A stretch of DNA of 64,000 bases from Chitinophagales bacterium (lineage in GTDB: Bacteria; Bacteroidota; Bacteroidia; Chitinophagales; Saprospiraceae), in NCBI GenBank assembly GCA_013299105.1, contig JAAFJY010000020.1:62001-126000 (forward strand), read 5' to 3'. How positions within the stretch are numbered: the first letter of the stretch is position 1; the number at the start of each line of letters is the position of its first letter. Shown here one piece after another: positions 1 to 64,000 of the stretch. The notes under the pieces are model-generated. The model had not been told where the DNA came from. It did no database searches and was given only the letters and a program-made list of their open reading frames with translations. Position numbers and translations under genes: made by a program.

Positions 1-2983
1 CTTCGAGCTCTTCGGGTTTAAACAAATCATCACGGGTAGCTTTGGCAAAATCAGCGTATTTGGGGTAGCGGTCGCGCATCGCCAGCCATTGTTTGATCAG
101 GTCGTCTCGGCTGTGGAGTACATAGGGTCGTCTTTTGCCGTCGGCACCAAAGTTGTGGTGAAAAAGTACCGGATCAAGGTTGCCATTGGCATCAAAATCC
201 TTGGCAATAACTTGAATGGGTTCCTTTTCGCTGGTTTTGTACAGGGTGTTTTCCCCAAAATTACCCGCGATATAGTCGATGTCGCCGTCTTCGTCGAAGT
301 CGCCGCCGAGTAGGCTGTTCCACCAGCCAGTGTAAGCTTCGATGCCCGTTTTTTCCTGCTTGACCAACTTGCCTTTTTTGTTTTTCAGCAGGGTGATCGG
401 CATCCAATCTCCGCAGAGCAGCAGGTCCATCCAGCCATCTTGGTCCACATCGGTCCAAAGGGCATCGCTCACCAGGCCGATGTTGTTCAAATCAGGCGCA
501 ATTTTGGCCGTCACATCTTCAAAACGGGGCTGATTTTTGTTACTACTGACATTTCTGAGGATTTTACCGGAGGCGGGCAAAGGATAATTTCGAGGTAAAA
601 CCCTGGCCCCAATGAACAAGTCAATGTCGCCATCGCGGTCGAAATCGCAGCCTTTGACGCTGCTGGTGCTGCTGGTATCTTTGGGCAAAGCTTCCAGGGC
701 CAGTTTGAATTGACCACGCCCTTCATTGGTGTAAAAACGGTCTTGGTAAAAATCCTGCTGCGATTTGAAAATGTAACCACCGACCGCTACATACAAGTCT
801 TTGTCGCCATCGCCATCAGCGTCAAAAAACAAGGCGCTTTGTTCTTCGCTTTGCTTGTACCCAGACTGGGACAAGGTTGCTCCCGGCTTGAACCGTCCAT
901 TGTCTTGTTGCAACCAAATGGTACCAGGTTTTTCAAAAGAACCACTTACGTAAACGTCGTCATCGGTATCGCCGTCCACATCCGCCACCGCCAAGGCAGG
1001 GCCTGCTTGGCTGAACTTGCGCGGCAAGGTGCGCTGCACATTGAAGTCGATGAAGTCTATTTCCTTGGTATCGGGGTTCAAGTCGAGGCTAGTACCGAGG
1101 TTTTCGAGCAAGGGTTTTTCCACGCTGAACACATATATATAGGTACCCTTGGCTTGTTTTTGCTTCAAAGTCAGGACCTGATCGGTTTTCACTTTTTTCA
1201 AAACCTGGGTCTGGTCATTCGGCCAAACCACCCGAATCGAGTCAATCATGGCTGTTTTTCCTAAACCAATGTGCAAAACGGGCTCCACCGAAGACAAATA
1301 GCCGCGTATCGGGGTTTGTTCATAATACTGGGTTTTGCCCCCAGCGGACACCCATACCTTGGCCCCAAAACCCTTGGAGTTGCCTTTTTCACCCTCAAAA
1401 GCCAGGCGCAGGTAATGGGGCTTTTCCTTTTGCTGGTTCAGGGTGTTTTCATATACAAAGGCGGTTTCGTTGATGTTGTTGACGATGTAATCCAGGTCGC
1501 CGTCGCCATCCAGGTCAGCGTGAGCGGCTCCATTGGAAAAGGAGGTCTGGTTCAAACCCCAATTGGCGGTCATGTCTTGAAAATGCAAGCCACCCAGGTT
1601 TTGATAGGCAAAATTGGGGATTTTCACTGCGGGGATCATGCCCAAAAGCTCCATTTTGTTGGTGCGCATCAGGTTAGTATTGGCCCGGAACATGCCAAAA
1701 TCCTGGTCGCTTACGTCTTTTGGAAAGCCATTGGTGATCAGCAAATCTCGCCAGCCGTCGTTGTTTACATCAATCATCAGGGGCGACCAACTCCAGTCCG
1801 TGGCTTGCAAACCCGTCATGCAAGCCACTTCGCTGAAGGCCGCCGCCGAGGTGTCCAAGCCCCGAAAGCCATTGCTCACTTGTAAGGTGTTGCGTACATA
1901 TTGAAACTGGTAGCCGTAGCGCTCATTGTTGATGTATTTTTGGTAAGCATTGGCCGAGATCATCTGTTTTTTGCGCTCGTTACTGTAGGGCAACATGTCG
2001 AGGGCGTAAAGGTCGGCCCAGCCGTCGTTGTTCAGGTCGCCAACGTCATTGCCCATCGCGGAGTGGCTGGTGTGCTTGAAAAAATGCTTGGCGTAGTCTT
2101 TAAAAGTTCCGTTTTGCTGGTTGAGGTACAGGAAATCGTTCGACAAATAGTCGTTGGTCACATAAATATCGGCCCAGCCATCTTGGTTGATGTCGTTCAC
2201 GGCGAGCCCCAGTCCGTAGCCTTCCATCTTGATGCCCGCCACTTGGTTGACTAGGGTATAATGTGGCAATCCATCCGCACCCAAGCCATCGTTGCGGTAC
2301 AAGCGGTCGTTGTTTTTGGCCGAGCCGTCGCTGACTTTGTCGCGAAATTGATTGGGAAAAAAGATTTCGACCTCATTGGTTAGCACGTACAAGTCGAGGT
2401 CCTGGTCTTTGTCATAGTCAAAAAACGCCGCGTGGGTAGAATAACCTGTGTCGGCAACGCCGCAAGTTTGGGCCAGGTTTTTGAAGATCGGCACTCCATT
2501 TTGATCTAGACCCTGGTTGATGTAGAGTAAATTGGCCCGTTTTTCAGGAACGAGGTCCATGTTGGCACACACGTAGATGTCGTCGCGGCCATCGCCATTC
2601 ACATCAGCCACCGCAGCGCCCGAACACCACTGCCCCGGAGCAGTAATGCCCGCTATTTTGGAAACGTCTTTGAATTGAAAATCGCCTTGATTCAGGTACA
2701 AGGCGTTGTCCACCTGGTTGCCGCTGAAGAAAATATCGGGCTTATTGTCTTGGTTAAAATCGCCGATGGCCACGCCACCACCATTGTAAACATACTCAAA
2801 ATCGAGGATGTTGTAGCGGGCATCTTCTACAATGTTGTTGGCAAACTGGATCCCCGTTTGGCTGGGTTTTTTCAGCACAAAAAGGGTCTTATTGCCCCAT
2901 TTTTCGCAGGAACAGCAAAGGAATAGGCCCAAGATGGGCCAAGCCAGTATGAAAATCAGTTTTTTATACCCCAAAAGCCTCAT
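1..2983 (-). CDS. VCBS/FG-GAP repeat lipoprotein with ASPIC/UnbV domain (3' end cut by window)
   Basis: A continuous minus-strand frame runs from about 2983 off the left edge, so the C-terminus is missing; about 994 residues are visible. The N-terminus (MRLLGYKK, hydrophobic stretch, then CCSCEK) looks like a lipoprotein signal. The body carries many calcium-binding FG-GAP/VCBS blades with motifs such as DVNGDGRDD, DLNNDGWADL and DLDGDGDLDY. An ASPIC/UnbV domain follows around residues 530-620 (GAKVWV, GYLSSVEP, LHIGLG, VVWPN), then more blades. Family members are large outer-surface proteins of Bacteroidota, often near SusC/SusD genes. In-frame ATGs also exist at 3007 and 3013, but a TATCTTGC promoter-like box at 3018-3025 would start the transcript near 3010, which favours 2983. 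The exact role is unknown. Confidence 0.88.
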   Translation of the reverse strand, partial: MRLLGYKKLIFILAWPILGLFLCCSCEKWGNKTLFVLKKPSQTGIQFANNIVEDARYNILDFEYVYNGGGVAIGDFNQDNKPDIFFSGNQVDNALYLNQGDFQFKDVSKIAGITAPGQWCSGAAVADVNGDGRDDIYVCANMDLVPEKRANLLYINQGLDQNGVPIFKNLAQTCGVADTGYSTHAAFFDYDKDQDLDLYVLTNEVEIFFPNQFRDKVSDGSAKNNDRLYRNDGLGADGLPHYTLVNQVAGIKMEGYGLGLAVNDINQDGWADIYVTNDYLSNDFLYLNQQNGTFKDYAKHFFKHTSHSAMGNDVGDLNNDGWADLYALDMLPYSNERKKQMISANAYQKYINNERYGYQFQYVRNTLQVSNGFRGLDTSAAAFSEVACMTGLQATDWSWSPLMIDVNNDGWRDLLITNGFPKDVSDQDFGMFRANTNLMRTNKMELLGMIPAVKIPNFAYQNLGGLHFQDMTANWGLNQTSFSNGAAHADLDGDGDLDYIVNNINETAFVYENTLNQQKEKPHYLRLAFEGEKGNSKGFGAKVWVSAGGKTQYYEQTPIRGYLSSVEPVLHIGLGKTAMIDSIRVVWPNDQTQVLKKVKTDQVLTLKQKQAKGTYIYVFSVEKPLLENLGTSLDLNPDTKEIDFIDFNVQRTLPRKFSQAGPALAVADVDGDTDDDVYVSGSFEKPGTIWLQQDNGRFKPGATLSQSGYKQSEEQSALFFDADGDGDKDLYVAVGGYIFKSQQDFYQDRFYTNEGRGQFKLALEALPKDTSSTSSVKGCDFDRDGDIDLFIGARVLPRNYPLPASGKILRNVSSNKNQPRFEDVTAKIAPDLNNIGLVSDALWTDVDQDGWMDLLLCGDWMPITLLKNKKGKLVKQEKTGIEAYTGWWNSLLGGDFDEDGDIDYIAGNFGENTLYKTSEKEPIQVIAKDFDANGNLDPVLFHHNFGADGKRRPYVLHSRDDLIKQWLAMRDRYPKYADFAKATRDDLFKPEELE

Positions 2984-3017
2984 GTTTACCTGCACAGTTT
3001 TTTCCATAATCATGTGG

Positions 3018-3025
3018 GCAAGATA
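3018..3025 (-). promoter_or_regulatory. Putative -7 element of the VCBS lipoprotein gene
   Basis: The minus strand reads TATCTTGC, close to the Bacteroidota -7 consensus TANNTTTG. No clear -33 TTG is seen about 20 bases further upstream, so support is weak. It lies 35 bases before the preferred start codon at 2983. Confidence 0.3.
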
Positions 3026-3208
3026 GAAAGGTGGAGGAAAATTTGGGGTCTTTTTTTCGAGGAAATGATGTTTTGTCGAAAGAAATGAAACTTCTCAATT
3101 AAAGCGTTTTTCTAACATTCTCACACGAAGTCCATCTTCTAAACCTCTCAACTCCTCCACTTCTCAACTTTTCCCCCTAACTTGCCCCTCTGAAACCAAG
3201 CAACAAAA

Positions 3209-4060
3209 ATGGACGCTCCTACGCCAGTCATCGCTGAAATTTTTGCACAGGCTGAAGCCTACGCCGAAAAATCAGATGTTTACAACGCGGTGAAATTGTA
3301 CAAAAAGCTACTCAAGCTGGCTCCAGACTGGGCTTTACCCTGGGCTCGGCTGGCCAACATATACAAAGGTAGGGGCGAGTGGAAACCTGCGATGCACTAC
3401 GCTAAACATGCAGTTTCACTGGACCCCACCCAACCCGATTGGTGGTGGGACTTGAGCATTGCTGCTACGGCCCTGGGCAAAGGCCGACTGGCACGTTCCA
3501 TCTGGAGCAAATTTGCCCCGGCAGCCGATACCAAGAAAAAATTGATCTCCCTGCAACTGCAACACAGCGGCATTTTTGAAATGATCTGGGCCAAGCCCAT
3601 TGATCCCGTGCGGGCCCAAATCACCAGCATCCCCCACCCTGGCAGCGGACGGCATTTCATGGACATCGTTTTCCATGATCGCCATAAAATTGGCTACAAT
3701 GTGGCAATTAAAAAGCGCTTCCCGGTTTACGCCGAATTGGGGCTCGACAAGCCTTCTTTGTTCCAAACCTGGACTTGCTGGCTCGAAATGCCCGACAAAA
3801 AAGACGTCCTAACCCTCGAAAACTTGTGCCGCGACAATGCCCTGGGCTTTGAAGTATGGTCGAGTGCCCAGCGCAGCACCCTGCACCAATTTCGCGACGG
3901 CCTGCGGGAGTTTTACAGCGAAGACCTGGCTCCAGTAAGCGAACCCGAAGACCTGCAAGTGGCCTTGGCCGCCCGCCGCCCTGAGCACGTGGAGCAGGTT
4001 TTGCAAGCCTGGACCATCATTTCTTTGAAACAATACGCGGATTTACAGCGCGTAGGGTAG
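3209..4060 (+). CDS. Tetratricopeptide-repeat protein
   Basis: A protein of 283 residues with no signal peptide, so probably cytoplasmic. Residues about 10-110 form three TPR-like helical hairpins (NAVKLYKKLLKLAPDW, then PWARLANIYKGRGEW, then HAVSLDPTQPDWWWDLS), a fold used for protein-protein contacts. The second half (about 125-283) is not a recognised domain: it contains a beta-rich part (GSGRHFMDIVF, IGYNVAIKKRFPVY) and an acidic helical tail. The gene is divergent from the VCBS gene and 89 bases upstream of the nucleoside transporter, so co-transcription with the latter is possible but not shown. TAACTTGC at 3178-3185 may be a -7 element. The function is unknown. Confidence 0.78.
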   Translation: MDAPTPVIAEIFAQAEAYAEKSDVYNAVKLYKKLLKLAPDWALPWARLANIYKGRGEWKPAMHYAKHAVSLDPTQPDWWWDLSIAATALGKGRLARSIWSKFAPAADTKKKLISLQLQHSGIFEMIWAKPIDPVRAQITSIPHPGSGRHFMDIVFHDRHKIGYNVAIKKRFPVYAELGLDKPSLFQTWTCWLEMPDKKDVLTLENLCRDNALGFEVWSSAQRSTLHQFRDGLREFYSEDLAPVSEPEDLQVALAARRPEHVEQVLQAWTIISLKQYADLQRVG

Positions 4061-4149
4061 CCTTCATGCTATACCAAAAAAGATTGCGACAAAGGCAAAG
4101 TAGCCAAAAGCAACCCCACTAACCATTAACCATTAACAATTAACCATTA

Positions 4150-5319
4150 ATGCCGTCCAGCCTTTACCTGCGCCTTGCCGTTTTCCAGTTCATGCAGTTT
4201 TTCATTTGGGGTTCCTGGGCCATTACTACGGGTACTTATTTGAAACTCAACCTGGGTTTTAGCGGGCGCGAAGTGGGATTAGTATATGCTTGTACGGCCT
4301 TGGGGGCCATGATTTCACCTTTTTGGATGGGGCGCTTGGCCGATCAAAAGTTTCCGATTGCGCGTATTTTGGCTTGCTTGCACTTCATTGGGGGCTTGCT
4401 GATGTTTTTTATTTCTACCCGCACTGAGTTTGGGGAATTTTACCCTTTGTTTATCCTTTATACTTTGTGTTACATGCCCACCTTTGCGTTGTCCACCTCA
4501 CTGACTTTTCAGTTGGTAGAAAGCCCGGCCAAACAGTACCCTTTGTTGCGACTTTGGGGCACCATCGGTTGGATCGCAACCAGTGTGGTGTTGGGATATT
4601 TCAGTTTGGAAACCACAGTTTTGCCTTTGCGCTTTTCGGCGACGGCTTCTTTGCTGCAAGCGGCTTACGTGTTGACTTTGCCGATCACCACCCTCAACAA
4701 GGACAAAGAGCAAAGCAGCATTTGGCAGGTGGGTGCGAACCTGATCCGCGACCGCAATTTTTTCATCCTGCTCATTGCCATCAGCATTGCCTGCATTCCA
4801 AACGCGTTTTACTACAGTTTTGTCACTACTTTTCTGGAAGATCGGGGCTTTGCTTACCCAGCCTGGCTGATGTCGTTAGGGCAGTTGACCGAGATTCTTT
4901 TCATGGCCGCTATGCCCTGGGTGCGCATCAACTGGGGCTTGCGCATCATGGTAGGTCTGGGCCTGGTTGCCTGGGGTGGGCGCTATTTGCTCATGGCTGC
5001 TGGCAACCCCGACCAGGGAGCCTGGATGGTGTATTTGGGCCTGGGTTTGCATGGTTTGGCTTTCACTTTCACCGCTTTAGCCGGTCAAATTTATGTGGAT
5101 GAAAAAGTGCCTCGACACTTGCGCAGTACCGCTCAAGGTTTCATCTCGATGATCACGGTAGGCATCGGTGCCTTTTTTGGATCCTTGATGGCGGGTGAAA
5201 TTGTAGATTGGTGTACCAAAGCAGGCGCTGTCAATTGGGAACAGGTGTGGATGGTGCCCGGTTGGATTGGGATATTTGGGGCGGTGTTTTTTGGGCTGTG
5301 TTTTAGAGTGCGTGGGTGA
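4150..5319 (+). CDS. MFS transporter, NupG-like nucleoside:H+ symporter family
   Basis: A membrane protein of 389 residues with about 12 hydrophobic segments. The N-terminus (RLAVFQFMQFFIWGSWAIT, then GLVYACTALGAMISPFWMGRLADQ) matches the nucleoside:proton symporter branch of the major facilitator superfamily (NupG/XapB), including the GRLADQ loop after the second helix. The expected reaction is proton-coupled nucleoside import across the inner membrane. The length fits the family (about 400). The start ATG follows a run of AACCATT-like repeats with no Shine-Dalgarno sequence, as is common in Bacteroidota. No nucleoside-catabolic genes lie nearby, so the substrate is inferred from family only. 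Confidence 0.85.
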   Translation: MPSSLYLRLAVFQFMQFFIWGSWAITTGTYLKLNLGFSGREVGLVYACTALGAMISPFWMGRLADQKFPIARILACLHFIGGLLMFFISTRTEFGEFYPLFILYTLCYMPTFALSTSLTFQLVESPAKQYPLLRLWGTIGWIATSVVLGYFSLETTVLPLRFSATASLLQAAYVLTLPITTLNKDKEQSSIWQVGANLIRDRNFFILLIAISIACIPNAFYYSFVTTFLEDRGFAYPAWLMSLGQLTEILFMAAMPWVRINWGLRIMVGLGLVAWGGRYLLMAAGNPDQGAWMVYLGLGLHGLAFTFTALAGQIYVDEKVPRHLRSTAQGFISMITVGIGAFFGSLMAGEIVDWCTKAGAVNWEQVWMVPGWIGIFGAVFFGLCFRVRG

Positions 5320-5370
5320 AATGTGCCAACTTTGTTTTGTCTAGCGTTAAAATATGGCTATTTTTGAGCG

Positions 5371-7158
5371 ATGGAAGTAAAATTCACCCCCGAACAAAAG
5401 ATCGTAAACGAGCTTTTTGGGCGGGAAATCAAGTACATTATTCCTGAATACCAACGTCCTTACTCTTGGGATTGCGAGGGGAAAAGTGACAAAAACAACC
5501 AGGTCAACCTCATGTGGGATGACCTGTATAACTTCTATTCTCATAGCCGAATTGAGACTTATTTTTTAGGCTCAATGGTGATGATTGGCAATGGAGCCCG
5601 AATTTATCGGGTAGTTGATGGCCAACAGCGATTGACTACCCTGGTTTTACTTTTTGCAGCCATCAAGTGCTTCATCAAAGCCATTCAGCCCATGCTTAAA
5701 GATGCTGGTTTATACGAATTCAGCAATAACGTGATCAACAATGTTGATGATCTGATCTTTGACCGAAAGCTCTTTGGCGTACAGACCATTGAAAAAAAAG
5801 TACGCATTGAGAATTTTGGAAGTTTCAATTACGATGATGTACTCAGTGCTGCGATTGAATGCCAGCATAACCAAATAAACGCTTCCAATGAGGACACCAA
5901 AAGTGAATATTTGGTGGTAGCAGGCAGGTATTTCAAAAACCGAGACTTTTTTGTGGAGCAGTTGCAAAAAAGCTTCCTTACTCAAGGAGAATTTACCCAA
6001 AAAGATGCGATTTCATTAAATGCCTTTTTTGATTTTATCAAAAACCGCGTTTCAATCGTCCGCATATTGAGCGACTCTTTTGATGTGGCTTTCCATATTT
6101 TTGAAATTTTAAACAATCGGGGCTTGCCTCTTTCCAACAAAGATTTATTTAGAAATTTCCTTTTGCGTGAGTTTGATCGACTTAATTCTGAAAAGGGCAG
6201 CGAAGCAAGCGAACCAAGCAAGAAATGGGCCTTTTTGGAAGAAAATTACGACTTGCGTGATGACTTTTTGTCGCGTTGGGTAGAAAGCAAAAATGCTCGG
6301 CAACAGCAGTACTCAGCTTACAATGATTTGCGTGAAATCTATGATCATCAGTACCAGGATACCCTACAGGGCTCAAAAGTGGAGCATTTTTATAAGGACA
6401 TTGAGCAAGACCTAAAACACTACACCAACATTGTCAACGCAACGGTAGCCGATGAGCGCTTGAGGGCAAAACTTTTGGTTCTGATTCACGCGGGAAACAA
6501 CCGCTATACCTTAAATTTTTTATTGGCGCTTTGGCGTCAAAAACGGGGATCGGAAGACGCAGAACTGATTGATTTGGTCAATGCTTACGAAATATTTATC
6601 CTCCATAAATTGCTTTTAGGAAGATTTAGCGCTGGCCCCATTTATGCAGCCATCAAACTGATTCAGGAAGGTCGCTATGCAGACGCAACCCAAGCGCTCG
6701 CTCCAGAGAGTCTAAAGATAGAATTGCTAGAAAAAATAAAAACTGGCAAGCTGGACAATGACGCTGGCAAGTTATTGATCAGTAAATGGATATGGTTACA
6801 AGAAGGATTTCAAGACGACGTAATAGAACAAACGCTGCTTTTTGAAAAAGCTACACTCGAACACATTCTGCCCCAAGTGCCCGTACCGGGGAGTAATTGG
6901 TTGTCAGAGTTCTCAGGTTCTTTTAGGCAAAGCTTTACACAACGACTAGGAAATATGACCTTGCTAACGACCAGGAGTAATTCCGCTGCCAGAAATTACG
7001 ATTTTGCCCGCAAAAAAGGGATTTATGCAAAATCGAAGTTGAAAACCACCTTAAAACTTGCACAGCAAGATTCAATCACTGAAGCCTTTCTGGAAAACCG
7101 TCACCGTAAGATATGCAATGATATTTTCCGGGATTTGCAGCTGGATTTGCATACTTAG
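5371..7158 (+). CDS. DUF262/DUF1524 (GmrSD-like) nuclease family protein
   Basis: A protein of 595 residues. The N-terminal DUF262 (ParB/Srx-like) domain has IPEYQRPYSW at 24-33, LGSMV at 66-70 and the diagnostic DGQQRLTT at 83-90, with NNRG near 248. The C-terminal DUF1524 HNH-type nuclease domain has LEHILPQ near 496-502, LGNMTLL near 526 and a downstream N..ARNYDFARKKGIY segment. These two domains together form the single-chain version of GmrSD, a type IV enzyme that cuts modified phage DNA; related architectures occur in BrxU and SspE. In the family the DGQQR site binds or hydrolyses NTP and the H-N residues form the nuclease centre. Composition is somewhat more AT-rich than neighbouring genes, fitting transfer. 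It stands alone, with no methylase or other defence gene beside it. The antiphage role is inferred. Confidence 0.87.
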   Translation: MEVKFTPEQKIVNELFGREIKYIIPEYQRPYSWDCEGKSDKNNQVNLMWDDLYNFYSHSRIETYFLGSMVMIGNGARIYRVVDGQQRLTTLVLLFAAIKCFIKAIQPMLKDAGLYEFSNNVINNVDDLIFDRKLFGVQTIEKKVRIENFGSFNYDDVLSAAIECQHNQINASNEDTKSEYLVVAGRYFKNRDFFVEQLQKSFLTQGEFTQKDAISLNAFFDFIKNRVSIVRILSDSFDVAFHIFEILNNRGLPLSNKDLFRNFLLREFDRLNSEKGSEASEPSKKWAFLEENYDLRDDFLSRWVESKNARQQQYSAYNDLREIYDHQYQDTLQGSKVEHFYKDIEQDLKHYTNIVNATVADERLRAKLLVLIHAGNNRYTLNFLLALWRQKRGSEDAELIDLVNAYEIFILHKLLLGRFSAGPIYAAIKLIQEGRYADATQALAPESLKIELLEKIKTGKLDNDAGKLLISKWIWLQEGFQDDVIEQTLLFEKATLEHILPQVPVPGSNWLSEFSGSFRQSFTQRLGNMTLLTTRSNSAARNYDFARKKGIYAKSKLKTTLKLAQQDSITEAFLENRHRKICNDIFRDLQLDLHT

Positions 7159-7163
7159 TAATG

Positions 7164-7288
7164 GAGCTAAAATAAACCCCTCCAATTTGTTTTTGAGGTT
7201 TAGCAAAAAAAGAACACAACTTCCTTTCATCCAGTTGTTTTTCTTTTTTCACTAAACCCAAATTGGATAGCTTTATTTTTAAACGCTC
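7164..7288. repeat. 125-bp palindromic repeat, family 1, copy 1
   Basis: A near full-length palindrome. Its outer ends are GAGCTAAAATAA and, inverted, GAGCGTTTAAAAATAA. The core has arms TTTAG-N2-AAAAAAGAA-N2-CAACT around a loop TCCTTTCATCC. It lies 6 bases after the DUF262 stop, between convergent genes. Sister copies are at 11471-11594, 17600-17722 and 61562-61685. The inner arm pairs as CCAATTTG in this copy but differs in the others with pairing largely kept, so the fold seems conserved. It could be a MITE-like element or act as a bidirectional terminator. Confidence 0.85.
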
Positions 7289-7295
7289 ACTTAGC

Positions 7296-7880
7296 TCACC
7301 CCTCCCGATTCCACTCCTCAGCCGCAGCTTCCAATTCCGCATAAAAATCCTCGCCATACTTGCGAATCAGTGCCTCTTTCAAAAACTGATAGACGGGTAA
7401 TTTTTCCTTTTTGCCCAAGGTACATGCAGGCGAGCAGATGTGCCAACGCTCGTAATTCAAAGCCTCGAAACCACTCACTTGCTGGTTGACCCTGATCGGG
7501 TACAAATGACAGGAAATGGGTTTGCGAAAATCGGTAGCTCCTGCTTTCCAAGCTTGTTCGATGCCGCATTGGGCAATACCATTGGGGTCGTAAGTCATGT
7601 AAGCGCAGGGGCCGTTATTGACCAGAGGGGTGGCGTAGTCTCCATCTGCTTCATCCAAAACCAGGTAAGCACCTTCTTTTTCGATCACCGCTTGGCCTTC
7701 CGGGGTCAAAAAGGGCTTCACTTCTGGGTAAATACGGATCAAAGTCGCCAACTCAGCTTTTTCCAGGGGTGCGCCCAAGTCACCTTCCCAGCAGCAAGCT
7801 CCTTTGCAAGCATTGAGGTCGCAAAGAAAGTGTTCGCTAACGATGTCGTCGCTGATGAGTTTGTCTTGTACGATGATCAT
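7296..7880 (-). CDS. DUF3109 family cysteine-cluster protein
   Basis: A protein of 194 residues that matches DUF3109, a conserved Bacteroidota family related to YkgJ-type zinc/iron-chelating proteins. Cysteines are grouped: C20, C25, C29 and C30 (CDLNACKGACCWEG), then QCGIEQAW, ISCHLYPIR and HICSPACTLG, which together could hold a metal or Fe-S cluster. It is predicted to be cytoplasmic, with no signal peptide. It lies downstream of sucA on the same strand, separated by a hairpin at 7909-7946, so it may have its own promoter or depend on readthrough. The biochemical role is unknown. Confidence 0.87.
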   Translation of the reverse strand: MIIVQDKLISDDIVSEHFLCDLNACKGACCWEGDLGAPLEKAELATLIRIYPEVKPFLTPEGQAVIEKEGAYLVLDEADGDYATPLVNNGPCAYMTYDPNGIAQCGIEQAWKAGATDFRKPISCHLYPIRVNQQVSGFEALNYERWHICSPACTLGKKEKLPVYQFLKEALIRKYGEDFYAELEAAAEEWNREG

Positions 7881-7908
7881 GATTCTTTCTATTGAGTCTA
7901 TCCGATTG

Positions 7909-7946
7909 AAAAAGCGCCACCCCGAATCGAGTCAGAGCGGCGCTTT
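7909..7946 (-). terminator. Rho-independent terminator after sucA
   Basis: On the minus strand, AAAGCGCC pairs with GGCGCTTT across a loop of about 20 bases and is followed by a short T-run. It begins 21 bases after the sucA stop codon. Confidence 0.65.
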
Positions 7947-7966
7947 CGTCGTTTATCCTTTTGTAA

Positions 7967-10717
7967 TCAAGCAAAAGATTGCTTCAAAAGTTCCTCCTGC
8001 TGCTGGTCGTGTACTTTTTTGAAGCCAACTGCTGGCGAAGCACTGGCGCGGCGAGAGATGCGTTGCAAGTTGCGGTCTCCTGTTTCCAGGTTCATTTTCA
8101 CAAAAGACCAGGCTCCCATGTTAGCAGATTCCTCTTGCACCCAGATGAGTTCGGCTTTGGCGTAACGCTTCAAAATCGCGTCAACCTGCTTTTGTGGCAG
8201 CGGGTGAATTTGCTCAAGGCGCACAATGGCCACGTCTTCGCGCTTGAGTTCGGCTTTGCGCTGGGCCAGGTCGTAATAAATCTTACCCGTGCAGAACAAC
8301 ACACGCTTGATGCCTTTTGCCTCTTTATCGTCTACCGTTGGGTCGTCGATGACTTCGCGGAAGCTTTGGCCACTTTCAAACTCGCTGATATTGGACAAAC
8401 AAGCCGGGTGGCGCAACAAAGACTTGGGCGACATCACCACCGCAGGTTTGCGGAATTCCCAAGCCAACTGGCGACGCATGAAGTGAAACAAGTTGGCTGG
8501 CGTGGTCATGTTCAAGACGATCATGTTCAAGTCGGCGCAGTTTTGCAAAAAGCGTTCCAAGCGGGCGCTGGAGTGCTCTGGCCCCTGGCCTTCATAGCCG
8601 TGTGGCAACAAAAGCACCAAGCCACTTTGGCGGTTCCACTTCGACTCGGCGGCGGAGATGAACTGGTCCACCATCGTTTGAGCACCATTGAAAAAATCGC
8701 CAAACTGGCCTTCCCAGATCAAAAGGTTTTCAGGACGAGCCAAAGAATAGCCGTACTCAAATCCCATCACCGCAAACTCGCTCAACAGCGAGTTGTAGAT
8801 GTGAAACTTGCCTTGTTTGGCCTGGATATTGTCAAGACGATTGAGTTCTTGGTTGGTTTTTTCATCGTGCAAAACCACGTGGCGATGCGAGAAAGTACCG
8901 CGTTGCACGTCCTGGCCGCTCATGCGCACGTTTTTACCCTCGCACAAGATGGTGCCATATGCCAACAACTCGGCAGTACCCCAATCGAGGTTACCTTCGG
9001 CCAAGCGTTTTTTGTTGCCATCGAGCAAGCGGCTTACTTTGGTGATTGGGCGGAAATCAGCAGGTACTTTAGAAAGGTGATCCAGTATTTTGTCAAGCGT
9101 TTTGCGCTCCACACCAGTTTTGGGCGATTGGTCAAAATCCTGCTCGGTGGCATGGCGCATTTTGCTCCACTCCTCCTCCGGTTTTTGAACTTTGTAAGGC
9201 TTTGGATTTTGCTTTACTTCATCTAAACGCTCTTGTAATTCAGCCCAGAAGGTTTTCTCCAGGTCTTCGGCCAATTGTTTTTGCACCTCACCCATTTCCA
9301 CCAATTCCTTCATGTAAATATCACGAGGATTGGGGTGAGTATTGATTTTTTGGTACATATCGGGCTGGGTAAACATTGGGTCATCGCCCTCATTGTGCCC
9401 ATGCTTGCGGTAGCACACCATGTCAATAAACACGTCGGTATTGAACTCCTGGCGGAATTCCATCGACATTTCTACTGCATACAGCAAAGCCTCCGGGTCA
9501 TCGCCATTGACGTGAAAAACTGGAGCCGAAACCACACTTGCCACACCTGTACAGTAGGTAGAAGAACGTGCATCAGAGAAATCGGTGGTAAAACCGATCT
9601 GGTTGTTGATCACAAAATGGAAGGTTCCCCCAGTGTGGTACCCTTTCAGTTTGCTCATTTGGATCACCTCGTACACAATACCTTGGCCTGCTACGGCAGC
9701 GTCGCCGTGGATCAGGATAGGCAGGATTTTGTCATAATTACCTTTGTACAATTCATCGGCTTTGGCACGAGCAAAGCCTTCCACTACGGGGTTTACCGCC
9801 TCTAAATGTGAAGGGTTGGGCACCAATTCTAGGTGGACTTCCTTGCCAGTGGGGGTTTGTACTTGCGAAGAATAGCCCAAGTGGTACTTCACGTCACCAT
9901 CACCAAAGCTCTGGTCGGGAATGGCAATACCTTCAAATTCGGTAAAGATCTGCTCGTAGGTCTTCTGCATGATATTGGCCAACACGTTCAAACGACCGCG
10001 GTGAGCCATGCCGATGATCACTTCTTGCACGCCCAGTTCTGCACCGATGTTGATTGCAGCGTCCAAGCCTACAATGGTCGATTCGCCGCCTTCAAGTGAG
10101 AAGCGCTTTTGACCAATGTATTTGGTGTGCAAAAAGCGCTCGAACATCACCGCTTCGTTCAGTTTTTCGAGGATGCGCTTTTTCTTTTCGAGTGGCACAT
10201 CATAGTTGTTTTCAGGACGGCTTTTTTCGATGCGGGTACGCAGCCAGCGGCGCTTGTCGCGCTCTTGAACATGTTGAAATTCAAAGCCAATTTTGCCACA
10301 ATAGATCCGCTTGAGGTGCGCAAGGATCTCGCGCAGAGTACTGGGTTTTTCCAAACCGCACTCAGTGGCTGCATTGAAAACAGTATCGAGATCAGCTTCG
10401 CTCAAACGAAAGTCAGCCAAGTCGAGTTTAGGATCGCGGTTGCGGCGCTCACGAATGGGGTTGGTATCCGAAAGCAAATGCCCACGGTTGCGGTAGGCCG
10501 TGATCATGGCCAATACCTGAAATTCTTTGGGATTGAAAGCGGCACTGACCGACGATCCATTCGATTTGGACTGACCATTTGCCGCTTGGGCAAACTCAAA
10601 ACCTTTGAAAAAGGCGGCCCAGGTTTCATCAATTTCGGCAGGACTCTTCTGGTACTGCTCGTACATGGATTCAATGTAAGCCGGATGGGCGTTGGCAATA
10701 AACGAGTAATCGCTCAT
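7967..10717 (-). CDS. sucA: 2-oxoglutarate dehydrogenase E1 component
   Basis: A protein of 916 residues, the usual length for SucA. It is the thiamine-diphosphate-dependent decarboxylase of the 2-oxoglutarate dehydrogenase complex of the TCA cycle. It carries the N-terminal E2-binding helix (HPAYIESMYEQYQ, about 10-22), MAHRGRLNVLAN near 236, HGDAAVAGQG near 335, the cofactor segment NNQIGFTT, and the transketolase-like C-terminal half with LLPHGYEGQGPEHSSAR near 702. The E2 gene (sucB) is not next to it in this window. A 173-bp MITE-like element ends only 50 bases upstream of the start, so its promoter region borders the repeat. A terminator follows at 7909-7946. Confidence 0.97.
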   Translation of the reverse strand: MSDYSFIANAHPAYIESMYEQYQKSPAEIDETWAAFFKGFEFAQAANGQSKSNGSSVSAAFNPKEFQVLAMITAYRNRGHLLSDTNPIRERRNRDPKLDLADFRLSEADLDTVFNAATECGLEKPSTLREILAHLKRIYCGKIGFEFQHVQERDKRRWLRTRIEKSRPENNYDVPLEKKKRILEKLNEAVMFERFLHTKYIGQKRFSLEGGESTIVGLDAAINIGAELGVQEVIIGMAHRGRLNVLANIMQKTYEQIFTEFEGIAIPDQSFGDGDVKYHLGYSSQVQTPTGKEVHLELVPNPSHLEAVNPVVEGFARAKADELYKGNYDKILPILIHGDAAVAGQGIVYEVIQMSKLKGYHTGGTFHFVINNQIGFTTDFSDARSSTYCTGVASVVSAPVFHVNGDDPEALLYAVEMSMEFRQEFNTDVFIDMVCYRKHGHNEGDDPMFTQPDMYQKINTHPNPRDIYMKELVEMGEVQKQLAEDLEKTFWAELQERLDEVKQNPKPYKVQKPEEEWSKMRHATEQDFDQSPKTGVERKTLDKILDHLSKVPADFRPITKVSRLLDGNKKRLAEGNLDWGTAELLAYGTILCEGKNVRMSGQDVQRGTFSHRHVVLHDEKTNQELNRLDNIQAKQGKFHIYNSLLSEFAVMGFEYGYSLARPENLLIWEGQFGDFFNGAQTMVDQFISAAESKWNRQSGLVLLLPHGYEGQGPEHSSARLERFLQNCADLNMIVLNMTTPANLFHFMRRQLAWEFRKPAVVMSPKSLLRHPACLSNISEFESGQSFREVIDDPTVDDKEAKGIKRVLFCTGKIYYDLAQRKAELKREDVAIVRLEQIHPLPQKQVDAILKRYAKAELIWVQEESANMGAWSFVKMNLETGDRNLQRISRRASASPAVGFKKVHDQQQEELLKQSFA

Positions 10718-10769
10718 GACTGGACTTTATGGGATATGTACGAAAAAAACAGGGCGCAAAGGTCATTAA

Positions 10770-10942
10770 GAGTATGTTTAAAATCTTTTGTTTGCCGTAA
10801 ACCGGCCCAACTTCGACTACTCTTCGTTAGGAAAATGCTCATTATGCGCTGCATGACTCCGCTTTTCCTGCTACCTTTCTAAAAAGAGTTAGTCAAAATT
10901 TGACTCGTTTTCCAACTAAACCTCCAATATTTAAACATACTC
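10770..10942. mobile_element. 173-bp MITE-like element, family 2, copy A
   Basis: Ends are inverted repeats of GAGTATGTTTAAA, flanked on both sides by TAA (10767-10769 and 10943-10945). A second copy of exactly the same length and with the same TAA flanks lies at 13223-13395. It has no coding capacity. Internally, AGGAAAA and TTTTCC flank a partly palindromic centre. The 3-bp TNA-type duplication recalls IS5/IS1031-group transposition, but the parent element is not in the window. It occupies the sucA upstream region. Confidence 0.8.
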
Positions 10943-11103
10943 TAAGCTCAGTTTTTTCGCGCAGAGACTTGTTTTTTGCAAAATGCAGCGCAAAGTTAGG
11001 AAAAAGTATCGGCTTGGAATCGTAAAAAACGCCTTTTCTTGTAATTTTAGAAGCGTTTTTTTAACCTTGAAGGTAAGAACTAGAAATACTTTTTCTTTTT
11101 TTC

Positions 11104-11134
11104 TTGCACAGAATAAAAACAATAATTACTTTTG
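11104..11134 (+). promoter_or_regulatory. rpsT promoter (Bacteroidota -33/-7 type)
   Basis: TTG at 11104-11106 and TACTTTTG at 11127-11134, a full match to TANNTTTG, are separated by 20 bases. Transcription would start near 11141, leaving a leader of about 50 bases before rpsT. Confidence 0.6.
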
Positions 11135-11143
11135 CGCTCCAAT

Positions 11144-11160
11144 TGTTCGTCATACGAACA
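11144..11160 (+). promoter_or_regulatory. Hairpin at the 5' end of the rpsT leader
   Basis: TGTTCGT (11144-11150) pairs perfectly with ACGAACA (11154-11160) across a 3-base loop. It sits directly after the predicted transcription start, 29 bases before the ATG, and could be a stability element or a site for feedback control by S20. This is inferred. Confidence 0.4.
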
Positions 11161-11189
11161 CAATTTGCTTAAAAACGTGAAATTTTAAT

Positions 11190-11444
11190 ATGGCAAACCA
11201 TCAATCTTCAAAAAAGCGTATCCGTCAGGAAGCTAAGCGCCGTTTGTTGAACCGTTATTACAAGAAAACGACGCGTACCTCGATGAAGAAGTTGCGTTCA
11301 ATGACTGATAAGACGGAGGCTGAATCGTTCCTGCCCAAGGTGATCTCCATGATCGACCGCTTGGCTAAGAAAAATACTTGGCACAAAAACAAAGCATCTA
11401 ACTTGAAAAGCGGTTTGATGACTTTCGTTAGCCACCTGAAGTAA
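11190..11444 (+). CDS. rpsT: 30S ribosomal protein S20
   Basis: A basic protein of 84 residues beginning MANHQSSKKRIRQEAKR, the typical S20 N-terminus, with a C-terminal ASNLKSGLMTFV segment. S20 binds 16S rRNA early in small-subunit assembly. It is a single-gene unit: a good promoter and leader hairpin lie upstream, and the palindromic repeat at 11471-11594 and a strong terminator at 11611-11646 lie downstream. Length and sequence are normal for Bacteroidota. Confidence 0.97.
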   Translation: MANHQSSKKRIRQEAKRRLLNRYYKKTTRTSMKKLRSMTDKTEAESFLPKVISMIDRLAKKNTWHKNKASNLKSGLMTFVSHLK

Positions 11445-11470
11445 TTTCCGCCCTCGTCTACTAAGTGTTT

Positions 11471-11594
11471 GAGCTAAAATAAGCTAAACAGATTTGCTTT
11501 GAGGTTTAGCAAAAAAAGAACACAACTTCCTTTCAGTAAGTTGTTTTTCTTTTTTCACTAAACCCAAATTTGCCTACCTTATTTTTTTACGCTC
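11471..11594. repeat. Palindromic repeat, family 1, copy 2
   Basis: Same architecture as the copy at 7164-7288: GAGCTAAAATAA at one end, the inverted form at the other, and a central A-rich/T-rich hairpin with a CAACT/AGTTG stem. The loop differs slightly (TCCTTTCAGTA) and the inner arms read AAGCTAAACAGATTTG against AAGGTAGGCAAATTTG. It lies 26 bases after rpsT, between convergent genes. Confidence 0.85.
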
Positions 11595-11610
11595 ATCGTG
11601 ACGAATACGG

Positions 11611-11646
11611 AAAAAGGGCTACTCTGATGCAGGGCAGCCCTTTTTT
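11611..11646. terminator. Bidirectional terminator between rpsT and the TauE gene
   Basis: AAAAAGGGCT and AGCCCTTTTTT form a 10-bp stem with T-runs on either strand, placed between the convergent rpsT and TauE genes. Confidence 0.8.
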
Positions 11647-11714
11647 AGTTGAAAAGTTTAGGGTTGAAAAGTTTGAAGATAGGCCTGTGTGACTCTTAAA
11701 CTTTCCAACTTATG

Positions 11715-12578
11715 CTAAGACAAGCACTTGTACAAGGTATAACCCTGCGTGAGAATAATCACAAATCCCACCAGGAACATCAGTTTTTTGGTGTCCAGTT
11801 TATTGACCAACCAGGCACCAATGGGGGCTGCGATCAATCCCCCGACGATCAGTCCAAGTACGACCTGCCAGCTTTTTACTCCCATAAAAAACAGAAAAAC
11901 CCCGGTGCTGAAAAAAGCCACAAAAAACTCGGCGGTATTGACTGTACCTATCGTTTCACGGGGATTATTCCCTTGGTTCAGAATATTTGAAGTAACAATC
12001 GGTCCCCAGCCTCCGCCACCCATTGCATCCATCATCCCGCCGAAAAAACCAAGTGGAGATACCCACTTAACCCGGTCACCTGGCTCCTTTTCCAACAAAC
12101 TTTTGCGCAAAATCAAGATACCTAAGAACATCAGGTATCCGGCCAAGTAAGGACGAATAAGCTGGCCATCTAAAATATTGGACAATAGGTAGGCTCCAAG
12201 CATGGACCCTATGACTCCGGGGATGATCAAGCGGATAAACAAGCGCTTGTCTACGTTGCCCAAGTACAAATGGGAAAGCCCGGAAGCGCCAGTGGTAAAT
12301 ACCTCCGCCGTGTGGACGGCTGTGGAAGCCACCGCTGGCGGGATGCCAAGATTGAGCAGCAAGGTGGTACAAGATACCCCGTAAGCCATACCCAAAGCCC
12401 CGTCAATCAATTGAGCAATAAAACCTGCCAGCACAAACCAAAAAAATGTGCTGTCAAAACTGAATTGGAAATTCCCTTTAGCGTGGCTCCATACCTGCCA
12501 AATCAAAAAGGCAATCAATAAGCCTTTCAATGATAAAATGGTAAAGGAAATGTGCTTGTAGTTGATCTTGTCTACCAT
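11715..12578 (-). CDS. TauE/SafE family sulfite/organosulfonate exporter-like permease
   Basis: A membrane protein of 287 residues with about eight hydrophobic helices. The TauE/SafE hallmark GALGMAYGVSCTTLLLNLG is followed by ASTAVHTAEVFTTGASG, and the second half repeats the pattern (GFFGGMMDAMGGGGWGPIVTS, then TVNTAEFFVAFFSTGVF). The family moves sulfite, sulfoacetate or related anions across the inner membrane. A gene for an Rrf2 regulator lies 150 bases upstream on the same strand, which fits a sulfur-related role, since several Rrf2 proteins (such as CymR) control sulfur genes. A palindrome at 12594-12608 lies in its leader. The substrate is inferred. Confidence 0.88.
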   Translation of the reverse strand: MVDKINYKHISFTILSLKGLLIAFLIWQVWSHAKGNFQFSFDSTFFWFVLAGFIAQLIDGALGMAYGVSCTTLLLNLGIPPAVASTAVHTAEVFTTGASGLSHLYLGNVDKRLFIRLIIPGVIGSMLGAYLLSNILDGQLIRPYLAGYLMFLGILILRKSLLEKEPGDRVKWVSPLGFFGGMMDAMGGGGWGPIVTSNILNQGNNPRETIGTVNTAEFFVAFFSTGVFLFFMGVKSWQVVLGLIVGGLIAAPIGAWLVNKLDTKKLMFLVGFVIILTQGYTLYKCLS

Positions 12579-12593
12579 ATAATAAATGCGTTT

Positions 12594-12624
12594 TTGCTAC
12601 AATAGCAATTATGGCCGCAAGATA
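12594..12624 (-). promoter_or_regulatory. Putative promoter and palindromic operator of the TauE gene
   Basis: The minus strand reads TATCTTGC at 12624-12617 (a -7-like box), followed by the perfect palindrome TTGCTA-TTG-TAGCAA at 12608-12594, around the expected transcription start. The 8-mer TTGTAGCA also occurs beside the -7 box of the neighbouring Rrf2 gene, so this may be the Rrf2 operator. Confidence 0.4.
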
Positions 12625-12728
12625 AACCGGAAACTCTTTAAAGTCTAGCGATTTAGTAGGATTTTATTGTGATTTATTTATTCACTCCTCTAAAACACTC
12701 ATTCACAATCTTTTGTTAAAATTATATT

Positions 12729-13157
12729 TCACAAAACTTCTTTCTTTTGTCCGACCAATTGATTGAGCATGGTGTTTTCCAAAGCGAGGAGGGTTTGATC
12801 GCGCACAGCAATCAGGCTGGCACGCAAAGCACAGGTATTTTCGTCTGCGCAGTCTTTACAAGGCTCGTAAAAACGCAATGAGGCGCAGGGCAAGAGCGCA
12901 ATCGCCCCGTCAAACAAGCGGTAAATATCGGCCAGGCTGATCTTATCGGCACTACGCAAAAGGTAATAACCACCACCGACGCCTTGTTTGCTTGCTACCA
13001 GAGAGGCCCTTTTGAGGTCAATCAGAATCAGCTCCAGGAATTTTTTGGGGATATTTTCCTGTTCGGCAATGACTGCAGTTTTGACCAATGCTCCTTTCTC
13101 CTGGACTGCCAGGTTCATCAGTGCTTTGATGGCGTATTTTGCTTTTTGTGAAAGCAT
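12729..13157 (-). CDS. Rrf2 family transcriptional regulator
   Basis: A protein of 142 residues. It has the N-terminal winged helix typical of Rrf2 (LSQKAKYAIKALMNLA, then IAEQENIPKKFLELIL and QGVGGGYYLLR). The C-terminal part has four cysteines, C91, C100, C103 and C109; IscR and NsrR use three cysteines in this region to bind a Fe-S cluster, so cluster binding is plausible. It lies just upstream of the TauE permease on the same strand and probably controls it and itself: both genes have TTGTAGCA-containing palindromes near their starts. The signal it senses is unknown. Confidence 0.9.
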   Translation of the reverse strand: MLSQKAKYAIKALMNLAVQEKGALVKTAVIAEQENIPKKFLELILIDLKRASLVASKQGVGGGYYLLRSADKISLADIYRLFDGAIALLPCASLRFYEPCKDCADENTCALRASLIAVRDQTLLALENTMLNQLVGQKKEVL

Positions 13158-13194
13158 GTAAAAATGAGTTTAGGCAGAAAATCATTAGCCTGTG

Positions 13195-13206
13195 CTACAA
13201 AGGTAG
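13195..13206 (-). promoter_or_regulatory. Rrf2 gene -7 box inside a palindrome
   Basis: The minus strand reads CTACCTTTGTAG. TACCTTTG (13205-13198) matches TANNTTTG exactly and sits inside the palindrome CTAC-N4-GTAG, which suggests autoregulation. The family-2 element begins only 17 bases further upstream and would cover the -33 region. Confidence 0.5.
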
Positions 13207-13222
13207 TTAATTTAGCGATTAA

Positions 13223-13395
13223 GAGCATGTTTAAAATTTTTTGTTTGCCATAAAACGGCCCGATTTCGACTCACCCTTATAAAAAAGGTCGTTAGGAAAA
13301 TGCTCATCATGCGCTGCATAACTCCGCTTTTCCTGCCTCGACTAGCCAAAATTTGCCTCGTTTTCTGACTAAACCTCCAATATTTAAACAGGCTC
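13223..13395. mobile_element. 173-bp MITE-like element, family 2, copy B
   Basis: Ends GAGCATGTTTAAA and, inverted, GAGCCTGTTTAAA; flanked by TAA at 13220-13222 and 13396-13398. The length is identical to copy A (10770-10942) and much of the internal sequence is shared, including the GGAAAATGCTCAT block. It is non-coding and lies between the TetR and Rrf2 genes. Confidence 0.8.
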
Positions 13396-13407
13396 TAAAA
13401 CCTACTT

Positions 13408-14028
13408 TCAGACCTTCAACAATCCATCAAAAATCAAATTTAACAAGTAATTCAAGTTAGCCTCTACTTCAGCAGCAAGGTTTTTAGTGTCTCGCAAGTC
13501 CGGATGATTTTCTTTGGCTTTGCTTTTGATGGCTTCCCCCATCGAAGCCAAAATTTGGGCCAAGCGTGAAGTATCGGTGGCTTTGATGCTGCCATTGGCA
13601 ACGGCTTCATTGAGTAAACCCTGTAGAAAAACCTGCTCCTTGGCTTCCACATCCTTCATTTGCTCCCAAAACAAGTGTTCTACTTGTCGCAGGGTTTCCT
13701 CAGTGATGTGGGTTTGTTCTACCATGCGAACGTAGTACATGGCCCGTTCGTAGAGGAAATGCTGGATCTTTTCAACCACATTGCCAGCAATTGCCAGGGT
13801 ACTGGCTTGCAGGGTTTCCAGGAATTGGCGGGTGGCATTGGTGGTGATTTCTAGGAAAATCTCTTCCTTGTTTTTATAGTAATAATAAAGCGAAGCTTTG
13901 TTCAGGCCCACTTCTTTGGCAATATCGTCCATCGTTGTTTTCTCAAACCCATAGCGAGCGACGCATTTAAACGCCGCTTGCTGGATTTTTTCTTTGTTCA
14001 GTTCTTTTTTGGTTTTTGTCGCACTCAT
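13408..14028 (-). CDS. TetR/AcrR family transcriptional regulator
   Basis: A protein of 206 residues. The N-terminal helix-turn-helix (about 8-55) reads KIQQAAFKCVARYGFEKTTM, DDIAKEVGLNKASLYYYYKN, a clear TetR signature. The C-terminal ligand-binding part is helical and not assignable to a ligand. It is the last gene of a three-gene operon (SDR, royal-jelly-like protein, TetR): its ATG directly follows the stop codon region of the gene at 14029. It may control this operon through the 9-bp inverted repeat at 16075-16107. The family-2 MITE lies just upstream of its neighbour and ends 12 bases from its stop codon. Confidence 0.92.
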   Translation of the reverse strand: MSATKTKKELNKEKIQQAAFKCVARYGFEKTTMDDIAKEVGLNKASLYYYYKNKEEIFLEITTNATRQFLETLQASTLAIAGNVVEKIQHFLYERAMYYVRMVEQTHITEETLRQVEHLFWEQMKDVEAKEQVFLQGLLNEAVANGSIKATDTSRLAQILASMGEAIKSKAKENHPDLRDTKNLAAEVEANLNYLLNLIFDGLLKV

Positions 14029-15162
14029 TTATTTGGGTATTCTGAATCGAAAGATATAATAAGGTTTGTTTTCGGACATGTGCTTTTTGCTTTGTAACAT
14101 TTGATGCGGGATTGCTGAATCGGCCAGGTACCAATAGCCATCGCCGCCCAAGCTCAAGCCATCGGCCCAGCGGATGCGTTGATCTTTGATCAGGATCTGG
14201 CCTTTTTGGGTATCACCGTTGAGCAAATAAATGCCATTGTGGTCCACATCTGTAATCAACAAATTTTGTGCGGAGTCAGCTCGAACACCGTCTGAAAGTG
14301 GTTTTTTGCCAATCGACTCCACATTTTTGGCAATCTCTTCGGCTGACAAGTCGAAGTTCCTCACCTTGTCCAGAGAAATGCGATATGCCTCATCATGCGA
14401 CATGGCTGCGAAATAAACCCATTTTCCTGTGGGGTCAATATCCAAACCATCGATACCGGGCATTAGATCAGCCAGGCCACCAAAGAAACGCATTTTTTTG
14501 ATCTTGTTGACTGGTAGCCAACCTTGATTTGTTACACTTTCGTGGCCGTCGAGCAAACTGCGGCTACGCTTTTGCCCCAAATCATAAACGATCAATGATG
14601 GTTTTTTTCGCCAAAAACTTACGTCCGCCACCACCACTGTTTGACCATCGGGCGACACACTCAGGTCATTGAAAAAACTGCCTTTTTCGGCCACTTCGGA
14701 TGGGAAAACGTATTCATGAACCACTTGGTTCGTTTTCAAATCAAAAGCAGTCAATTTCACAGGATCAAATCCATGATTGCCATGATCGATGACCCAAAGG
14801 CGGTTTTGATGGTCACAAAATACACCTAGAGGAGTAGTCAATTGCGCTTGAAAAGCTCCGGATGGGTAAGGAATCCCCTTGCCATCCACAATTTCGAGTA
14901 GTTTTATATACTCAGGGTGACTTTCAGGGTGGACAGTAAAAAATACCCTTTGCTTCATCGCCGTATCGTTACTGGCGGCTACGTTGCCGATGGGATCGGG
15001 ATAAGCAATAACGGTTTCGAGTGATGCTTTGCCAACAATCCCAGTCCCAGAAATGTCGCTTGGATAAGGTTTGCCCCCGCCATAACGGCTGTAAGCAAAA
15101 ATCAAAAGAGCCAGCACGAGCACCAATAAAGTACCCAAGGTATATTTCAAAAAAACTTTCAT
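14029..15162 (-). CDS. Major royal jelly protein/yellow-like beta-propeller protein
   Basis: A protein of 377 residues. An N-terminal hydrophobic segment (about 5-24, TLGTLLVLVLALLIFAY) anchors or exports it. The rest matches the bacterial branch of the major royal jelly/yellow family (often named L-dopachrome tautomerase-related): LWVIDHGNHGFDPVKLTAFD, NDLSVSPDGQTVVVADVSF, GIDGLDIDPTGKWVYFAAM, SDGVRADSAQNLLITDVDHNGI and RWADGLSLGGDGYWYLAD are propeller blades. The bacterial function is unsettled; a role in binding or converting a small organic molecule is possible. It sits between an SDR gene and a TetR gene, which suggests an inducible small-molecule pathway. Confidence 0.83.
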   Translation of the reverse strand: MKVFLKYTLGTLLVLVLALLIFAYSRYGGGKPYPSDISGTGIVGKASLETVIAYPDPIGNVAASNDTAMKQRVFFTVHPESHPEYIKLLEIVDGKGIPYPSGAFQAQLTTPLGVFCDHQNRLWVIDHGNHGFDPVKLTAFDLKTNQVVHEYVFPSEVAEKGSFFNDLSVSPDGQTVVVADVSFWRKKPSLIVYDLGQKRSRSLLDGHESVTNQGWLPVNKIKKMRFFGGLADLMPGIDGLDIDPTGKWVYFAAMSHDEAYRISLDKVRNFDLSAEEIAKNVESIGKKPLSDGVRADSAQNLLITDVDHNGIYLLNGDTQKGQILIKDQRIRWADGLSLGGDGYWYLADSAIPHQMLQSKKHMSENKPYYIFRFRIPK

Positions 15163-15191
15163 GATTTGGTGGTTTGAGTGTAGGAGAGAGA

Positions 15192-16031
15192 CTACTTCAG
15201 CTTATAACTGCTGCGCACAATGGCATAAAACCAAGACTCTGGCAGTAGCTTGCGCAAAGTCAGCAGTACTGGTGCAGGTGATCCCACCGGATAGCGCAGT
15301 CTCCAGCCCGAATCATTGGCCGCTTTGAAAATTGCTTTGGCGATCACCACAGGGTCCTCTCCTTTTTCACCTGTTTCCATGCTTAACTTTACCGCAGTAT
15401 TGACCAGTTCATCATAAGCCGTAGTGCCTGCTGGCTGGATAAACTCGCGGCTTCCCCCATAAAATTCAGTTTTGGTAGCACCTGGTTCTACAATCCGCAT
15501 TTTTATACCAAACTGGCGCAATTCATAAGCCAAGCTTTCGGAGAAACCTTCCACCGCCCACTTGGTGCCGTGATAAATGCTGTACAAGGGAAAAGCGATA
15601 CGGCCACCCATCGAAGCAATTTGGATGATACTACCCCCACCCTGCGGGCGCATGTGCTTGATGGCTTCGCGGGTTACGCGCATCAAGCCGAAGACGTTGG
15701 TGTTGAACTGACGGGCAATCACATCATCGCTCATGGCTTCAAAAACACCATCCACGCCATAGCCAGCGTTGTTGACTACTGCGTCGATTTTCCCAAAGTC
15801 TTTTTCGATGGCAGCAAAAGCGGAACTGATGCTGGCATTGTCGGTCACATCAAGTTGGTAGAGCTTGATATTGTTTACGCTGCCCAGTTCTTGTTCTTTT
15901 TCGGGACTGCGCATAGTAGCGGCGACCTGCCAACCATTTTGGGCAAAATAATGGGCAGCTGCGCGACCAATGCCTGAAGAAGTTCCGGTGATTAAGGCTG
16001 TTTTCATTGACATTTTGCTTGTTGACATCAA
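15192..16031 (-). CDS. Short-chain dehydrogenase/reductase (classical SDR)
   Basis: A protein of 279 residues with the full classical SDR set: the nucleotide-binding TGTSSGIG at 15-22, NNAG at 87-90, catalytic S140 (QIAS), Y153 and K157 (YHGTK). It would use NAD(P)H to reduce or oxidise a carbonyl/alcohol; the substrate is unknown. An alternative start at MKTALITG (16007) gives the more usual N-terminus. It is the first gene of the operon with the royal-jelly-like protein and TetR. A good promoter lies at 16052-16082, overlapping an inverted repeat that could be the TetR operator. Confidence 0.93.
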   Translation of the reverse strand: MMSTSKMSMKTALITGTSSGIGRAAAHYFAQNGWQVAATMRSPEKEQELGSVNNIKLYQLDVTDNASISSAFAAIEKDFGKIDAVVNNAGYGVDGVFEAMSDDVIARQFNTNVFGLMRVTREAIKHMRPQGGGSIIQIASMGGRIAFPLYSIYHGTKWAVEGFSESLAYELRQFGIKMRIVEPGATKTEFYGGSREFIQPAGTTAYDELVNTAVKLSMETGEKGEDPVVIAKAIFKAANDSGWRLRYPVGSPAPVLLTLRKLLPESWFYAIVRSSYKLK

Positions 16032-16051
16032 TCATTTTCGATTTGATGGTA

Positions 16052-16082
16052 CAAAGATAAGGGATATTTTTCAATTTTTCAA
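16052..16082 (-). promoter_or_regulatory. Promoter of the SDR operon
   Basis: The minus strand has TTG at 16082-16080, a 20-base spacer, and TATCTTTG at 16059-16052, a full match to TANNTTTG. The start codon is 21 bases downstream. Confidence 0.6.
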
Positions 16083-16107
16083 CTATTTTATCAAAAAGGT
16101 TGAAAAA
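16075..16107. promoter_or_regulatory. 9-bp inverted repeat, candidate TetR operator
   Basis: TTTTTCAAC (16075-16083) and GTTGAAAAA (16099-16107) are perfect inverted repeats separated by 15 bases. They overlap the -33 box of the SDR operon, whose third gene encodes a TetR regulator, so binding there would block transcription. This is inferred. Confidence 0.4.
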
Positions 16108-16260
16108 TAAATTTATTTGCCCTTGAACTTGATTTAACTGTGCCTTCTGATACAGTATCTCAAATAAAATTGTATCATCCTACAAGGCGAAAATTTATAT
16201 CTTGCCTTAGAATTATCAACTACCGCCAAGTTTGAATAGTCAAAATCAAATTTCCATTGA

Positions 16261-16647
16261 ATGGACCATGCCCGCGCTTTTTTAGACCAATCGCATTACG
16301 CCACCAAATTGAGCAACCAACGGCAGGAAATCATCGCCGATGAACCTGCTGAATTGGGTGGTACCGATCTTGGTTTTGCCCCCAACGAATTATTGTGTTC
16401 GGCTTTGGCAGCTTGTACTTCCATCACCCTGCGCATGTACGCTGATCGCAAAAATTGGCCCCTGGAAAGTGTGCAAGTTGAGGTAGAACTAGAACGCGAT
16501 GCACAACAAAACAAAACTTTCATCAAACGCGCTGTACACTTGAATGGCCCTTTGGATGAGGAACAAAAAGCCCGCTTATTGACCATCGCCAACCAGTGCC
16601 CGGTGCATAAAATACTGACCAATCCAATTGAAGTAATGACAAAATAA
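16261..16647 (+). CDS. OsmC family peroxiredoxin-like protein
   Basis: A protein of 128 residues in the OsmC/Ohr family. The two redox cysteines are C52 (ALAACTSITLRMYADRK) and C113 (ANQCPVHKIL), the usual pair for thiol-dependent reduction of organic hydroperoxides. Length is normal for the short OsmC-like branch. It is divergent from the SDR operon and is followed 7 bases later by a YjdI-like 4Fe-4S protein, so the two are almost surely co-transcribed. Its exact substrate is unknown. Confidence 0.9.
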   Translation: MDHARAFLDQSHYATKLSNQRQEIIADEPAELGGTDLGFAPNELLCSALAACTSITLRMYADRKNWPLESVQVEVELERDAQQNKTFIKRAVHLNGPLDEEQKARLLTIANQCPVHKILTNPIEVMTK

Positions 16648-16654
16648 ACCTGCC

Positions 16655-16915
16655 ATGATCAAGAAGGAATACAGCAACGGCGAAATCACCATCGTTTGGC
16701 AGCCCGACTTGTGCATCCATTCACGCATGTGCTGGCACGGGCCAGAGGGCTTGCTAGAGGTATTCAATCCTTTTGAAAAGCCCTGGATCAAACCTGAAAA
16801 TGCCAGTTCAGAGCGGATCATGCAGCAAGTTTCGCTTTGTCCTAGTGGGGCTTTGAGTTTTTACGTGAATGACAACAAAGAAAAGGAGCTGAAAACTTCG
16901 GAGAAGTTTCCGTAG
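16655..16915 (+). CDS. YjdI-like (4Fe-4S) mono-cluster protein
   Basis: A protein of 86 residues with the divergent one-cluster ferredoxin pattern of the Fer4_19/YjdI family: C20, C26 and a distal C62 in LCPSGAL. It is probably a cytoplasmic electron carrier or redox sensor. It follows the OsmC gene by 7 bases. The end is odd: the last nine codons (ELKTSEKFP and stop) lie in the left end of a family-3 repeat that begins at 16889, so the original C-terminus was replaced when the repeat inserted. The conserved domain ends before this tail. Confidence 0.85.
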   Translation: MIKKEYSNGEITIVWQPDLCIHSRMCWHGPEGLLEVFNPFEKPWIKPENASSERIMQQVSLCPSGALSFYVNDNKEKELKTSEKFP

Positions 16916-17111
16916 CTGAGAATTTCGTAATTTTCATGGTGAATATGAAGCGTTCATGACCGCGAAGCGGGCCAATTCTCTAATTCTTTCAAATTCTAGT
17001 TTTGACAAAATTGGTCAACGTCACGCAAGAAATTCTGTAATCCTGCAAATTCTGGTTTAGACAAAAAAGTCTCGCTTGATAATCGAGATCGCTTTTCTCC
17101 GAAGTTTTCAG
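16889..17111. mobile_element. 223-bp inverted-repeat element, family 3, copy 1
   Basis: Ends are CTGAAAACTTCGGAGAA and its exact inverse. It has an internal hairpin GACCGC-GAA-GCGG and AT-rich ATTCT repeats. The left end overlaps the last codons and stop of the YjdI-like gene. Other full copies are at 24021-24253 and 56873-57094 (these two read in the opposite direction), with a partial copy at 27131-27246. It is non-coding. Confidence 0.85.
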
Positions 17112-17196
17112 AAGAAAATAGAAATAAAAAATAGCATGTAATAATTCCGATTGCAAAAAATTTGTAACTTGAGCAATCTTACAAAATCAATCAAAG

Positions 17197-17601
17197 ATGA
17201 ATTCAGCAAAAACGACCGAGTGGTTTTTGCGCCTAGCGCTTAGTGTAGGCATGTTGTCAGCGGTGGCGGACCGTTTTGGGATTTGGCCAAAACCGGTATC
17301 TGCCTGGGGCAATTGGGAGGCTTTTTTAGATTATACCCAAACCATCAACCCTTGGCTACCCGCTGTAATAATCCCCGTGATCGGAGCACTTGCGACTGGA
17401 CTTGAGCTTATTTTAGGGCTACTTTTACTCACCTCAATCAAAACTCCCCAAGTCGCTAAGGCAACAGGGTTTCTACTATTGGCATTCGGCCTAGCAATGG
17501 CCTTGTCGTTGGGCCCCAAAGTACCTTTAGACTATTCGGTATTTTGTGCTTCGGCAGCAGGATTTGCGCTGAGTTCGATCAAATCGAAACTAAGTATTTG
17601 A
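17197..17601 (+). CDS. DoxX family membrane protein
   Basis: A protein of 134 residues with four predicted membrane helices, consistent with the DoxX/DoxX-like fold (GMLSAVADRFGIW; PVIGALATGLELILGLLLL; FLLLAFGLAMALSLG). Members are small inner-membrane proteins tied loosely to redox balance or thiosulfate:quinone oxidation, but most have no tested role. It lies between a family-3 repeat and a family-1 palindrome; the palindrome begins inside its stop codon. TAACTTGA at 17165-17172 could be a -7 box. Confidence 0.82.
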   Translation: MNSAKTTEWFLRLALSVGMLSAVADRFGIWPKPVSAWGNWEAFLDYTQTINPWLPAVIIPVIGALATGLELILGLLLLTSIKTPQVAKATGFLLLAFGLAMALSLGPKVPLDYSVFCASAAGFALSSIKSKLSI

Positions 17602-17722
17602 GTTAAAGTAAATGGACGTATTTGCATTTAAAGTTTAGCAAAAAAAGAACACAAATCCTTTCATCCAGTTATTTTTCTTTTTTCGTTAAACCCAAATCCG
17701 TCCACCTTATTTTCTTACACTC
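17600..17722. repeat. Palindromic repeat, family 1, copy 3
   Basis: Ends GAGTTAAAGTAA and, inverted, GAGTGTAAGAAAATAA. The central hairpin is conserved. The inner arms TGGACGTATTTG and TGGACGGATTTG differ from the other copies but still pair. The first two bases are the last two of the DoxX stop codon. The following GH13 gene starts 32 bases after it, so the upstream in-frame extension through the repeat is not expected to be coding. Confidence 0.85.
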
Positions 17723-17753
17723 CGTGAAGGAAAGAACAATCAAAACGATCTGC

Positions 17754-19484
17754 ATGAAAAAATTCACTGTGCTACTGTGTCTATTGGGGTTTTTCAGTTG
17801 CCAACCCACTAAAAAAGAAAACCCAGCACATGCTGAACAGGACAAACAGTGGTGGAAAGAAGGTGTGCTTTACCAAATTTATCCTCAGAGTTTTAAGGAC
17901 TCCGATGGTGATGGCTTTGGTGACTTCAAAGGTGTGATCCAAAAACTTGGCTATCTGGATAGCCTAGGCATCACAATGGTATGGATGAATCCATTTTTCA
18001 TGTCCCCTTTGGTTGACAACGGCTACGATGTAAGTGATTACCGTGCGATCCATCCCCGCTATGGCAACATGAAGGATTTTGACCGAATGCTAGAGGGGAT
18101 GCATAAACGTGGGATCAAATTTGTGCTAGACATGGTTGTCAATCACAGCAGTGATCAGCACGAATGGTTCAAGCAGTCCCGAAGCTCTAGAGCCAATCTT
18201 TATCGCAATTATTACCATTGGTGGCCCGCAGAAAAAGGGAAGCCTCCCTATCGCCATAGCTTATTTGATCCCGAAGGTGCCTGGGAGTATGACTCTCTCA
18301 GCAATGCATATTATTTGCATACATTCGCCGAACAACAGCCCGATTTGAATTGGGAGAATCCAAAACTTCGCCAAGAAGTGTACAACATCATGAAATTTTG
18401 GGCAAAAAAAGGCGTAGATGGTTTTCGGATGGACGCTTTTCAATTTGCAAGCAAAGATACTACATTTCCAGAGTGGCCACAAGGTCATGAAAAAGAATTC
18501 ATCAAATGGTACGGCCTGAGGCCCCAGTTGCACGAATACTTAAAAGAAATGAACCAGGAAGTATTCAGTAAATATGGGGTATTTTCGGTAGCCGAAGGAG
18601 CAGGAAGTACCTTTGGGGATGCTCATGATCTGGTAGATCCGGACCGCAAAGAGCTCCAACTGGTGTACCATTTCGACGCAGTAGACCTGTCGAAAACACC
18701 TGCTGGCTATCAACTAAAGGACCTCAAACGTTCTTTTACCCGCTGGGACAGTGCTTTTGCGGAGCGGGGTTGGCTCGCTATTTTCCTAGCCAATCATGAC
18801 AATGCTCGCTTAGTGTCGCGATTTGGGAACGACAGCCCACAATTCAGAGCCGTTTCTGCTCAAATGTTGAACACTTTTCTTCTGAGTATGCGTGGCACTG
18901 CTTACACTTATTATGGTGACGAACTTGGGATGACCAACATCGATATGCCTAGGATTGAGCAATATGAAGACATTGAGGCCATCGGTAAATACCTCGCCGC
19001 GCTTGCTGCCAAAGAAAACATAGCCGAGTTCATGAAAGTACTCAATTACAGCTCGCGCGAGAATGGCCGTACCCCAATGCAATGGAACAGCGCTAAAAAT
19101 GCAGGATTTAGTACTGGAGCACCTTGGAAAATGGTCAATCCAAATTACCTTGAAATCAATGTCGCTGCTCAGGAAAAAGCCCCCAATAGTGTACTGAACC
19201 ATTTCCGAAAAATGGTTCGACTGCGAACTAATAATGAGGTTTTGGTGTATGGTAAATACAAATTGTTGCAAGCTGAACACCCGAAAATATATGGATACAC
19301 CCGCACCCTCAAGCAAGACAAACGGCTGGTTTTACTCAATTTTTCAGCTGATCGGGTAAATTTTGAAGCCGCAGAACTTGCTACAATTGCCAATGTAAAC
19401 ATCAACAACTACGATTCTTACAACATTCGCGGCAATAGAATCGAGCTACTACCCTACCAAGCCATTATTTTTTCTTTGAAATAA
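17754..19484 (+). CDS. GH13 alpha-amylase family lipoprotein (alpha-glucosidase type)
   Basis: A protein of 576 residues. The N-terminus MKKFTVLLCLLGFFSCQ is a lipoprotein signal with C16 as the lipid anchor, so the start at 17754 is preferred over an in-frame ATG at 17622 inside the palindromic repeat. The GH13 barrel follows: VLYQIYPQSFKDSDGDGFGD near 38-57, DMVVNHSS, the nucleophile D227 (GFRMDAF), acid/base E281 (SVAEGAG) and D349 (NHDNAR). It should hydrolyse alpha-glucosidic bonds of oligosaccharides in the periplasm or at the outer membrane; the sequence looks closest to oligo-1,6-glucosidase/trehalose-synthase types. The GH106 gene follows after a family-4 repeat. Confidence 0.92.
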   Translation: MKKFTVLLCLLGFFSCQPTKKENPAHAEQDKQWWKEGVLYQIYPQSFKDSDGDGFGDFKGVIQKLGYLDSLGITMVWMNPFFMSPLVDNGYDVSDYRAIHPRYGNMKDFDRMLEGMHKRGIKFVLDMVVNHSSDQHEWFKQSRSSRANLYRNYYHWWPAEKGKPPYRHSLFDPEGAWEYDSLSNAYYLHTFAEQQPDLNWENPKLRQEVYNIMKFWAKKGVDGFRMDAFQFASKDTTFPEWPQGHEKEFIKWYGLRPQLHEYLKEMNQEVFSKYGVFSVAEGAGSTFGDAHDLVDPDRKELQLVYHFDAVDLSKTPAGYQLKDLKRSFTRWDSAFAERGWLAIFLANHDNARLVSRFGNDSPQFRAVSAQMLNTFLLSMRGTAYTYYGDELGMTNIDMPRIEQYEDIEAIGKYLAALAAKENIAEFMKVLNYSSRENGRTPMQWNSAKNAGFSTGAPWKMVNPNYLEINVAAQEKAPNSVLNHFRKMVRLRTNNEVLVYGKYKLLQAEHPKIYGYTRTLKQDKRLVLLNFSADRVNFEAAELATIANVNINNYDSYNIRGNRIELLPYQAIIFSLK

Positions 19485-19632
19485 AAAATTAGGCTAGCCG
19501 CTTCGAGTCAAAAAGCTAGCAATTTCAATTCCTTCAACCCTTCTTTGTAGTCGATGCCAGGCACCAGCTATAAAAAAGGTGAAGAAGGGATGATAGTTGA
19601 CTTTTGGTGCGGAAACATGAGCAGAATAAGCT

Positions 19633-19795
19633 CCTAGTGGTACGAATTACAAATAACCCCTAAGTTCCGGGAGGCATTTGTCTTTGTAGCAAGGTGCGAG
19701 GAGGGAAAATTGGACTATTTGACCGAAGAGCAACGCAGCTACGGAGACAAAGAGCCCGCGAAACTTGGGGCGTAACTAAAATTTGGACCACTAGG
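19633..19795. mobile_element. 163-bp palindromic element, family 4, copy A
   Basis: Ends CCTAGTGGTACGAATT and, inverted, CCTAGTGGTCCAAATT. The two halves are roughly complementary along the whole length (CCCC-AAGTT, CTTTGTCT, GTAGC blocks recur inverted), so it can fold into one long hairpin. The second copy at 44964-45130 is in reverse orientation. It fills most of the 351-base gap between the two glycosidase genes; no gene is seen in the rest of that gap. Confidence 0.8.
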
Positions 19796-19835
19796 TTTTA
19801 CTACGAAACCCCGTCAAAGATCACAACACACCACC

Positions 19836-22637
19836 ATGAAAAAAGTCCTCACCTGGCTATTCATCGGCTCTTGGGCTACCTTCAGCATCGCTCAAGGGTC
19901 TTCTGAATTACTTACTGGCTTTAAAAAGCCCCCCATCGAAGCCCGCCCAATCGCCCTCTGGGACTGGACCAAGGGCAATTTTTCCCTTTCTCAAATCACC
20001 CATGAGCTGGAAGAAGCCAAGGCCAAAGGCATGGGTGGCTTCGACATTTGGGACGTGGGCCTACTCGTAGATCCACCTAATGGCGTGCCCGCAGGGCCTG
20101 CCTTCATGAGCCCCCAATCCGTGCAAGGCATTGCCCATGCAGTACGTGAAGCTGATCGCTTGGGCTTGAACTTGGGCTTGATTACCTCGAGTAGTTGGAA
20201 CGCTGGTGGAACTTGGGTCGCACCTGAACATGGCACTATGGGCTTGTTTCAAAGTAAAGCGGAGGTAAAAGGAGGACAAACCTTCAAGGCTAAAATCCCT
20301 TTTCCACAACTGCCTGAAAAATATGGCAGCCTGCCTGCTTTAATCGAAAAAACAAGCGATGGATTGCCCACTTTTTACCTGGAAGTAGGGCTTTTGGCCA
20401 TCCCAAAAGGAGCCAAAATCTTGAACCCCAAAACGACGATAGATCTTAGTTCACTCTTGCAAAAAGACGGCTCGATCACCTGGAAAGCCCCCAAAGGAGA
20501 TTGGGAACTCATCCGCTATGTATGCGCCCCAACTGGCCAACCCCTGGTGGTGCCCAGCCCCAACTCACTGGGCCGCATGATCGACCATTTCAGCGCCGAA
20601 GCAACGGAGACTCACTTGTTGTACATCATCAAAAAGCTGGAAGCGGAGCTGGGCTCTCTGCGCAATCGCTCGCTGAAATACCTATATGTCGATAGTTACG
20701 AGGTTAAAGAAGGCATCTGGACGCCTAAAATTGCCAGCGAGTTTAAAAAACGTTGGGGCTATGATCTAGTTCCTTTCTTGCCTGTTTTTTCTGGTAAACT
20801 CATCGAAAGCGAAGCTACGACCAAGCGTTTTCTCTATGAATACAAAAAACTACTCTCCGACCTGATCATCGAAAATCACTACCGCAAAGGCGTGGAGGTT
20901 TGCAAACGCTATGGCCTGGGCTATGTGGCTGAAGCTGGCGGCCCTGGTCCGCCCGTTCACAATGTGCCTTATGAAGACCTCAAGGCCCTAGGCTCGCTTA
21001 CTTATCCGCGAGGCGAATTTTGGAACGACCACCCCAAAGGCGAGACCCACAACGAAGAATTACAAATCGTGAAAGGCATTTCCAGCGCGGCACACCTTTA
21101 CAACCAAAAATACGTGGAAGCCGAGGCCTTCACCAGCGTATGGGTGTGGCAGGAAGGCCCACAGGTGCTCAAGCCCTTGGCCGACCGGGCTTTTTGTGAG
21201 GGATTGAACCGCATAGTGTACCACACTTTCCCACATACGCCGCCCGAAGACGGCAACCCTGGCTGGGTCTATAATTTTGGTACGCTGGTACACCTCAACA
21301 ATACCTGGTGGCCCAAGTCAGGGGCCTTTCACGAGTACCTGGCGCGCTGTAGTTACCTGCTCCAGCAAGGCAACTTTGTGGGAGATGTGGCTTTTTATTA
21401 CGGCGATCAAGCCCCCAATTTTGTTACCCAAAAACAGGTCCATCCTTCCTTGGGGCCGGGCTACGACTACGATGTGGTCAATTCTGAGGCCATTTTGGAG
21501 AAAATGAGTGTACAGGATGGCAAAATCACCCTGCCACATGACCAAACCTATGAAATATTGGTTTTGCCTAATGACTTGCGGGTCAACTTGGCGGTTTTGC
21601 AAAAAATAGAAGCGCTGGTAAAGGCCGGAGCCACCGTAGTGGGAAGCAAACCCAATCGCGGTTTTGGCTTAATAAACCAGGCCGAGGAAGAAAAAATGAT
21701 CAAAATCTTGGCCAATCAGCTCTGGGGTGCTTGCGACAGTGTAAGGGTTCAGGAAAACAAGTACGGTCAAGGCAAAATCGTATGGGGTAAAACCCTGCGC
21801 AAGGTACTGATGGAAAAAGGCATTGGCCCTGATTTTGAGGCCAAAGACAGCTCCAGCGTTGCTTTTGACTTCATCCACCGCCAAACAGAAAACGCGGACA
21901 TCTATTTCGTGCGCAACACCCGCAAAACCGCAGGCAAAGCCACTTTGTATTTTCGCTCAAAAAAAGGCGTACCACAAATCTGGAGCGCCGTAGATGGACA
22001 AGTTTATGACTTGAAAAACGCAAAGACCGAGGCCAGTGGCAGTAGTTTTTCCCTGGAACTAGAGCCGCAGGAATCCTTTTTTGTGGTTTTTCAAGGACAA
22101 ACCTCCCTCGCAAAGGCTACGGACAATCAGGCTCTTTTCAAAAAAGCGAAAACCTTGGACGGACCTTGGGAATTGCGTTTCCCCTTTGGCTGGGGTGCTC
22201 CGGATCGGGTGATTTTGCCCCAATTGCAATCTTGGTCCACTCACTCGGATACTACGATTCAGCATTTTTCAGGGGTGGCGGCTTACTACAAGAGCTTTGA
22301 ATGGTCGGGCGCGAGTGCTCAAAGGCAGTACCTCAACCTGGGGCAGGTATACGAAATTGCCGATGTGTGGCTCAACGGCCATCATTTGGGCGAGCGCTGT
22401 TTTCCACCTTTTCGCTACGAAATCACCTCCTTTTTGCGGCCCGGGACCAATTACCTGGTGGTCGAAGTGGCCAATACCCTCAACAATCGCATGGTGGGCG
22501 ACGCCAAATTGCCGAAAGCTTATCGGCGTACCAAGTCCAACATCACGAAGGCCCCGAATGCCTGGATGGAGCCTTGGGCGCAAGTGAATTTGTTGGAGTC
22601 GGGGCTGTGTAGTGAGGTTTGGATTGAGGAGCAGTAG
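19836..22637 (+). CDS. GH106-like alpha-L-rhamnosidase
   Basis: A protein of 933 residues with a signal peptide (MKKVLTWLFIGSWATFSIAQ), so exported. The body fits family GH106: IALWDWTKGNFSLSQITHEL, GMGGFDIWDVG, LGLITSSSWNAGG, a long barrel with YLYVDSYEVKEGIWTPKIA, VAEAGGPGPPVHNVP and NRIVYHTFPHTPPEDGNPGW, then C-terminal beta-sandwiches (YLNLGQVYEIADVWLNGHHLG), the jelly-roll typical of this family. The expected activity is release of rhamnose from plant or bacterial glycans. Length is normal. It stands without a SusCD pair, so the target glycan cannot be read from context. Confidence 0.88.
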   Translation: MKKVLTWLFIGSWATFSIAQGSSELLTGFKKPPIEARPIALWDWTKGNFSLSQITHELEEAKAKGMGGFDIWDVGLLVDPPNGVPAGPAFMSPQSVQGIAHAVREADRLGLNLGLITSSSWNAGGTWVAPEHGTMGLFQSKAEVKGGQTFKAKIPFPQLPEKYGSLPALIEKTSDGLPTFYLEVGLLAIPKGAKILNPKTTIDLSSLLQKDGSITWKAPKGDWELIRYVCAPTGQPLVVPSPNSLGRMIDHFSAEATETHLLYIIKKLEAELGSLRNRSLKYLYVDSYEVKEGIWTPKIASEFKKRWGYDLVPFLPVFSGKLIESEATTKRFLYEYKKLLSDLIIENHYRKGVEVCKRYGLGYVAEAGGPGPPVHNVPYEDLKALGSLTYPRGEFWNDHPKGETHNEELQIVKGISSAAHLYNQKYVEAEAFTSVWVWQEGPQVLKPLADRAFCEGLNRIVYHTFPHTPPEDGNPGWVYNFGTLVHLNNTWWPKSGAFHEYLARCSYLLQQGNFVGDVAFYYGDQAPNFVTQKQVHPSLGPGYDYDVVNSEAILEKMSVQDGKITLPHDQTYEILVLPNDLRVNLAVLQKIEALVKAGATVVGSKPNRGFGLINQAEEEKMIKILANQLWGACDSVRVQENKYGQGKIVWGKTLRKVLMEKGIGPDFEAKDSSSVAFDFIHRQTENADIYFVRNTRKTAGKATLYFRSKKGVPQIWSAVDGQVYDLKNAKTEASGSSFSLELEPQESFFVVFQGQTSLAKATDNQALFKKAKTLDGPWELRFPFGWGAPDRVILPQLQSWSTHSDTTIQHFSGVAAYYKSFEWSGASAQRQYLNLGQVYEIADVWLNGHHLGERCFPPFRYEITSFLRPGTNYLVVEVANTLNNRMVGDAKLPKAYRRTKSNITKAPNAWMEPWAQVNLLESGLCSEVWIEEQ

Positions 22638-22832
22638 AGTAACATACGAGATACGATAGACGAAATACGATATATGATTTGAGGGGCTCGCTAGCAGGAT
22701 TTGGGGGCGTTTTAGCTGTTCGTTTTCACGATTGCATATCCTTTTTTCGCTGCATTCATACTATATTACAAAAGAAAGGGGCAGGAACTAATCTTGCACC
22801 TTTCTTGTTGTGCGCGGGAAAATTCACTCATC

Positions 22833-23399
22833 ATGAACACAACTCAGGTTTGGTTTACCTCCGACCACCATTTTGGACACAAAAACATCATCGAATATTC
22901 CAAGCGCCCCTTTGCTGATGTGCAGGAAATGGATGCCGAAATGATCAAGCGATGGAATGAAAAAGTGGGCAACAACGACCATGTTTTTCACTTGGGCGAC
23001 TTTGCCTTGTGCTCAACCAATAAACTCCGGGAAATCAGACAACAACTCAATGGCAAAATACACCTGATCAACGGCAACCATGAAAGCGCAGCTCAAGACT
23101 GCCCGGATTGCTTTGAATGGATCAAGGATTATTACGAACTGACCCTTGCAGATGCTGATGCAAGCAGGGGCCAAAGGCATCTCGTGTTGTTCCATTATGC
23201 CATGCGGGTTTGGAATGCCAGCCATTATGGAGCCTGGCATTTGTACGGCCATTCACACGCCAGTTTGCCCGATGACGACAAAGCTTTATCCTTCGACATT
23301 GGGGTTGATTGCCACGATTTTTATCCGCTTTCTTACGCTGAGGTGAAAACGATCATGGATAAAAAGAACTGGACGCCGCCATTTGGCCTTAGGAATTGA
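22833..23399 (+). CDS. Calcineurin-like metallophosphoesterase
   Basis: A protein of 188 residues with every motif of the family: D11 and H13 (SDHHFGH), D56 (HLGDFAL), N82-H83 (GNHES), H121 (FHYAMR), and H140 and H142 (YGHSHA). The start at 22833 gives MNTTQVWFTSDHHFGH, the normal N-terminus of this small single-domain branch; an in-frame ATG at 22794 would add 13 residues without homology. It probably acts in the cytoplasm on a phosphodiester or phosphoester; the substrate is unknown. Its stop lies 8 bases from the stop of the convergent DinB gene. Confidence 0.92.
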   Translation: MNTTQVWFTSDHHFGHKNIIEYSKRPFADVQEMDAEMIKRWNEKVGNNDHVFHLGDFALCSTNKLREIRQQLNGKIHLINGNHESAAQDCPDCFEWIKDYYELTLADADASRGQRHLVLFHYAMRVWNASHYGAWHLYGHSHASLPDDDKALSFDIGVDCHDFYPLSYAEVKTIMDKKNWTPPFGLRN

Positions 23400-23407
23400 C
23401 CTGGCAC

Positions 23408-23920
23408 TCACAAATACCGCTCCCTCACCACATTAACATGGTGTAAAACGTGCCCAAGGCCAATATAGCCAAGCGCCCGGCCTGAAATTTTGTGCTGATA
23501 ACCATTGCCTAAAAAGCTGAATTTTTCAACTGGATTGGTCTCAAAGATTTTTCGGAAACTCAGTCGTACTGCCTTGAATTCCTCCATCAAATCCTCCATT
23601 GTACGCAAGCTGGTATCAACATTGGCCGCAAAAACATCTTCGGGCAGGGGCCAGAGGGGTGTTTGGTCATCGCCCCTGACGCAGCAAATGGCGCGGAATG
23701 CATAACCCCTTTCTGTATCAATAATGTGCAGAAAAACGTCTTTGATGGTCCATTTGCCTTCGGCATAGCGGTAATCTTGCTTGGATGGGTCGATGTTTTT
23801 GAAAAATTGAAGGGTTTCAGCGGTATTCTGGTCCAGGAGTTGGAGAAAATCACCTTCGGGCACTAGCTCAACGTATTTTTGGTAGCTGGGATCGTATTCG
23901 GATTGGATGGGTCGTGTCAT
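23408..23920 (-). CDS. DinB family protein
   Basis: A protein of 170 residues with the four-helix DinB/YfiT-like fold. The metal-binding histidine candidates are H65 (KDVFLHIIDTERGYAFR) and H157/H161 (GLGHVLHHVNVV). DinB-fold proteins are often thiol S-transferases (bacillithiol-type) or metal-dependent hydrolases; which applies here is not shown. It is convergent with the phosphoesterase gene and a single-gene unit. The 477-base region upstream holds a family-3 repeat. Confidence 0.88.
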   Translation of the reverse strand: MTRPIQSEYDPSYQKYVELVPEGDFLQLLDQNTAETLQFFKNIDPSKQDYRYAEGKWTIKDVFLHIIDTERGYAFRAICCVRGDDQTPLWPLPEDVFAANVDTSLRTMEDLMEEFKAVRLSFRKIFETNPVEKFSFLGNGYQHKISGRALGYIGLGHVLHHVNVVRERYL

Positions 23921-24020
23921 CGCTTTGGTAAAGTTGAATGAAAAGGATTAGACAAGAGAAACATGCGGAAGGAGGCGTTTTGTTCTAAGTCGAGCCTTTT
24001 TTGCAACAAAATTCACGAGG

Positions 24021-24253
24021 CTAAAAACTTCGGAGAAAGGCGGTCTCAACAATCAAGCAAGACTTTTTTTGTCTAAGCCAGAATTTTCAGGATTACAGAA
24101 TTACAGAATTTCTTGTGTGATGTTGACCAATTTTTTCTAAACTAGAATTTGAAAGAATTTTCAGAATTGGCCCGCTTCGCGGTCTGAAACGCTTCATCTT
24201 CATCTTGAAAATCACAAAATTCCCAATTGCAGAAATTTCTCCAAAGTTTTCAG
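24021..24253. mobile_element. 233-bp inverted-repeat element, family 3, copy 2
   Basis: Ends CTAAAAACTTCGGAGAA and, inverted, CTGAAAACTTTGGAGAA; the hairpin CCGC-TTC-GCGG is kept. It lies between the divergent DinB and MFS genes. The rest of the 23921-24397 gap is the MFS leader and shows no gene. Confidence 0.82.
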
Positions 24254-24397
24254 AAGATACTTAATTTTTATCGACCAATACAAACATTTTTTGTCAAAAA
24301 CACACTTCCCCGCGATTTTGTCTCTACCTTGTCCCGCTGGAAAAGAGTACCAAATCAACAAAACAACGTTTCTACCTGCCAACAAAAAACAGCCTTT

Positions 24398-25636
24398 ATG
24401 TCCGATTCCAATGCCAAGTTTACACCCTACCAGGTTTTTCTGATGATTGCCCTTGCAGCCATGCAATTCTTGATTATCCTCGATTTCATGGTCTTGTCCC
24501 CTTTGGGTGCGGTGCTGATGCCAGCACTTGACATCAGCCCTCAACAGTTTGGTTTTGTGGTATCGGCTTATGCCTTTAGCGCGGGCATTTCGGGCTTGCT
24601 GGCGGCTGGCTTTGCCGACAGTTTTGACCGCAAAAAAATCTTGCTCTTTTTTCTCGCAGGCTTTTTATTGGGCACCCTGCTTTGTGGCATTGCCAATTCC
24701 TATATTTTTCTACTTTTGGCCCGCATCGTCACAGGTATTTTTGGTGGTGTGGTGGGTTCCATTGCTTTTGCCATCATCACCGACTTGTTTGAGGTTGAAA
24801 AACGCGGAAGGGTGATGGGAACGGTTCAAATGTCCTTTGCGGTGAGCCAGGTTTTGGGCTTACCTATTGGCTTGTACTTGGCCAATTTGTGGGACTGGCA
24901 TGCGCCTTTTTTACTCATTGTGGGTTTGGGTGTCTTGGTTTTTATCCTGATCATCCTAAAAATGCAGCCCGTAACTGCCCATTTGGCCTTGCAAAAAAAC
25001 GATTCTGCTTTTATTCATTTGAGGAAAACACTTAGCACACCCTTTTACTTGAGGGCCTTTACCGCTACGACTTTGTTGGCAACTGGTGGGTTTATGCTGA
25101 TGCCTTTTGGAAGTGCTTATGCGGTCAACAACTTAGGTATCACGATGGATGATTTGCCTACTATTTACTTGGTTACAGGCATTTGCTCGATGATCGCAGG
25201 CCCTTTAATTGGCCGCTACACGGATAAATTGGGCTCAGTTTTCATATTTACAGCGGGTACTATTTTGAGCATGATCATGGTGTTGATTTATTGCAATCTG
25301 GGCGTCACCCCACTTTGGATTTTGATCATCATGAATGCGGTTTTGTTTGTAGGGCTCACTGGGCGCATGATTTCCTCTTCAGCGTTGAGCAGCAAAGTCC
25401 CCTCTCCTGCCGACCGGGGTGCATTCATGGGCATCAACTCTTCGGTTTCACAAATTTCAGGAGGCATTGCAGCTTCAATTGCAGGCATGATCATCAAGGA
25501 AAGCCCTAATGGACATTTGGAGAATTACCCCTTATTGGGCATCGTGGTAGCCATAAGTATGATGATTTGTGTGTGGCTGATCTGGCGTATTGGCAGCGCC
25601 TTGAAAGTGAGAGATGGGGCGGAAACCAGGATTTGA
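24398..25636 (+). CDS. MFS transporter (drug:H+ antiporter type)
   Basis: A membrane protein of 412 residues with about 12 helices. It starts MSDSNAKFTPYQVFLMIALA; an in-frame ATG at 24227 lies inside the family-3 repeat and is rejected. The N-terminal half shows the drug-efflux pattern: LDFMVLSPLGAVLMPALDIS, GFADSFDRKKILLFFLAGF, the motif C-like AISQ/AVSQVLGLPIG. The second half has six further helices. It probably exports small molecules or sugars (AraJ/Bcr-like). No regulator is next to it. The substrate cannot be told from sequence. Confidence 0.87.
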   Translation: MSDSNAKFTPYQVFLMIALAAMQFLIILDFMVLSPLGAVLMPALDISPQQFGFVVSAYAFSAGISGLLAAGFADSFDRKKILLFFLAGFLLGTLLCGIANSYIFLLLARIVTGIFGGVVGSIAFAIITDLFEVEKRGRVMGTVQMSFAVSQVLGLPIGLYLANLWDWHAPFLLIVGLGVLVFILIILKMQPVTAHLALQKNDSAFIHLRKTLSTPFYLRAFTATTLLATGGFMLMPFGSAYAVNNLGITMDDLPTIYLVTGICSMIAGPLIGRYTDKLGSVFIFTAGTILSMIMVLIYCNLGVTPLWILIIMNAVLFVGLTGRMISSSALSSKVPSPADRGAFMGINSSVSQISGGIAASIAGMIIKESPNGHLENYPLLGIVVAISMMICVWLIWRIGSALKVRDGAETRI

Positions 25637-25817
25637 CAACAGCAAGTTATATTAAAACTCAAAAGTTTTGGGTTCAATCACGAAATCAAAATGAGAGTAG
25701 CTTGGGGTTTGCCCTTCCTTTTTTTGAATTCCTCGCAGAAGTTGCGATTGCACTTCGTCTCTAATTCGAACCTTTTGTTGGTTTTTAATGCCATTGCGAT
25801 TGATTTTTAACGTCAAC

Positions 25818-26795
25818 TTATTTCAAGCTTACACCATTCCAGATATTTAATTGCCGCTTGCGGTAATTAATCGAAAAAATGAACTGATTGAGCAAATCAC
25901 TTCCAATCAAGCCATCAATTTTGAAATCTTGAAATTTATCGAGATGAGACAAATCCATGATAGTGAAATTTGCCTTACCTCCCAGTTCAAGTTCTGAAAT
26001 TTGCATCACTTTGCAAGATCGTACTTTTGCATCCACGCCTGTTACGCGATCAATTCCTACTTCTCGGTAAAGGGATGCATCCAGTTTTTCTAAACACTTT
26101 TGATCCAGCAAATTGGATTCAGCACCAGTATCAACCCCAAAACGGAAAATTTGTCCCCCAATCTTTAATTCAACAAGAGGCAGATGACCTCGAATGAGCA
26201 GCGGGAATTGTGAATCAGGGGCCAAACCTGCGATCTTAGGTTCATCCGTTCCTGTCGAAATAAGTAATTGTCTGTTTCTGGTGTCAAAAATCAATTCACT
26301 CTGTCTGATTAAATCATAACCAATCAAGCCAAGAATGCGTTCCTTGTTGTTTTTTTCCAGGTGTTGGAGATCAATGGCCAGTGCAGGTAATTTTTTCCAC
26401 TCTTCGTTGCGCCAGCGAAAAAGCTCAACAGTGGTTTCAGCTGCAAAAAAATTATCATTTACGCCCGCCCCTTCAAGTTTTTTTTCTAAAACGTTTTGAT
26501 TAATAACCAAAGAAGGTGCTCCTGTATCTAAAATAAACAAACCTCTCTCTCGGTTCAAATCTGCTTCAACCATAAAATGGCCTCCTACTATTTTGTAAGG
26601 CACACTTATCGTGTTTTTAGCAGCCCTTTCTTTACTTAGCTTTACCTTATCCGCATTAAGATATGCGACTTTACTTTGCCCCACCAAAGTGAGGACGGTG
26701 AAAGACGAAAACACCATAACCAGCATCAAAACGATTCTTTTCTTCACTGCACATACAATATTATACTTGTCCCACAATTGAACCTTGCTGCGCAA
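25818..26795 (-). CDS. Two-domain retropepsin-like aspartyl protease, exported
   Basis: A protein of 325 residues with a hydrophobic export segment at about 20-40 (IVLMLVMVFSSFTVLTLVGQ). It has two catalytic motifs, D90 (FILDTGAPS) and D222 (FGVDTGAES), each followed by a flap-like strand and a hydrophobic GLIG motif (GLIGYDLI near 157, GLIGSDLL near 296). Retroviral pepsins have one such domain per chain and dimerise; here two fused domains make a pepsin-like pseudo-dimer, as in other Bacteroidota aspartyl proteases. The start is uncertain: translation could begin nearer the hydrophobic segment. It is a single-gene unit. The target is unknown. Confidence 0.87.
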   Translation of the reverse strand: MRSKVQLWDKYNIVCAVKKRIVLMLVMVFSSFTVLTLVGQSKVAYLNADKVKLSKERAAKNTISVPYKIVGGHFMVEADLNRERGLFILDTGAPSLVINQNVLEKKLEGAGVNDNFFAAETTVELFRWRNEEWKKLPALAIDLQHLEKNNKERILGLIGYDLIRQSELIFDTRNRQLLISTGTDEPKIAGLAPDSQFPLLIRGHLPLVELKIGGQIFRFGVDTGAESNLLDQKCLEKLDASLYREVGIDRVTGVDAKVRSCKVMQISELELGGKANFTIMDLSHLDKFQDFKIDGLIGSDLLNQFIFSINYRKRQLNIWNGVSLK

Positions 26796-27388
26796 GATTC
26801 ACACCTATTTAAGAATAAATTTACATTGAATTAACATTGAATCCAAAAAAATGGCTCACTTTTTTTTAAATTTTAGGTAAACGTGCTTATTTCCGTCCAA
26901 AACAATACCTTTTCTACTGTTTTTAACCGGCAATGTTCTGGTGCTCCGAACATTTGGTCTGCACAAGCACCTCCGTCCGCCTTATTTTTTTAGCTACTGT
27001 ACGAACATGGTATGCTGAACTAGCATGATTATCAACCCATTTGTGATTTTTGAGTCCCACTCCGGAAGCAATCCCCCTTTGGTTTGAGCCTAAATCTGGG
27101 GACTATTAGCCTCGTTGATCGTGATGTAGGCGACCTGCGAAGCAGGTCTCATTCTCTAATTCTTTCAAATTCTTGTTTAGAAAGAATTGGTCAACGGCAC
27201 GCAAGTAATTCTGTAATTCTGAAAATTCTGGTTTAGACAAAAAAATTAAATATACTTTAGATCACATCAAACCCAAGAAGAGTTGATACAGCATCAAAAG
27301 GATTCTTTTGTGTTTCAAAAATTAGTTCTAAAATACGCATTGCTTTTAGTATACTTTAGTTGTTCAGGACCTTTTTTACGCTCCCTTA
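26796..27388. other. Gene-free spacer with decayed repeats
   Basis: A 593-base region with no convincing ORF. It holds a partial family-3 repeat (27131-27246), and around 26965-26995 a segment CCGTCCGCCTTATTTTTTTAGC that resembles one end of family 1, so it may be a decayed copy. A weak hairpin ATGTTC/GAACAT lies near 26930-26950. No promoter of good quality was found. Confidence 0.5.
27131..27246. repeat. Partial family-3 repeat, copy 4
   Basis: Shares the inner half of the family (AATTCTCTAATTCTTTCAAA and the AATTGGTCAACG block) but lacks the CTGAAAACTTCGGAGAA ends. Its hairpin reads GACCTGC-GAA-GCAGGTC, while other copies have GACCGC-GAA-GCGG: both arms changed together. Confidence 0.75.
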
Positions 27389-29413
27389 TCAAAAACTCCA
27401 AGACACCTGTAAGCCAAGTTCTGACTTTTGCGGCCCCTTAGTCGCTTCATCACCTGATCCTACCTGCGCTTGGCTAAACAAGGTGATGTGCGATATCCGG
27501 CCCTCGAGTACTAATTTTTGCCAAGGTTTGTAGCGTAAATTGAAATAAGCCCTCAAACCTTCGTGGTAATATGGCGGAATTGAAAACGCCCCAAGCATGT
27601 CGTTTTCGTAGTGATAAAAGCGTACGTCGTAGCTAGGGGTATGGTGATAAGCCAAGCGGGTGGTGAAAGAAAAAGGCTTGGCGATGGGGCGATACAAAAG
27701 ATCAAAAAGCATATCATAACCGACTTGGGCATCGGTATTGCCTTTGTGCCAGGTGCCAAAATCAATCCTGGCTCGCCATTCCCAACCGTGTTTGAGCAAA
27801 CGTCCGGCGTGCAGGCGAGTTTGAAACCAATGGGTTCCCACCAGCTTTGCCGTGCTGGATTCACCTTTATCGGGGTTTTCTTGTCGATTTTTCAGGCGCA
27901 TTTCCCAGTAAAAATCCCACTTCCGGCGTTGTTTGTAGCTCAAGCGAAAACGCCCTTCCGAGCCATGCGAACTTTCGTCGACACGGTATTTTGGCCCTGG
28001 ATGCCGCCAATAATCCAGGTAGCTTGAAAGGGACCAACGCTGTCCGATCTTTTGCTCATAGCCCAGGTAAAAACCCTTTTCATTTTGCCCCTCACTGCCC
28101 TCTCCGAAAGGCGCTGCACCGAGGGCTTGGTATTTTTCGGGGTAAAAACGCAGGGCAAAAACGAGGTCTTGTTTTTTGCCCAGTGGGCTCATCACACCAT
28201 GCACGTTGGCAATGGCACCATTTTGCGACCAGGCGCTTTCGCCAAAAAACTGCAAGCTGCGCCAGTTTTTGGCATAATCCAGACTCATGTTCAGCAAGTC
28301 TTGGCCCTGGAAATAAAATTGGTTGTAATTGGTTGCCTTGCGAACCCAAGGTTTGTCAAAATTTTGACGCAAAACATTGGCCGAAATCCGAAACTGTTGT
28401 GCGCGGAAAGTGCCTGTAAAACCCATAACCTGGTGCTTTACTCCTATTTTCTTATCTATTTCTCGCTGATTGCGGTGCAGACCCGTTTCGTAAAAAGAGG
28501 AAAAACCCGTGCCGCTGGCATTGGCGTCGCGCTGACGTTTGGAGTAGAAAGTACTGATTTCCCAGTTTTTGCCAAAAGCTAAATTGATTCCTGCCCCACT
28601 GAGGAAAGCAGTCTCAGCAGTTGAAGTATGCGGCCTTAAATTAACAGCATCTTGTCGGATTTGGGTACTGGCGGCACTTTTTCCAAAACCAAAACCACCG
28701 TAATACAAAAGCCCTTGCCCCATGCTGGCTTGAAAATTGCCCAAAGCCAGGGCTTTCAACCAAGGTCTCAAGCCTTGCACATAAATATGTCCAGAGTAAA
28801 AATCAAATCCTTTGCCTTGCGGGCCTTTGAACAAGACCTCGCCCGGATCTTTTTCAGCACAAATGCCCATGCTCAATTTGTTGCCATAACTAAGGCGATA
28901 ACGCCACGACAAATGCGATGGGTCACCCCAAAATGGGTTGCTTGTTTTGGTAAAACCTGCTTGTTTTTGCAAAACTTCGCTGAACCGGACCTGAATTTTG
29001 TGATCAGCCTGGGTAAACATGTTGCCAAACCCCATTTTCAAGTCATCGAGGCTGCGGTTGAGCCGCAAGAAAGGTAGGATGCTTTTACAAAAATCAGGAT
29101 CGAAACCAGGGATGGCTTGCAATTCATACAAGGCCGTAAATGCCCCCATCGCTTTGCGATAACCTAGGAAATGCAGGATATGAAAATCACTAAACAAGCC
29201 GCTTTGTCGCATTTCGGCTTCGCTACATTGGTTAATGGCCAAAGGGCGTAGGCGCAAATATTGGAGATTTTCGACTTGGTATTGCAGTTCTGAGCCCTGG
29301 TTGTTGTCTTGATCAGCAAGTTTGCTTTCCAAAATTGCATAGGAATTTTCACCATGCTGAGCATGGCAAAAGAAAGAAAACAGCGAGAATAAAATGAAAA
29401 ATGCACACCTCAT
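27389..29413 (-). CDS. Helix-hairpin-helix domain outer-membrane-associated protein
   Basis: A protein of 674 residues with a signal peptide (MRCAFFILFSLFSFFCHAQ). Residues about 40-120 form two helix-hairpin-helix (ComEA/PulK-like) motifs (LRLRPLAINQCSEAEM, FHILHFLGYRKAMGAF, LYELQAIPGFDPDFC). The remainder is rich in aromatic alternating strands (RYRLSYGNKLSMGI, WSLSSYLDYWRH) and ends in a terminal aromatic residue (LQVSWSF), like an outer-membrane beta-barrel. This arrangement is common and uncharacterised in Bacteroidota. It lies 109 bases downstream of sufS on the same strand. Function unknown; DNA binding by the HhH part is possible but unproven. Confidence 0.85.
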   Translation of the reverse strand: MRCAFFILFSLFSFFCHAQHGENSYAILESKLADQDNNQGSELQYQVENLQYLRLRPLAINQCSEAEMRQSGLFSDFHILHFLGYRKAMGAFTALYELQAIPGFDPDFCKSILPFLRLNRSLDDLKMGFGNMFTQADHKIQVRFSEVLQKQAGFTKTSNPFWGDPSHLSWRYRLSYGNKLSMGICAEKDPGEVLFKGPQGKGFDFYSGHIYVQGLRPWLKALALGNFQASMGQGLLYYGGFGFGKSAASTQIRQDAVNLRPHTSTAETAFLSGAGINLAFGKNWEISTFYSKRQRDANASGTGFSSFYETGLHRNQREIDKKIGVKHQVMGFTGTFRAQQFRISANVLRQNFDKPWVRKATNYNQFYFQGQDLLNMSLDYAKNWRSLQFFGESAWSQNGAIANVHGVMSPLGKKQDLVFALRFYPEKYQALGAAPFGEGSEGQNEKGFYLGYEQKIGQRWSLSSYLDYWRHPGPKYRVDESSHGSEGRFRLSYKQRRKWDFYWEMRLKNRQENPDKGESSTAKLVGTHWFQTRLHAGRLLKHGWEWRARIDFGTWHKGNTDAQVGYDMLFDLLYRPIAKPFSFTTRLAYHHTPSYDVRFYHYENDMLGAFSIPPYYHEGLRAYFNLRYKPWQKLVLEGRISHITLFSQAQVGSGDEATKGPQKSELGLQVSWSF

Positions 29414-29522
29414 GCCCTTCCGAACTATACGTTAGTGGAAGGTGGTGTAAAAAGGTCTTAATGGTAATCTCAAAACAAAGCCTAAAGATAAGCTAAGTAC
29501 TCCAATTATACAATACTGACTA

Positions 29523-30743
29523 CTAAATCGCACCTAACTTTTGCTTGGCAAAGGCGATTCCTTGGATCAATTCATCAATTTCAGCTTCATGGTTATACAT
29601 GGCAAAAGAAACGCGCAAAGTGCCGGGTATGTCGTAAAAATCCATTACGGGTTGGGTGCAATGTTGGCCTGCACGAATACAAATCTCTTTTTCTCCCAAC
29701 AGAGTAGCCGAGTCGTGCGGATGAATGCCTTCTAGGGCAAAGGAGATGATACCACTTTTTTCAGGTGCTTGGCCATAAATTTCTAATCCTGGAATGTCCA
29801 TTAAAGCCTGTGTGGCATAATTCAGCAAAATTTTTTGTTGCTCGAAAATGGCTTTTCGATCCAATTTTTGTAAAAAATCAATGGCCGCAGCTAGTCCAAT
29901 GGCTCCAGCAGCATTAGGGGTACCTGCTTCAAATCTTTTTGGTGGGGCAGCATAAAGGCTTTTCTCATAAGTCACATCGCGAATCATCTCGCCGCCTAGT
30001 TGGTAAGGAGGCATTTTCTTGAGGTGTTCACTTTTACCGTACAAAACACCGATGCCGCTGGGGCCGTACATTTTGTGGGCAGAAAAAACCAGAAAATCGA
30101 GGTCCCAGGCTTGCACGTCAATGGAGTGTGTGGCGATACTTTGGGCAGCATCTAGCACTACTGGTACGCCTTTTGCTTTGGCCATTGTAAGTATTTCAGC
30201 CACTGGATTGACCGTGCCCAGTGAATTGGAAATGTGCGATAAAGCCAAAAGTTTGGTCTTGGATCCTAGGTTTTTGTCCAGGTATTGAAGGTCAAGAGTT
30301 CCGTCTTCAAAAAATGGAATGATGTGCAAATGAGCCCCTCTGGACTGGCAAATGGCCTGCCAAGGTAAAAGATTAGAATGGTGCTCCAGACCACTCACCA
30401 GTATGTCATCACCTGCTTGCAAAGTTGGTCCCAAAAAAGATTGTGCAATCAAGTTTATACCCTCCGTACTCCCGCGAGTGAATACGATGTCTTCTATTTT
30501 GGGGGCATTGATGAATTCGGCTACTTTCTGGCGGCTTGCTTCATAAAGCTGGGTTGCACGAGCAGCCAAGGGGTAAATGCCCCGGTGTACGTTAGCATAG
30601 TTTCGTTCGTAAAAATCCCGCTCGGCATCGAGTACTGAGCGGGGTTTTTGAGTTGTAGCCGCATTGTCCAGGTAAATGAGATCGGGATGATGCTGGAAAA
30701 TAGGAAATTCAGCCCTGATGCGCTTTGGATCCCAAATATTCAT
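29523..30743 (-). CDS. sufS: Cysteine desulfurase SufS
   Basis: A protein of 406 residues, a class V PLP aminotransferase of the SufS/CsdA group. It has K224 for the cofactor (FSAHKMYGPSG), H121 (GLEHHSNLLPW) and the active cysteine C362 (RAGQHCTQPVMDFY), where persulfide forms during removal of sulfur from cysteine for Fe-S cluster assembly. It is unusual that sufBCD is not adjacent; the gene instead lies 4 bases downstream of a lipocalin-like lipoprotein gene and below a SNF2 helicase. The other suf genes must be elsewhere, or this is a second, accessory desulfurase (CsdA-like). Confidence 0.93.
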   Translation of the reverse strand: MNIWDPKRIRAEFPIFQHHPDLIYLDNAATTQKPRSVLDAERDFYERNYANVHRGIYPLAARATQLYEASRQKVAEFINAPKIEDIVFTRGSTEGINLIAQSFLGPTLQAGDDILVSGLEHHSNLLPWQAICQSRGAHLHIIPFFEDGTLDLQYLDKNLGSKTKLLALSHISNSLGTVNPVAEILTMAKAKGVPVVLDAAQSIATHSIDVQAWDLDFLVFSAHKMYGPSGIGVLYGKSEHLKKMPPYQLGGEMIRDVTYEKSLYAAPPKRFEAGTPNAAGAIGLAAAIDFLQKLDRKAIFEQQKILLNYATQALMDIPGLEIYGQAPEKSGIISFALEGIHPHDSATLLGEKEICIRAGQHCTQPVMDFYDIPGTLRVSFAMYNHEAEIDELIQGIAFAKQKLGAI

Positions 30744-30747
30744 GCTA

Positions 30748-31161
30748 CTATTTCAAAAGGTGTACGGTCGTTTTTTCCCCCTTGCTGTTCAAGTCTTCCA
30801 GGTGGATGAAATCACTTTCGTTTTTGATCAGTATCCAATCTTCGCTGAGCTCTCCCAATTCACTGCTAACATTGCTAGGGAAACTGATACAAAGCTTGTT
30901 CTTGCTGTTGTCGCAGTTAGTCGACCAAGTGCCCTTGGTAATTACAGTGGCTTTGGTGGCGATGAAATCTCCATTGCTTTTGAACTCAAAAGTGTAGCCC
31001 TTGTACTTGGAGGTTTCATCCTTCTTGTTGGAATCAAAATAGTGGATTTGCCACAGCCCAGCAGCGGGCGGTGTGCCACTACTTGTGTTGTCATCGCTGT
31101 TGTCTTCGCAGGAGAAGCTGAATAAACCCAAGAATAAGAATAGAATAGGGACGATTCTCAT
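30748..31161 (-). CDS. Small lipocalin-like lipoprotein
   Basis: A protein of 137 residues starting MRIVPILFLFLGLFSFSCED, a lipoprotein signal with the cysteine at position 18. The mature part fits the lipocalin-like (lipocalin_5/DUF) pattern of Bacteroidota: GLWQIHYFDS, YTFEFKSNGDFIAT, GTWSTNC, LCISFPSN, LSEDWILIKNESDFIHLED. It probably sits in the periplasmic or outer membrane leaflet; the ligand is unknown. An in-frame ATG at 31212 exists but overlaps the helicase stop and lacks a signal; 31161 is preferred. sufS follows by 4 bases. Confidence 0.85.
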   Translation of the reverse strand: MRIVPILFLFLGLFSFSCEDNSDDNTSSGTPPAAGLWQIHYFDSNKKDETSKYKGYTFEFKSNGDFIATKATVITKGTWSTNCDNSKNKLCISFPSNVSSELGELSEDWILIKNESDFIHLEDLNSKGEKTTVHLLK

Positions 31162-31211
31162 GTTTTTGCATTTTTGATTACAAGTGCCAATAAAACGACC
31201 GTTCGTTGCCA

Positions 31212-34200
31212 TTATCGCTGCTGGATCAATTCCAGCAGCTCATCAGCCGACAAACGAGCGCTCATTTCAGTGCCCGACAGTAGGGAATCCGCGAGGTCCC
31301 GTTTGGTATCGTGCAACTTGATGATTTTCTCCTCGATGGTATCCTGTGCTACGATGCGGTATACCGTCACTGGTTTTTCTTGCCCGATACGGTGCGCACG
31401 GTCCGTAGCCTGGTCTTCCACTGCGGGGTTCCACCAGGGGTCCATGTGAATAACATAGTCGGCAGCGGTGAGGTTGAGTCCTACTCCACCCGCTTTGAGG
31501 CTGATCAGAAATAAATCGCCTTCGCCAGCCTGGAATGCATCAATACGGTTTTGACGGGTTTTGAGTGGTGTAGACCCATCCAAGTATTGATAAGAAATTT
31601 TTTGTGCTTTCAAATGCGCCTCCAATAATTCCAAATGCCCTACAAACTGACTGAATACCAGTGCCTTGTGGCCATTTTCTAGCAATTCTTCTACTACTTC
31701 GGCAAAAAGGCGCAATTTGGCGCTACTCGTTTTCTTCAAAGCAGCGTCAACCATGCCTGGGTGACATGCAGCACGGCGCATCCGCATGATTTCCGCTAAG
31801 ATGCGGAGGTGTCTCGCGCCAGAGTTGTCATCCTTGCTTTTGGCCAAGTCCTCTAACGCTTTGCGACGAATAGCCTCGTAAAATGCCCTCTCTTCCTCGC
31901 TCAGCTCGACACTAAGCACGATTTCGGTTTTCTCGGGCAAATCCTTCAATACCTCATTTTTGCGGCGGCGCAACATAAAAGGTTGGATCAAGCGGCGCAA
32001 TTGATCCCGGCGTATATCATCCTGAAAGCGTTCGATGGGGACGGCAAAACGATCGTTGAACCCCTCGCTAGAGCCCAACAAGCCGGGGTTGATGAATTGA
32101 AACAGGTTCCAGAGTTCCCCCAAGTGGTTTTCGAGCGGAGTACCAGTGGTGATCAGCTTGAATCCACCTTGGAGTTTCATGGCTGTTTCGGAGCGCTTCG
32201 TGCTGCGGTTTTTGATTGCCTGCGCTTCGTCAAGGATGATGGTCGAAAAGACTTTCTTGGTAAAATGGTCGGCTTCGCGGGTCATCAGGTCATAGGTAGT
32301 GATTACCACTTCGCCAGGGCCAGCTTTGTCGATCATGCCTGCACGGTCTCCTTCGCCAAAGAGAATAGCCTTCAATTTAGGGGTAAACCGATCAATTTCC
32401 TTGACCCAATTTCGACAAACCGAAGCAGGTGCAACTACTAAAGTCGGTCCATCTACCGATCGCTTTTGCACGAGCGCCAAAGCTTGAACGGTTTTGCCCA
32501 AGCCCATGTCATCTGCCAAACAGGCACCGACACCCCAGTCGGCCAAGCGACAGAGCCATTGAAAACCTTCATTTTGGTAAGGCCTTAAATCAGCTTTGAA
32601 GTTTTTTGGCAAAACATATTTTTTACCAAAAGCCTCTTTCATTTTGGCAATCGACTCACGAAAACGCTGGTCGATTTCTACATTATCTAAAAAAGAACTA
32701 AACTCATCAAGCGCAGGTGCTGCCAAGGGGTGCAATTGGAAAGAACCATCTTTTTGCAGCGACATGATGGCGTTGATCTCCTTCAGTTTGCGGCGAAATT
32801 CTTCGGTCAGGGCTAAAAACTTACCCGGGCTGAGCTCGATGAACTGGCTTTGCTGTTTTTGCGACAGCTCGATCAGTTGACGCATGTCAATCACCAGATT
32901 TTCGTCGACCTGCAACTGGCCATTTACCTCGAACCAGTCTTGCTTAGCGTTGATGCGCAGCGAAAACTGGTTGATGCCCGCTACTTTGGCTATGCGCATT
33001 TTCTCCCCTTTGGGCCATTCGAGAATGATGCTGTTCTCTTGCACCAAAGGGTTGAGTTGCATCAGTAGTTCCAGGCAAAGTTCAGCTGAGTCTAGTTGAT
33101 AGACTCCTTCAACAGGCTTGATTTTTTCCAAAATACTCAGCTGTGATAGCAAAGTATCGAGGTTCTTTTTCTCATCCTTTAAATTGCGTTCAGCCCGAAC
33201 TTTTTCACCTTCAAGGCTTCCGAAAACGATGGCTTCGCCCTTGCCTGGCTTGCAATATGGGGGCTCAATGACCAAGGGTTTGGAGTAAGTTTCGAGGTGA
33301 AAACCGTCTCCAACAGGTAGGAGGTGAACACAAATTCGGGCATCCGCCTGAACCTCACGCGCATTGCCTGCTAGTTCACTGGCACCAGTTTCTACATCGA
33401 TGTATTGGGTCAGGTTTTCAAGAACAGACTTGAGTTGGCCCTGGCCCTGTTCCGGGATGAACAGCGATTTGCCGTCAATGGCCTTTATCAATTGGGCGAT
33501 TTCTTCGCTGAATTGAATCAGTTTGTAACGCGTAGGCGATTCCTTTTGAATCAAATAGCCCACTCCTGAAGCCGTGTGTGACAAAGAGACTTCATACCCG
33601 CCTTTGCTATTTTTAACCATCAGGCGAGGCTTTTCTTCCAATAACTGCACGGCAACCTCAGGTGATTTCATCAAAAACAACAAGGGGTGTCCCACCAGTT
33701 TTGGAAACAACGTGTCGGTGTCCAGGTAATAACTTTGGCTACTCCAGCCGCTGTAGCGATCAGATGCGACAGAGCCAGCTACTGCACGCCGGTCTTGGTC
33801 GGTCATGCAAGCGAGCTCATTGTCCATCAGGCGTTGTATACTCACATTGCGGCCACTGGTCCAGCCCTTTTTGCCCATCGTTTGTTCTTTTGGCTGAATA
33901 CTTGAGTTGTCAAAATTCACCAACCAAATTAAGCGAGTACTGCCTTCTGTAGCATTACTTGTCTTTTTAGACCCACCAATATTGAGCATGGCATTCAAAG
34001 CTCCTTGCCAGTTTTCGACTTTGGCAAAAACATCGACCAGTGGAAATTTCACCCCGCTTTGCAGCCGTTTATTTTGCCAATCGTCGTTACCAGGCTCCAA
34101 ACGGGCCAGGATGGCGTACATTTCTCCGGCCAGGTACTTGAAGCCATTTTTCTCAATTTTACTAGCAAAACTGATCAACTTGATGGGTTCAATCAGGGTT

Positions 34201-35633
34201 TCGTCTATCCAGAAAAGGCTAAGGTAGAAAAAGGCTTCGTTCAAATGGTTGGGAGTTACGCCATTTCGCATTGTAGCTTTTGCTTCCTGCCTTTGGTTCA
34301 TTTGCGCCATGATGACCTGGTCGAAATAGGCGTAAGTGTGAACCAGGTTGTCAGCTTGTTTGATCTGGCGCTTGATTTGGTCCCTCAATTTCGGGTATTG
34401 CCCCACTTCCCCTTCTGCCAATTGTGAGATCAGGTGCAAAACAGCTGCAAATCCGGGTAAAAGCAACTTGGGATTGCGAGCCTGAGATCGGAGGGTTTTC
34501 AAAGCCAGTTCAAAACTTTCCTTGGCTGCCCTTGGGTTGTTTTGCTGCAATTGGTTCCATCCGTTGAAGAAAGCGAGGTTAATAGGCCCCATTTTTTCAG
34601 GTGATGGCCCCGGCTTATTGGCCAAGCCAGCCAAGATGCCCAGGGTTCGTGTGAGCATTTCCTGCTCATCATGGGCCAAAAAAACATCCGTATCCTTGCA
34701 AAGGTTTTCGCAGTAATCATTCCAAGGTTGCAATAAAACCAGTTGGGTATTGATGAAAGTCCTAAGCAAAAAGATGCGAATGGGCCCTGGAATTTCCATT
34801 AAGGCAGCTTTGTCGTAATTTTTAGGTAAAAAAGGATCAAAAGGGTTTTTTGTGGCCTGTGATTCGGCGAATTGGATGAATTTTTGAATAAAAACGGGGG
34901 TTTCATTGTTGTAGAAAGCGATGCGTGCGTCTCTTCCGGCTCGAATGGCCCGGTCTTTTTCACCCAACCACCATTCGGATTCCGCAAAACGGCGTACAGA
35001 GACCGAAATAGCAGCCAAATCGGGGTCTTTGCGGAAAGTGTTTTGAGCTAAAATATCTGAAAAGTCTTGCCTCAGGTGAATTCTGCCTTTTGAATCTTTT
35101 TCTAAAAAACCATCTTTTCGCAGAGTCTCTAAAATTGGGGATTGGGTTCGAGGCGGTACGCTGGGCACGCTGGGTTTAAAGGTGACATCCGCGTAGATGT
35201 TGAACAACTTGTTCGCCATCAAAGGCTCGTAGTTCAGCGCCAGGATTTTGACAATTCGCTGCAATTCGAGCGGATATTGCAGGTATTTTTTGTACAACTG
35301 GTCAATATCCTTGTTCTCGCTAATAATCTCTGTTGGAAAGTGCTGTCCCAAGGCCAGCTCTTCGCGAATTTCAAAAAATACTGCTACCTGGTGTTTACAA
35401 ATATCGCCAGCATCGTAAGGGCAATCGCATTCTGAGTACTGGATCATTTGTCCGTCCATTTCTACTTCCACATCGTAGGTAACGTGCTTGCCGTTCTCAA
35501 CTTTGGCCTTCCAGCCGCCGCTTTTTTTGGGTTTTAACTTGACAACTGCACCAGTATCATGCAATGCTTTGCCACGTTCTAAAATAGTGGGGTGAATGAA
35601 ACGTTCGAATTGATCTATCGAAAAATTGCTCAT
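31212..35633 (-). CDS. SWIM zinc finger SNF2-family helicase
   Basis: A protein of 1473 residues. The N-terminal SWIM zinc finger has C69, C71, C79 and H81 (ECDCPYDAGDICKHQVA). The long middle region is helical and uncharacterised. The C-terminal SNF2/RapA-type ATPase has DDMGLGKTVQALAL near 1040, a DEAQ box near 1133 (ILDEAQAIKN), TGTPLENHLGELWNL, and the helicase C domain with FSQFVGHLELLE, FLISLKAGGVGLNLT and DRAHRIGQ. It would remodel protein-DNA complexes using ATP, likely during transcription or repair. The role in the cell is not settled. It heads a probable operon with the lipoprotein and sufS. Confidence 0.95.
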   Translation of the reverse strand: MSNFSIDQFERFIHPTILERGKALHDTGAVVKLKPKKSGGWKAKVENGKHVTYDVEVEMDGQMIQYSECDCPYDAGDICKHQVAVFFEIREELALGQHFPTEIISENKDIDQLYKKYLQYPLELQRIVKILALNYEPLMANKLFNIYADVTFKPSVPSVPPRTQSPILETLRKDGFLEKDSKGRIHLRQDFSDILAQNTFRKDPDLAAISVSVRRFAESEWWLGEKDRAIRAGRDARIAFYNNETPVFIQKFIQFAESQATKNPFDPFLPKNYDKAALMEIPGPIRIFLLRTFINTQLVLLQPWNDYCENLCKDTDVFLAHDEQEMLTRTLGILAGLANKPGPSPEKMGPINLAFFNGWNQLQQNNPRAAKESFELALKTLRSQARNPKLLLPGFAAVLHLISQLAEGEVGQYPKLRDQIKRQIKQADNLVHTYAYFDQVIMAQMNQRQEAKATMRNGVTPNHLNEAFFYLSLFWIDETLIEPIKLISFASKIEKNGFKYLAGEMYAILARLEPGNDDWQNKRLQSGVKFPLVDVFAKVENWQGALNAMLNIGGSKKTSNATEGSTRLIWLVNFDNSSIQPKEQTMGKKGWTSGRNVSIQRLMDNELACMTDQDRRAVAGSVASDRYSGWSSQSYYLDTDTLFPKLVGHPLLFLMKSPEVAVQLLEEKPRLMVKNSKGGYEVSLSHTASGVGYLIQKESPTRYKLIQFSEEIAQLIKAIDGKSLFIPEQGQGQLKSVLENLTQYIDVETGASELAGNAREVQADARICVHLLPVGDGFHLETYSKPLVIEPPYCKPGKGEAIVFGSLEGEKVRAERNLKDEKKNLDTLLSQLSILEKIKPVEGVYQLDSAELCLELLMQLNPLVQENSIILEWPKGEKMRIAKVAGINQFSLRINAKQDWFEVNGQLQVDENLVIDMRQLIELSQKQQSQFIELSPGKFLALTEEFRRKLKEINAIMSLQKDGSFQLHPLAAPALDEFSSFLDNVEIDQRFRESIAKMKEAFGKKYVLPKNFKADLRPYQNEGFQWLCRLADWGVGACLADDMGLGKTVQALALVQKRSVDGPTLVVAPASVCRNWVKEIDRFTPKLKAILFGEGDRAGMIDKAGPGEVVITTYDLMTREADHFTKKVFSTIILDEAQAIKNRSTKRSETAMKLQGGFKLITTGTPLENHLGELWNLFQFINPGLLGSSEGFNDRFAVPIERFQDDIRRDQLRRLIQPFMLRRRKNEVLKDLPEKTEIVLSVELSEEERAFYEAIRRKALEDLAKSKDDNSGARHLRILAEIMRMRRAACHPGMVDAALKKTSSAKLRLFAEVVEELLENGHKALVFSQFVGHLELLEAHLKAQKISYQYLDGSTPLKTRQNRIDAFQAGEGDLFLISLKAGGVGLNLTAADYVIHMDPWWNPAVEDQATDRAHRIGQEKPVTVYRIVAQDTIEEKIIKLHDTKRDLADSLLSGTEMSARLSADELLELIQQR

Positions 35634-35789
35634 GTTCTGTGATTAGTCAGTAGAAATGGCCTGAATAAGTCCGAATGAAGGGGGTTCTTGCCTCGCTCGG
35701 GCTCAAAGCGCGCAATGTACAAATTTTTTGCTTCATTTTTAAGCAGAGGAAAGGAAAATTTACAAAAGGAAGTTTATTGGTCTTGGTAC

Positions 35790-36455
35790 TCACATTTCGC
35801 GTAATTCAAACCACTCTTTCGCTTTTTCACGAATAATGGGTCCATGTCTTTCTACCAATTCCCCGAAATTTGCTGGGCTCAAATCGGCGATCTCATCTAC
35901 CTGGAGCCAAGCATGTACGTGGCCAATTTCGAGAATAGCTTTTTCGGTAGCAGGCGTTTTAGGACCGTTGAATATGACCCCGGCAATGGAGATCTGCCGA
36001 TTGCGCAAGGCTTCGATGCTAAGCAAAGTATGGTTGATGCTGCCCAAATAATGCCGGGATACCAGGACCACAGGCACTTGTAGGTGCTGAATCAATTCGA
36101 TCAAAGTGTGTTTATCGTTTAGGGGCACGTGCAAACCTCCAGCGCCTTCAATCAGCAGGTATTCGTTTTTGGTAGCTGGAATCACAAAATCGCTGATGCT
36201 GATTTGAACGCCGTCCAAGGCTGCAGCGGCGTGGGGCGACAAGGGCGCATTGAGCCGATGACGCTCCGGGTGTACTTTTCCCAAAAAGTTACCAGCAAAG
36301 CGGGCTACTTTCATCGAATCGGTTTCGTGCAAATCACCGGATTGCACAGGTTTCCAATAATCGGCTTTCAAAGCAGCTGCCAACAAAGCAGAAATCACGG
36401 TTTTGCCGACTTCCGTGCCGATACCAGTGACAAAAATTACTTTAGTTTTAGACAT
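35790..36455 (-). CDS. bioD: Dethiobiotin synthase
   Basis: A protein of 221 residues with the P-loop GIGTEVGKT at 11-19 and the dethiobiotin-synthase pattern KPVQSGD, LIEGAGGLHVPLN. It makes dethiobiotin from 7,8-diaminononanoate, CO2 and ATP in biotin synthesis. The ATG overlaps the bioF stop codon region by 8 bases, so bioF and bioD are translationally coupled. The length is normal. bioA and bioB are not in this window. Confidence 0.96.
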   Translation of the reverse strand: MSKTKVIFVTGIGTEVGKTVISALLAAALKADYWKPVQSGDLHETDSMKVARFAGNFLGKVHPERHRLNAPLSPHAAAALDGVQISISDFVIPATKNEYLLIEGAGGLHVPLNDKHTLIELIQHLQVPVVLVSRHYLGSINHTLLSIEALRNRQISIAGVIFNGPKTPATEKAILEIGHVHAWLQVDEIADLSPANFGELVERHGPIIREKAKEWFELREM

Positions 36456-37572
36456 ATTTCTCCAGGCAATTGATCAATGAATCGATTTCCTCATGGCTGT
36501 TGTAAGCGTGCAAACAAATGCGCAAACGCTCCTGCCCTTTGGGGACGGTGGGGTGTAAAATTGGCCACACCCCAATGCCCTCAACGCTTAAAGCCTTGGA
36601 GAGTTCTCGAACTGCCGAATTTCCTGGCCAAAGCAAGCTTTGAATGGCGCTGCGGCTGGGGATGAAATGTGGAGCAAGCTTATAGCCAAGTTTTTCCCTA
36701 AAGTGTCGGATGTTTTCTTGCAAGGCGGCAATCTTGTTTTCCTGGAGCATGATTTGATAAGCGGCCAATAGTGTTGTGGCCACATGCGCAGGTGCTGCGG
36801 TGGTGTAAATCAGGGGCTTGCTGAAATTGATGAGGTAATCCCGCAAATACTTTGGTCCCAAAACCGCCGCGCCATGTCCGCCCAAGGCCTTGCCAAAAGT
36901 GGGGATGCGCGCCCAGATGCGCTCTTGGAGGCCCAATTCCTGCACCAAGCCCTCCCCTTTTGGCCCCAAAACGCCGAGTGCATGGGCCTCGTCGATGACC
37001 AGGGCTGCTCCATATTTCTCAGCCAATTCGACCATTTTAAGCAGAGGAGCTTCGTCGCCATCCATCGAAAAAACGCTCTCGCTGATGATGAAAGCCTGGC
37101 CTTGGGCACGCCGCAAACGTTGATTCAAGTGCTCCAAATCGTTGTGGCGAAAAGAAAAGTGGGCCGCATTTGACAAAGCCAAACCCTCACGCAGCGAAGC
37201 ATGGATCAACTCGTCATACAATATGGTATCGTGGCGAGTAGCCATGCAAGAAATCAAGCCTTGGTTGGCTGCATATCCAGAGTTGAAAAACAAGGCACTT
37301 TCTACCTCATGGAACTCGGCCAAAAACTGTTCAAATTGCTCCGTCGCAGCCCGGTGGCCGCTGATCAGGCGAGAAGCCCCTGCCCCAAATTCTCCGCCGG
37401 TGCGAATTGCATAGATGCTGGCCTCCAGGACCCTTGGGTTTTTGGACAAGCCCAGGTAATCGTTGCTGTAAAAATCAATCAAATCAGGGTTGGGCAAACG
37501 CAAAACCCGCAAGGAATCGTTTTCAGCTCTTTCCGCCAAGGCTTTTTGCATTCTTGCCAACAATTCGTACAT
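36448..37572 (-). CDS. bioF: 8-amino-7-oxononanoate synthase
   Basis: A protein of 374 residues, a class II PLP alpha-oxoamine synthase. K228 (PTFGKALGGHGAA) binds the cofactor; the DEAH motif at 194-197 and SNDYLGLSKNP near 36-46 are typical. It condenses pimeloyl-ACP/CoA with alanine in the first committed step of biotin synthesis. It is the upstream gene of a bioF-bioD pair overlapping by 8 bases. A TATCTTTG promoter box lies 17 bases before the start. It could in principle be a paralogue such as glycine C-acetyltransferase, but linkage to bioD decides for BioF. Confidence 0.96.
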   Translation of the reverse strand: MYELLARMQKALAERAENDSLRVLRLPNPDLIDFYSNDYLGLSKNPRVLEASIYAIRTGGEFGAGASRLISGHRAATEQFEQFLAEFHEVESALFFNSGYAANQGLISCMATRHDTILYDELIHASLREGLALSNAAHFSFRHNDLEHLNQRLRRAQGQAFIISESVFSMDGDEAPLLKMVELAEKYGAALVIDEAHALGVLGPKGEGLVQELGLQERIWARIPTFGKALGGHGAAVLGPKYLRDYLINFSKPLIYTTAAPAHVATTLLAAYQIMLQENKIAALQENIRHFREKLGYKLAPHFIPSRSAIQSLLWPGNSAVRELSKALSVEGIGVWPILHPTVPKGQERLRICLHAYNSHEEIDSLINCLEKYV

Positions 37573-37588
37573 CCTTGCTTTTTTTGGG

Positions 37589-37596
37589 CAAAGATA
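37589..37596 (-). promoter_or_regulatory. -7 box of the bioFD operon
   Basis: The minus strand reads TATCTTTG, an exact match to TANNTTTG, 17 bases before the bioF start codon, giving a very short leader. No convincing -33 TTG was found. Confidence 0.5.
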
Positions 37597-37600
37597 GCCT

Positions 37601-37641
37601 AGTAAAAATTTAGGAGAAGTTTCTGTAGCTGAAAACTTATG
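37601..37641. repeat. Short fragment resembling a family-3 end
   Basis: GGAGAAGTTTCTGTAGCTGA here matches the left end of the family-3 element at 16889 (GGAGAAGTTTCCGTAGCTGA) with one mismatch over 20 bases, and is less alike beyond. It lies between bioF and the Crp/Fnr gene. It may be a remnant. Confidence 0.4.
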
Positions 37642-38226
37642 TTATTTTGATTTATGCTTGATGGCAACTTTTCTCCTGATCCTGCTGAACGAAGTAGGGG
37701 TTACACCAATGAAAGAGGCCAGGTATTTTTGTGGAATCTTGGCCAAATAAGTAGGCGTTTGCAACAAATCCAGGTAGCGGTTTTCGGCTGAATCAGTTTG
37801 TAAGGCGGTAAATTTTTTCAGGAGGTTGAGGATGACGTCTTCCCAAAAATTGCGCATCATTTCCTGCATTTTGGACTGGGTTTGGTAAAGCTTATTCAAC
37901 TGGGTTTTGGACAGGAAATAAATTTCGCTGTCTTCAATCGCTTGGAGAAAATAGTTGGTAGGCGCCTCACTGATGAAGCTGTAAATTTCGATTGCGGAGG
38001 AATAAGGGAAGGCAAACCAAACCGATGTTTCAACCTCGTCTTTGGTGAAAAACAAGCGCAAACAGCCTTTTTCTACAAAAATCAGGTCTTTGCAGGTCTC
38101 TCCTTCTTTCAGTAAAAATGTATTCTTTTTGGCCTTTTTGAGGCCGAATTGACAGGCAATGGCCTCCAATTCGGGCTCGGATAGCTTGGCATAAGTGCTT
38201 AGGAAGGATTTTAGGTGGGTGGTCAT
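37642..38226 (-). CDS. Crp/Fnr family transcriptional regulator
   Basis: A protein of 194 residues. A cyclic-nucleotide-binding-like barrel at about 15-110 (KNTFLLKEGETCKDLIFVEK, GCLRLFF) is followed by a C-terminal helix-turn-helix (YLDLLQTPTYLAKIPQKYLA, SFIGVTPTSFSRIRRK). This Bacteroidota branch lacks Fnr cysteines and often lacks the cAMP-binding phosphate cassette, so the effector is unknown. The HEPN-like gene lies 18 bases upstream on the same strand, probably co-transcribed. A class III cyclase at 51380-52957 could make cAMP, but no link to this protein is shown. Confidence 0.9.
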   Translation of the reverse strand: MTTHLKSFLSTYAKLSEPELEAIACQFGLKKAKKNTFLLKEGETCKDLIFVEKGCLRLFFTKDEVETSVWFAFPYSSAIEIYSFISEAPTNYFLQAIEDSEIYFLSKTQLNKLYQTQSKMQEMMRNFWEDVILNLLKKFTALQTDSAENRYLDLLQTPTYLAKIPQKYLASFIGVTPTSFSRIRRKVAIKHKSK

Positions 38227-38244
38227 GGGATAAGGATTATATTA

Positions 38245-38886
38245 CTATTCGAGAAGATTATTCTTAATGTACTGAATACAATTTTGCTTTTCAGGATTAT
38301 TTGTTTGGGCAAGTTTGACCATGGTAAATAGCTTCTCGTAATATTCTTTGAATCTATTCCAGAACCAATCAGGATTTAACTTAATAAATGCAAGCTCATC
38401 ATTTATTTCAATGTTAACCGTGTCCTCATATGATAGAAAAACTCCTTTCCCTTGGTAGCCATGCATCATTGTATTTCGAAAAAATTTGTAGGTGATTTTA
38501 GCAAAACTATCCAAGTTGCTTAACTCCTTTTCTAGCCATATTTCTTTGAGTTTTTGTTTGAATTTTCCATTTGGCTTGTGGCTAAACTTCTGATGCATTT
38601 GTTTTAAAGTCTCAACAAATCGAAATGATTGATCGCCTTCTTTTCTTTTAACAAATATCTCTCCTAATGTTTCGATTCCAACACAAGTCATAATTGTTAA
38701 GGGGAAAGGTGATTTAGCGTCTTGGAGTGGTTGAACTTGGTTCACAAAGAAGACCTTTAACCTCAAATTTAGCAGCTCAATCAACTCATTATCGTCAGTT
38801 ACGGTTCGTACAAAACCATAATCGATTGGATTTCCGCTTGAGTCAATACCAAAAATAACGTAGTCGGGTATTTTGCTCATAAACAC
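38245..38886 (-). CDS. Uncharacterised protein with HEPN-like Rx4H motif
   Basis: A protein of 213 residues, not recognised as a named family. The last third has FFRNTMMHGYQGKG (R137, N138, H142), an R-x4-H motif within helical sequence followed by HG, as seen in HEPN ribonucleases of toxin-antitoxin, abortive-infection and other defence systems. The rest is mostly helical and charged; a possible strand region is at 1-30. The gene is notably more AT-rich than its neighbours, which hints at transfer. It reads into the Crp/Fnr gene 18 bases later. A ribonuclease role is inferred from one motif and is not certain. Confidence 0.7.
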   Translation of the reverse strand: MFMSKIPDYVIFGIDSSGNPIDYGFVRTVTDDNELIELLNLRLKVFFVNQVQPLQDAKSPFPLTIMTCVGIETLGEIFVKRKEGDQSFRFVETLKQMHQKFSHKPNGKFKQKLKEIWLEKELSNLDSFAKITYKFFRNTMMHGYQGKGVFLSYEDTVNIEINDELAFIKLNPDWFWNRFKEYYEKLFTMVKLAQTNNPEKQNCIQYIKNNLLE

Positions 38887-39079
38887 AACATGTTTTTGGA
38901 GTTTTTGTCAAGCCTCTTATTGGGTTCCGAGTGGTGATTAAAATGAGTCTTGTGATCAGCAGGCATCATAATCCCAAACCTCTTTCTGGAAACTAAGCTT
39001 CAAGGACCTAAGTCAGGTCTAGTCACTCCAAGCTTTTTTCAACTTGAAACCCAATTTGAACCTTTGTAAAAACTCGTAT

Positions 39080-39418
39080 TCACTCCCTAACTCCCATTAC
39101 CTCATTCCCTTGCACCACCAACTTCACCTGATCGATCATTTTCTTTTCCGCGCTGTACATGAAAATGACCATTGAGCCATAGCCGCTCACAAAAGTACGG
39201 GGCTCGGCTTGGGGGCTGAGTTGGGTTTTGTCGTAACCATTGGCTTGGCCGAAGAGCTTGCCATCTTCGTAAGTCACAGTATAGGTGTCGATCATGCCAT
39301 TGGCCGCGAGTTTGTAAACCCCGGTGTAGGCTTTCCAGGTGCTGTCAACAGGCATGGTTTCAGCTTGGGCGAGGCTTGAGACGCCCAGAAACAAGGCAAA
39401 AAACAGGATAAAGCGCAT
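39080..39418 (-). CDS. Small exported DUF3471-like protein
   Basis: A protein of 112 residues with a signal peptide (MRFILFFALFLGVSSLAQA). The mature part resembles DUF3471-type beta-barrels often found at the C-terminus of penicillin-binding-like hydrolases: YTGVYKLAANGMIDTYTV, EDGKLFGQANG, LSPQAEPRTF. Here it stands alone. It is probably periplasmic. No operon partner; the upstream 187 bases contain a family-5 repeat. The function is unknown. Confidence 0.75.
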   Translation of the reverse strand: MRFILFFALFLGVSSLAQAETMPVDSTWKAYTGVYKLAANGMIDTYTVTYEDGKLFGQANGYDKTQLSPQAEPRTFVSGYGSMVIFMYSAEKKMIDQVKLVVQGNEVMGVRE

Positions 39419-39493
39419 CTTTTGTAGGTTTGAAAAATGGGGAAATGAAACAAATTTTCACCTCCCCATTTGATTATTTGCCATGTGAAATGG

Positions 39494-39562
39494 GCTTAGA
39501 GTCAACGTCGTGCTGGAAATCCGTGAATACCCGTTTTATCCGTTTCATCTGTGTTCCCAACC
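39494..39562. repeat. Family-5 dispersed repeat, copy 1
   Basis: About 69 bases containing the words GTCAACGTCGTGCTGGAAAT and CCGTTTTATCCGTTTCATCT. It appears inverted at 49373-49438 and in part at 57168-57196. Intergenic and non-coding. Confidence 0.65.
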
Positions 39563-39605
39563 CTAGGCCGCGCAGCGGACTGAATCTTCGAATTTAGTGG
39601 CTAAA

Positions 39606-42332
39606 TCAATTCAATTTGGCCAATTCAGACTCCAAATTTTTCATTTTGGTCTCGCCATCGGCCAATTTTTTCCTTTCCATCGCAACAACATCAGCAGGGG
39701 CATTGTTAACAAAGCGCTCGTTGGAGAGCTTGCCCATCACCGATTTGGTGAAGCCCTGGTAGTATTCCAATTCCTTTTGCAAGCGCTTGCGCTCCTCTTC
39801 CACGTCGATTTGTTGCTCTAATTCCACGTAGAATTTGTCATTGCCCGCCAGGAAGGCTACGCCGTTGTTGACCTCTTCGTTGGTAATGGTCAAAGACTCC
39901 AACACGCCCATTTTCACCAACATGTGTTTGATGCCAGGTGCTGACAACAAAGCTTGTACCGCATTTGAGTCCTGCGCAAAAACCACGAGCGGGTCTTTTT
40001 GCTTCAAGCCGTTGTTGTTGCGCACATCGCGGATGCCGGAAACCACAGCCTTAGCCAACTCTACCCGCTGCAAGAAACTGGCGTCAAAAGCTTGCGCTTG
40101 GGGGTACTTGCTGATTGCACAGGCCTGTCCATCTTGGCGCTCGACCAATTGGTGCCAAATTTCCTCAGTCACGAAAGGCATGAAGGGGTGCAACATCACC
40201 ATCATGCGCTCAAAAAGTGAAATACTGGCTTGCAAAGTGCCGTTCTCGATCGGTTCGCCGTAGGCAGGCTTGATCATTTCCAGGTACCAGGAGCAGAAGT
40301 CGTCCCAGATAAACTTGTACAAGGTGATCAGGGCCTCAGACAAGCGGAATTCTTTGAATAAAACCCCTACTTGTTGCAAAGTCTCATTCAGGCGATTTTC
40401 CATCCATTCGATGGCCAATTGGCTTACCGCATCGGGTTCGCCAGGCTTTACTTCCCAACCTTTGACCAAGCGCAGGGCGTTCCAGAGTTTGTTGCAAAAA
40501 TTGCGGCCTTGCTCGCACAACTTGCTTTCGTTGATGATTTGCTTGGTTTCCTTGTCGAAGGGCGCGTCGAAAATAATGTCGTTGCCCGCAGCGGCACTCG
40601 ACAACATGCCAAAACGCACGCCATCCGCACCATAAACGTCGATTAACTCCAGCGCTTCTGGCGAGTTGCCAAGTGATTTGCTCATCTTCCGGCGCTGGTT
40701 GTCGCGCACCATGCCCGTGAAATAGACATCTTTGAAAGGCATAGCACCTTTGCTTTTTACCACTTCGGGCATCAGCTCAGGGCCCCACTCGTAGCCCGAC
40801 ATGATCATGCGCGCTACCCAAAAGAACATGATGTCCCAGCCCGTTACCAGGGTGCTGGTTGGGTAGTAATAAGCCAGTTCTTCCTGGTTTTCAAAGCCAT
40901 CGAACACAGAGATAGGCCACAACCAAGAGCTGAACCAGGTATCCACCACGTCTTCATCCTGCCTCAGATCGGCCAGGGTCAGGCTGCTGTTGCCAGTGGC
41001 TTTTTGGGCTTGCGCCAGGGCCTCTGCGGCGGTGTCGGCTACAAAAATCTGGGTTTCATCGCCAAATTTCTCACTTTGTAAGTACCAGGCGGGTACACGT
41101 TGGCCCCACCACAATTGGCGCGAGATGCACCAGTCACGTACATTGTCTTCGTTCAACCAAGAGTGGTACATGTTGAAAAAATTCTCCGGGTGGAATTTCA
41201 CTTCGCCACTGCGCACGGCTTCAAGGGCCGAGGCGGAGAATTTTTTCATGTCCACAAACCACTGCAAAGTCAAACGGGGTTCCACTACCGCGTTGGTGCG
41301 CTCCGAATGGCCGATCTTGGTGCGGTAGTCTTCTATTTTGACCAAATTCCCGGCTTCTTCCAGCATTTTGCGGATTTTCTTGCGGGCGGCAAACCGATCC
41401 TCACCTACCAAAATCTGCGCTTGTGCGTTCAAGGTCCCATCGTCGTTGAGGATGTCGATGACGGGCAATTGATGCCTTTGGCCTACTTCGTAGTCGTTTT
41501 GGTCGTGGGCCGGGGTGATTTTCAGGGCTGCGGTGCCGAATTCACGGTCCACATAGCTGTCGGCAATGATCGGAATGGCGCGGTCGATCAGCGGAATCAA
41601 CACTTTTTTACCTATCCAAGCCGTGTAGCGTTCGTCGTCAGGGTGTACGGCAATGGCTACGTCGGCCATGATGGTCTCTGGGCGCTGGGTAGCGATCACG
41701 ATGCCCTGGCTGGGGTCGCCCTCCAGGTTATAGCAGATGTGGAAAAGCTGGGAATTGCTTTCCTGGTAAATGACTTCTTCGTTGGAAAGTACCGTTTTGG
41801 CTTCGGGGTCCCAGTTGGTCATGCGCAGGCCCCGGTAAATGCGGCCTTTTTGGTACAAATCCACAAATACCCGGATCACCGCAGCCGAGAGCTTTGGCTC
41901 CATCGTGAAGCGAGTGCGCTCCCAATCGCAGGAAGCCCCCAGGCGCTTGAGTTGGTCTAGGATGATGCCACCGTATTTGTCTTTCCAGTCAAAAGCGTGC
42001 TGCAAAAACGCCTCCCGGCTGATGTCAACCTTGCGGATGCCTTTTTCACGCAACAATTTCACCACTTTGGCTTCCGTTGCGATTGAAGCATGGTCGGTAC
42101 CAGGCACCCAACAGGCGTTTTTGCCCTCCAGGCGGGCCTTGCGGATCAGGATGTCCTGGATGGTGTTGTTGAGCATGTGCCCCATGTGCAGCACCCCCGT
42201 CACGTTGGGTGGCGGGATGACGATGCTGTATGGCTCACGTTCATCCGGCACGGAATGAAAAAGGCGGTGGCCATTCCAATATTCAGTCCATTTGGACTCT
42301 ACTTCTTGTGGTGTATAGCGCGTTGAAAGCAT
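39606..42332 (-). CDS. valS: Valine--tRNA ligase
   Basis: A protein of 908 residues, a class I aminoacyl-tRNA synthetase that attaches valine to tRNA-Val. HMGH at 49-52 (PPNVTGVLHMGHMLNN) is the HIGH motif and KMSKSLGNS near 548 is KMSKS. The editing domain (QRPETIMADVAIAVHP, TALKITPAHDQNDYEVG) and the C-terminal coiled coil (ELEQQIDVEEERKRLQKEL) are present, so it is complete. It lies 76 bases downstream of lysA on the same strand; the start follows directly on a T-rich region. Length is typical. Confidence 0.98.
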   Translation of the reverse strand: MLSTRYTPQEVESKWTEYWNGHRLFHSVPDEREPYSIVIPPPNVTGVLHMGHMLNNTIQDILIRKARLEGKNACWVPGTDHASIATEAKVVKLLREKGIRKVDISREAFLQHAFDWKDKYGGIILDQLKRLGASCDWERTRFTMEPKLSAAVIRVFVDLYQKGRIYRGLRMTNWDPEAKTVLSNEEVIYQESNSQLFHICYNLEGDPSQGIVIATQRPETIMADVAIAVHPDDERYTAWIGKKVLIPLIDRAIPIIADSYVDREFGTAALKITPAHDQNDYEVGQRHQLPVIDILNDDGTLNAQAQILVGEDRFAARKKIRKMLEEAGNLVKIEDYRTKIGHSERTNAVVEPRLTLQWFVDMKKFSASALEAVRSGEVKFHPENFFNMYHSWLNEDNVRDWCISRQLWWGQRVPAWYLQSEKFGDETQIFVADTAAEALAQAQKATGNSSLTLADLRQDEDVVDTWFSSWLWPISVFDGFENQEELAYYYPTSTLVTGWDIMFFWVARMIMSGYEWGPELMPEVVKSKGAMPFKDVYFTGMVRDNQRRKMSKSLGNSPEALELIDVYGADGVRFGMLSSAAAGNDIIFDAPFDKETKQIINESKLCEQGRNFCNKLWNALRLVKGWEVKPGEPDAVSQLAIEWMENRLNETLQQVGVLFKEFRLSEALITLYKFIWDDFCSWYLEMIKPAYGEPIENGTLQASISLFERMMVMLHPFMPFVTEEIWHQLVERQDGQACAISKYPQAQAFDASFLQRVELAKAVVSGIRDVRNNNGLKQKDPLVVFAQDSNAVQALLSAPGIKHMLVKMGVLESLTITNEEVNNGVAFLAGNDKFYVELEQQIDVEEERKRLQKELEYYQGFTKSVMGKLSNERFVNNAPADVVAMERKKLADGETKMKNLESELAKLN

Positions 42333-42408
42333 GTGGTGTATTTGTTTGGGACTGTAGTGATGTGAGGGGTTGCTTGCTTTTCAACCCTTCAACATTTCAA
42401 CTCTTCAA

Positions 42409-43641
42409 CTAAATTTCAATTTGCACCTGATTTCTCAACAAGTCATCCAGGGTCTGGCGTTCCCGAATCAAGTGATCTTTTCCTTGGTAAATCAAAACTT
42501 CAGCGGGCAACAAGCGAGAGTTGTAATTGTTGGCCATCGAGAAACAATAGGCTCCGGCGTTGTGAAAACACAGAATGTCGCCCTCATGTACTTCGCTGAG
42601 CGCACGATTGGTGGCAAATGTATCGGTTTCGCAAATGTAGCCTACTATGTTATAGTGTTGCATTTTGCCTTGGGGATTCGACAAATTGCTGATTTTATGG
42701 TAAGAGCCATAGAACATGGGGCGGATCAAGTGGTTGAAACCCGAATCCACGCAAGCAAATACGGTGGACGTGGTCTGTTTGACGGCATTTACCCTCACCA
42801 AAAAACTGCCTGCTTCGCTGACCAAAAACTTACCTGGTTCAAAAACCAAGGTCAACTCGCGCCCATAAGCCTTGCAAAAAGCCTTGAAGCGGGTGCTGAT
42901 TTTCTCGCCCAGCTCTTCGATGTCAGTTTCTACGTCGTTGGGCTTGTAGGGCACTTTAAAGCCAGATCCCAAGTTGACAAAACTCAGATCAGGATAGTCC
43001 TTTGCGGCATTGAGCAGCAATTCGGTACCCGCCATGAAAGCTTCCGACTGCAGGATGTCTGACCCTGTGTGCATGTGGATGCCCTCCATTTTCAGCCCGG
43101 TATTGTCCATGATTCTTTTGACCAGGGGCAATTGATGCACCGAAATGCCAAATTTGGAATCAACGTGCCCTACCGAAGTCTGCAAATTCCCCCCCGCCAT
43201 GATGTGCGGATTGACGCGGATGCAAACAGGAATATGGGGGAATTTCAAACCAAACTGCTCCAACATGGGCAGGTTGTCCACATTGATGCGAACCCCCAGG
43301 TTGACGGCAGCTTCCATTTCGGCCATGCTCACGCCACTGGGGGTAAACATGATTTCCTGGGGTGCAAAACCCGCCATCAGCCCCATCTGCACCTCCTGGA
43401 CGGATACGGTATCGAGTCCACTGCCCAGTTTTTTCATCAGCCGCAGCACTGATACATTGGTCAAAGCTTTGCAGGCAAAGTTCAGCCTTAGGCTTTTGAC
43501 TTTGAAGGCACTGTGCAGGCGTTTGTACTGCCTTTCAATCACGGCAGCGTCGTACACGTATAATGGTGCACCATATTTTTGAACCAGTTCTAAAGGGTCG
43601 ATACCATTGGATAGCTGCATACGACCATGTTCGATAGTCAT
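42409..43641 (-). CDS. lysA: Diaminopimelate decarboxylase
   Basis: A protein of 410 residues, a fold-III PLP decarboxylase that turns meso-diaminopimelate into lysine. K58 (NFACKALTN) binds PLP; GMHMHTGSDI-like (EGIHMHTGSDI), NLGSGF, EPGKFLVSEAG, and CETDTFA near the C-terminus are the catalytic and cofactor sites. The length is normal. It starts a likely lysA-valS cluster on the minus strand and is divergent from gatC. The promoter lies at 43707-43738. No fused aspartokinase is present. Confidence 0.96.
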   Translation of the reverse strand: MTIEHGRMQLSNGIDPLELVQKYGAPLYVYDAAVIERQYKRLHSAFKVKSLRLNFACKALTNVSVLRLMKKLGSGLDTVSVQEVQMGLMAGFAPQEIMFTPSGVSMAEMEAAVNLGVRINVDNLPMLEQFGLKFPHIPVCIRVNPHIMAGGNLQTSVGHVDSKFGISVHQLPLVKRIMDNTGLKMEGIHMHTGSDILQSEAFMAGTELLLNAAKDYPDLSFVNLGSGFKVPYKPNDVETDIEELGEKISTRFKAFCKAYGRELTLVFEPGKFLVSEAGSFLVRVNAVKQTTSTVFACVDSGFNHLIRPMFYGSYHKISNLSNPQGKMQHYNIVGYICETDTFATNRALSEVHEGDILCFHNAGAYCFSMANNYNSRLLPAEVLIYQGKDHLIRERQTLDDLLRNQVQIEI

Positions 43642-43706
43642 GTGATGATGTGTTTGAGTTCGGGTCAGGGCGGGTAAGCAGGAAACTCCATTTGCTTACG
43701 GACTTG

Positions 43707-43738
43707 CAAAGATAGGCAAAAAGCCGAAAATTGAACAA
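43707..43738 (-). promoter_or_regulatory. lysA promoter
   Basis: The minus strand has TTG at 43738-43736, a spacer of 21 bases, then TATCTTTG at 43714-43707, an exact match to TANNTTTG. The leader to lysA would be about 60 bases. Confidence 0.65.
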
Positions 43739-43825
43739 CTTAAAACAAATCCAAGCCAAGGTGAAATAAAAGCCTAAGTCCTTCAAAAGGAAAAAACAAT
43801 CCGTCCATTTTTCTGTTCAAATGCA

Positions 43826-43833
43826 TACTTTTG
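43826..43833 (+). promoter_or_regulatory. -7 box of the gatC-ABC operon
   Basis: TACTTTTG matches TANNTTTG exactly and lies about 78 bases before the gatC start. No clear -33 TTG is present. Confidence 0.45.
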
Positions 43834-43911
43834 TCCTGTTTTTCGGAGAGAAGGGGGCTGGAAAACCGATTTTCAGCGAACAAATCCCGCAACTCATCTA
43901 ATAAATCAGAC

Positions 43912-44202
43912 ATGACCGTTAATACCGACTTAATTTCACGGCTGGAACATTTGGCAAGACTGGAGCTCTCCGAACAAGAGCGCCTCAGCTTGCAAAGCGA
44001 TCTTACCAACATCCTGGACATGGTTGAAAAACTCCAGGAACTGGACACCACCCAAGTCGAACCGCTGGTTTACATGAACGAAGCAGTAAACGTATGGCGG
44101 GAAGACGAAGTGAAACACCAGGTTGAACGAGAAGCAGCTTTAAAAAATGCACCAGATCAAGACGGAACTTTCTTCAAAGTCCCCAAAGTGATTGACTTAT
44201 AA
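43912..44202 (+). CDS. gatC: Asp-tRNA(Asn)/Glu-tRNA(Gln) amidotransferase subunit C
   Basis: A protein of 96 residues, the small subunit that stabilises the GatCAB transamidosome. It shows the family pattern LEHLARLELSEQER and DILDMVEKLQELDTTQVEPL (as NILDMVEKL), and EREAALKNAPDQDGTFFKVPKV at the end. The start at 43912 is chosen over an in-frame ATG at 43831, which lies before the family N-terminus and overlaps the promoter. gatA and gatB are not next to it, which is usual in Bacteroidota. The ABC ATPase gene follows by 15 bases. Confidence 0.93.
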   Translation: MTVNTDLISRLEHLARLELSEQERLSLQSDLTNILDMVEKLQELDTTQVEPLVYMNEAVNVWREDEVKHQVEREAALKNAPDQDGTFFKVPKVIDL

Positions 44203-44217
44203 CCATAGTAAAATATC

Positions 44218-44949
44218 ATGGCAGTACCCATTATTTCAGTACGTGATTTGCGCAAGACTTACATCATGGGCGACAACCAGGTGAACGCGCTCAAAAGTGT
44301 AAGCCTTGACATCAATAAAAACGAATACGTTGCACTGATGGGACCTTCGGGTTCTGGCAAGTCTACGTTCATGAACATCCTGGGCTGCCTGGATTCACCT
44401 TCTGAGGGCGAGTTCATCCTCAATGAGCAGAGTGTGGGCAAAATGAGCGACGCCGAATTGGCCGAGGTGCGCAACAAGGAAATTGGCTTCGTTTTTCAAA
44501 CCTTTAACCTACTGCCCCGCCTTTCAGCGCTGGAAAACGTGGCTTTGCCCTTGGTCTATGCGGGCATCAGCAAATCGAAGCGCCTTGAAAAAGCCGAAGA
44601 AATCCTCAAAGCCGTAGGGCTTGGCGACCGCGTGGACCACAAACCCAATGAGTTGTCGGGTGGACAGCGCCAGCGCGTGGCCATCGCCAGGGCTTTGGTC
44701 AACGACCCTTCAATCATCCTGGCCGACGAACCTACAGGGAACCTCGACACCACCACTTCTTACGAAATCATGGCCTTGTTTGAAGAAATCCACAAGGCAG
44801 GCAATACCATCATCCTGGTTACCCACGAACCCGATATTGCCAACCATGCCCACCGCATCGTGCGCATGCGCGACGGCTTGATCGAGCGTGATTACTTCAA
44901 TGAAAATATTGTAACGATTGATCGCAGCAAGGTGCCTGCTGCACATTGA
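44218..44949 (+). CDS. ABC transporter ATP-binding protein, LolD/MacB type
   Basis: A protein of 243 residues with Walker [10 protein letters not shown] at 42-50, the Q-loop [16 protein letters not shown], signature [15 protein letters not shown] near 146, Walker [13 protein letters not shown] and the switch histidine VTHE. The Q-loop and the NLDT segment are typical for MacB/LolD-type ATPases, which power extraction of lipoproteins or export of peptides and drugs through FtsX-like permeases. No permease gene is adjacent, so its partner is encoded elsewhere. It shares a promoter with gatC (gap of 15 bases), a common but functionally unexplained pairing. Confidence 0.93.
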
Positions 44950-44963
44950 GGGCTATAAACAAA

Positions 44964-45130
44964 CCTAGTGGTCCAAATTGTAAATCTGCCCCAAGTTCCA
45001 GGGGCTCTTTGTCTCCGTAGCTGCATTGTTCGTCGGTCAAATAGTCCACTATTTTCCCTCCTCTCGCCTTGCTACAAAGCCAAATAGCCTGCCTGCAACC
45101 TAGGGGGTATTTGTAATTCGTACCACTAGG
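44964..45130. mobile_element. 167-bp palindromic element, family 4, copy B
   Basis: Ends CCTAGTGGTCCAAATT and, inverted, CCTAGTGGTACGAATT. It is the reverse orientation of the copy at 19633-19795. It is flanked on both sides by AACAAA, a probable 6-bp target duplication, which indicates transposition. Non-coding; lies 14 bases after the ABC ATPase stop. Confidence 0.82.
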
Positions 45131-45133
45131 AAC

Positions 45134-45176
45134 AAAACACAAAGGCCGTGCTTCGTTAGCGCGGCCTTTGTGTTTT
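45134..45176. terminator. Bidirectional terminator between the ABC ATPase and gldG
   Basis: AAAACACAAAGGCCG (45134-45148) pairs perfectly with CGGCCTTTGTGTTTT (45162-45176) across a 13-base loop, with T-runs on each strand. It sits between convergent genes. Confidence 0.85.
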
Positions 45177-45252
45177 GTATTTGCTTGTAAGGATCAAGGG
45201 CATCTTGTCCTTGACTTGTCCTAAAATAGCTTCACAAAAAAGCAAATCAATC

Positions 45253-46968
45253 TCACGCCCTCCCATACCGCCACCGTCTCCACTTCCCATACCCAAAAGC
45301 GAACAAGAGCAACAGCAAAACAGGCAAACCAAGGTTCAACAATTGCCATTGGCCTTTTTCAGATTGGGCTTTGGCGGTATCCAAGAGGCGCAATTGCACG
45401 TTTTTGCCCCTGGCCGCAATGATGCCGTTTTGGTCCAACAGGAATTCTACGGCGTTGAGCAGCAGGGTGCGATTGGCGTAAAAACGGTTTTCGACCTGGC
45501 TGTAGCCCAACGGCACTACCTGGTCGCGGCTGCGCAAGTACTTGTTGTGGCCCACGTCGCCGTCCGCAATTACGATCTGGCGGGTGCGGGGGCTGCGCGA
45601 TTTGTATTGCAAGCCCAGTTTTTGCATACCCTGGGCCATGTTTTCACTCAAGCGGTTTTCGTACATTGAGCTGAACTCGCCTTCCAGCGCCACGCCCAGG
45701 GGCAGGATGCCTTTGTCAAACTTCTTTTCGTCGATGTAGCGCAAAAACTCCAGGCCCATGCGCACGGGCAGGTATTGCACCCGGGTACGGGGCGAAGTGT
45801 GCAAGATGACGGTTTTCTGTACCGGAGTTTTGGTACGAATGGTGTCGATGCTGCTGGCAAATTGCAAACTCACTGGCCCCACTGCCTTGGACACTGGATG
45901 CGCCGGACTGGCCAAGCCCAAAATATGGTAAGGAAAAGGAATGGGCTGTTGCTGTTGCTGCGAGCCCTGCTGCCCGGTAGCCACAAAAATGGGCGTACAC
46001 TGCAAGTCCAGCACCAGGTTGGGTTGGAGCCTTACGCCGTAGCGAAACAGGAGGTCTTCCAGGTTGAGTTCGTAAGGCGGGGGCAGGTATTCCGGGCTGC
46101 GGCGCAAGCTGTCCAGGTCCATGCGCACCATGTCGAGCATCCAGAGCACTTTACCGCCATTCATGATGTATTGGTCGATTTTAAACTTGTCTTGCTCCGA
46201 AAAAGGACGCAAGGGCTTGGCAATCACCAGTGCCGAAATTTGGGAGTCGATGTTCAATACGCTGTCGAGCACCAGGCGGCCAGTGTTGTAGGAGCTGCGC
46301 AGAGCGCGTTCAAAGTCGGCGATTTCCTGCACTGGTAACTCTCCGTGGCCATCAATGAAGACGATATTGGGCTTGCTGGGTTCCTGGAGTTTTTGGATGG
46401 CGTTGGCCAGTTTGTATTCCAGCAGCGATACCGCATTGTTCAGAGCTACCTCGTCCGATTCACCGGGAATTTGGTTTTCCATCAAATTCACGGGCATGCT
46501 GCGGCCCTTGTAATTGACTACTGCAAAGGGGTAAATGGTCTTGTCCTCGCGGTTGCCTTTTTTCACCACCGTGAAAGTCATGGGGAAAATCTGCTCTTTG
46601 CGTAGGTTTTCCATGCGCGCATTGACCTCCTGGGTGGAACCCTGGCTGGGGTTTTCAAAGTCGTAGTCGATATAAGTAGAACGCGCCCGAAAATCATCGA
46701 GCATATCCTGGGTAGCGCTGCGCAGGCGCTTGAGCGGTGCAGGCAGTTCGCCATCGAGCAGGATTTTGACATAGACCACCTCGTCGAGCTCAGTCAGCAG
46801 CTTTTTCGTGCCCGCAGTGAGGGTAAAACGCTTGTCCTCGCTCAGGTCGAAGGCTCCATACAAAGAGCGATCTCCCAGGCGGGCATTGGCCAAAATATTG
46901 AGAAAAACCACGATCCCGGCAAACAAGGCCAGTTGGATCAGCGATTGGGCTTTTTTTGTACGTTGCAT
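45253..46968 (-). CDS. gldG: Gliding-motility ABC transporter auxiliary protein GldG
   Basis: A protein of 571 residues from the preferred start at 46968 (MQRTKKAQSLIQLALF), where the first membrane helix follows directly; an in-frame ATG at 46995 overlaps the gldF end by 7 bases. It has the GldG-type ABC-auxiliary fold: FDLSEDKRFTLT, VVYVKILLDGELPAP, FIDGHGELPVQE, KVLWMLDMVRMDLDS, and a C-terminal helix (LPVLLLLLFAFGYGKW) in the membrane. In Flavobacterium johnsoniae the GldA-GldF-GldG complex is needed for gliding and linked to type IX secretion. It is the last gene of the operon; a terminator lies downstream. Confidence 0.9.
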   Translation of the reverse strand: MQRTKKAQSLIQLALFAGIVVFLNILANARLGDRSLYGAFDLSEDKRFTLTAGTKKLLTELDEVVYVKILLDGELPAPLKRLRSATQDMLDDFRARSTYIDYDFENPSQGSTQEVNARMENLRKEQIFPMTFTVVKKGNREDKTIYPFAVVNYKGRSMPVNLMENQIPGESDEVALNNAVSLLEYKLANAIQKLQEPSKPNIVFIDGHGELPVQEIADFERALRSSYNTGRLVLDSVLNIDSQISALVIAKPLRPFSEQDKFKIDQYIMNGGKVLWMLDMVRMDLDSLRRSPEYLPPPYELNLEDLLFRYGVRLQPNLVLDLQCTPIFVATGQQGSQQQQQPIPFPYHILGLASPAHPVSKAVGPVSLQFASSIDTIRTKTPVQKTVILHTSPRTRVQYLPVRMGLEFLRYIDEKKFDKGILPLGVALEGEFSSMYENRLSENMAQGMQKLGLQYKSRSPRTRQIVIADGDVGHNKYLRSRDQVVPLGYSQVENRFYANRTLLLNAVEFLLDQNGIIAARGKNVQLRLLDTAKAQSEKGQWQLLNLGLPVLLLLLFAFGYGKWRRWRYGRA

Positions 46969-46988
46969 GATTGAATCTTTTGGGCGGA

Positions 46989-47720
46989 TTACCATTTGCG
47001 ACGTTCGAGCGACACCAGGGTCATCATCAAAAACAAGGCGGTCACACTCCCGAAATAAACCATGTCGCGGCTGTCAATCAAGCCCCGGCTGATCGAGTTG
47101 TAGTGGTAGTCAATGCCGAGTTTTTGGATCAAATCATCCCAGCGTCCCACAAAAACGGGCAGGCGGCTAAAGTAGAAAAAACCGTAGTACAGCAAAAAAC
47201 ACAGAAAAGTAGCCAGCAAAAAAGCCAGAATTTGATTGCTGCTCAAAGAAGAAGCAAAAATACCTACCGCCGTAAAAATACCCGCCAGCAAGAACAAGCC
47301 CAGGTAAGACCCAATGATCGCTCCCGCATCGAGGTTGCCCTTGGGCGAGCCCAATTGATAAGCCGTGTACCAATACAATAAGGTAGGAATCAGTGAAAAC
47401 AAAACCAAAGTTAAGGCCGCCAGGTACTTGCCCAGGATGATGTCCATTTCGCGCAGGGGCTTGGTGGCCAAAAACTCGATGGTCCCATTTTGCTGTTCTT
47501 CGGCGAACATGCGCATGGTCACCGCTGGGATAAGAAACAGGAACACCAATGGAGCCGTATCAAAAAGCGGGGCCAGGGTGGCATAATTGTACTCCAGGAT
47601 GCTCGAATCGGGAAAAAAGAAGACAAAAAGGCCCAAAATGACCAAGAAAACCCCAATGGCGATGTAGCCAATGGGTGAGCTAAAAAAAGCGTTTATTTCT
47701 TTGCGAAAAATCGTCAACAT
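46989..47720 (-). CDS. gldF: Gliding-motility ABC transporter permease GldF
   Basis: A protein of 243 residues with six membrane helices in the ABC-2 permease pattern (FFSSPIGYIAIGVFLVILG, TMRMFAEEQQNGTIEFLATK). The EEQQNGTIE segment is the usual ABC-2 coupling region. Together with GldA and GldG it forms an inner-membrane ABC transporter of unknown cargo. It lies 16 bases after the unknown 219-residue gene and directly before gldG. Length is typical. Confidence 0.93.
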   Translation of the reverse strand: MLTIFRKEINAFFSSPIGYIAIGVFLVILGLFVFFFPDSSILEYNYATLAPLFDTAPLVFLFLIPAVTMRMFAEEQQNGTIEFLATKPLREMDIILGKYLAALTLVLFSLIPTLLYWYTAYQLGSPKGNLDAGAIIGSYLGLFLLAGIFTAVGIFASSLSSNQILAFLLATFLCFLLYYGFFYFSRLPVFVGRWDDLIQKLGIDYHYNSISRGLIDSRDMVYFGSVTALFLMMTLVSLERRKW

Positions 47721-47736
47721 ACTTGATTGGGTGCCA

Positions 47737-48396
47737 TTAAAGTTGCAAAAAATAGGGTTTGCGTTCGTTGTAGGTGATGACCATGCGGGGCAGCAGTTCT
47801 TTGGCGCGCTCGTGGGGCAGGCTTTGTACTGCTTTGCTCAATTCGGGCAGGTCATGGGTCCAATTCACCACGGTATTTTGGTCAAAAACGCCAATTTCTC
47901 CCGTCCTCAGGCGCAACATGCGCTCACGCAGCACAGTTTTGAAGCGTTTTTCGGTTGATTTGCGAAAAGGTAAACCGCTGAGAGGGTTGTAAGCTTTGAA
48001 TTCGACGTCGTGGCCTTCTTCCGTTTCATAGTTGAACAAGCAAATATTGCCCACAATCTGCAATTCGGTAAAGATGGCCATGCGGCGACTCACACTGTCC
48101 GGGTGGATACGAATATAGGGCCTTCCACGCCAGCAAAGTCCCCAGATATGATCCATTCTTATGGTATCACCGTTTTTGTGGCGAATCCAAGCTACTTGCA
48201 CCAATTTTTTCTCTTCACTGACCACTGCCGAAAACTCGACTGCAATCATTGCCGTGCTGGGCTGGTCTCGTTGAAATTCCCTCAGGTTGTAGTAAATACC
48301 ATCTTTGAAGGCGTACTTGTTGTCCACGTGTTTTTGAGCCCAGACCCCAAATGGCAGTAAGGCCAAAATCAATAAAAGTTGAGGACTCTTTTTCAT
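47737..48396 (-). CDS. Unknown exported protein inside the gld operon
   Basis: A protein of 219 residues with a signal peptide (MKKSPQLLLILALLPFGVWA, cleavage before Q21). The mature part has no recognised domain: it is rich in beta segments (GIYYNLREFQRDQPSTAMI, LVQVAWIRHKNGDTIRMDHI, RMAIFTELQIVGNICLFN) and ends in a helical, charged tail. Its ATG overlaps the gldA stop codon by 4 bases (48393-48396), and gldF follows 16 bases later, so it is tightly coupled with the ABC transporter genes. It is probably periplasmic and may assist the Gld complex. The function is inferred from position only. Confidence 0.82.
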   Translation of the reverse strand: MKKSPQLLLILALLPFGVWAQKHVDNKYAFKDGIYYNLREFQRDQPSTAMIAVEFSAVVSEEKKLVQVAWIRHKNGDTIRMDHIWGLCWRGRPYIRIHPDSVSRRMAIFTELQIVGNICLFNYETEEGHDVEFKAYNPLSGLPFRKSTEKRFKTVLRERMLRLRTGEIGVFDQNTVVNWTHDLPELSKAVQSLPHERAKELLPRMVITYNERKPYFLQL

Positions 48397-49304
48397 CCCT
48401 GATTGGTCAATTTTTGAAAAACGTCTTCCACACTAATGGTCTCTTTGTGCATTTCGAGCAAAGTGAGGCCCTGCGCTACGGCAAACTGAAACACTTCAGG
48501 CCTCACATCGGCTTTGGTGTCGGCGCTGAGTTGCCAGCGTTGTTGGCCAAGTGAACGCACACTTTTTACTCCTTTGATATTTTGCAGCAAAGCGGCTTGG
48601 GTGCCTTGGGCAAATTCCACGGTCACTTGTGATTCGCCTGCGATCCGGGCGCTGAGTTGGTCAATGGGATCATCAGCCACAATTTTCCCCCGATTGATGA
48701 TCAAAACCCGGTTGCAAATGGCTTGTACCTCTTGCATGATGTGGGTAGAAAAAATCAAAGTTTTCTCGGCCCCCAGTTTTTTGATTAGGTTGCGAATTTC
48801 GGCCAATTGGTTAGGGTCCAGGCCCGTGGTGGGTTCGTCGAGGATCAGCACTTCTGGATCGTGCAGCATGGCCTGGGCCAGGCCCACCCTTTGACGGTAA
48901 CCTTTGGACAAGGCGGCGATGGGCTTGTGCTGCTCGCGTTCCAGGCCCGTCATGTCGATCATTTCGGCCACCCGTTGGCGGGCGCGGGGTGTTTTGTGCA
49001 GGCTAGCTACAAACTCCAGGTATTCCCGCACGTACATTTCTTTGTACAGGGGATTGTGTTCAGGCAAGTAGCCAATGCGTTTGCGTACTTCCAGTGGCTC
49101 TTTTTCAACATCAAAACCACACACCTTGGCATTGCCCGCCGTTTGGGGGATGTAGCCCGTGATGATTTTCATGGTGGTGGTTTTCCCGGCACCGTTGGGA
49201 CCGAGAAAACCGAGGATTTCGCCCTTTTTGGCCGAAAAACTCAATTCGTGAATCGCATTTTGTGCGCCGTATGTTTTGGTAAGTTGGGCTACTTCGACCG
49301 ACAT
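48393..49304 (-). CDS. gldA: Gliding-motility ABC transporter ATP-binding protein GldA
   Basis: A protein of 303 residues with Walker A GPNGAGKTT at 35-43, signature LSKGYRQRVGLAQAM near 139, Walker B VLILDEPTTGLDPNQ near 159 and the switch histidine FSTHIMQEV. The C-terminal ~80 residues (VTVEFAQGTQAALLQNIKGV) match the regulatory tail of GldA. In Bacteroidota it energises the GldF-GldG membrane complex needed for gliding. It is the first gene of the operon gldA-unknown-gldF-gldG. In other genomes gldA is often apart from gldFG; here all are together. Confidence 0.92.
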   Translation of the reverse strand: MSVEVAQLTKTYGAQNAIHELSFSAKKGEILGFLGPNGAGKTTTMKIITGYIPQTAGNAKVCGFDVEKEPLEVRKRIGYLPEHNPLYKEMYVREYLEFVASLHKTPRARQRVAEMIDMTGLEREQHKPIAALSKGYRQRVGLAQAMLHDPEVLILDEPTTGLDPNQLAEIRNLIKKLGAEKTLIFSTHIMQEVQAICNRVLIINRGKIVADDPIDQLSARIAGESQVTVEFAQGTQAALLQNIKGVKSVRSLGQQRWQLSADTKADVRPEVFQFAVAQGLTLLEMHKETISVEDVFQKLTNQG

Positions 49305-49372
49305 AGATAGACTCTGTTACGATGGATAGACTGCGAACGGATTGTATTTTTTACCTCGCTGCGCGAGGATTG

Positions 49373-49438
49373 GGTTGGAACACGGATGAAACGGATGAAA
49401 CGGATTTTCACGGATTTCCAATATGACGTTGACTAAGC
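49373..49438. repeat. Family-5 dispersed repeat, copy 2
   Basis: About 66 bases with GAAACGGATGAAACGGATTT and CACGGATTTCCA, the inverse of the repeat at 39494-39562. It lies between the divergent gldA and epimerase genes. Confidence 0.65.
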
Positions 49439-49561
49439 GTGACTCATGTCTTTTATATCAAGTACCATCTTGTTCACAAACCGCAAAGCTAACGGCAATT
49501 TCCACGCGAAATGGATAAAAAGAGGGGGAATTTTTGAAAATTGCGGGCAAAATGACTCATC

Positions 49562-50695
49562 ATGCGCCAAAATCAAACCCAAATTGCCTGTGTCGAAGTT
49601 TTTCCCCTGAACATTGCCCTCAAATATCCCTTTGTGATTTCCAGGGAAACGATCACCCACGCGGAGAACGTTTTGGTACGCATCACCGCCGCCAACGGGC
49701 AAATTGGGTACGGCGAATGCAGCCCTTACCGCAGCATCGCAGGCGAAAGCCAAGCGACTTGCCTGGCCGTAGCTCCTCTGCTCGCGCAAGCCTTGATGGG
49801 TAAAAATCCACTGGAGGTTGACGCAGCCGTTCAAGCAATGGACCGGGCGATTGTGGGGCAGCGCTGCATCAAAAGCGCCTTTGACTTGGCCTTGTTCGAC
49901 CTGGTCAGCCGGATTTTGGGCCTGCCATTGTACCAATATTTGGGTGGCGACAACAAAAAAGCCTTGCGTACCGACATGACCGTTGGCATCAGCACGCCTG
50001 AGAAAATGGCGGCGCAAGCCCTGGCTTTTAAAAACGAGGGCTTTTATGCCATCAAAATTAAACTGGGCACCAATGTGGCCGATGATTTAGCACGGGTAAA
50101 GGCCATTCGCAGCGCTGTAGGGCCAGACATCCCCTTGCGCGTAGACGCCAACCAAGGATGGAGTCTCAACGTAGCCGCGCAAACATTGAAAGCTATTGCT
50201 GCGTACGACATTGAATACTGCGAAGAGCCGATTTCCAAAAACGCTTACACCGATCTGCCGCATTTAAGGGCACAAAGCCCCATCCCGATCATGGCCGACG
50301 AATCGGTATTTGACCATTTCGACGCCCTGCGCCTGATCAAATTGGGCGCTTGTGATTTTCTCAATATCAAGTTGTCAAAAGCAGGCGGGATCCACCATGC
50401 TCGCAAAATCGCTCACTTGGCTGAAGCCGCAGGCATGCGCTGTCAAATTGGGTGCTTTTCCGAAAGCCGGGTAGGCATCAGTGCTTTTGCCCATTTTGCC
50501 CTGGCATTTCCCAGTGTGCAGCGTTTTGACCTTGACAGCCCCTATATGCTAGCCGATGACCCAGTTAAAGGTGGCGTTGTCTTGCTGGTGGATGGGCTGG
50601 TAAAAGTAGACGATGTTGCTGGAATCGGAGTGTTTTTTGAAGAAGAATACCTGGATTCAATCGCGGGTAGCCTGGTCTTTGATGCTCACCTTTGA
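49562..50695 (+). CDS. Dipeptide epimerase (L-Ala-D/L-Glu type, enolase superfamily)
   Basis: A protein of 377 residues in the mandelate-racemase/muconate-lactonizing group. Catalytic lysines are K165/K167 (AIKIKLG) and K270/K273 (KLSKAGG); metal ligands are D195 (DANQGW), E221 or E222 (CEEPIS) and D246 (MADES); the dipeptide-binding DxD (FDLDSP) follows. It probably interconverts L-Ala-D-Glu and L-Ala-L-Glu in recycling of peptidoglycan peptides. The gene is divergent from gldA with no partner in the same direction. The substrate is inferred from the family motif; close relatives use other dipeptides. Confidence 0.85.
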   Translation: MRQNQTQIACVEVFPLNIALKYPFVISRETITHAENVLVRITAANGQIGYGECSPYRSIAGESQATCLAVAPLLAQALMGKNPLEVDAAVQAMDRAIVGQRCIKSAFDLALFDLVSRILGLPLYQYLGGDNKKALRTDMTVGISTPEKMAAQALAFKNEGFYAIKIKLGTNVADDLARVKAIRSAVGPDIPLRVDANQGWSLNVAAQTLKAIAAYDIEYCEEPISKNAYTDLPHLRAQSPIPIMADESVFDHFDALRLIKLGACDFLNIKLSKAGGIHHARKIAHLAEAAGMRCQIGCFSESRVGISAFAHFALAFPSVQRFDLDSPYMLADDPVKGGVVLLVDGLVKVDDVAGIGVFFEEEYLDSIAGSLVFDAHL

Positions 50696-50810
50696 TGTTT
50701 TTTTGTCCGCATCACAACGTTCAAGGTGCTCAAAATGTAATCTGGGAAACATTTCAAAGGGGTAATTAACCGGAAATTTGTGCCATCAATTAATCAAACA
50801 CCAAACCTTT

Positions 50811-51200
50811 ATGTCAAAAATCCAAATTTCTCGTATCGCAGCTTGGATCACTGCCATTATCTTTCTGCAAACCCTGTATTTTAAGTTTACCGCCCATCCT
50901 GACAGCGTTTACATCTTCAGTAAACTAGGGATGGAGCCTTGGGGCCGCATCGGAGTAGGCGTTGCAGAGTTGATCACCGCCATTTTATTGCTCATTCCTC
51001 GTACTACTGGCATTGGGGCACTATTGGGTTTGGGCACCATCAGTGGTGCAATTTTCTTTCACCTCTTTATTTTGGGGATAGAGGTGAATGGGGATCATGG
51101 CAAAGTGTTTTATTTGGCTTTGATCGTATTCTTTGCTTGTATACTGATCCTTTGGAAAGAGCGTAAAAGCTTGCCAATTGTGGGTGCAATGCTGCCTTAA
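50811..51200 (+). CDS. DoxX-like membrane protein
   Basis: A protein of 129 residues starting MSKIQISRIAAWITAIIF, with four predicted helices (including GVGVAELITAILLLIPRTTG and LLGLGTISGAIFFHLFILG). It fits the DoxX-like family of small inner-membrane proteins of unknown role. An in-frame ATG at 50778 would add 11 residues that do not fit the helix pattern; 50811 follows the leader directly. A single-gene unit; no clear terminator is seen after it. Confidence 0.78.
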   Translation: MSKIQISRIAAWITAIIFLQTLYFKFTAHPDSVYIFSKLGMEPWGRIGVGVAELITAILLLIPRTTGIGALLGLGTISGAIFFHLFILGIEVNGDHGKVFYLALIVFFACILILWKERKSLPIVGAMLP

Positions 51201-51288
51201 TCGACCATTTACTCAAAACAATAGCACTTTTAGTAAGCAATCCATACCTTTCGTCGAACGATGTGCAACAAATTGAATCTTATTGACG

Positions 51289-51296
51289 TATATTTG
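51289..51296 (+). promoter_or_regulatory. -7 box of the cyclase gene
   Basis: TATATTTG matches TANNTTTG exactly, giving a leader of about 77 bases before 51380. A TTG at 51273-51275 is only 13 bases upstream, so the -33 site is not convincing. Confidence 0.45.
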
Positions 51297-51379
51297 TGCA
51301 TGTTGTTCGACACACAAAGCCAGTATGTGTTTATCCAGGTAAGGTTTTTTTTTGCCCACTTCGAAAACCCATCAACGTG

Positions 51380-52957
51380 ATGAAAAAGTGCTTGCTCTTG
51401 GTGTTATTGATGTTTGCCCTTACCCACATCAATGCCCAAAATCCTACCAACAAACGTGAAGTTTTTCAACAAACTTTGACGGAAGCAAACAACCTCTTGG
51501 ATCAAGGTCAATTTTCTGAAGCATTATCAAAGAGCGAAGAAGCCTTGGCGCAAGCCGAAGGATTGTACGACTTTCGCTACCAGGCGCTCGCTCAATTCAT
51601 CCGTGGCAAAGCCTATTATGGCATGGGTGGAAAAAAGCGCCATGATGCCGCTAACGCCTTTGAAAAGAGTTTGCAGTTTGCCTCCATGAAAAACTATGCT
51701 GATTTACAAAAACAAAACCTGGAGTTACTGATTGCCATTGCCCAAGAAAAAGGCCGGGAAAAGGAGGCTTTGCGCTACGAAAAACAACTTCATGTTTTGC
51801 TCAAACCAGAAACTACGACCTTGCCAAGTGCGCCGATCGTTGCCGAGGCACCTAGTTTGCCCAAAATTGGGTTGAAAGAAGAAACTCAAATGCTGAATGA
51901 GCGACTGGAAAAACTCAGCACAGAATTATCGGGCAAGCAAAGTACCCAACAGCAGTTGGCCATGATGGGCAAAGAGCGTAACAAGCTTTTTGACATCATC
52001 AATAGCCAACAGCAAGCCATCACTGCCATGTCGGAGCGCGAAGCTAAATATGCTTTGTCGCTTTTGCAGCAAAAAAAGATGGTAGATTCTTTGTCCTATC
52101 TCAAGACTTTGGATTCGATGACCTTGGCCACTCATACATCAGAATTGAAGGAAAAAGAGTCGGAATTGGCTTTGCAAAAAAGCGAACGCAATTTAATGAT
52201 GTTGGCCATGGGATTGGTCATTCTAATCGGCATTGGCATTGGCAATCGCTACCTCAACATGCGCAAAAACAACCATGTGCTGGAGGAAAAGAACAAAATC
52301 ATTCAAGCTGAGCGCGAACGTTCAGAGAGTCTTTTGCTCAATATTTTACCCGCTGCGATTGCCGAGGAGCTCAAAAATCGGGGCGTAGCCAAAAGCAAGC
52401 AATACCGCGAAGCCACTGTTTTGTTCGCCGATTTCCAAAATTTCACCCATGCTGCTGAGATATTGGGCCCCGAACAGCTTATTGCAGAATTGGACTATTG
52501 TTTTAAGGCCTTTGACCGCATTGTGGGGCAATATGGACTTGAGAAAATCAAAACCATCGGTGATGCCTACATGTGTGTAGGTGGAGTGCCCGACGATTCC
52601 AAAGCCACTGCCGAACAAGTAGTCAAAGCAGCACTTGCCATGCAGACCTTTTTGGAAGATTACAAAAAGGAGAGGAAATTACAAGGTCGCTACTTCTTTG
52701 AGGCAAGGCTTGGCGTACATACGGGGTCGGTGATCGCGGGGGTGGTGGGTGAGAAAAAATTTGCCTTCGACATTTGGGGCGATACAGTCAATGTTGCCGC
52801 CCGCATCGAGTCAAATGGCGAGCCAGGCAAGGTCAATATTTCTGGCTCAACTTTCGATTTGGTGAAAAGCCAGTTCAACTGTACGCCTCGGGGCAAAATT
52901 GCTGCCAAAAACAAGGGCGAAGTAGAAATGTATTGGGTTGAAAGCTCCTTGAACTAA
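51380..52957 (+). CDS. Exported-sensor class III adenylate cyclase
   Basis: A protein of 525 residues from the start at 51380 (MKKCLLLVLLMFALTHINAQ, a signal peptide); an in-frame ATG at 51296 is rejected because it lacks a signal. Residues about 21-270 are periplasmic, with TPR-like helices and a coiled coil. A membrane helix lies near 272-292 (AMGLVILIGIGIGNRYL). The cytoplasmic class III cyclase domain has metal aspartates D351 (FADFQNF) and D395 (TIGDAYM), the purine-selecting K391 and the aspartate of FDIWG, and the transition-state pair in VNVAARIES, so cAMP is the likely product. A strong terminator follows at 53029-53073. The signal it senses is unknown. Confidence 0.9.
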   Translation: MKKCLLLVLLMFALTHINAQNPTNKREVFQQTLTEANNLLDQGQFSEALSKSEEALAQAEGLYDFRYQALAQFIRGKAYYGMGGKKRHDAANAFEKSLQFASMKNYADLQKQNLELLIAIAQEKGREKEALRYEKQLHVLLKPETTTLPSAPIVAEAPSLPKIGLKEETQMLNERLEKLSTELSGKQSTQQQLAMMGKERNKLFDIINSQQQAITAMSEREAKYALSLLQQKKMVDSLSYLKTLDSMTLATHTSELKEKESELALQKSERNLMMLAMGLVILIGIGIGNRYLNMRKNNHVLEEKNKIIQAERERSESLLLNILPAAIAEELKNRGVAKSKQYREATVLFADFQNFTHAAEILGPEQLIAELDYCFKAFDRIVGQYGLEKIKTIGDAYMCVGGVPDDSKATAEQVVKAALAMQTFLEDYKKERKLQGRYFFEARLGVHTGSVIAGVVGEKKFAFDIWGDTVNVAARIESNGEPGKVNISGSTFDLVKSQFNCTPRGKIAAKNKGEVEMYWVESSLN

Positions 52958-53028
52958 TGTAATTGATTTCCCCAAGGAACTGTTTTAGAGCCCACCCGCG
53001 CCTACAAGGTGTTTTCAAAAAGCTTCAG

Positions 53029-53073
53029 AAATGCATCTGATGGGGTTTATATCTTGTCAGATGCATTTTTTTT
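53029..53073 (+). terminator. Terminator after the cyclase gene
   Basis: AAATGCATCTGA (53029-53040) pairs perfectly with TCAGATGCATTT (53057-53068), followed by a run of Ts to 53073. Confidence 0.88.
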
Positions 53074-53147
53074 ACAGCTTTGTTTCCAAGACGACGCACT
53101 TTTCGCTTACTTTGCATCGCCGAATTTGGCCAAACTGAAATTGAGGT

Positions 53148-54086
53148 ATGTTAAGCCGTAGAAACGTCCGCATAAAAGTCATGCAGATGCTGTACGCCCT
53201 GGGTCGCGACAAGGAGCTGAAATTTGATGAAGCTTTGAAATTGTACCGGGAGCAAGTGAGCCAATCGTTTGAATTGTACTTATTCAACCTGCTTTACTTT
53301 ATACGGGTGGCTGAATATGCCATTCAAGATAAGGCTGACCGCAAAGCCAAAATCCGTCCTACCGAAGAAGATAAGGTATTCACATCCAAACTAGCCGAAA
53401 ACTCACTTTTGGAATCGCTACGCAAGAACGGCCCCCTATCCACCCTTTTCAAGCATTTCAAACTCGAGGAGTCTATCGACAAGGACCATGTGCGCACATT
53501 TTATTTGGAATTTGCCAAAAAGGAAGAGTACCTGGCTTACCTCAAGAAAGCTGAAAACAGCCAAGAAGAACACTTGGAAATACTGCTTACGTTGTATCGC
53601 CAGTATTCAGCTACTGAGTTGTACGAAGAATTAAACGAGGATATGTTCCCTCACTGGCCCGATGACGAATCATTGATCGTTGGGTCCATGAAAAAAACCA
53701 TCAAGGCCCTGCCTGTTCCGATGCATTTTTATGAGGCTTACCGCCCCAACAAAGAAACAACAGTTGATTTTGGCGAAGTTCTGATGCGCAAAGTCCACGA
53801 TGAGGACGAAGAGCTGCTGAAAATTATCGAACCTGCTCTCAAAAACTGGGATGCAGAGCGTGTAGCAGCCATCGACATGATTTTGATCAAAATGGCCCTA
53901 GTAGAATTGATGACTTTTACCTCCATCCCACCCAAAGTGTCCTTGAATGAGTTTGTAGAGATCGCCAAAAACTACAGCACCGATAAGAGCAAAGACTTCA
54001 TAAACGGCATCCTTGACCGCTTGCTCAAGCAACTGGAAAACGACGGGAAAATCCAAAAAGATGGTCGGGGTTTGATCGATGAGTGA
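53148..54086 (+). CDS. nusB: Transcription antitermination protein NusB (long Bacteroidota form)
   Basis: A protein of 312 residues. The N-terminus (MLSRRNVRIKVMQMLYAL) and the C-terminal part (LMRKVHDEDEELLKIIEPAL, AAIDMILIKMALVELMTF, VSLNEFVEIAKNYSTDKSKDF) are clear NusB motifs. NusB with NusE binds boxA of rRNA operons. Escherichia coli NusB has about 140 residues; here about 170 extra residues lie between the two conserved parts, a feature seen across Bacteroidota. A near -7 box TTACTTTG lies at 53107-53114. It is followed by a 217-bp MITE rather than by yajC/coaE-type partners. Confidence 0.9.
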   Translation: MLSRRNVRIKVMQMLYALGRDKELKFDEALKLYREQVSQSFELYLFNLLYFIRVAEYAIQDKADRKAKIRPTEEDKVFTSKLAENSLLESLRKNGPLSTLFKHFKLEESIDKDHVRTFYLEFAKKEEYLAYLKKAENSQEEHLEILLTLYRQYSATELYEELNEDMFPHWPDDESLIVGSMKKTIKALPVPMHFYEAYRPNKETTVDFGEVLMRKVHDEDEELLKIIEPALKNWDAERVAAIDMILIKMALVELMTFTSIPPKVSLNEFVEIAKNYSTDKSKDFINGILDRLLKQLENDGKIQKDGRGLIDE

Positions 54087-54161
54087 GGTTTGAGCCTTGA
54101 CATTTGCTAAACTTCCAAAGTTTGGTAAACGTTAAGGCTCAATTCTTTATCTTGAAAAAGG

Positions 54162-54378
54162 GTAAGTTCTCAATCCTTAAATATCCGTTTACGCGTTACA
54201 AACGCGTGGAAGATGGTTCCGGTCAGAGACCGTGAACCAGCGTCCATTGAGTGTTGTGCTGGTGTCAGGTCTCCTGACCGACACCGGGCATTTGCACGTT
54301 TGCAACGTGCTTACGAGTACTTTCCTTTGAAACCTTAGCCAGCGTAAGGTCCTGGTAAAACACGGATTGAGAACTTAC
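54162..54378. mobile_element. 217-bp IS66-type MITE candidate with five hairpins
   Basis: Perfect 15-bp inverted ends GTAAGTTCTCAATCC and GGATTGAGAACTTAC, flanked on both sides by GAAAAAGG, an 8-bp target duplication. IS66 elements have ends starting GTAA and duplicate 8 bp. Inside are five short hairpins: 54191-54207 (ACGCGT/ACGCGT), 54215-54238 (GGTTCCGGTC/GACCGTGAACC), 54261-54285 (GGTGTC, GGTC / GACC, GACACC), 54294-54310 (GCACGTT/AACGTGC) and 54333-54349 (CCTTA/TAAGG). There is no ORF. It is the only copy in the window. Confidence 0.85.
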
Positions 54379-54403
54379 GAAAAAGGGAAGCTTTTACGCT
54401 AGC

Positions 54404-55789
54404 TCAAATAATCTCAAAATAGCGTTTCCGCTCCCAATCGGTGACCGCCCGACTGTACTGCTCCCACTCCCATTCGCGGGTAAGCAGGAAATGATCACAA
54501 AAATCTGCGCCAAATAGCTCGTCACCGAGTCCCGACACCCTCATGGCCTGGGTGGCTTCCAACAGGCTGCTGGGCAAGGGAGTAGCATGTTCTTGCTCGT
54601 AAGCATTTCCTTGAATTGCTGGCAACTCCAACTTCAATTTGTTTTTGATCCCATACAAGCCAGAGGCCAAGCTAGCCGCAATGGCCAGGTAAGGATTGGC
54701 ATCAGCCCCTGGTATCCTGGTCTCCAAACGCATGGAAAACGCTGGATTGGGAATCACCCGTAAGGCAGCGGTCCGGTTTTCGATGCCCCAACTCACTGAA
54801 ACTGCGGCCCAAGAACCCTTCACCAAGCGCTTGTAGCTGTTGACTGTAGGTGCATACATGGGCATGATGTGTGGCAGGCAGTGTAGTTGACCTGCGATGT
54901 AATGCTGCATCAAAGTGCTCATGCCATTGGGCTCATTGGCGTCCAGGAAAAGGTTTTGCTCCCCATCATCCGACCAGAGATTTTGGTGAATATGGCCACC
55001 ACAACCAGGCAATTGATCGTTCCATTTGGCCATGAAGGAGGCCATGATGCCACTGCGTTGGGCAATTTCTTTGACCGCATTCTTGAACAAAACTGCTCGG
55101 TCGGCAGCCTCCAAAGTGGTGCTGTGGACCAGGCTGGCTTCGTAAACGCCGGGGCCAGTTTCGGTGTGCAAACCTTCAATAGGTACTTCAAAACGCAGCA
55201 AATTATCGAAAAGCTCATTAAAATAGTGGCTGTACTGGTTCGGTCTGGTCAATGAATAGCCAAACATGCCCGGTGTCAAAGGGATCGGGTTCACGAAACC
55301 ACGGTCTTGGAGGCTATGGGCGGAATCCATGAAGTTGAACCACTCATATTCGAGTGCAAACTTGGCCAAAAAGCCCATCGCGCTGCATTGTTCCTCAATT
55401 TTGCGCAGCAGTGTTCTTGGGCAAGCAGAGGCTACCTGGGGATCACCTGCAAAGTCGGCGAGGAAAAAAGGTAAATCATTGTCCCAAGGCACCCGCCTTA
55501 GCGTATTTAAATCCACTCTTGCCATCGCATCGGGATAGCCAGTATGCCAACCGCTGATTTTAGAATTGTCATAACAGACGTCACTGCTATCCCAGCCAAA
55601 AATCACATTGCAGAAGCCAAGGCCACTGTTCAGGGTTTTTTCCAATTTGGAGCGGTTGATGACTTTGCCGCGCAAAACGCCGTCGATGTCACAGACCGCG
55701 TATTTTACTTTTTGTTCCTCTGGAGGAAGGATTTCGTCAAGCATGGGTTTGGTGATTTGAAACGGAAAAGTAGCGTAATTTTTGCTCAA
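54404..55789 (-). CDS. Glutamine synthetase family protein (PuuA-like)
   Basis: A protein of 461 residues, of the glutamine-synthetase superfamily. The catalytic barrel shows EYEWFNF, TETGPGVYEASL, GCGGHIHQNLW, NSYKRLVKGSWA, NRTAALRV and LETRIPGADANPYL, matching the ATP- and glutamate-binding sites. Relatives with this N-terminus (CDIDGVLRGKVI) are gamma-glutamyl-amine ligases such as PuuA/GlnT rather than true GlnA, so it may glutamylate polyamines or monoamines. Its ATG overlaps the stop of the upstream DUF72 gene by 4 bases. It lies 25 bases beyond the MITE. The substrate is uncertain. Confidence 0.87.
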   Translation of the reverse strand: MSKNYATFPFQITKPMLDEILPPEEQKVKYAVCDIDGVLRGKVINRSKLEKTLNSGLGFCNVIFGWDSSDVCYDNSKISGWHTGYPDAMARVDLNTLRRVPWDNDLPFFLADFAGDPQVASACPRTLLRKIEEQCSAMGFLAKFALEYEWFNFMDSAHSLQDRGFVNPIPLTPGMFGYSLTRPNQYSHYFNELFDNLLRFEVPIEGLHTETGPGVYEASLVHSTTLEAADRAVLFKNAVKEIAQRSGIMASFMAKWNDQLPGCGGHIHQNLWSDDGEQNLFLDANEPNGMSTLMQHYIAGQLHCLPHIMPMYAPTVNSYKRLVKGSWAAVSVSWGIENRTAALRVIPNPAFSMRLETRIPGADANPYLAIAASLASGLYGIKNKLKLELPAIQGNAYEQEHATPLPSSLLEATQAMRVSGLGDELFGADFCDHFLLTREWEWEQYSRAVTDWERKRYFEII

Positions 55790-56718
55790 AACAAACTCAT
55801 CTGTTCGCCAGGTGAAGGATCAATTTTCGCCTCCAAGTTTGGCCCTCGCAAGACAACTTGTTCAAACGCACTCATTTTTTCGCACAAATAAGCTGCTAAT
55901 TGCGGAGCCAGCAAATTATCTGGTTCATGGGTGAAAAAATACACGCTGTCGAGCCCTTGCTGGTGCCATTCGAGCAGGCAATTTACCCATTCATCAATCC
56001 GTAAATAATCGCTGGAATGCAGGCCGTTGCCCACAAAGCGGATCAAAACATAATTACTCGTCAGGCGCTGGTGCAACACATCCCGGCGGCCAGCTACATC
56101 AGCGATCACAGTGCCTATGTTCATTTTTTCCAGATTAGCAAAGGCGACAAGTCCCGGTTCCTCTTGATTGGCAAACCAAGACGCGTGGCGAAATTCGACT
56201 GCCAAGGGGATTTCCTTGGGCCAAGCCTCTAAAAAGCGTTGCAAAACAGGCCATTTTTCCAGGTCAAAATAAGGTGGCAACTGCAAAAAACAAGCTCCAT
56301 TTCGTTCACCCAACGCCATAATACACTCACAAAAAGCATACAATTGAGGGTGTAAAACGCCTAAATCACGGCTGTGGCTGAGGATTTGTGGCATTTTAGG
56401 GCAAAACCGAAAATCAACAGGCGTTTCGGATTTCCAACGTGCAACAGTGGCTAGATCTGGAACCCGATAATGTGTTGTATTCAGTTCAATGGTATTGAAT
56501 TGTTGACCGTAAGCTTTCAAAAAATCATTGGCTTTGGTCTTGGGTGGATACACCGTGCCGACCCATTCTTTCATCGACCACCCCGTACAGCCAACATAGA
56601 CCTTGAGTTGCTTATGATTGGTGAAACGGGCCAAACAAGCTTTCGTTTCCGTCGGACTAGGCGGTAGGCTAAAATCTACTTTCGAGATGTCTTGGAGTTT
56701 TCCAAAATCCATGTTCAA
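55786..56718 (-). CDS. DUF72 family protein
   Basis: A protein of 310 residues of the DUF72 (YecE-like) TIM-barrel family: VGCTGWSMKEWVGTVYPP near 41-58, FNTIELNTTHYRVP, FRFCPKMPQILSH, GACFLQLPPYFD, LAVEFRHASWF and RFVGNGLHSSDYLRIDEWV are hallmark blocks. It is cytoplasmic. The biochemical function of the family is unknown. The stop overlaps the start of the glutamine-synthetase-like gene by 4 bases (ATGA), so the two are translationally coupled and may act in one pathway. A second start MDFGKLQD two codons downstream is possible. Confidence 0.92.
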   Translation of the reverse strand: MNMDFGKLQDISKVDFSLPPSPTETKACLARFTNHKQLKVYVGCTGWSMKEWVGTVYPPKTKANDFLKAYGQQFNTIELNTTHYRVPDLATVARWKSETPVDFRFCPKMPQILSHSRDLGVLHPQLYAFCECIMALGERNGACFLQLPPYFDLEKWPVLQRFLEAWPKEIPLAVEFRHASWFANQEEPGLVAFANLEKMNIGTVIADVAGRRDVLHQRLTSNYVLIRFVGNGLHSSDYLRIDEWVNCLLEWHQQGLDSVYFFTHEPDNLLAPQLAAYLCEKMSAFEQVVLRGPNLEAKIDPSPGEQMSLF

Positions 56719-56872
56719 ATAATTGGTAAAGGCTAAGCTAACACTTAACCGTAACGACCTTCATCATGTTTACACAAAATAACTCTTTTTGGTAAAAGCC
56801 TGACCGTTGCTGTCTTTTTGAAATCTAAATGTACAACTTGGGCATGTGAAAAAATTAAAACTTAAGGAAGTA

Positions 56873-57094
56873 CTGAAAACTTCGGAGAAAAGCGATCTCG
56901 ATTATCAAGCGAGACTTTTTTGTCTAAACCAGAATTTGCAGGATTACAGAATTTCTTGCGTGACGTTGACCAATTTTGTCAAAACTAGAATTTGAAAGAA
57001 TTAGAGAATTGGCCGCTTCGCGGTCATAAACGCTTCATATTCACCATGAAAATTACGAAATTCTCAGCTGCGGAAACTTCTCCGAAGTTTTCAG
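56873..57094. mobile_element. 222-bp inverted-repeat element, family 3, copy 3
   Basis: Perfect ends CTGAAAACTTCGGAGAA and its inverse, with the hairpin GGCCGC-TTC-GCGGTC inside; flanked by TA on both sides. It lies upstream of the DUF72 gene. Orientation is opposite to copy 1. Confidence 0.85.
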
Positions 57095-57613
57095 TAAGTA
57101 ACGGTTCAAAAATAAACCTTTCCAATTTTTAGGATTGCTGATCTGCCAAGTTGACAACATCATGGTCTACGTCATGCTGGAAATCCGCAAGAATGGGTGT
57201 TGGCGTGAAAGTGTGCGTTTGGGTGTGGGCTTCGCGCTGAATCTTTCGTCTCGGCCAATTGGAAACGGTACTGACTTTTTTCTAAGTGGTTCAGTAAACA
57301 CGGGGTGGAAAAACCTAGCAACCCTCAACGAATGGCTTTAACCCAAACCGATTTTACTGTCCCACAATGAAAAAAACTAGTCAAGGGCTTGGTAGCCAAG
57401 TTTGCCCACCCCAAATGGCGAGACATTCTCCCCCAAAGGCGGTACACTTATCAGCATTTGGGTCCTGGAGCTTGTAGTATTCCTGACAAATATGCACAAA
57501 ACAAGCGCCATGCCATTACATTTAGCGAATTTCGCGGTTAATACACTGTGTGTTTGGCGGAGTTTGTAACTTGCTCCCCATTCTAATCTTTCGAAGCTAA
57601 CGATAGTAATACC
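57095..57613. other. Gap before the subtilase gene, with a possible gene remnant
   Basis: 519 bases. Positions 57168-57196 match part of the family-5 repeat. From about 57367 to 57543 one plus-strand frame reads about 57 codons without a start (containing KFAHPKWRDILPQRRY and SIPDKYAQNKRHAITFSEF) and ends at TAA; it is preceded by a stop, so it may be the 3' end of a dead gene of unknown family. TAACTTGC at 57567-57574 is a possible -7 box of the subtilase. Confidence 0.4.
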
Positions 57614-60600
57614 ATGTCATCAAAGCTACAAGCAGCGTTTTTCACGTTCCTCCTAGTGTGTCTGAATTTGGCTCATGGCCAATCGACCTTGCAAGAAGCT
57701 TACCTTTCTTCTGAAATTTTGGAACAGTTGCCCAAAGCCCAAGCCAATTCTCGCTTCAAACTAATCATTAGTTTGAAGAAACAATTGGATTTGGCCCAAT
57801 GGAGCAAAAGTGAATTGAGAGCGCAAGGCAGTCATGAAGCCAAAATTCAAGCCTTTGTAGAAGCCCTGGAGGCGCAAGCTGCAAAGTCTCAGCCTAGGAT
57901 TTTAGAATGGATGAAATCCCTACCTGGGGTCATTCCAAACACCATCCGCGGTTATTGGATCGCCAATGCTATCGCAGCAGAAGGCAATCTTTCATTTTTA
58001 ACTGCAGTGAGTAATCATCCCGATGTAGAATGGATTGAATTGGCCCCTGAGCTGATGATTGAACAGGGAACTCGCCATGCAACGCCACCACCGCTACTTA
58101 CGCCCGGTGGCATCGAACCAGGTTTGGCGGCCATCAATGCACGGGCCCTGTGGCGCCTGGGATACACCGGATATGGCCGCAAAACGTTGATCGTGGACTC
58201 GGGCCAAGAGCATGAGCACCCAGCCTTGCGTACCCAATTCGCATACAACACTGGTGCTCGCAACGCCACTTATTTCAGCCCCATCATCGGCGACTTGTGC
58301 GGCGACCACGGTACCGCAGTAGCAGGTTGTGTTTTGGGCCTAGACCGCTTGACCCGCGATACGGTCGGCGTAGCTTTTAATGCGCAATGGATTGGAGGTC
58401 CGACCAATTTTCGCAACCCCGATGGCACCCTTTGCCCCTTGGCGGGCTCAAATGCCGATGCTGCAGATGTTTTGCAATGGGCACTCAACCCCGATGGCAA
58501 TGCCGCAACCACTAGCGACATCCCCGATGTGGTCAACAACTCGTATGGCCGGGGCCGTAACGTCGAGGACTGCCGGAGTATTTTCCGTACCATCATTCAG
58601 AATTTAGATTTTGCTGGGGTAGCCGTGGTGTTTTCGGCAGGAAACAGTGGACCGAATGCCTCAACGATCAACCTGCCCTCGGCCATGAACTTAGATCTCG
58701 TAGTGCCCATGTCGGTAGGATCAATCAATGCCAATAGCCCTTCTTTTCCAATTTCAGATTTCTCTTCGCGCGGTCCGACCATTTGTGGCCGTGACGGCAG
58801 TTTATTGATCAAACCTGAAGTGGTGGCACCCGGCGAGCGTGTGCGCACAACTAGTTTGAACGGTGCCTACACCACCATTGACGGCACTTCTTTTTCAGCA
58901 CCATATGTGACTGGGGCCATTCTTTTGCTCAAAGAGGCCTTCCCTACCCTACCCGGGCGTACTTTGGCCTTGGCTTTGTACAACTCGGCCACCGACCTTG
59001 GTGATCTGGGCGAAGACAACACCTACGGCAAGGGATTGATCAATATCGGCGCAGCTTACAACTTGCTGGTGAGCCAAGGCAACCGACCGGTAGCCCCCAG
59101 CCGCCCTACCAATGATGTGATCAATGTGCAGACCAAGCCACGCATATTCAGTTGCGACAGCAAAGCTTACATCGAAGTTACTTTTGAAAATGCAGGTACA
59201 GACACTTTGCGTAGTATGGAAATTGTGGCTCGCCAGGAGGGTTCTTCTGGTGCTTTCACTACCGCACGCTGGGACGGTAAACTGGCTCCAGGTAGGCTGA
59301 CATCTTTTAATGTTCCTGCTTTTGTAGCTCCACTTGGCCGCTTTACAATGGAAGTAGAACTGCGCAACCCCAATGGTCAAAACGATGGCAGGCCGCTGAA
59401 CAACCGCATCAAGACAGCCATGACAGTTACTTCTACCCCTCAATTGCCCATTGCCAACACCACTTCGAGTAACATTTGTGTAGGTAGCCGGGCTTTTTTA
59501 AGGGCTTCGCACAACACCAGCGGAAGTGTACGCTGGTATGACAAGAACGTGGGTGGACGCTTGATTGCCTCAGGAAATACCCTGCATACTGGGCCGTTGA
59601 ACCGCGACACCACTTTTTATGCCGACTTGTCCTTTAATGAAACTACGGGCATGAAAACGCCAGTGGGGGCCAAAGAGACTTTTGCCAGCGACTCGTTAGG
59701 TGGCCTGGTTTTTGACGCTTATTATCCTTTTGTGATCAAAACTGTGACCATTTACCCTACCACTACAGGTTTGCGGATCATCAACTTGCGTGGTGCACCT
59801 GGCTCGGTAGCCCAACAGCGCCTGATCAACATCAGTCGTACAGGAGAGCAAAAAGTAACTTTAAACTTCAACGTCATCCCTGGTGACAACCAGGTTTTGG
59901 AACTTTCAAGGGGAGGCGGAATGACAGTTGCGGAAACTGTCGATGGTGGTTTTCCTTACAACATTGCCGAAGTGATGGTGATCAAAGAAGCAAACAACAC
60001 CAAAAAATTCAACCAATACCCTTATTTCTACAACTGGGAAATCGAATATGGCTATCCCTGTGGTCGCACGCCAGTGTTCATTGATACCAAACCAAGTACA
60101 AGCAACCCAATTTCACAATTCACCGTACCCAATAACGTGGTAACGGGTACCCCAGCCAATTTTTCGCCAGGCAGCGTTAGTAACGCCAACCAAATCCGCT
60201 GGGAGTTTGGCGACGGCCAAAGCAGCACCGAACGCAATGCAGCCCAGGTTTACCGGGCCCCTGGCACTTACCAGGTGGCACTGGCTGTAACCAGCCCTGA
60301 CGGTTGTTCCGATGTAAGTTTTGCCAACCTCCAAGTGACGGGCAACGTGATCACAGGCACCCAGGAACAGGACTTACTGGCCAGTCAAATTGGCGTTTTT
60401 CCCAATCCAGCCAAACAGCATGCGGTTTTGGATTTGAAATTAGACCAATCCCGCAATATTGAGGTGTACATCCACAATGGCATTGGTCAAAACGTGCGCC
60501 AGTTGAATTTGGGCAAGGCACAAAATGTGTTGCAAGAACTAGACTTGAAAGGCTTGCCAAAAGGCGCTTATTGGGTGATTATCATGGCCGATGGAATTAG

Positions 60601-60634
60601 GGTTGCAAAGCCCTTACAAGTGGTTGGAGAATAA
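57614..60634 (+). CDS. T9SS-exported subtilase (S8 serine peptidase)
   Basis: A protein of 1006 residues. A signal peptide (SSKLQAAFFTFLLVCLNLAHG) is followed by a propeptide, then the S8 domain with the triad D195 (LIVDSGQEHEHPAL), H232 (CGDHGTAVAG) and S426 (DGTSFSAPY), plus the oxyanion asparagine FSAGNSGPN. C-terminal beta modules follow: an immunoglobulin-like piece (CVGSRAFLRASH, VRWYDKNVGGRL), a PKD-like domain (IRWEFGDGQSSTERNAAQVY), and a type IX secretion sorting domain (GVFPNPAKQHAVLDLK, GLPKGAYWVIIMADG). It is thus secreted to the surface or medium by T9SS, probably a protein-degrading enzyme. The gld genes at 45-49 kb belong to the same organism-level system. Confidence 0.93.
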   Translation: MSSKLQAAFFTFLLVCLNLAHGQSTLQEAYLSSEILEQLPKAQANSRFKLIISLKKQLDLAQWSKSELRAQGSHEAKIQAFVEALEAQAAKSQPRILEWMKSLPGVIPNTIRGYWIANAIAAEGNLSFLTAVSNHPDVEWIELAPELMIEQGTRHATPPPLLTPGGIEPGLAAINARALWRLGYTGYGRKTLIVDSGQEHEHPALRTQFAYNTGARNATYFSPIIGDLCGDHGTAVAGCVLGLDRLTRDTVGVAFNAQWIGGPTNFRNPDGTLCPLAGSNADAADVLQWALNPDGNAATTSDIPDVVNNSYGRGRNVEDCRSIFRTIIQNLDFAGVAVVFSAGNSGPNASTINLPSAMNLDLVVPMSVGSINANSPSFPISDFSSRGPTICGRDGSLLIKPEVVAPGERVRTTSLNGAYTTIDGTSFSAPYVTGAILLLKEAFPTLPGRTLALALYNSATDLGDLGEDNTYGKGLINIGAAYNLLVSQGNRPVAPSRPTNDVINVQTKPRIFSCDSKAYIEVTFENAGTDTLRSMEIVARQEGSSGAFTTARWDGKLAPGRLTSFNVPAFVAPLGRFTMEVELRNPNGQNDGRPLNNRIKTAMTVTSTPQLPIANTTSSNICVGSRAFLRASHNTSGSVRWYDKNVGGRLIASGNTLHTGPLNRDTTFYADLSFNETTGMKTPVGAKETFASDSLGGLVFDAYYPFVIKTVTIYPTTTGLRIINLRGAPGSVAQQRLINISRTGEQKVTLNFNVIPGDNQVLELSRGGGMTVAETVDGGFPYNIAEVMVIKEANNTKKFNQYPYFYNWEIEYGYPCGRTPVFIDTKPSTSNPISQFTVPNNVVTGTPANFSPGSVSNANQIRWEFGDGQSSTERNAAQVYRAPGTYQVALAVTSPDGCSDVSFANLQVTGNVITGTQEQDLLASQIGVFPNPAKQHAVLDLKLDQSRNIEVYIHNGIGQNVRQLNLGKAQNVLQELDLKGLPKGAYWVIIMADGIRVAKPLQVVGE

Positions 60635-60675
60635 ATCAGGTTCAACAAACAAGGAAACTGAACTGTTCTTGGATC

Positions 60676-61560
60676 ATGAAGCGCAGTGATTTTATCAAAA
60701 CCCTTGCCGCCAGTAGTTTGGCACCATTTGTTATGGAACTCAACACTTTGCAGAATTGGATTGACAATCAACCCAATTCTGCTGCCATGCCTGCCTTGTT
60801 TTTGGGGCACGGCAGCCCGATGAATGCCATCGAAGACAACCAATTTGTACAGGGTTTCAAGGATCTGGCGGGTAAACTCGAAAAACCCAAGGCTATTCTC
60901 TGTATTTCGGCGCATTGGCTTACCCGCGGCACCAAGGTCAGCGCGGTGGAAAAACCCGAAACGATCCATGATTTTGGCGGCTTTCCGCAAGCCCTGTACG
61001 AGGTGCAATACCCGGCACCAGGTGCTCCGGCCCTGGCCGCCGAAACCCGTGATTTGCTACAACCCCTCGAGGCGGAATTAGATCATCATTGGGGCCTGGA
61101 TCATGGTGCCTGGAGTGTGGTCAAGCACTTGTTCCCTTTGGCCGATGTACCAGTTTTTCAAATGAGTATCGATTATGGACAGCACGGCACTTATCATTTT
61201 GAACTGGGCAAGAAACTGCAAAGTCTACGAAAAAAAGGGGTGTTGATTATCGGCAGCGGCAACATCATCCACAATTTGCGCTTGGTAGATTTTCAAAATT
61301 TCAACCGCGACGATTACGGCTACGACTGGGCGATCGAAGCCCGCGAAAAGATCAATGAATTGTTGCTGGAAGGCAATTACCAAGCTTTGTGCAATTACCA
61401 TGAATTAGGCCAGGCAGCTCAACTAGCCATTCCAACGCCCGATCACTACTACCCTTTGCTCTATACCCTGGGCTTGCAAGAAAAAGGAGAAGCAATCACC
61501 CTTTTCAACGACAAACTCATGGCGGGTTCTTTGAGCATGACTTCCTTGAAAATCGCTTAG
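60676..61560 (+). CDS. ygiD: YgiD-like 4,5-DOPA extradiol dioxygenase (LigB family)
   Basis: A protein of 294 residues. From residue 38 it matches the LigB-type extradiol dioxygenases of the YgiD/DODA group: H45 (LGHGSPMNA), H80 (ISAHWLTRG), H143 (GLDHGAWSV) and H199 (GSGNIIHNLR) are metal or catalytic candidates. The expected reaction is ring cleavage of catechol-like substrates. The first 37 residues are an extra leader (MKRSDFIKTLAASSLAPF) resembling a twin-arginine-like or lipoprotein-free export signal; the twin arginines are replaced by K-R. A start at 60787 (MPALFLGHG) would give the usual cytoplasmic form. It may be exported in this organism. Confidence 0.87.
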   Translation: MKRSDFIKTLAASSLAPFVMELNTLQNWIDNQPNSAAMPALFLGHGSPMNAIEDNQFVQGFKDLAGKLEKPKAILCISAHWLTRGTKVSAVEKPETIHDFGGFPQALYEVQYPAPGAPALAAETRDLLQPLEAELDHHWGLDHGAWSVVKHLFPLADVPVFQMSIDYGQHGTYHFELGKKLQSLRKKGVLIIGSGNIIHNLRLVDFQNFNRDDYGYDWAIEAREKINELLLEGNYQALCNYHELGQAAQLAIPTPDHYYPLLYTLGLQEKGEAITLFNDKLMAGSLSMTSLKIA

Positions 61561-61561
61561 A

Positions 61562-61685
61562 GAGCGTAAAAAATGAGGTGGGCGGATTTGGGTTTAGTGA
61601 AAAAAGAAAAGCAACTGGATGAAAGGAAGTTGTCTTCTTTTTTTGCTAAACCTCAAGTGCAAATCTGTCCGCCTTATTTTAGCTT
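61562..61685. repeat. Palindromic repeat, family 1, copy 4
   Basis: Reverse orientation relative to the other copies: it begins GAGCGTAAAAAA and ends TTATTTTAGCTT. The central hairpin is kept (TTTAGTGAAAAAAGAA arm, loop GGATGAAAGGA). Inner arms GGCGGATTTG and GGCGGACAGATTTG pair. It begins 2 bases after the dioxygenase stop and ends 14 bases before the DUF2071 gene. Confidence 0.85.
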
Positions 61686-61699
61686 AAATACTTATAAAC

Positions 61700-62419
61700 A
61701 TGGCCAGTACATTCCTGAAAGCCGAGTGGCGCAAACTCATTTTAGCCAATTATGCAGTAGAGCCTGCGCTGCTCCTACCCTACTTACCAGCTGGTACTGA
61801 GCTCGATTTTTGGGACAACACCTGCTATGTAAGTATGGTAGGTTTCATGTTTTTGAACACCCGAGTTTTAGGCATACCCATTCCTTTTCACCGCGATTTT
61901 GAAGAAGTCAACCTGCGTTTTTATGTGCGCAGGTTCGACGGCGATCAATGGCGGCGTGGGGCGGTTTTCATCAAAGAAATTGTACCTCGTCACGCCATCA
62001 CTTTGGTAGCCAATACTTTGTACGGCGAACATTACGCCACCATGCCCATGCGGCATGAATGGTTAGCTGAAACGGATAGTCAAAACATTACTTATACCTG
62101 GGAAAAAAATAAATGGCACGAGTTGAGCGTCAAAGCAGGACTGAGAGCTCAAGCGATTGAGATAGGAAGCGAAGCAGAATTCATTACTGAACATTATTGG
62201 GGCTATACCAAACGGGGTAAACAAACCTCAGAATATGAGGTTGTTCACCCGCGCTGGGAAGTTTATCCGCTCATTTCTTCCCATATTTCCATCGACTTTG
62301 GCCAATTATACGGCCCTGATTTTGCTTTTTTGAACCAAGAAAAGCCAAAATCGGTCATGCTCGCCGAAGGATCGGCCATTGAAGTAAAAATGAAAGGGGC
62401 CCTTGACAACCCCTTCTGA
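61700..62419 (+). CDS. DUF2071 (YqjF-like) protein
   Basis: A protein of 239 residues, no signal peptide, fitting the DUF2071/YqjF family: LILANYAVEPALLLPYLPAG near 13-32, LDFWDNTCYVSMVGFMFLNT, EVNLRFYVRR, GAVFIKEIVPR and FITEHYWGYTKRGKQTSEYE. The family is a common acetoacetate-decarboxylase-like fold of unknown function. It lies directly after a family-1 palindrome and 20 bases before the stop of the convergent DUF5916 gene. No operon partner is apparent. Confidence 0.88.
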   Translation: MASTFLKAEWRKLILANYAVEPALLLPYLPAGTELDFWDNTCYVSMVGFMFLNTRVLGIPIPFHRDFEEVNLRFYVRRFDGDQWRRGAVFIKEIVPRHAITLVANTLYGEHYATMPMRHEWLAETDSQNITYTWEKNKWHELSVKAGLRAQAIEIGSEAEFITEHYWGYTKRGKQTSEYEVVHPRWEVYPLISSHISIDFGQLYGPDFAFLNQEKPKSVMLAEGSAIEVKMKGALDNPF

Positions 62420-62439
62420 AAATCGGATCTAAAAATGCT

Positions 62440-64000
62440 TCAAAACTGCTTCAACCAGGAAATCTTACTGAAAATAGCGTCGTCGGCGTTCCTGATTGAA
62501 GCGCCGCTGGCATTCAGGTTTTCAAAACTGCGATTGTTCCAAATCAGATAGATGAACGACAAAGGCTTGTATTCCCAGGCAAATCGAATGTTGTAGGCAT
62601 TAATATTGTTCTGCGTATTGTGCTGAAACAATCCTACCAATTGAACACGAGGGTTGAGCGCTATGCGTGACTCCAAATTGAGCAGATTGATTCGGGTGTC
62701 GGCTTGAGCAATACCAACGTTTTTAAATTGGTTGGACGTAAATCGAAAACGAAACGCAAGATTCGGAATGGGGTTGAAGCCCAATTGCAAATCGCTGGTT
62801 TGCAGTTGTCCATCAAAAAAATTACCCCATTCATGTTTAACCCGATAAGTGACCCGACGCGAAGGGTTGTTGGCCAATACCGCACCAAAACGCAGGTAAT
62901 CATAGTTTCCAGCTCCAATTTTTACGCCAAGTGGGCTGAAAACTTCACCCAACACCTGGTAAGAATGGTTGACCGTCACCTGGAATAATGCACCACTCTG
63001 CAAATTCACACCCACTGGAATGAGTGAAATATTGCGTTCGATCAATTTCTGGGTGCTCAACTGGTGATAAAAACCTGTAAAAATGGCGGGTTCAAATGCC
63101 CGCAATACTTTGGGGAATTTTTCATCCCGCACGTAAACATAAGCGCCTGCATTGGTCCCTAAAACGTCATTGCGAGAAACAAAACCCGTTTCAGGGCTAT
63201 AATCTTTGCTAACCATTGACTGCACCCACCAAAATTTGAGTTGATTGGTGTTGTACAAATACCTGACAAAACTGCTCAGACCTCGACCGCTGCCATTGGT
63301 GTTGGCCGATGGCGTGACCATGAAATCCAGGGTTTTGGCTGCGGAAAGCCGGAAAAAACCATCTAACATGCCCACCAAGTTCGTGTAGCCAGTTTTTTCA
63401 CCCAATGAGCTCTTGGCATTCATTACCACCATACCACCAATGCGGTTTTGTTTGCCCACAAAACGACTGTAGCGGGCTACCCCAAAAGTTGTAGCGGGGC
63501 TGTTGTCACTATCATGTTGCTTGATCAACATTCCCCCAACACTTTGTCGGATACTACGATTGATGTAGCGTGCGCCAAAGTCGATTGGGATGGGATTCCC
63601 TGCCCGGTCCAAACCAATTCTACGGCTGAAAAAAGGCTGAATTATCATATCTCCACCTGAATTGTCGCGACCATCGGGTTCGAGATTAGCGGCAAATAGA
63701 GAACCATTTTCTAGGAAAAATTGGCGCTTTTCAGGAAAAAAGACCGAGAAGCGGCTCAGGTTATTGACCTGGATATCGGCATCGGTTTGGGCGAAATCGG
63801 TATTGTAAGTCAGGTCAAGCACACTGTTTTGATTGATTGCCCACTTGAGCTCAAGCCCGGCCTTGAGTTGGCTTTCGACCGCCTTATTGTGCGTTTTTTG
63901 ATGAATAAACAAAGTGTAGGGATTGACTTGCACATTGGCCCCAGACTTAGGCGGCAGCACACCCGTCAATTCCCCCGCATAATCCATGCGATTGAAACCG
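62440..64000 (-). CDS. DUF5916 outer-membrane protein (5' end cut by window)
   Basis: A minus-strand frame open at the right edge; the visible part is about 519 residues and the N-terminus lies outside. It matches DUF5916, a beta-barrel-like C-terminal module found after a CBM9-type carbohydrate-binding domain in Bacteroidota: LELKWAINQNSVLDLTYNTD, DFAQTDADIQVNNLSRFSVF, FFPEKRQFFLENGSLFA and FFSRRIGLDRAGNPIPIDFG. Many alternating aromatic strands follow and the protein ends LKQF. It is probably an outer-membrane protein; the partner CBM9 domain would be beyond the window. Function unknown. Confidence 0.86.
   Translation of the reverse strand, partial: GFNRMDYAGELTGVLPPKSGANVQVNPYTLFIHQKTHNKAVESQLKAGLELKWAINQNSVLDLTYNTDFAQTDADIQVNNLSRFSVFFPEKRQFFLENGSLFAANLEPDGRDNSGGDMIIQPFFSRRIGLDRAGNPIPIDFGARYINRSIRQSVGGMLIKQHDSDNSPATTFGVARYSRFVGKQNRIGGMVVMNAKSSLGEKTGYTNLVGMLDGFFRLSAAKTLDFMVTPSANTNGSGRGLSSFVRYLYNTNQLKFWWVQSMVSKDYSPETGFVSRNDVLGTNAGAYVYVRDEKFPKVLRAFEPAIFTGFYHQLSTQKLIERNISLIPVGVNLQSGALFQVTVNHSYQVLGEVFSPLGVKIGAGNYDYLRFGAVLANNPSRRVTYRVKHEWGNFFDGQLQTSDLQLGFNPIPNLAFRFRFTSNQFKNVGIAQADTRINLLNLESRIALNPRVQLVGLFQHNTQNNINAYNIRFAWEYKPLSFIYLIWNNRSFENLNASGASIRNADDAIFSKISWLKQF

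Follow-up and report, generated by a model that had tools for sequence, protein, structure and literature searches.

A gene-free 217-bp mobile element of a Chitinophagales bacterium and its likeness to RAYT-associated hairpin units

Results

The element and its surroundings

The window analyzed here is a stretch of 64,000 nucleotides from the draft genome of a Chitinophagales bacterium (7.67 Mb, 77 contigs). The element lies in it between two convergent open reading frames (ORFs), one of 312 aa that ends at 54086 and one of 461 aa on the other strand that ends at 54404, which we take to be nusB-like and glutamine-synthetase-like, respectively. A preliminary description made from the sequence had given the element perfect 15-bp inverted ends and an 8-bp duplication, and both were found at the locus as claimed: GAAAAAGG stands as a direct 8-bp duplication on either side of the 217-bp element (Table 1). 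The ends are the sole matches to the terminal inverted repeat (TIR) in the 64-kb window with up to 3 mismatches allowed. No ORF of ≥70 aa overlaps 54162-54378, so the element is gene-free, as had been described.

At 54090-54142, just past the upstream ORF, a long inverted repeat (TTGAGCCTT ... AAGGCTCAA) precedes a T-rich stretch; this could be the terminator of the upstream gene, though our terminator scan did not list it. The proposal that the hairpins of the element act as a terminator gained nothing from that scan, a simple one, which returned 0 intrinsic terminator sites around the window copy.

Table 1. Features of the 217-bp element and its borders in the window
Feature	Positions	Strand	Basis or remark
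Left 8-bp target duplication, GAAAAAGG	54154-54161	.	Sequence
Left terminal inverted repeat, GTAAGTTCTCAATCC	54162-54176	+	TIR searches
REP-like unit type L, two hairpins and foot AGCG	54183-54243	+	Model R1, 74.3 bits, E 1.2e-17
Hairpin A of unit L, ACGCGTT-ACA-AACGCGT	54191-54207	+	Same hairpin flanks the C45 RAYT gene
Hairpin B of unit L, GGTTCCGGTC-AGA-GACCGTGAACC, bulged	54215-54238	+	Fold, alignment
Center, AGC/GCT feet of both units facing	54239-54260	.	Order reversed vs congener doublets
REP-like unit type R, inverted	54256-54318	-	Model R1, 82.0 bits, E 1.1e-19
Hairpin B of unit R, + strand GGTGTC-A-GGTC-TCCT-GACC-GACACC	54261-54285	-	Fold, alignment
Hairpin A of unit R, - strand GCACGTT-GCA-AACGTGC	54294-54310	-	Fold, alignment
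Fifth hairpin, in the variable right arm (54311-54363)	54332-54350	+	Not conserved
Right terminal inverted repeat	54364-54378	-	TIR searches
Right 8-bp target duplication, GAAAAAGG	54379-54386	.	Sequence

Copies, target duplications and empty sites

Of 107 candidates in its own genome 40 were scored, which gives at least 40 copies of the element. With up to 2 mismatches allowed, the TIR has 145 occurrences there (100 of them listed), against 7 for the reversed control. The loci that were fetched hold 49 element places, 39 of which have both ends within 180-260 bp. Among these two-ended copies the 8-bp duplication is perfect in 16, has one mismatch in 5 and has 2-8 mismatches in 18, and the target duplications of the family are AT-rich (GC 27%). 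Empty sites were sought by joining the flanks of each copy without the element and without one of the duplications, and comparing the result to other loci. For 16 of the 49 elements (13 in the 217-bp class, 3 in classes that share its TIR) the joined flanks had a match at another locus that spans the junction, and 7 of these matches are gap-free. Examples are the pairs L025 and L059 (90.9% over 132), L036 and L006 (87.2% over 141) and L013 and L055 (90.1% over 172). Because there are many copies, 8-bp duplications and gap-free empty counterparts, the 217-bp element is a genuine MITE, which is what the preliminary description had supposed and what its suggested genome search could bear out. Four congener genomes (drafts, one of them 86% complete) gave no match to the element, the plasmid and phage collections gave none either, and a search of Rfam returned matches only far below the gathering scores.

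With crude ORF calling and no significance test, 41 copies were examined for their setting: the neighboring ORFs are co-directional for 18, convergent for 13 and divergent for 4, while 3 copies fall inside short ORFs and 3 stayed unplaced; the gaps of ≥20 bp in the window comprise 23 co-directional, 5 convergent and 6 divergent ones.

Several related elements were seen along the way. A class of 243-246 bp carries an extra partial repeat of hairpin B in its center (L050:2820-3065, L054:1556-1798, L057:2842-3085). A dispersed repeat of ~140 bp hosts several TIR elements (L006:963-1103, L008, L032, L036, L044 and others). Elements of 275-352 bp share the TIR and have a different interior (L047:1522-1870, L048:3039-3385, L053:1563-1910, L032:4386-4737, L041:1569-1912, L044, L052, L066 and L068). 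Strong folding is also seen in this interior (z -8.8 for L047), which has the string TACAAACG in common with hairpin A; it is perhaps a third type of REP.

Search for a mobilizing transposase

Elements of the IS66 family have ends that begin with GTAA and make 8-bp target duplications. The element agrees with this rule on both points, and in this respect its earlier assignment as IS66-like stands. No parent was found in the genome: PF03050, the IS66 transposase family, has 0 matches in the own genome (draft, 77 contigs), and a profile built from three IS66-type transposases has 0 matches there at E ≤ 1. The same profile identified one element in the congener G004, and PF03050 is present in 20 of 61 genomes of the family. 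The congener element (L132, G004:C80) is cut by a contig end and, by eye, has strong palindromes just inside its ends.

We examined 23 IS66-type loci. Perfect 8-bp duplications were found at 8 of them, all from the same order as the host and two being the same element; the rest gave no end pair with a perfect duplication. At these 8 loci, the ends agree with that of the MITE in 8-11 of their 15 positions. The best is GTAACTATTCAGTCC of L207, a match of 11/15 that was picked from several elements and carries no chance control; the other end of L207 matches at 10/15, and the other elements with perfect duplications match at 8-9 of 15. The exact 15-bp TIR was seen in 99 other genomes of the family only as two isolated 15-mers, which we estimate to be about the number expected by chance. 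In the searches made, no gene-bearing element with the ends of the MITE was found, and the full IS66 element with matching ends that had been looked for did not turn up, the best end seen matching at 11/15. The IS66 link of the element is thus plausible and unproven.

Fold and conservation of the hairpins

The element was described as holding five stable hairpins, and all five are present as local structures in the window copy. Folded as RNA, it has a minimum free energy of -93.3 kcal/mol, compared with -57.7 (sd 3.9) for shuffles (z -9.2); the other strand gives z -8.7 as RNA, and z -9.2 was obtained for DNA. When one half of the element is inverted it can be aligned with the other, 49 of 76 positions agreeing, and four of the five hairpins make up two inverted copies of a two-hairpin unit of 61-63 bp. 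Each unit consists of hairpin A (..CGTT/AACG.. with a 3-nt loop), a spacer of 7-8 nt, the bulged hairpin B and then AGC(G), which we call the foot.

Conservation was measured in an alignment (A2) of 29 of the 39 two-ended copies, ten truncated, composite or longer copies having been left out. Over these 29 full-length copies, 94.6-98.9% of cells are paired in the first four hairpins and 35.5% in the fifth, which for this reason is not a feature of the family; the description of five hairpins holds for the window copy and, as a conserved trait, for four. The number of parsimony steps per site is lowest in the hairpins (0.77 over 83 sites) and rises through the TIRs (1.63 over 30) and the linkers (2.02 over 51) to the right arm (3.02 over 53); the four hairpins vary less than the linkers (p = 1e-5) and less than the TIRs (p = 1.5e-4). 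Pairwise identity follows the same order, at 0.90-0.97 for hairpins, 0.88-0.90 for TIRs, 0.70-0.86 for linkers and 0.63 (0.634) for the right arm. Since sites of hairpins and linkers alternate along the element, the contrast between them should not stem from the way the copies were found, while the contrast with the right arm may be inflated by it. Selection on source elements, action of a RAYT on the units or homogenization among copies would each suffice to explain the constancy of the hairpins.

Compensatory changes among the MITE copies, which had been proposed as a check, occur at chance level (12 cells vs 11.4 shuffled), because the stems hardly vary. We also aligned the units themselves (A4: 43 of 52 diverse units, with one spurious, two truncated and six others dropped by choice). 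Between unit types the stems differ and the pairing is kept, in 95.1% of cells vs 88.2 shuffled. Double-change cells number 70 vs 27.2 shuffled, with 1 to 8 in slid controls; pairs changed on both sides (5 vs 3.9 shuffled) and further pair types (15 vs 15.3) show no excess. Since these two of five measures stand at the level of the shuffles and the excess comes largely from the split between types L and R, the number of covariation events is small.

Association of the units with RAYT genes

The pattern of hairpin A has 76 matches in the own genome, 0 in the control and 0 in four congeners; with its flank, a wider scan of genome contigs gave one match, in Rhodopirellula. Some of the matches in the own genome lie outside TIR-bounded elements. 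Two of them, C45:36632 and C45:37386, flank a Y1 transposase gene (C45:36700-37299), one on each side. The 200-aa protein it encodes scores 84.5 bits (cut-off 80) against NCBIfam NF047646, REP-associated tyrosine transposase (RAYT), and also matches Pfam Y1_Tnp. The units on its two sides are inverted, with hairpin A inward and the AGC foot outward. The genome has two more RAYT loci, L182 (G000:C10; 63% identical), which is intact, and L184 (G000:C31), which is broken. Both have inverted two-hairpin flanking units of other sequences in the same order with the AGC(G) foot, their hairpin B being of the GGTACAAGTC type. The matches outside TIR-bounded elements also include L141 (G000:C4:51946-52807), where four REP-like units form a tandem array of ~266-bp repeats that adjoins, by eye, a gene resembling an ABC transporter ATPase.

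The C45 protein contains the motifs NHLH, IWQ, YIHHNP and YSSARNY, and the other two RAYTs have YVHNNP. In the part of the literature available to us, RAYT subclass 2.6 (Bertels group 5, Bacteroidetes) is given the motifs NH[LIV]H, WQ, YIH[QN]NP and SS, and its genes are said to have, on either side, atypical secondary structures that are repeated in the genome and do not have GT[AG]G (PMC6006769). The three proteins fit these motifs nearly, not exactly. The conserved foot of our units is likewise AGC(G)/(C)GCT, not the 5' GTAG/GTGG of the canonical REP.

A covariance model of the unit, R1, was applied to 150 candidates in each genome (the own genome having 2377) with E ≤ 1. Under these settings R1 has 146 matches in the own genome and 9, 20, 29 and 30 in four congeners, whose best E values range from 3.9e-5 to 2.4e-8. 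Both units of the window copy are rows of the 43-row model, so their scores in Table 1 are high by construction, and the kinship of unit L rests on the hairpin A pattern and the RAYT-flanking copies, not on its R1 score.

RAYT homologs are present in 12 of the 25 genomes searched, the own included, and 21 of 30 fetched loci could be evaluated for flanking repeats. Within the genus, inverted flanking repeats were found at 6 of 6 RAYT loci with both flanks (z 21.6-65.4); these are the three of the own genome, one with a broken gene, and three of congeners. R1 matches flank both sides in 5 of the 6 (one weakly, E 0.007) and one side in L237. RAYT fragments account for 5 of the 11 fetched loci of the genus; four have no inverted flanks and one could not be evaluated, and two of the five are one split gene with an R1 match on one side. 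Outside the genus the picture is mixed (11 RAYT loci, z -1.5 to 22.8). Near six stronger Y1_Tnp genes of another kind (L176-L181) there are 0 matches to the hairpin motifs or R1.

We conclude that the hairpin units are atypical, non-canonical REPs, because the C45 units, and differing units of similar architecture at other RAYT loci, flank these genes in inverted orientation. The remark that the element has more structure than transposition needs was a fair one, and it can now be accounted for: four of its five hairpins are REP-type units that also flank a RAYT gene.

Order of the units

In the MITE the units stand foot to foot, whereas in the congener doublets that were read the conserved foot points outward, which is the order of REPINs. 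A feet-outward inverted pair was found at 12 of 14 fetched congener loci, taken from the best listed R1 matches of G002-G004 and with none of G001. The congener doublets read mostly belong to the REP family of L182 and L184, with the hairpin B given for these two loci. In the own genome 133 of the 146 R1 matches were listed and classified: there are 45 feet-inward pairs, 37 of them with the same 12-nt spacing between matches, besides 32 units that stand alone, a tandem array of four and a few others. Four foot-outward pairs of the REP family of the MITE were seen in this genome (C23, C21, C11 and C18), two with a truncated half. By eye, each of them has one L-type and one R-type unit, and the MITE likewise has one L and one R, feet inward (29 of 29 rows of A2). 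Because its feet point inward and those of the congener doublets outward, the core of the MITE is derived from REPIN parts and is not a REPIN.

Three TIR elements, L007, L013 and L048, sit within doublets of the second REP family. Insertion in the middle of a doublet was seen for the 217-bp class at 2 of 33 scanned loci (L007 and L013, the second half of L007 being recognized by eye), and L048 is a longer TIR element inside a doublet. Compared with L055:2748-2949, the three interrupt copies of a single REP doublet family, in the middle but not at the same point.

Discussion

The 217-bp element is best explained as a DDE-type MITE carrying a permuted pair of RAYT-associated atypical REP units, and we give this reading a probability of roughly three in four. 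The element seems to unite selfish DNA of two kinds. As its copies and empty sites show, it transposes through its 15-bp ends and duplicates 8 bp of the target, and it is most likely mobilized in trans by an IS66-type DDE transposase that the searches did not find in the assembly. Its interior consists of two atypical REP units, each with two hairpins and an AGC(G) foot, like those beside a RAYT (Y1/HUH) gene elsewhere in the genome; the association of such units with the gene is observed, and the enzyme presumably recognizes them. The foot-to-foot order is the one expected where neighboring doublets adjoin or where an excised doublet closes into a circle. If two TIR ends came to lie in two adjacent doublets, the enclosed stretch of unit, feet and unit could become a new transposable unit, a route suggested by a few cases. 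The hairpins may stay constant either because the RAYT still acts on the units or through homogenization among genomic copies.

It could also be that the hairpins are subterminal sites inherited from a lost autonomous IS66-type parent and that the RAYT gained the same sequence secondarily. The hairpins do vary even less than the TIRs, as would parts needed in transposition, and the IS66-type element of congener G004 has palindromes just inside its ends (by eye). We nevertheless find this improbable: in the 275-352-bp elements with the same TIR the interior is another one and does not match the unit, and units of like architecture and differing sequence are found on the flanks of other RAYT loci of the genus, where they make up doublets that lack these TIRs. 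Those other interiors, which share the TIR, also weigh against the proposal that the RAYT itself moves the element as a variant of the REP doublet and that the TIRs and 8-bp duplications are incidental. This proposal draws on the complete inverted pair of RAYT-associated units in the element and on the foot-inward pairs, which take 90 of the 133 listed unit matches in the own genome. Y1 transposases (IS200/IS605) are not known to make a target duplication. With an 8-bp duplication of at most one mismatch in 21 of 39 copies, and empty sites that close at the TIR, the proposal is largely refuted and we consider it very improbable.

A role in the host has to be weighed as well. REPs are stated to act as terminators, in the protection of mRNA 3' ends and in protein binding (PMC6006769, as far as that source was available), and the hairpins might be kept for such a function, their likeness to REPs being secondary. 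Copies lie between convergent ORFs more often than the gaps of the window do (13/41 vs 5/34) and between divergent ORFs less often (4/41 vs 6/34), both by crude ORF calling, but an orientation bias of this kind is expected of any tolerated insertion, and the region has no terminator-like site. An ancestral role in the host is unlikely because the family was not found in four congeners. We therefore attach only a small likelihood to a host function as what keeps the hairpins.

Within the reading as a MITE with permuted REP units, a more specific and tentative idea, which we hold to be unlikely but less so than the alternatives above, is that the core of the MITE is a fossil of a RAYT transposition intermediate, with the units joined as at the joint of an excised doublet circle and trapped between DDE ends. 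REP doublets have been proposed as the moving unit, and how RAYTs move them is called unresolved in the part of the source we had (PMC3116915); the core of the MITE may record the joint expected of an excised doublet. If so, the element would be spread by one enzyme system and its hairpins selected by another, a dual-system mobile element.

A MITE with a permuted unit whose hairpins are steadier than its ends makes an interaction between HUH (single-strand) and DDE (double-strand) systems testable. The REPs of the Bacteroidetes subclass appear only as atypical structures in the sections available to us (PMC6006769). The six RAYT loci with two-hairpin units in one genus would define a REP type for this subclass of RAYTs.

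The element resembles IS66-family MITEs, presumably of the ISBst12-like subgroup, in its GTAA ends, AT-rich 8-bp duplications and lack of a gene. No parent was found in the genome, and the element differs from them in a TIR that matches the ends of relatives' elements at 8-11 of 15 positions and in an interior of RAYT-associated kind. With REPIN/BIME-RAYT systems it shares multi-copy hairpin units in inverted pairs, a RAYT gene flanked by inverted units, and different RAYTs of one genome with different units; unlike REPINs and BIMEs, its units are reversed, feet inward, and are enclosed in TIRs with 8-bp duplications. ISPpu9 reportedly inserts into REPs in Pseudomonas putida and is thus a mobile element that uses REPs as a target, while the present MITE itself carries them. 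Compared with classical REPs, the foot of our unit is (C)GCT, not GT[AG]G, and the unit has two hairpins. Hairpin B is bulged, as is the REP stem of E. coli, where the RAYT requires the bulge according to the part of the report at hand (PMC8266576). The likeness to RAYT subclass 2.6 lies in atypical flanking structures that recur in the genome. Among the titles listed in our literature search, we recognized none on REP units as permuted-order cargo of a TIR-bounded MITE. The nearest precedent in the sections available is the REP dimers regularly embedded in palindromes, GTAG-15 of A. variabilis and CGTC-1 of H. neapolitanus, in a paper that also mentions RAYT-like genes flanked by TIRs (PMC3733652). 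Section 7 of that paper makes no mention of a TIR with target duplication or of the reversed order in these dimers; what they have in common with our element is a REP pair embedded in another palindromic sequence.
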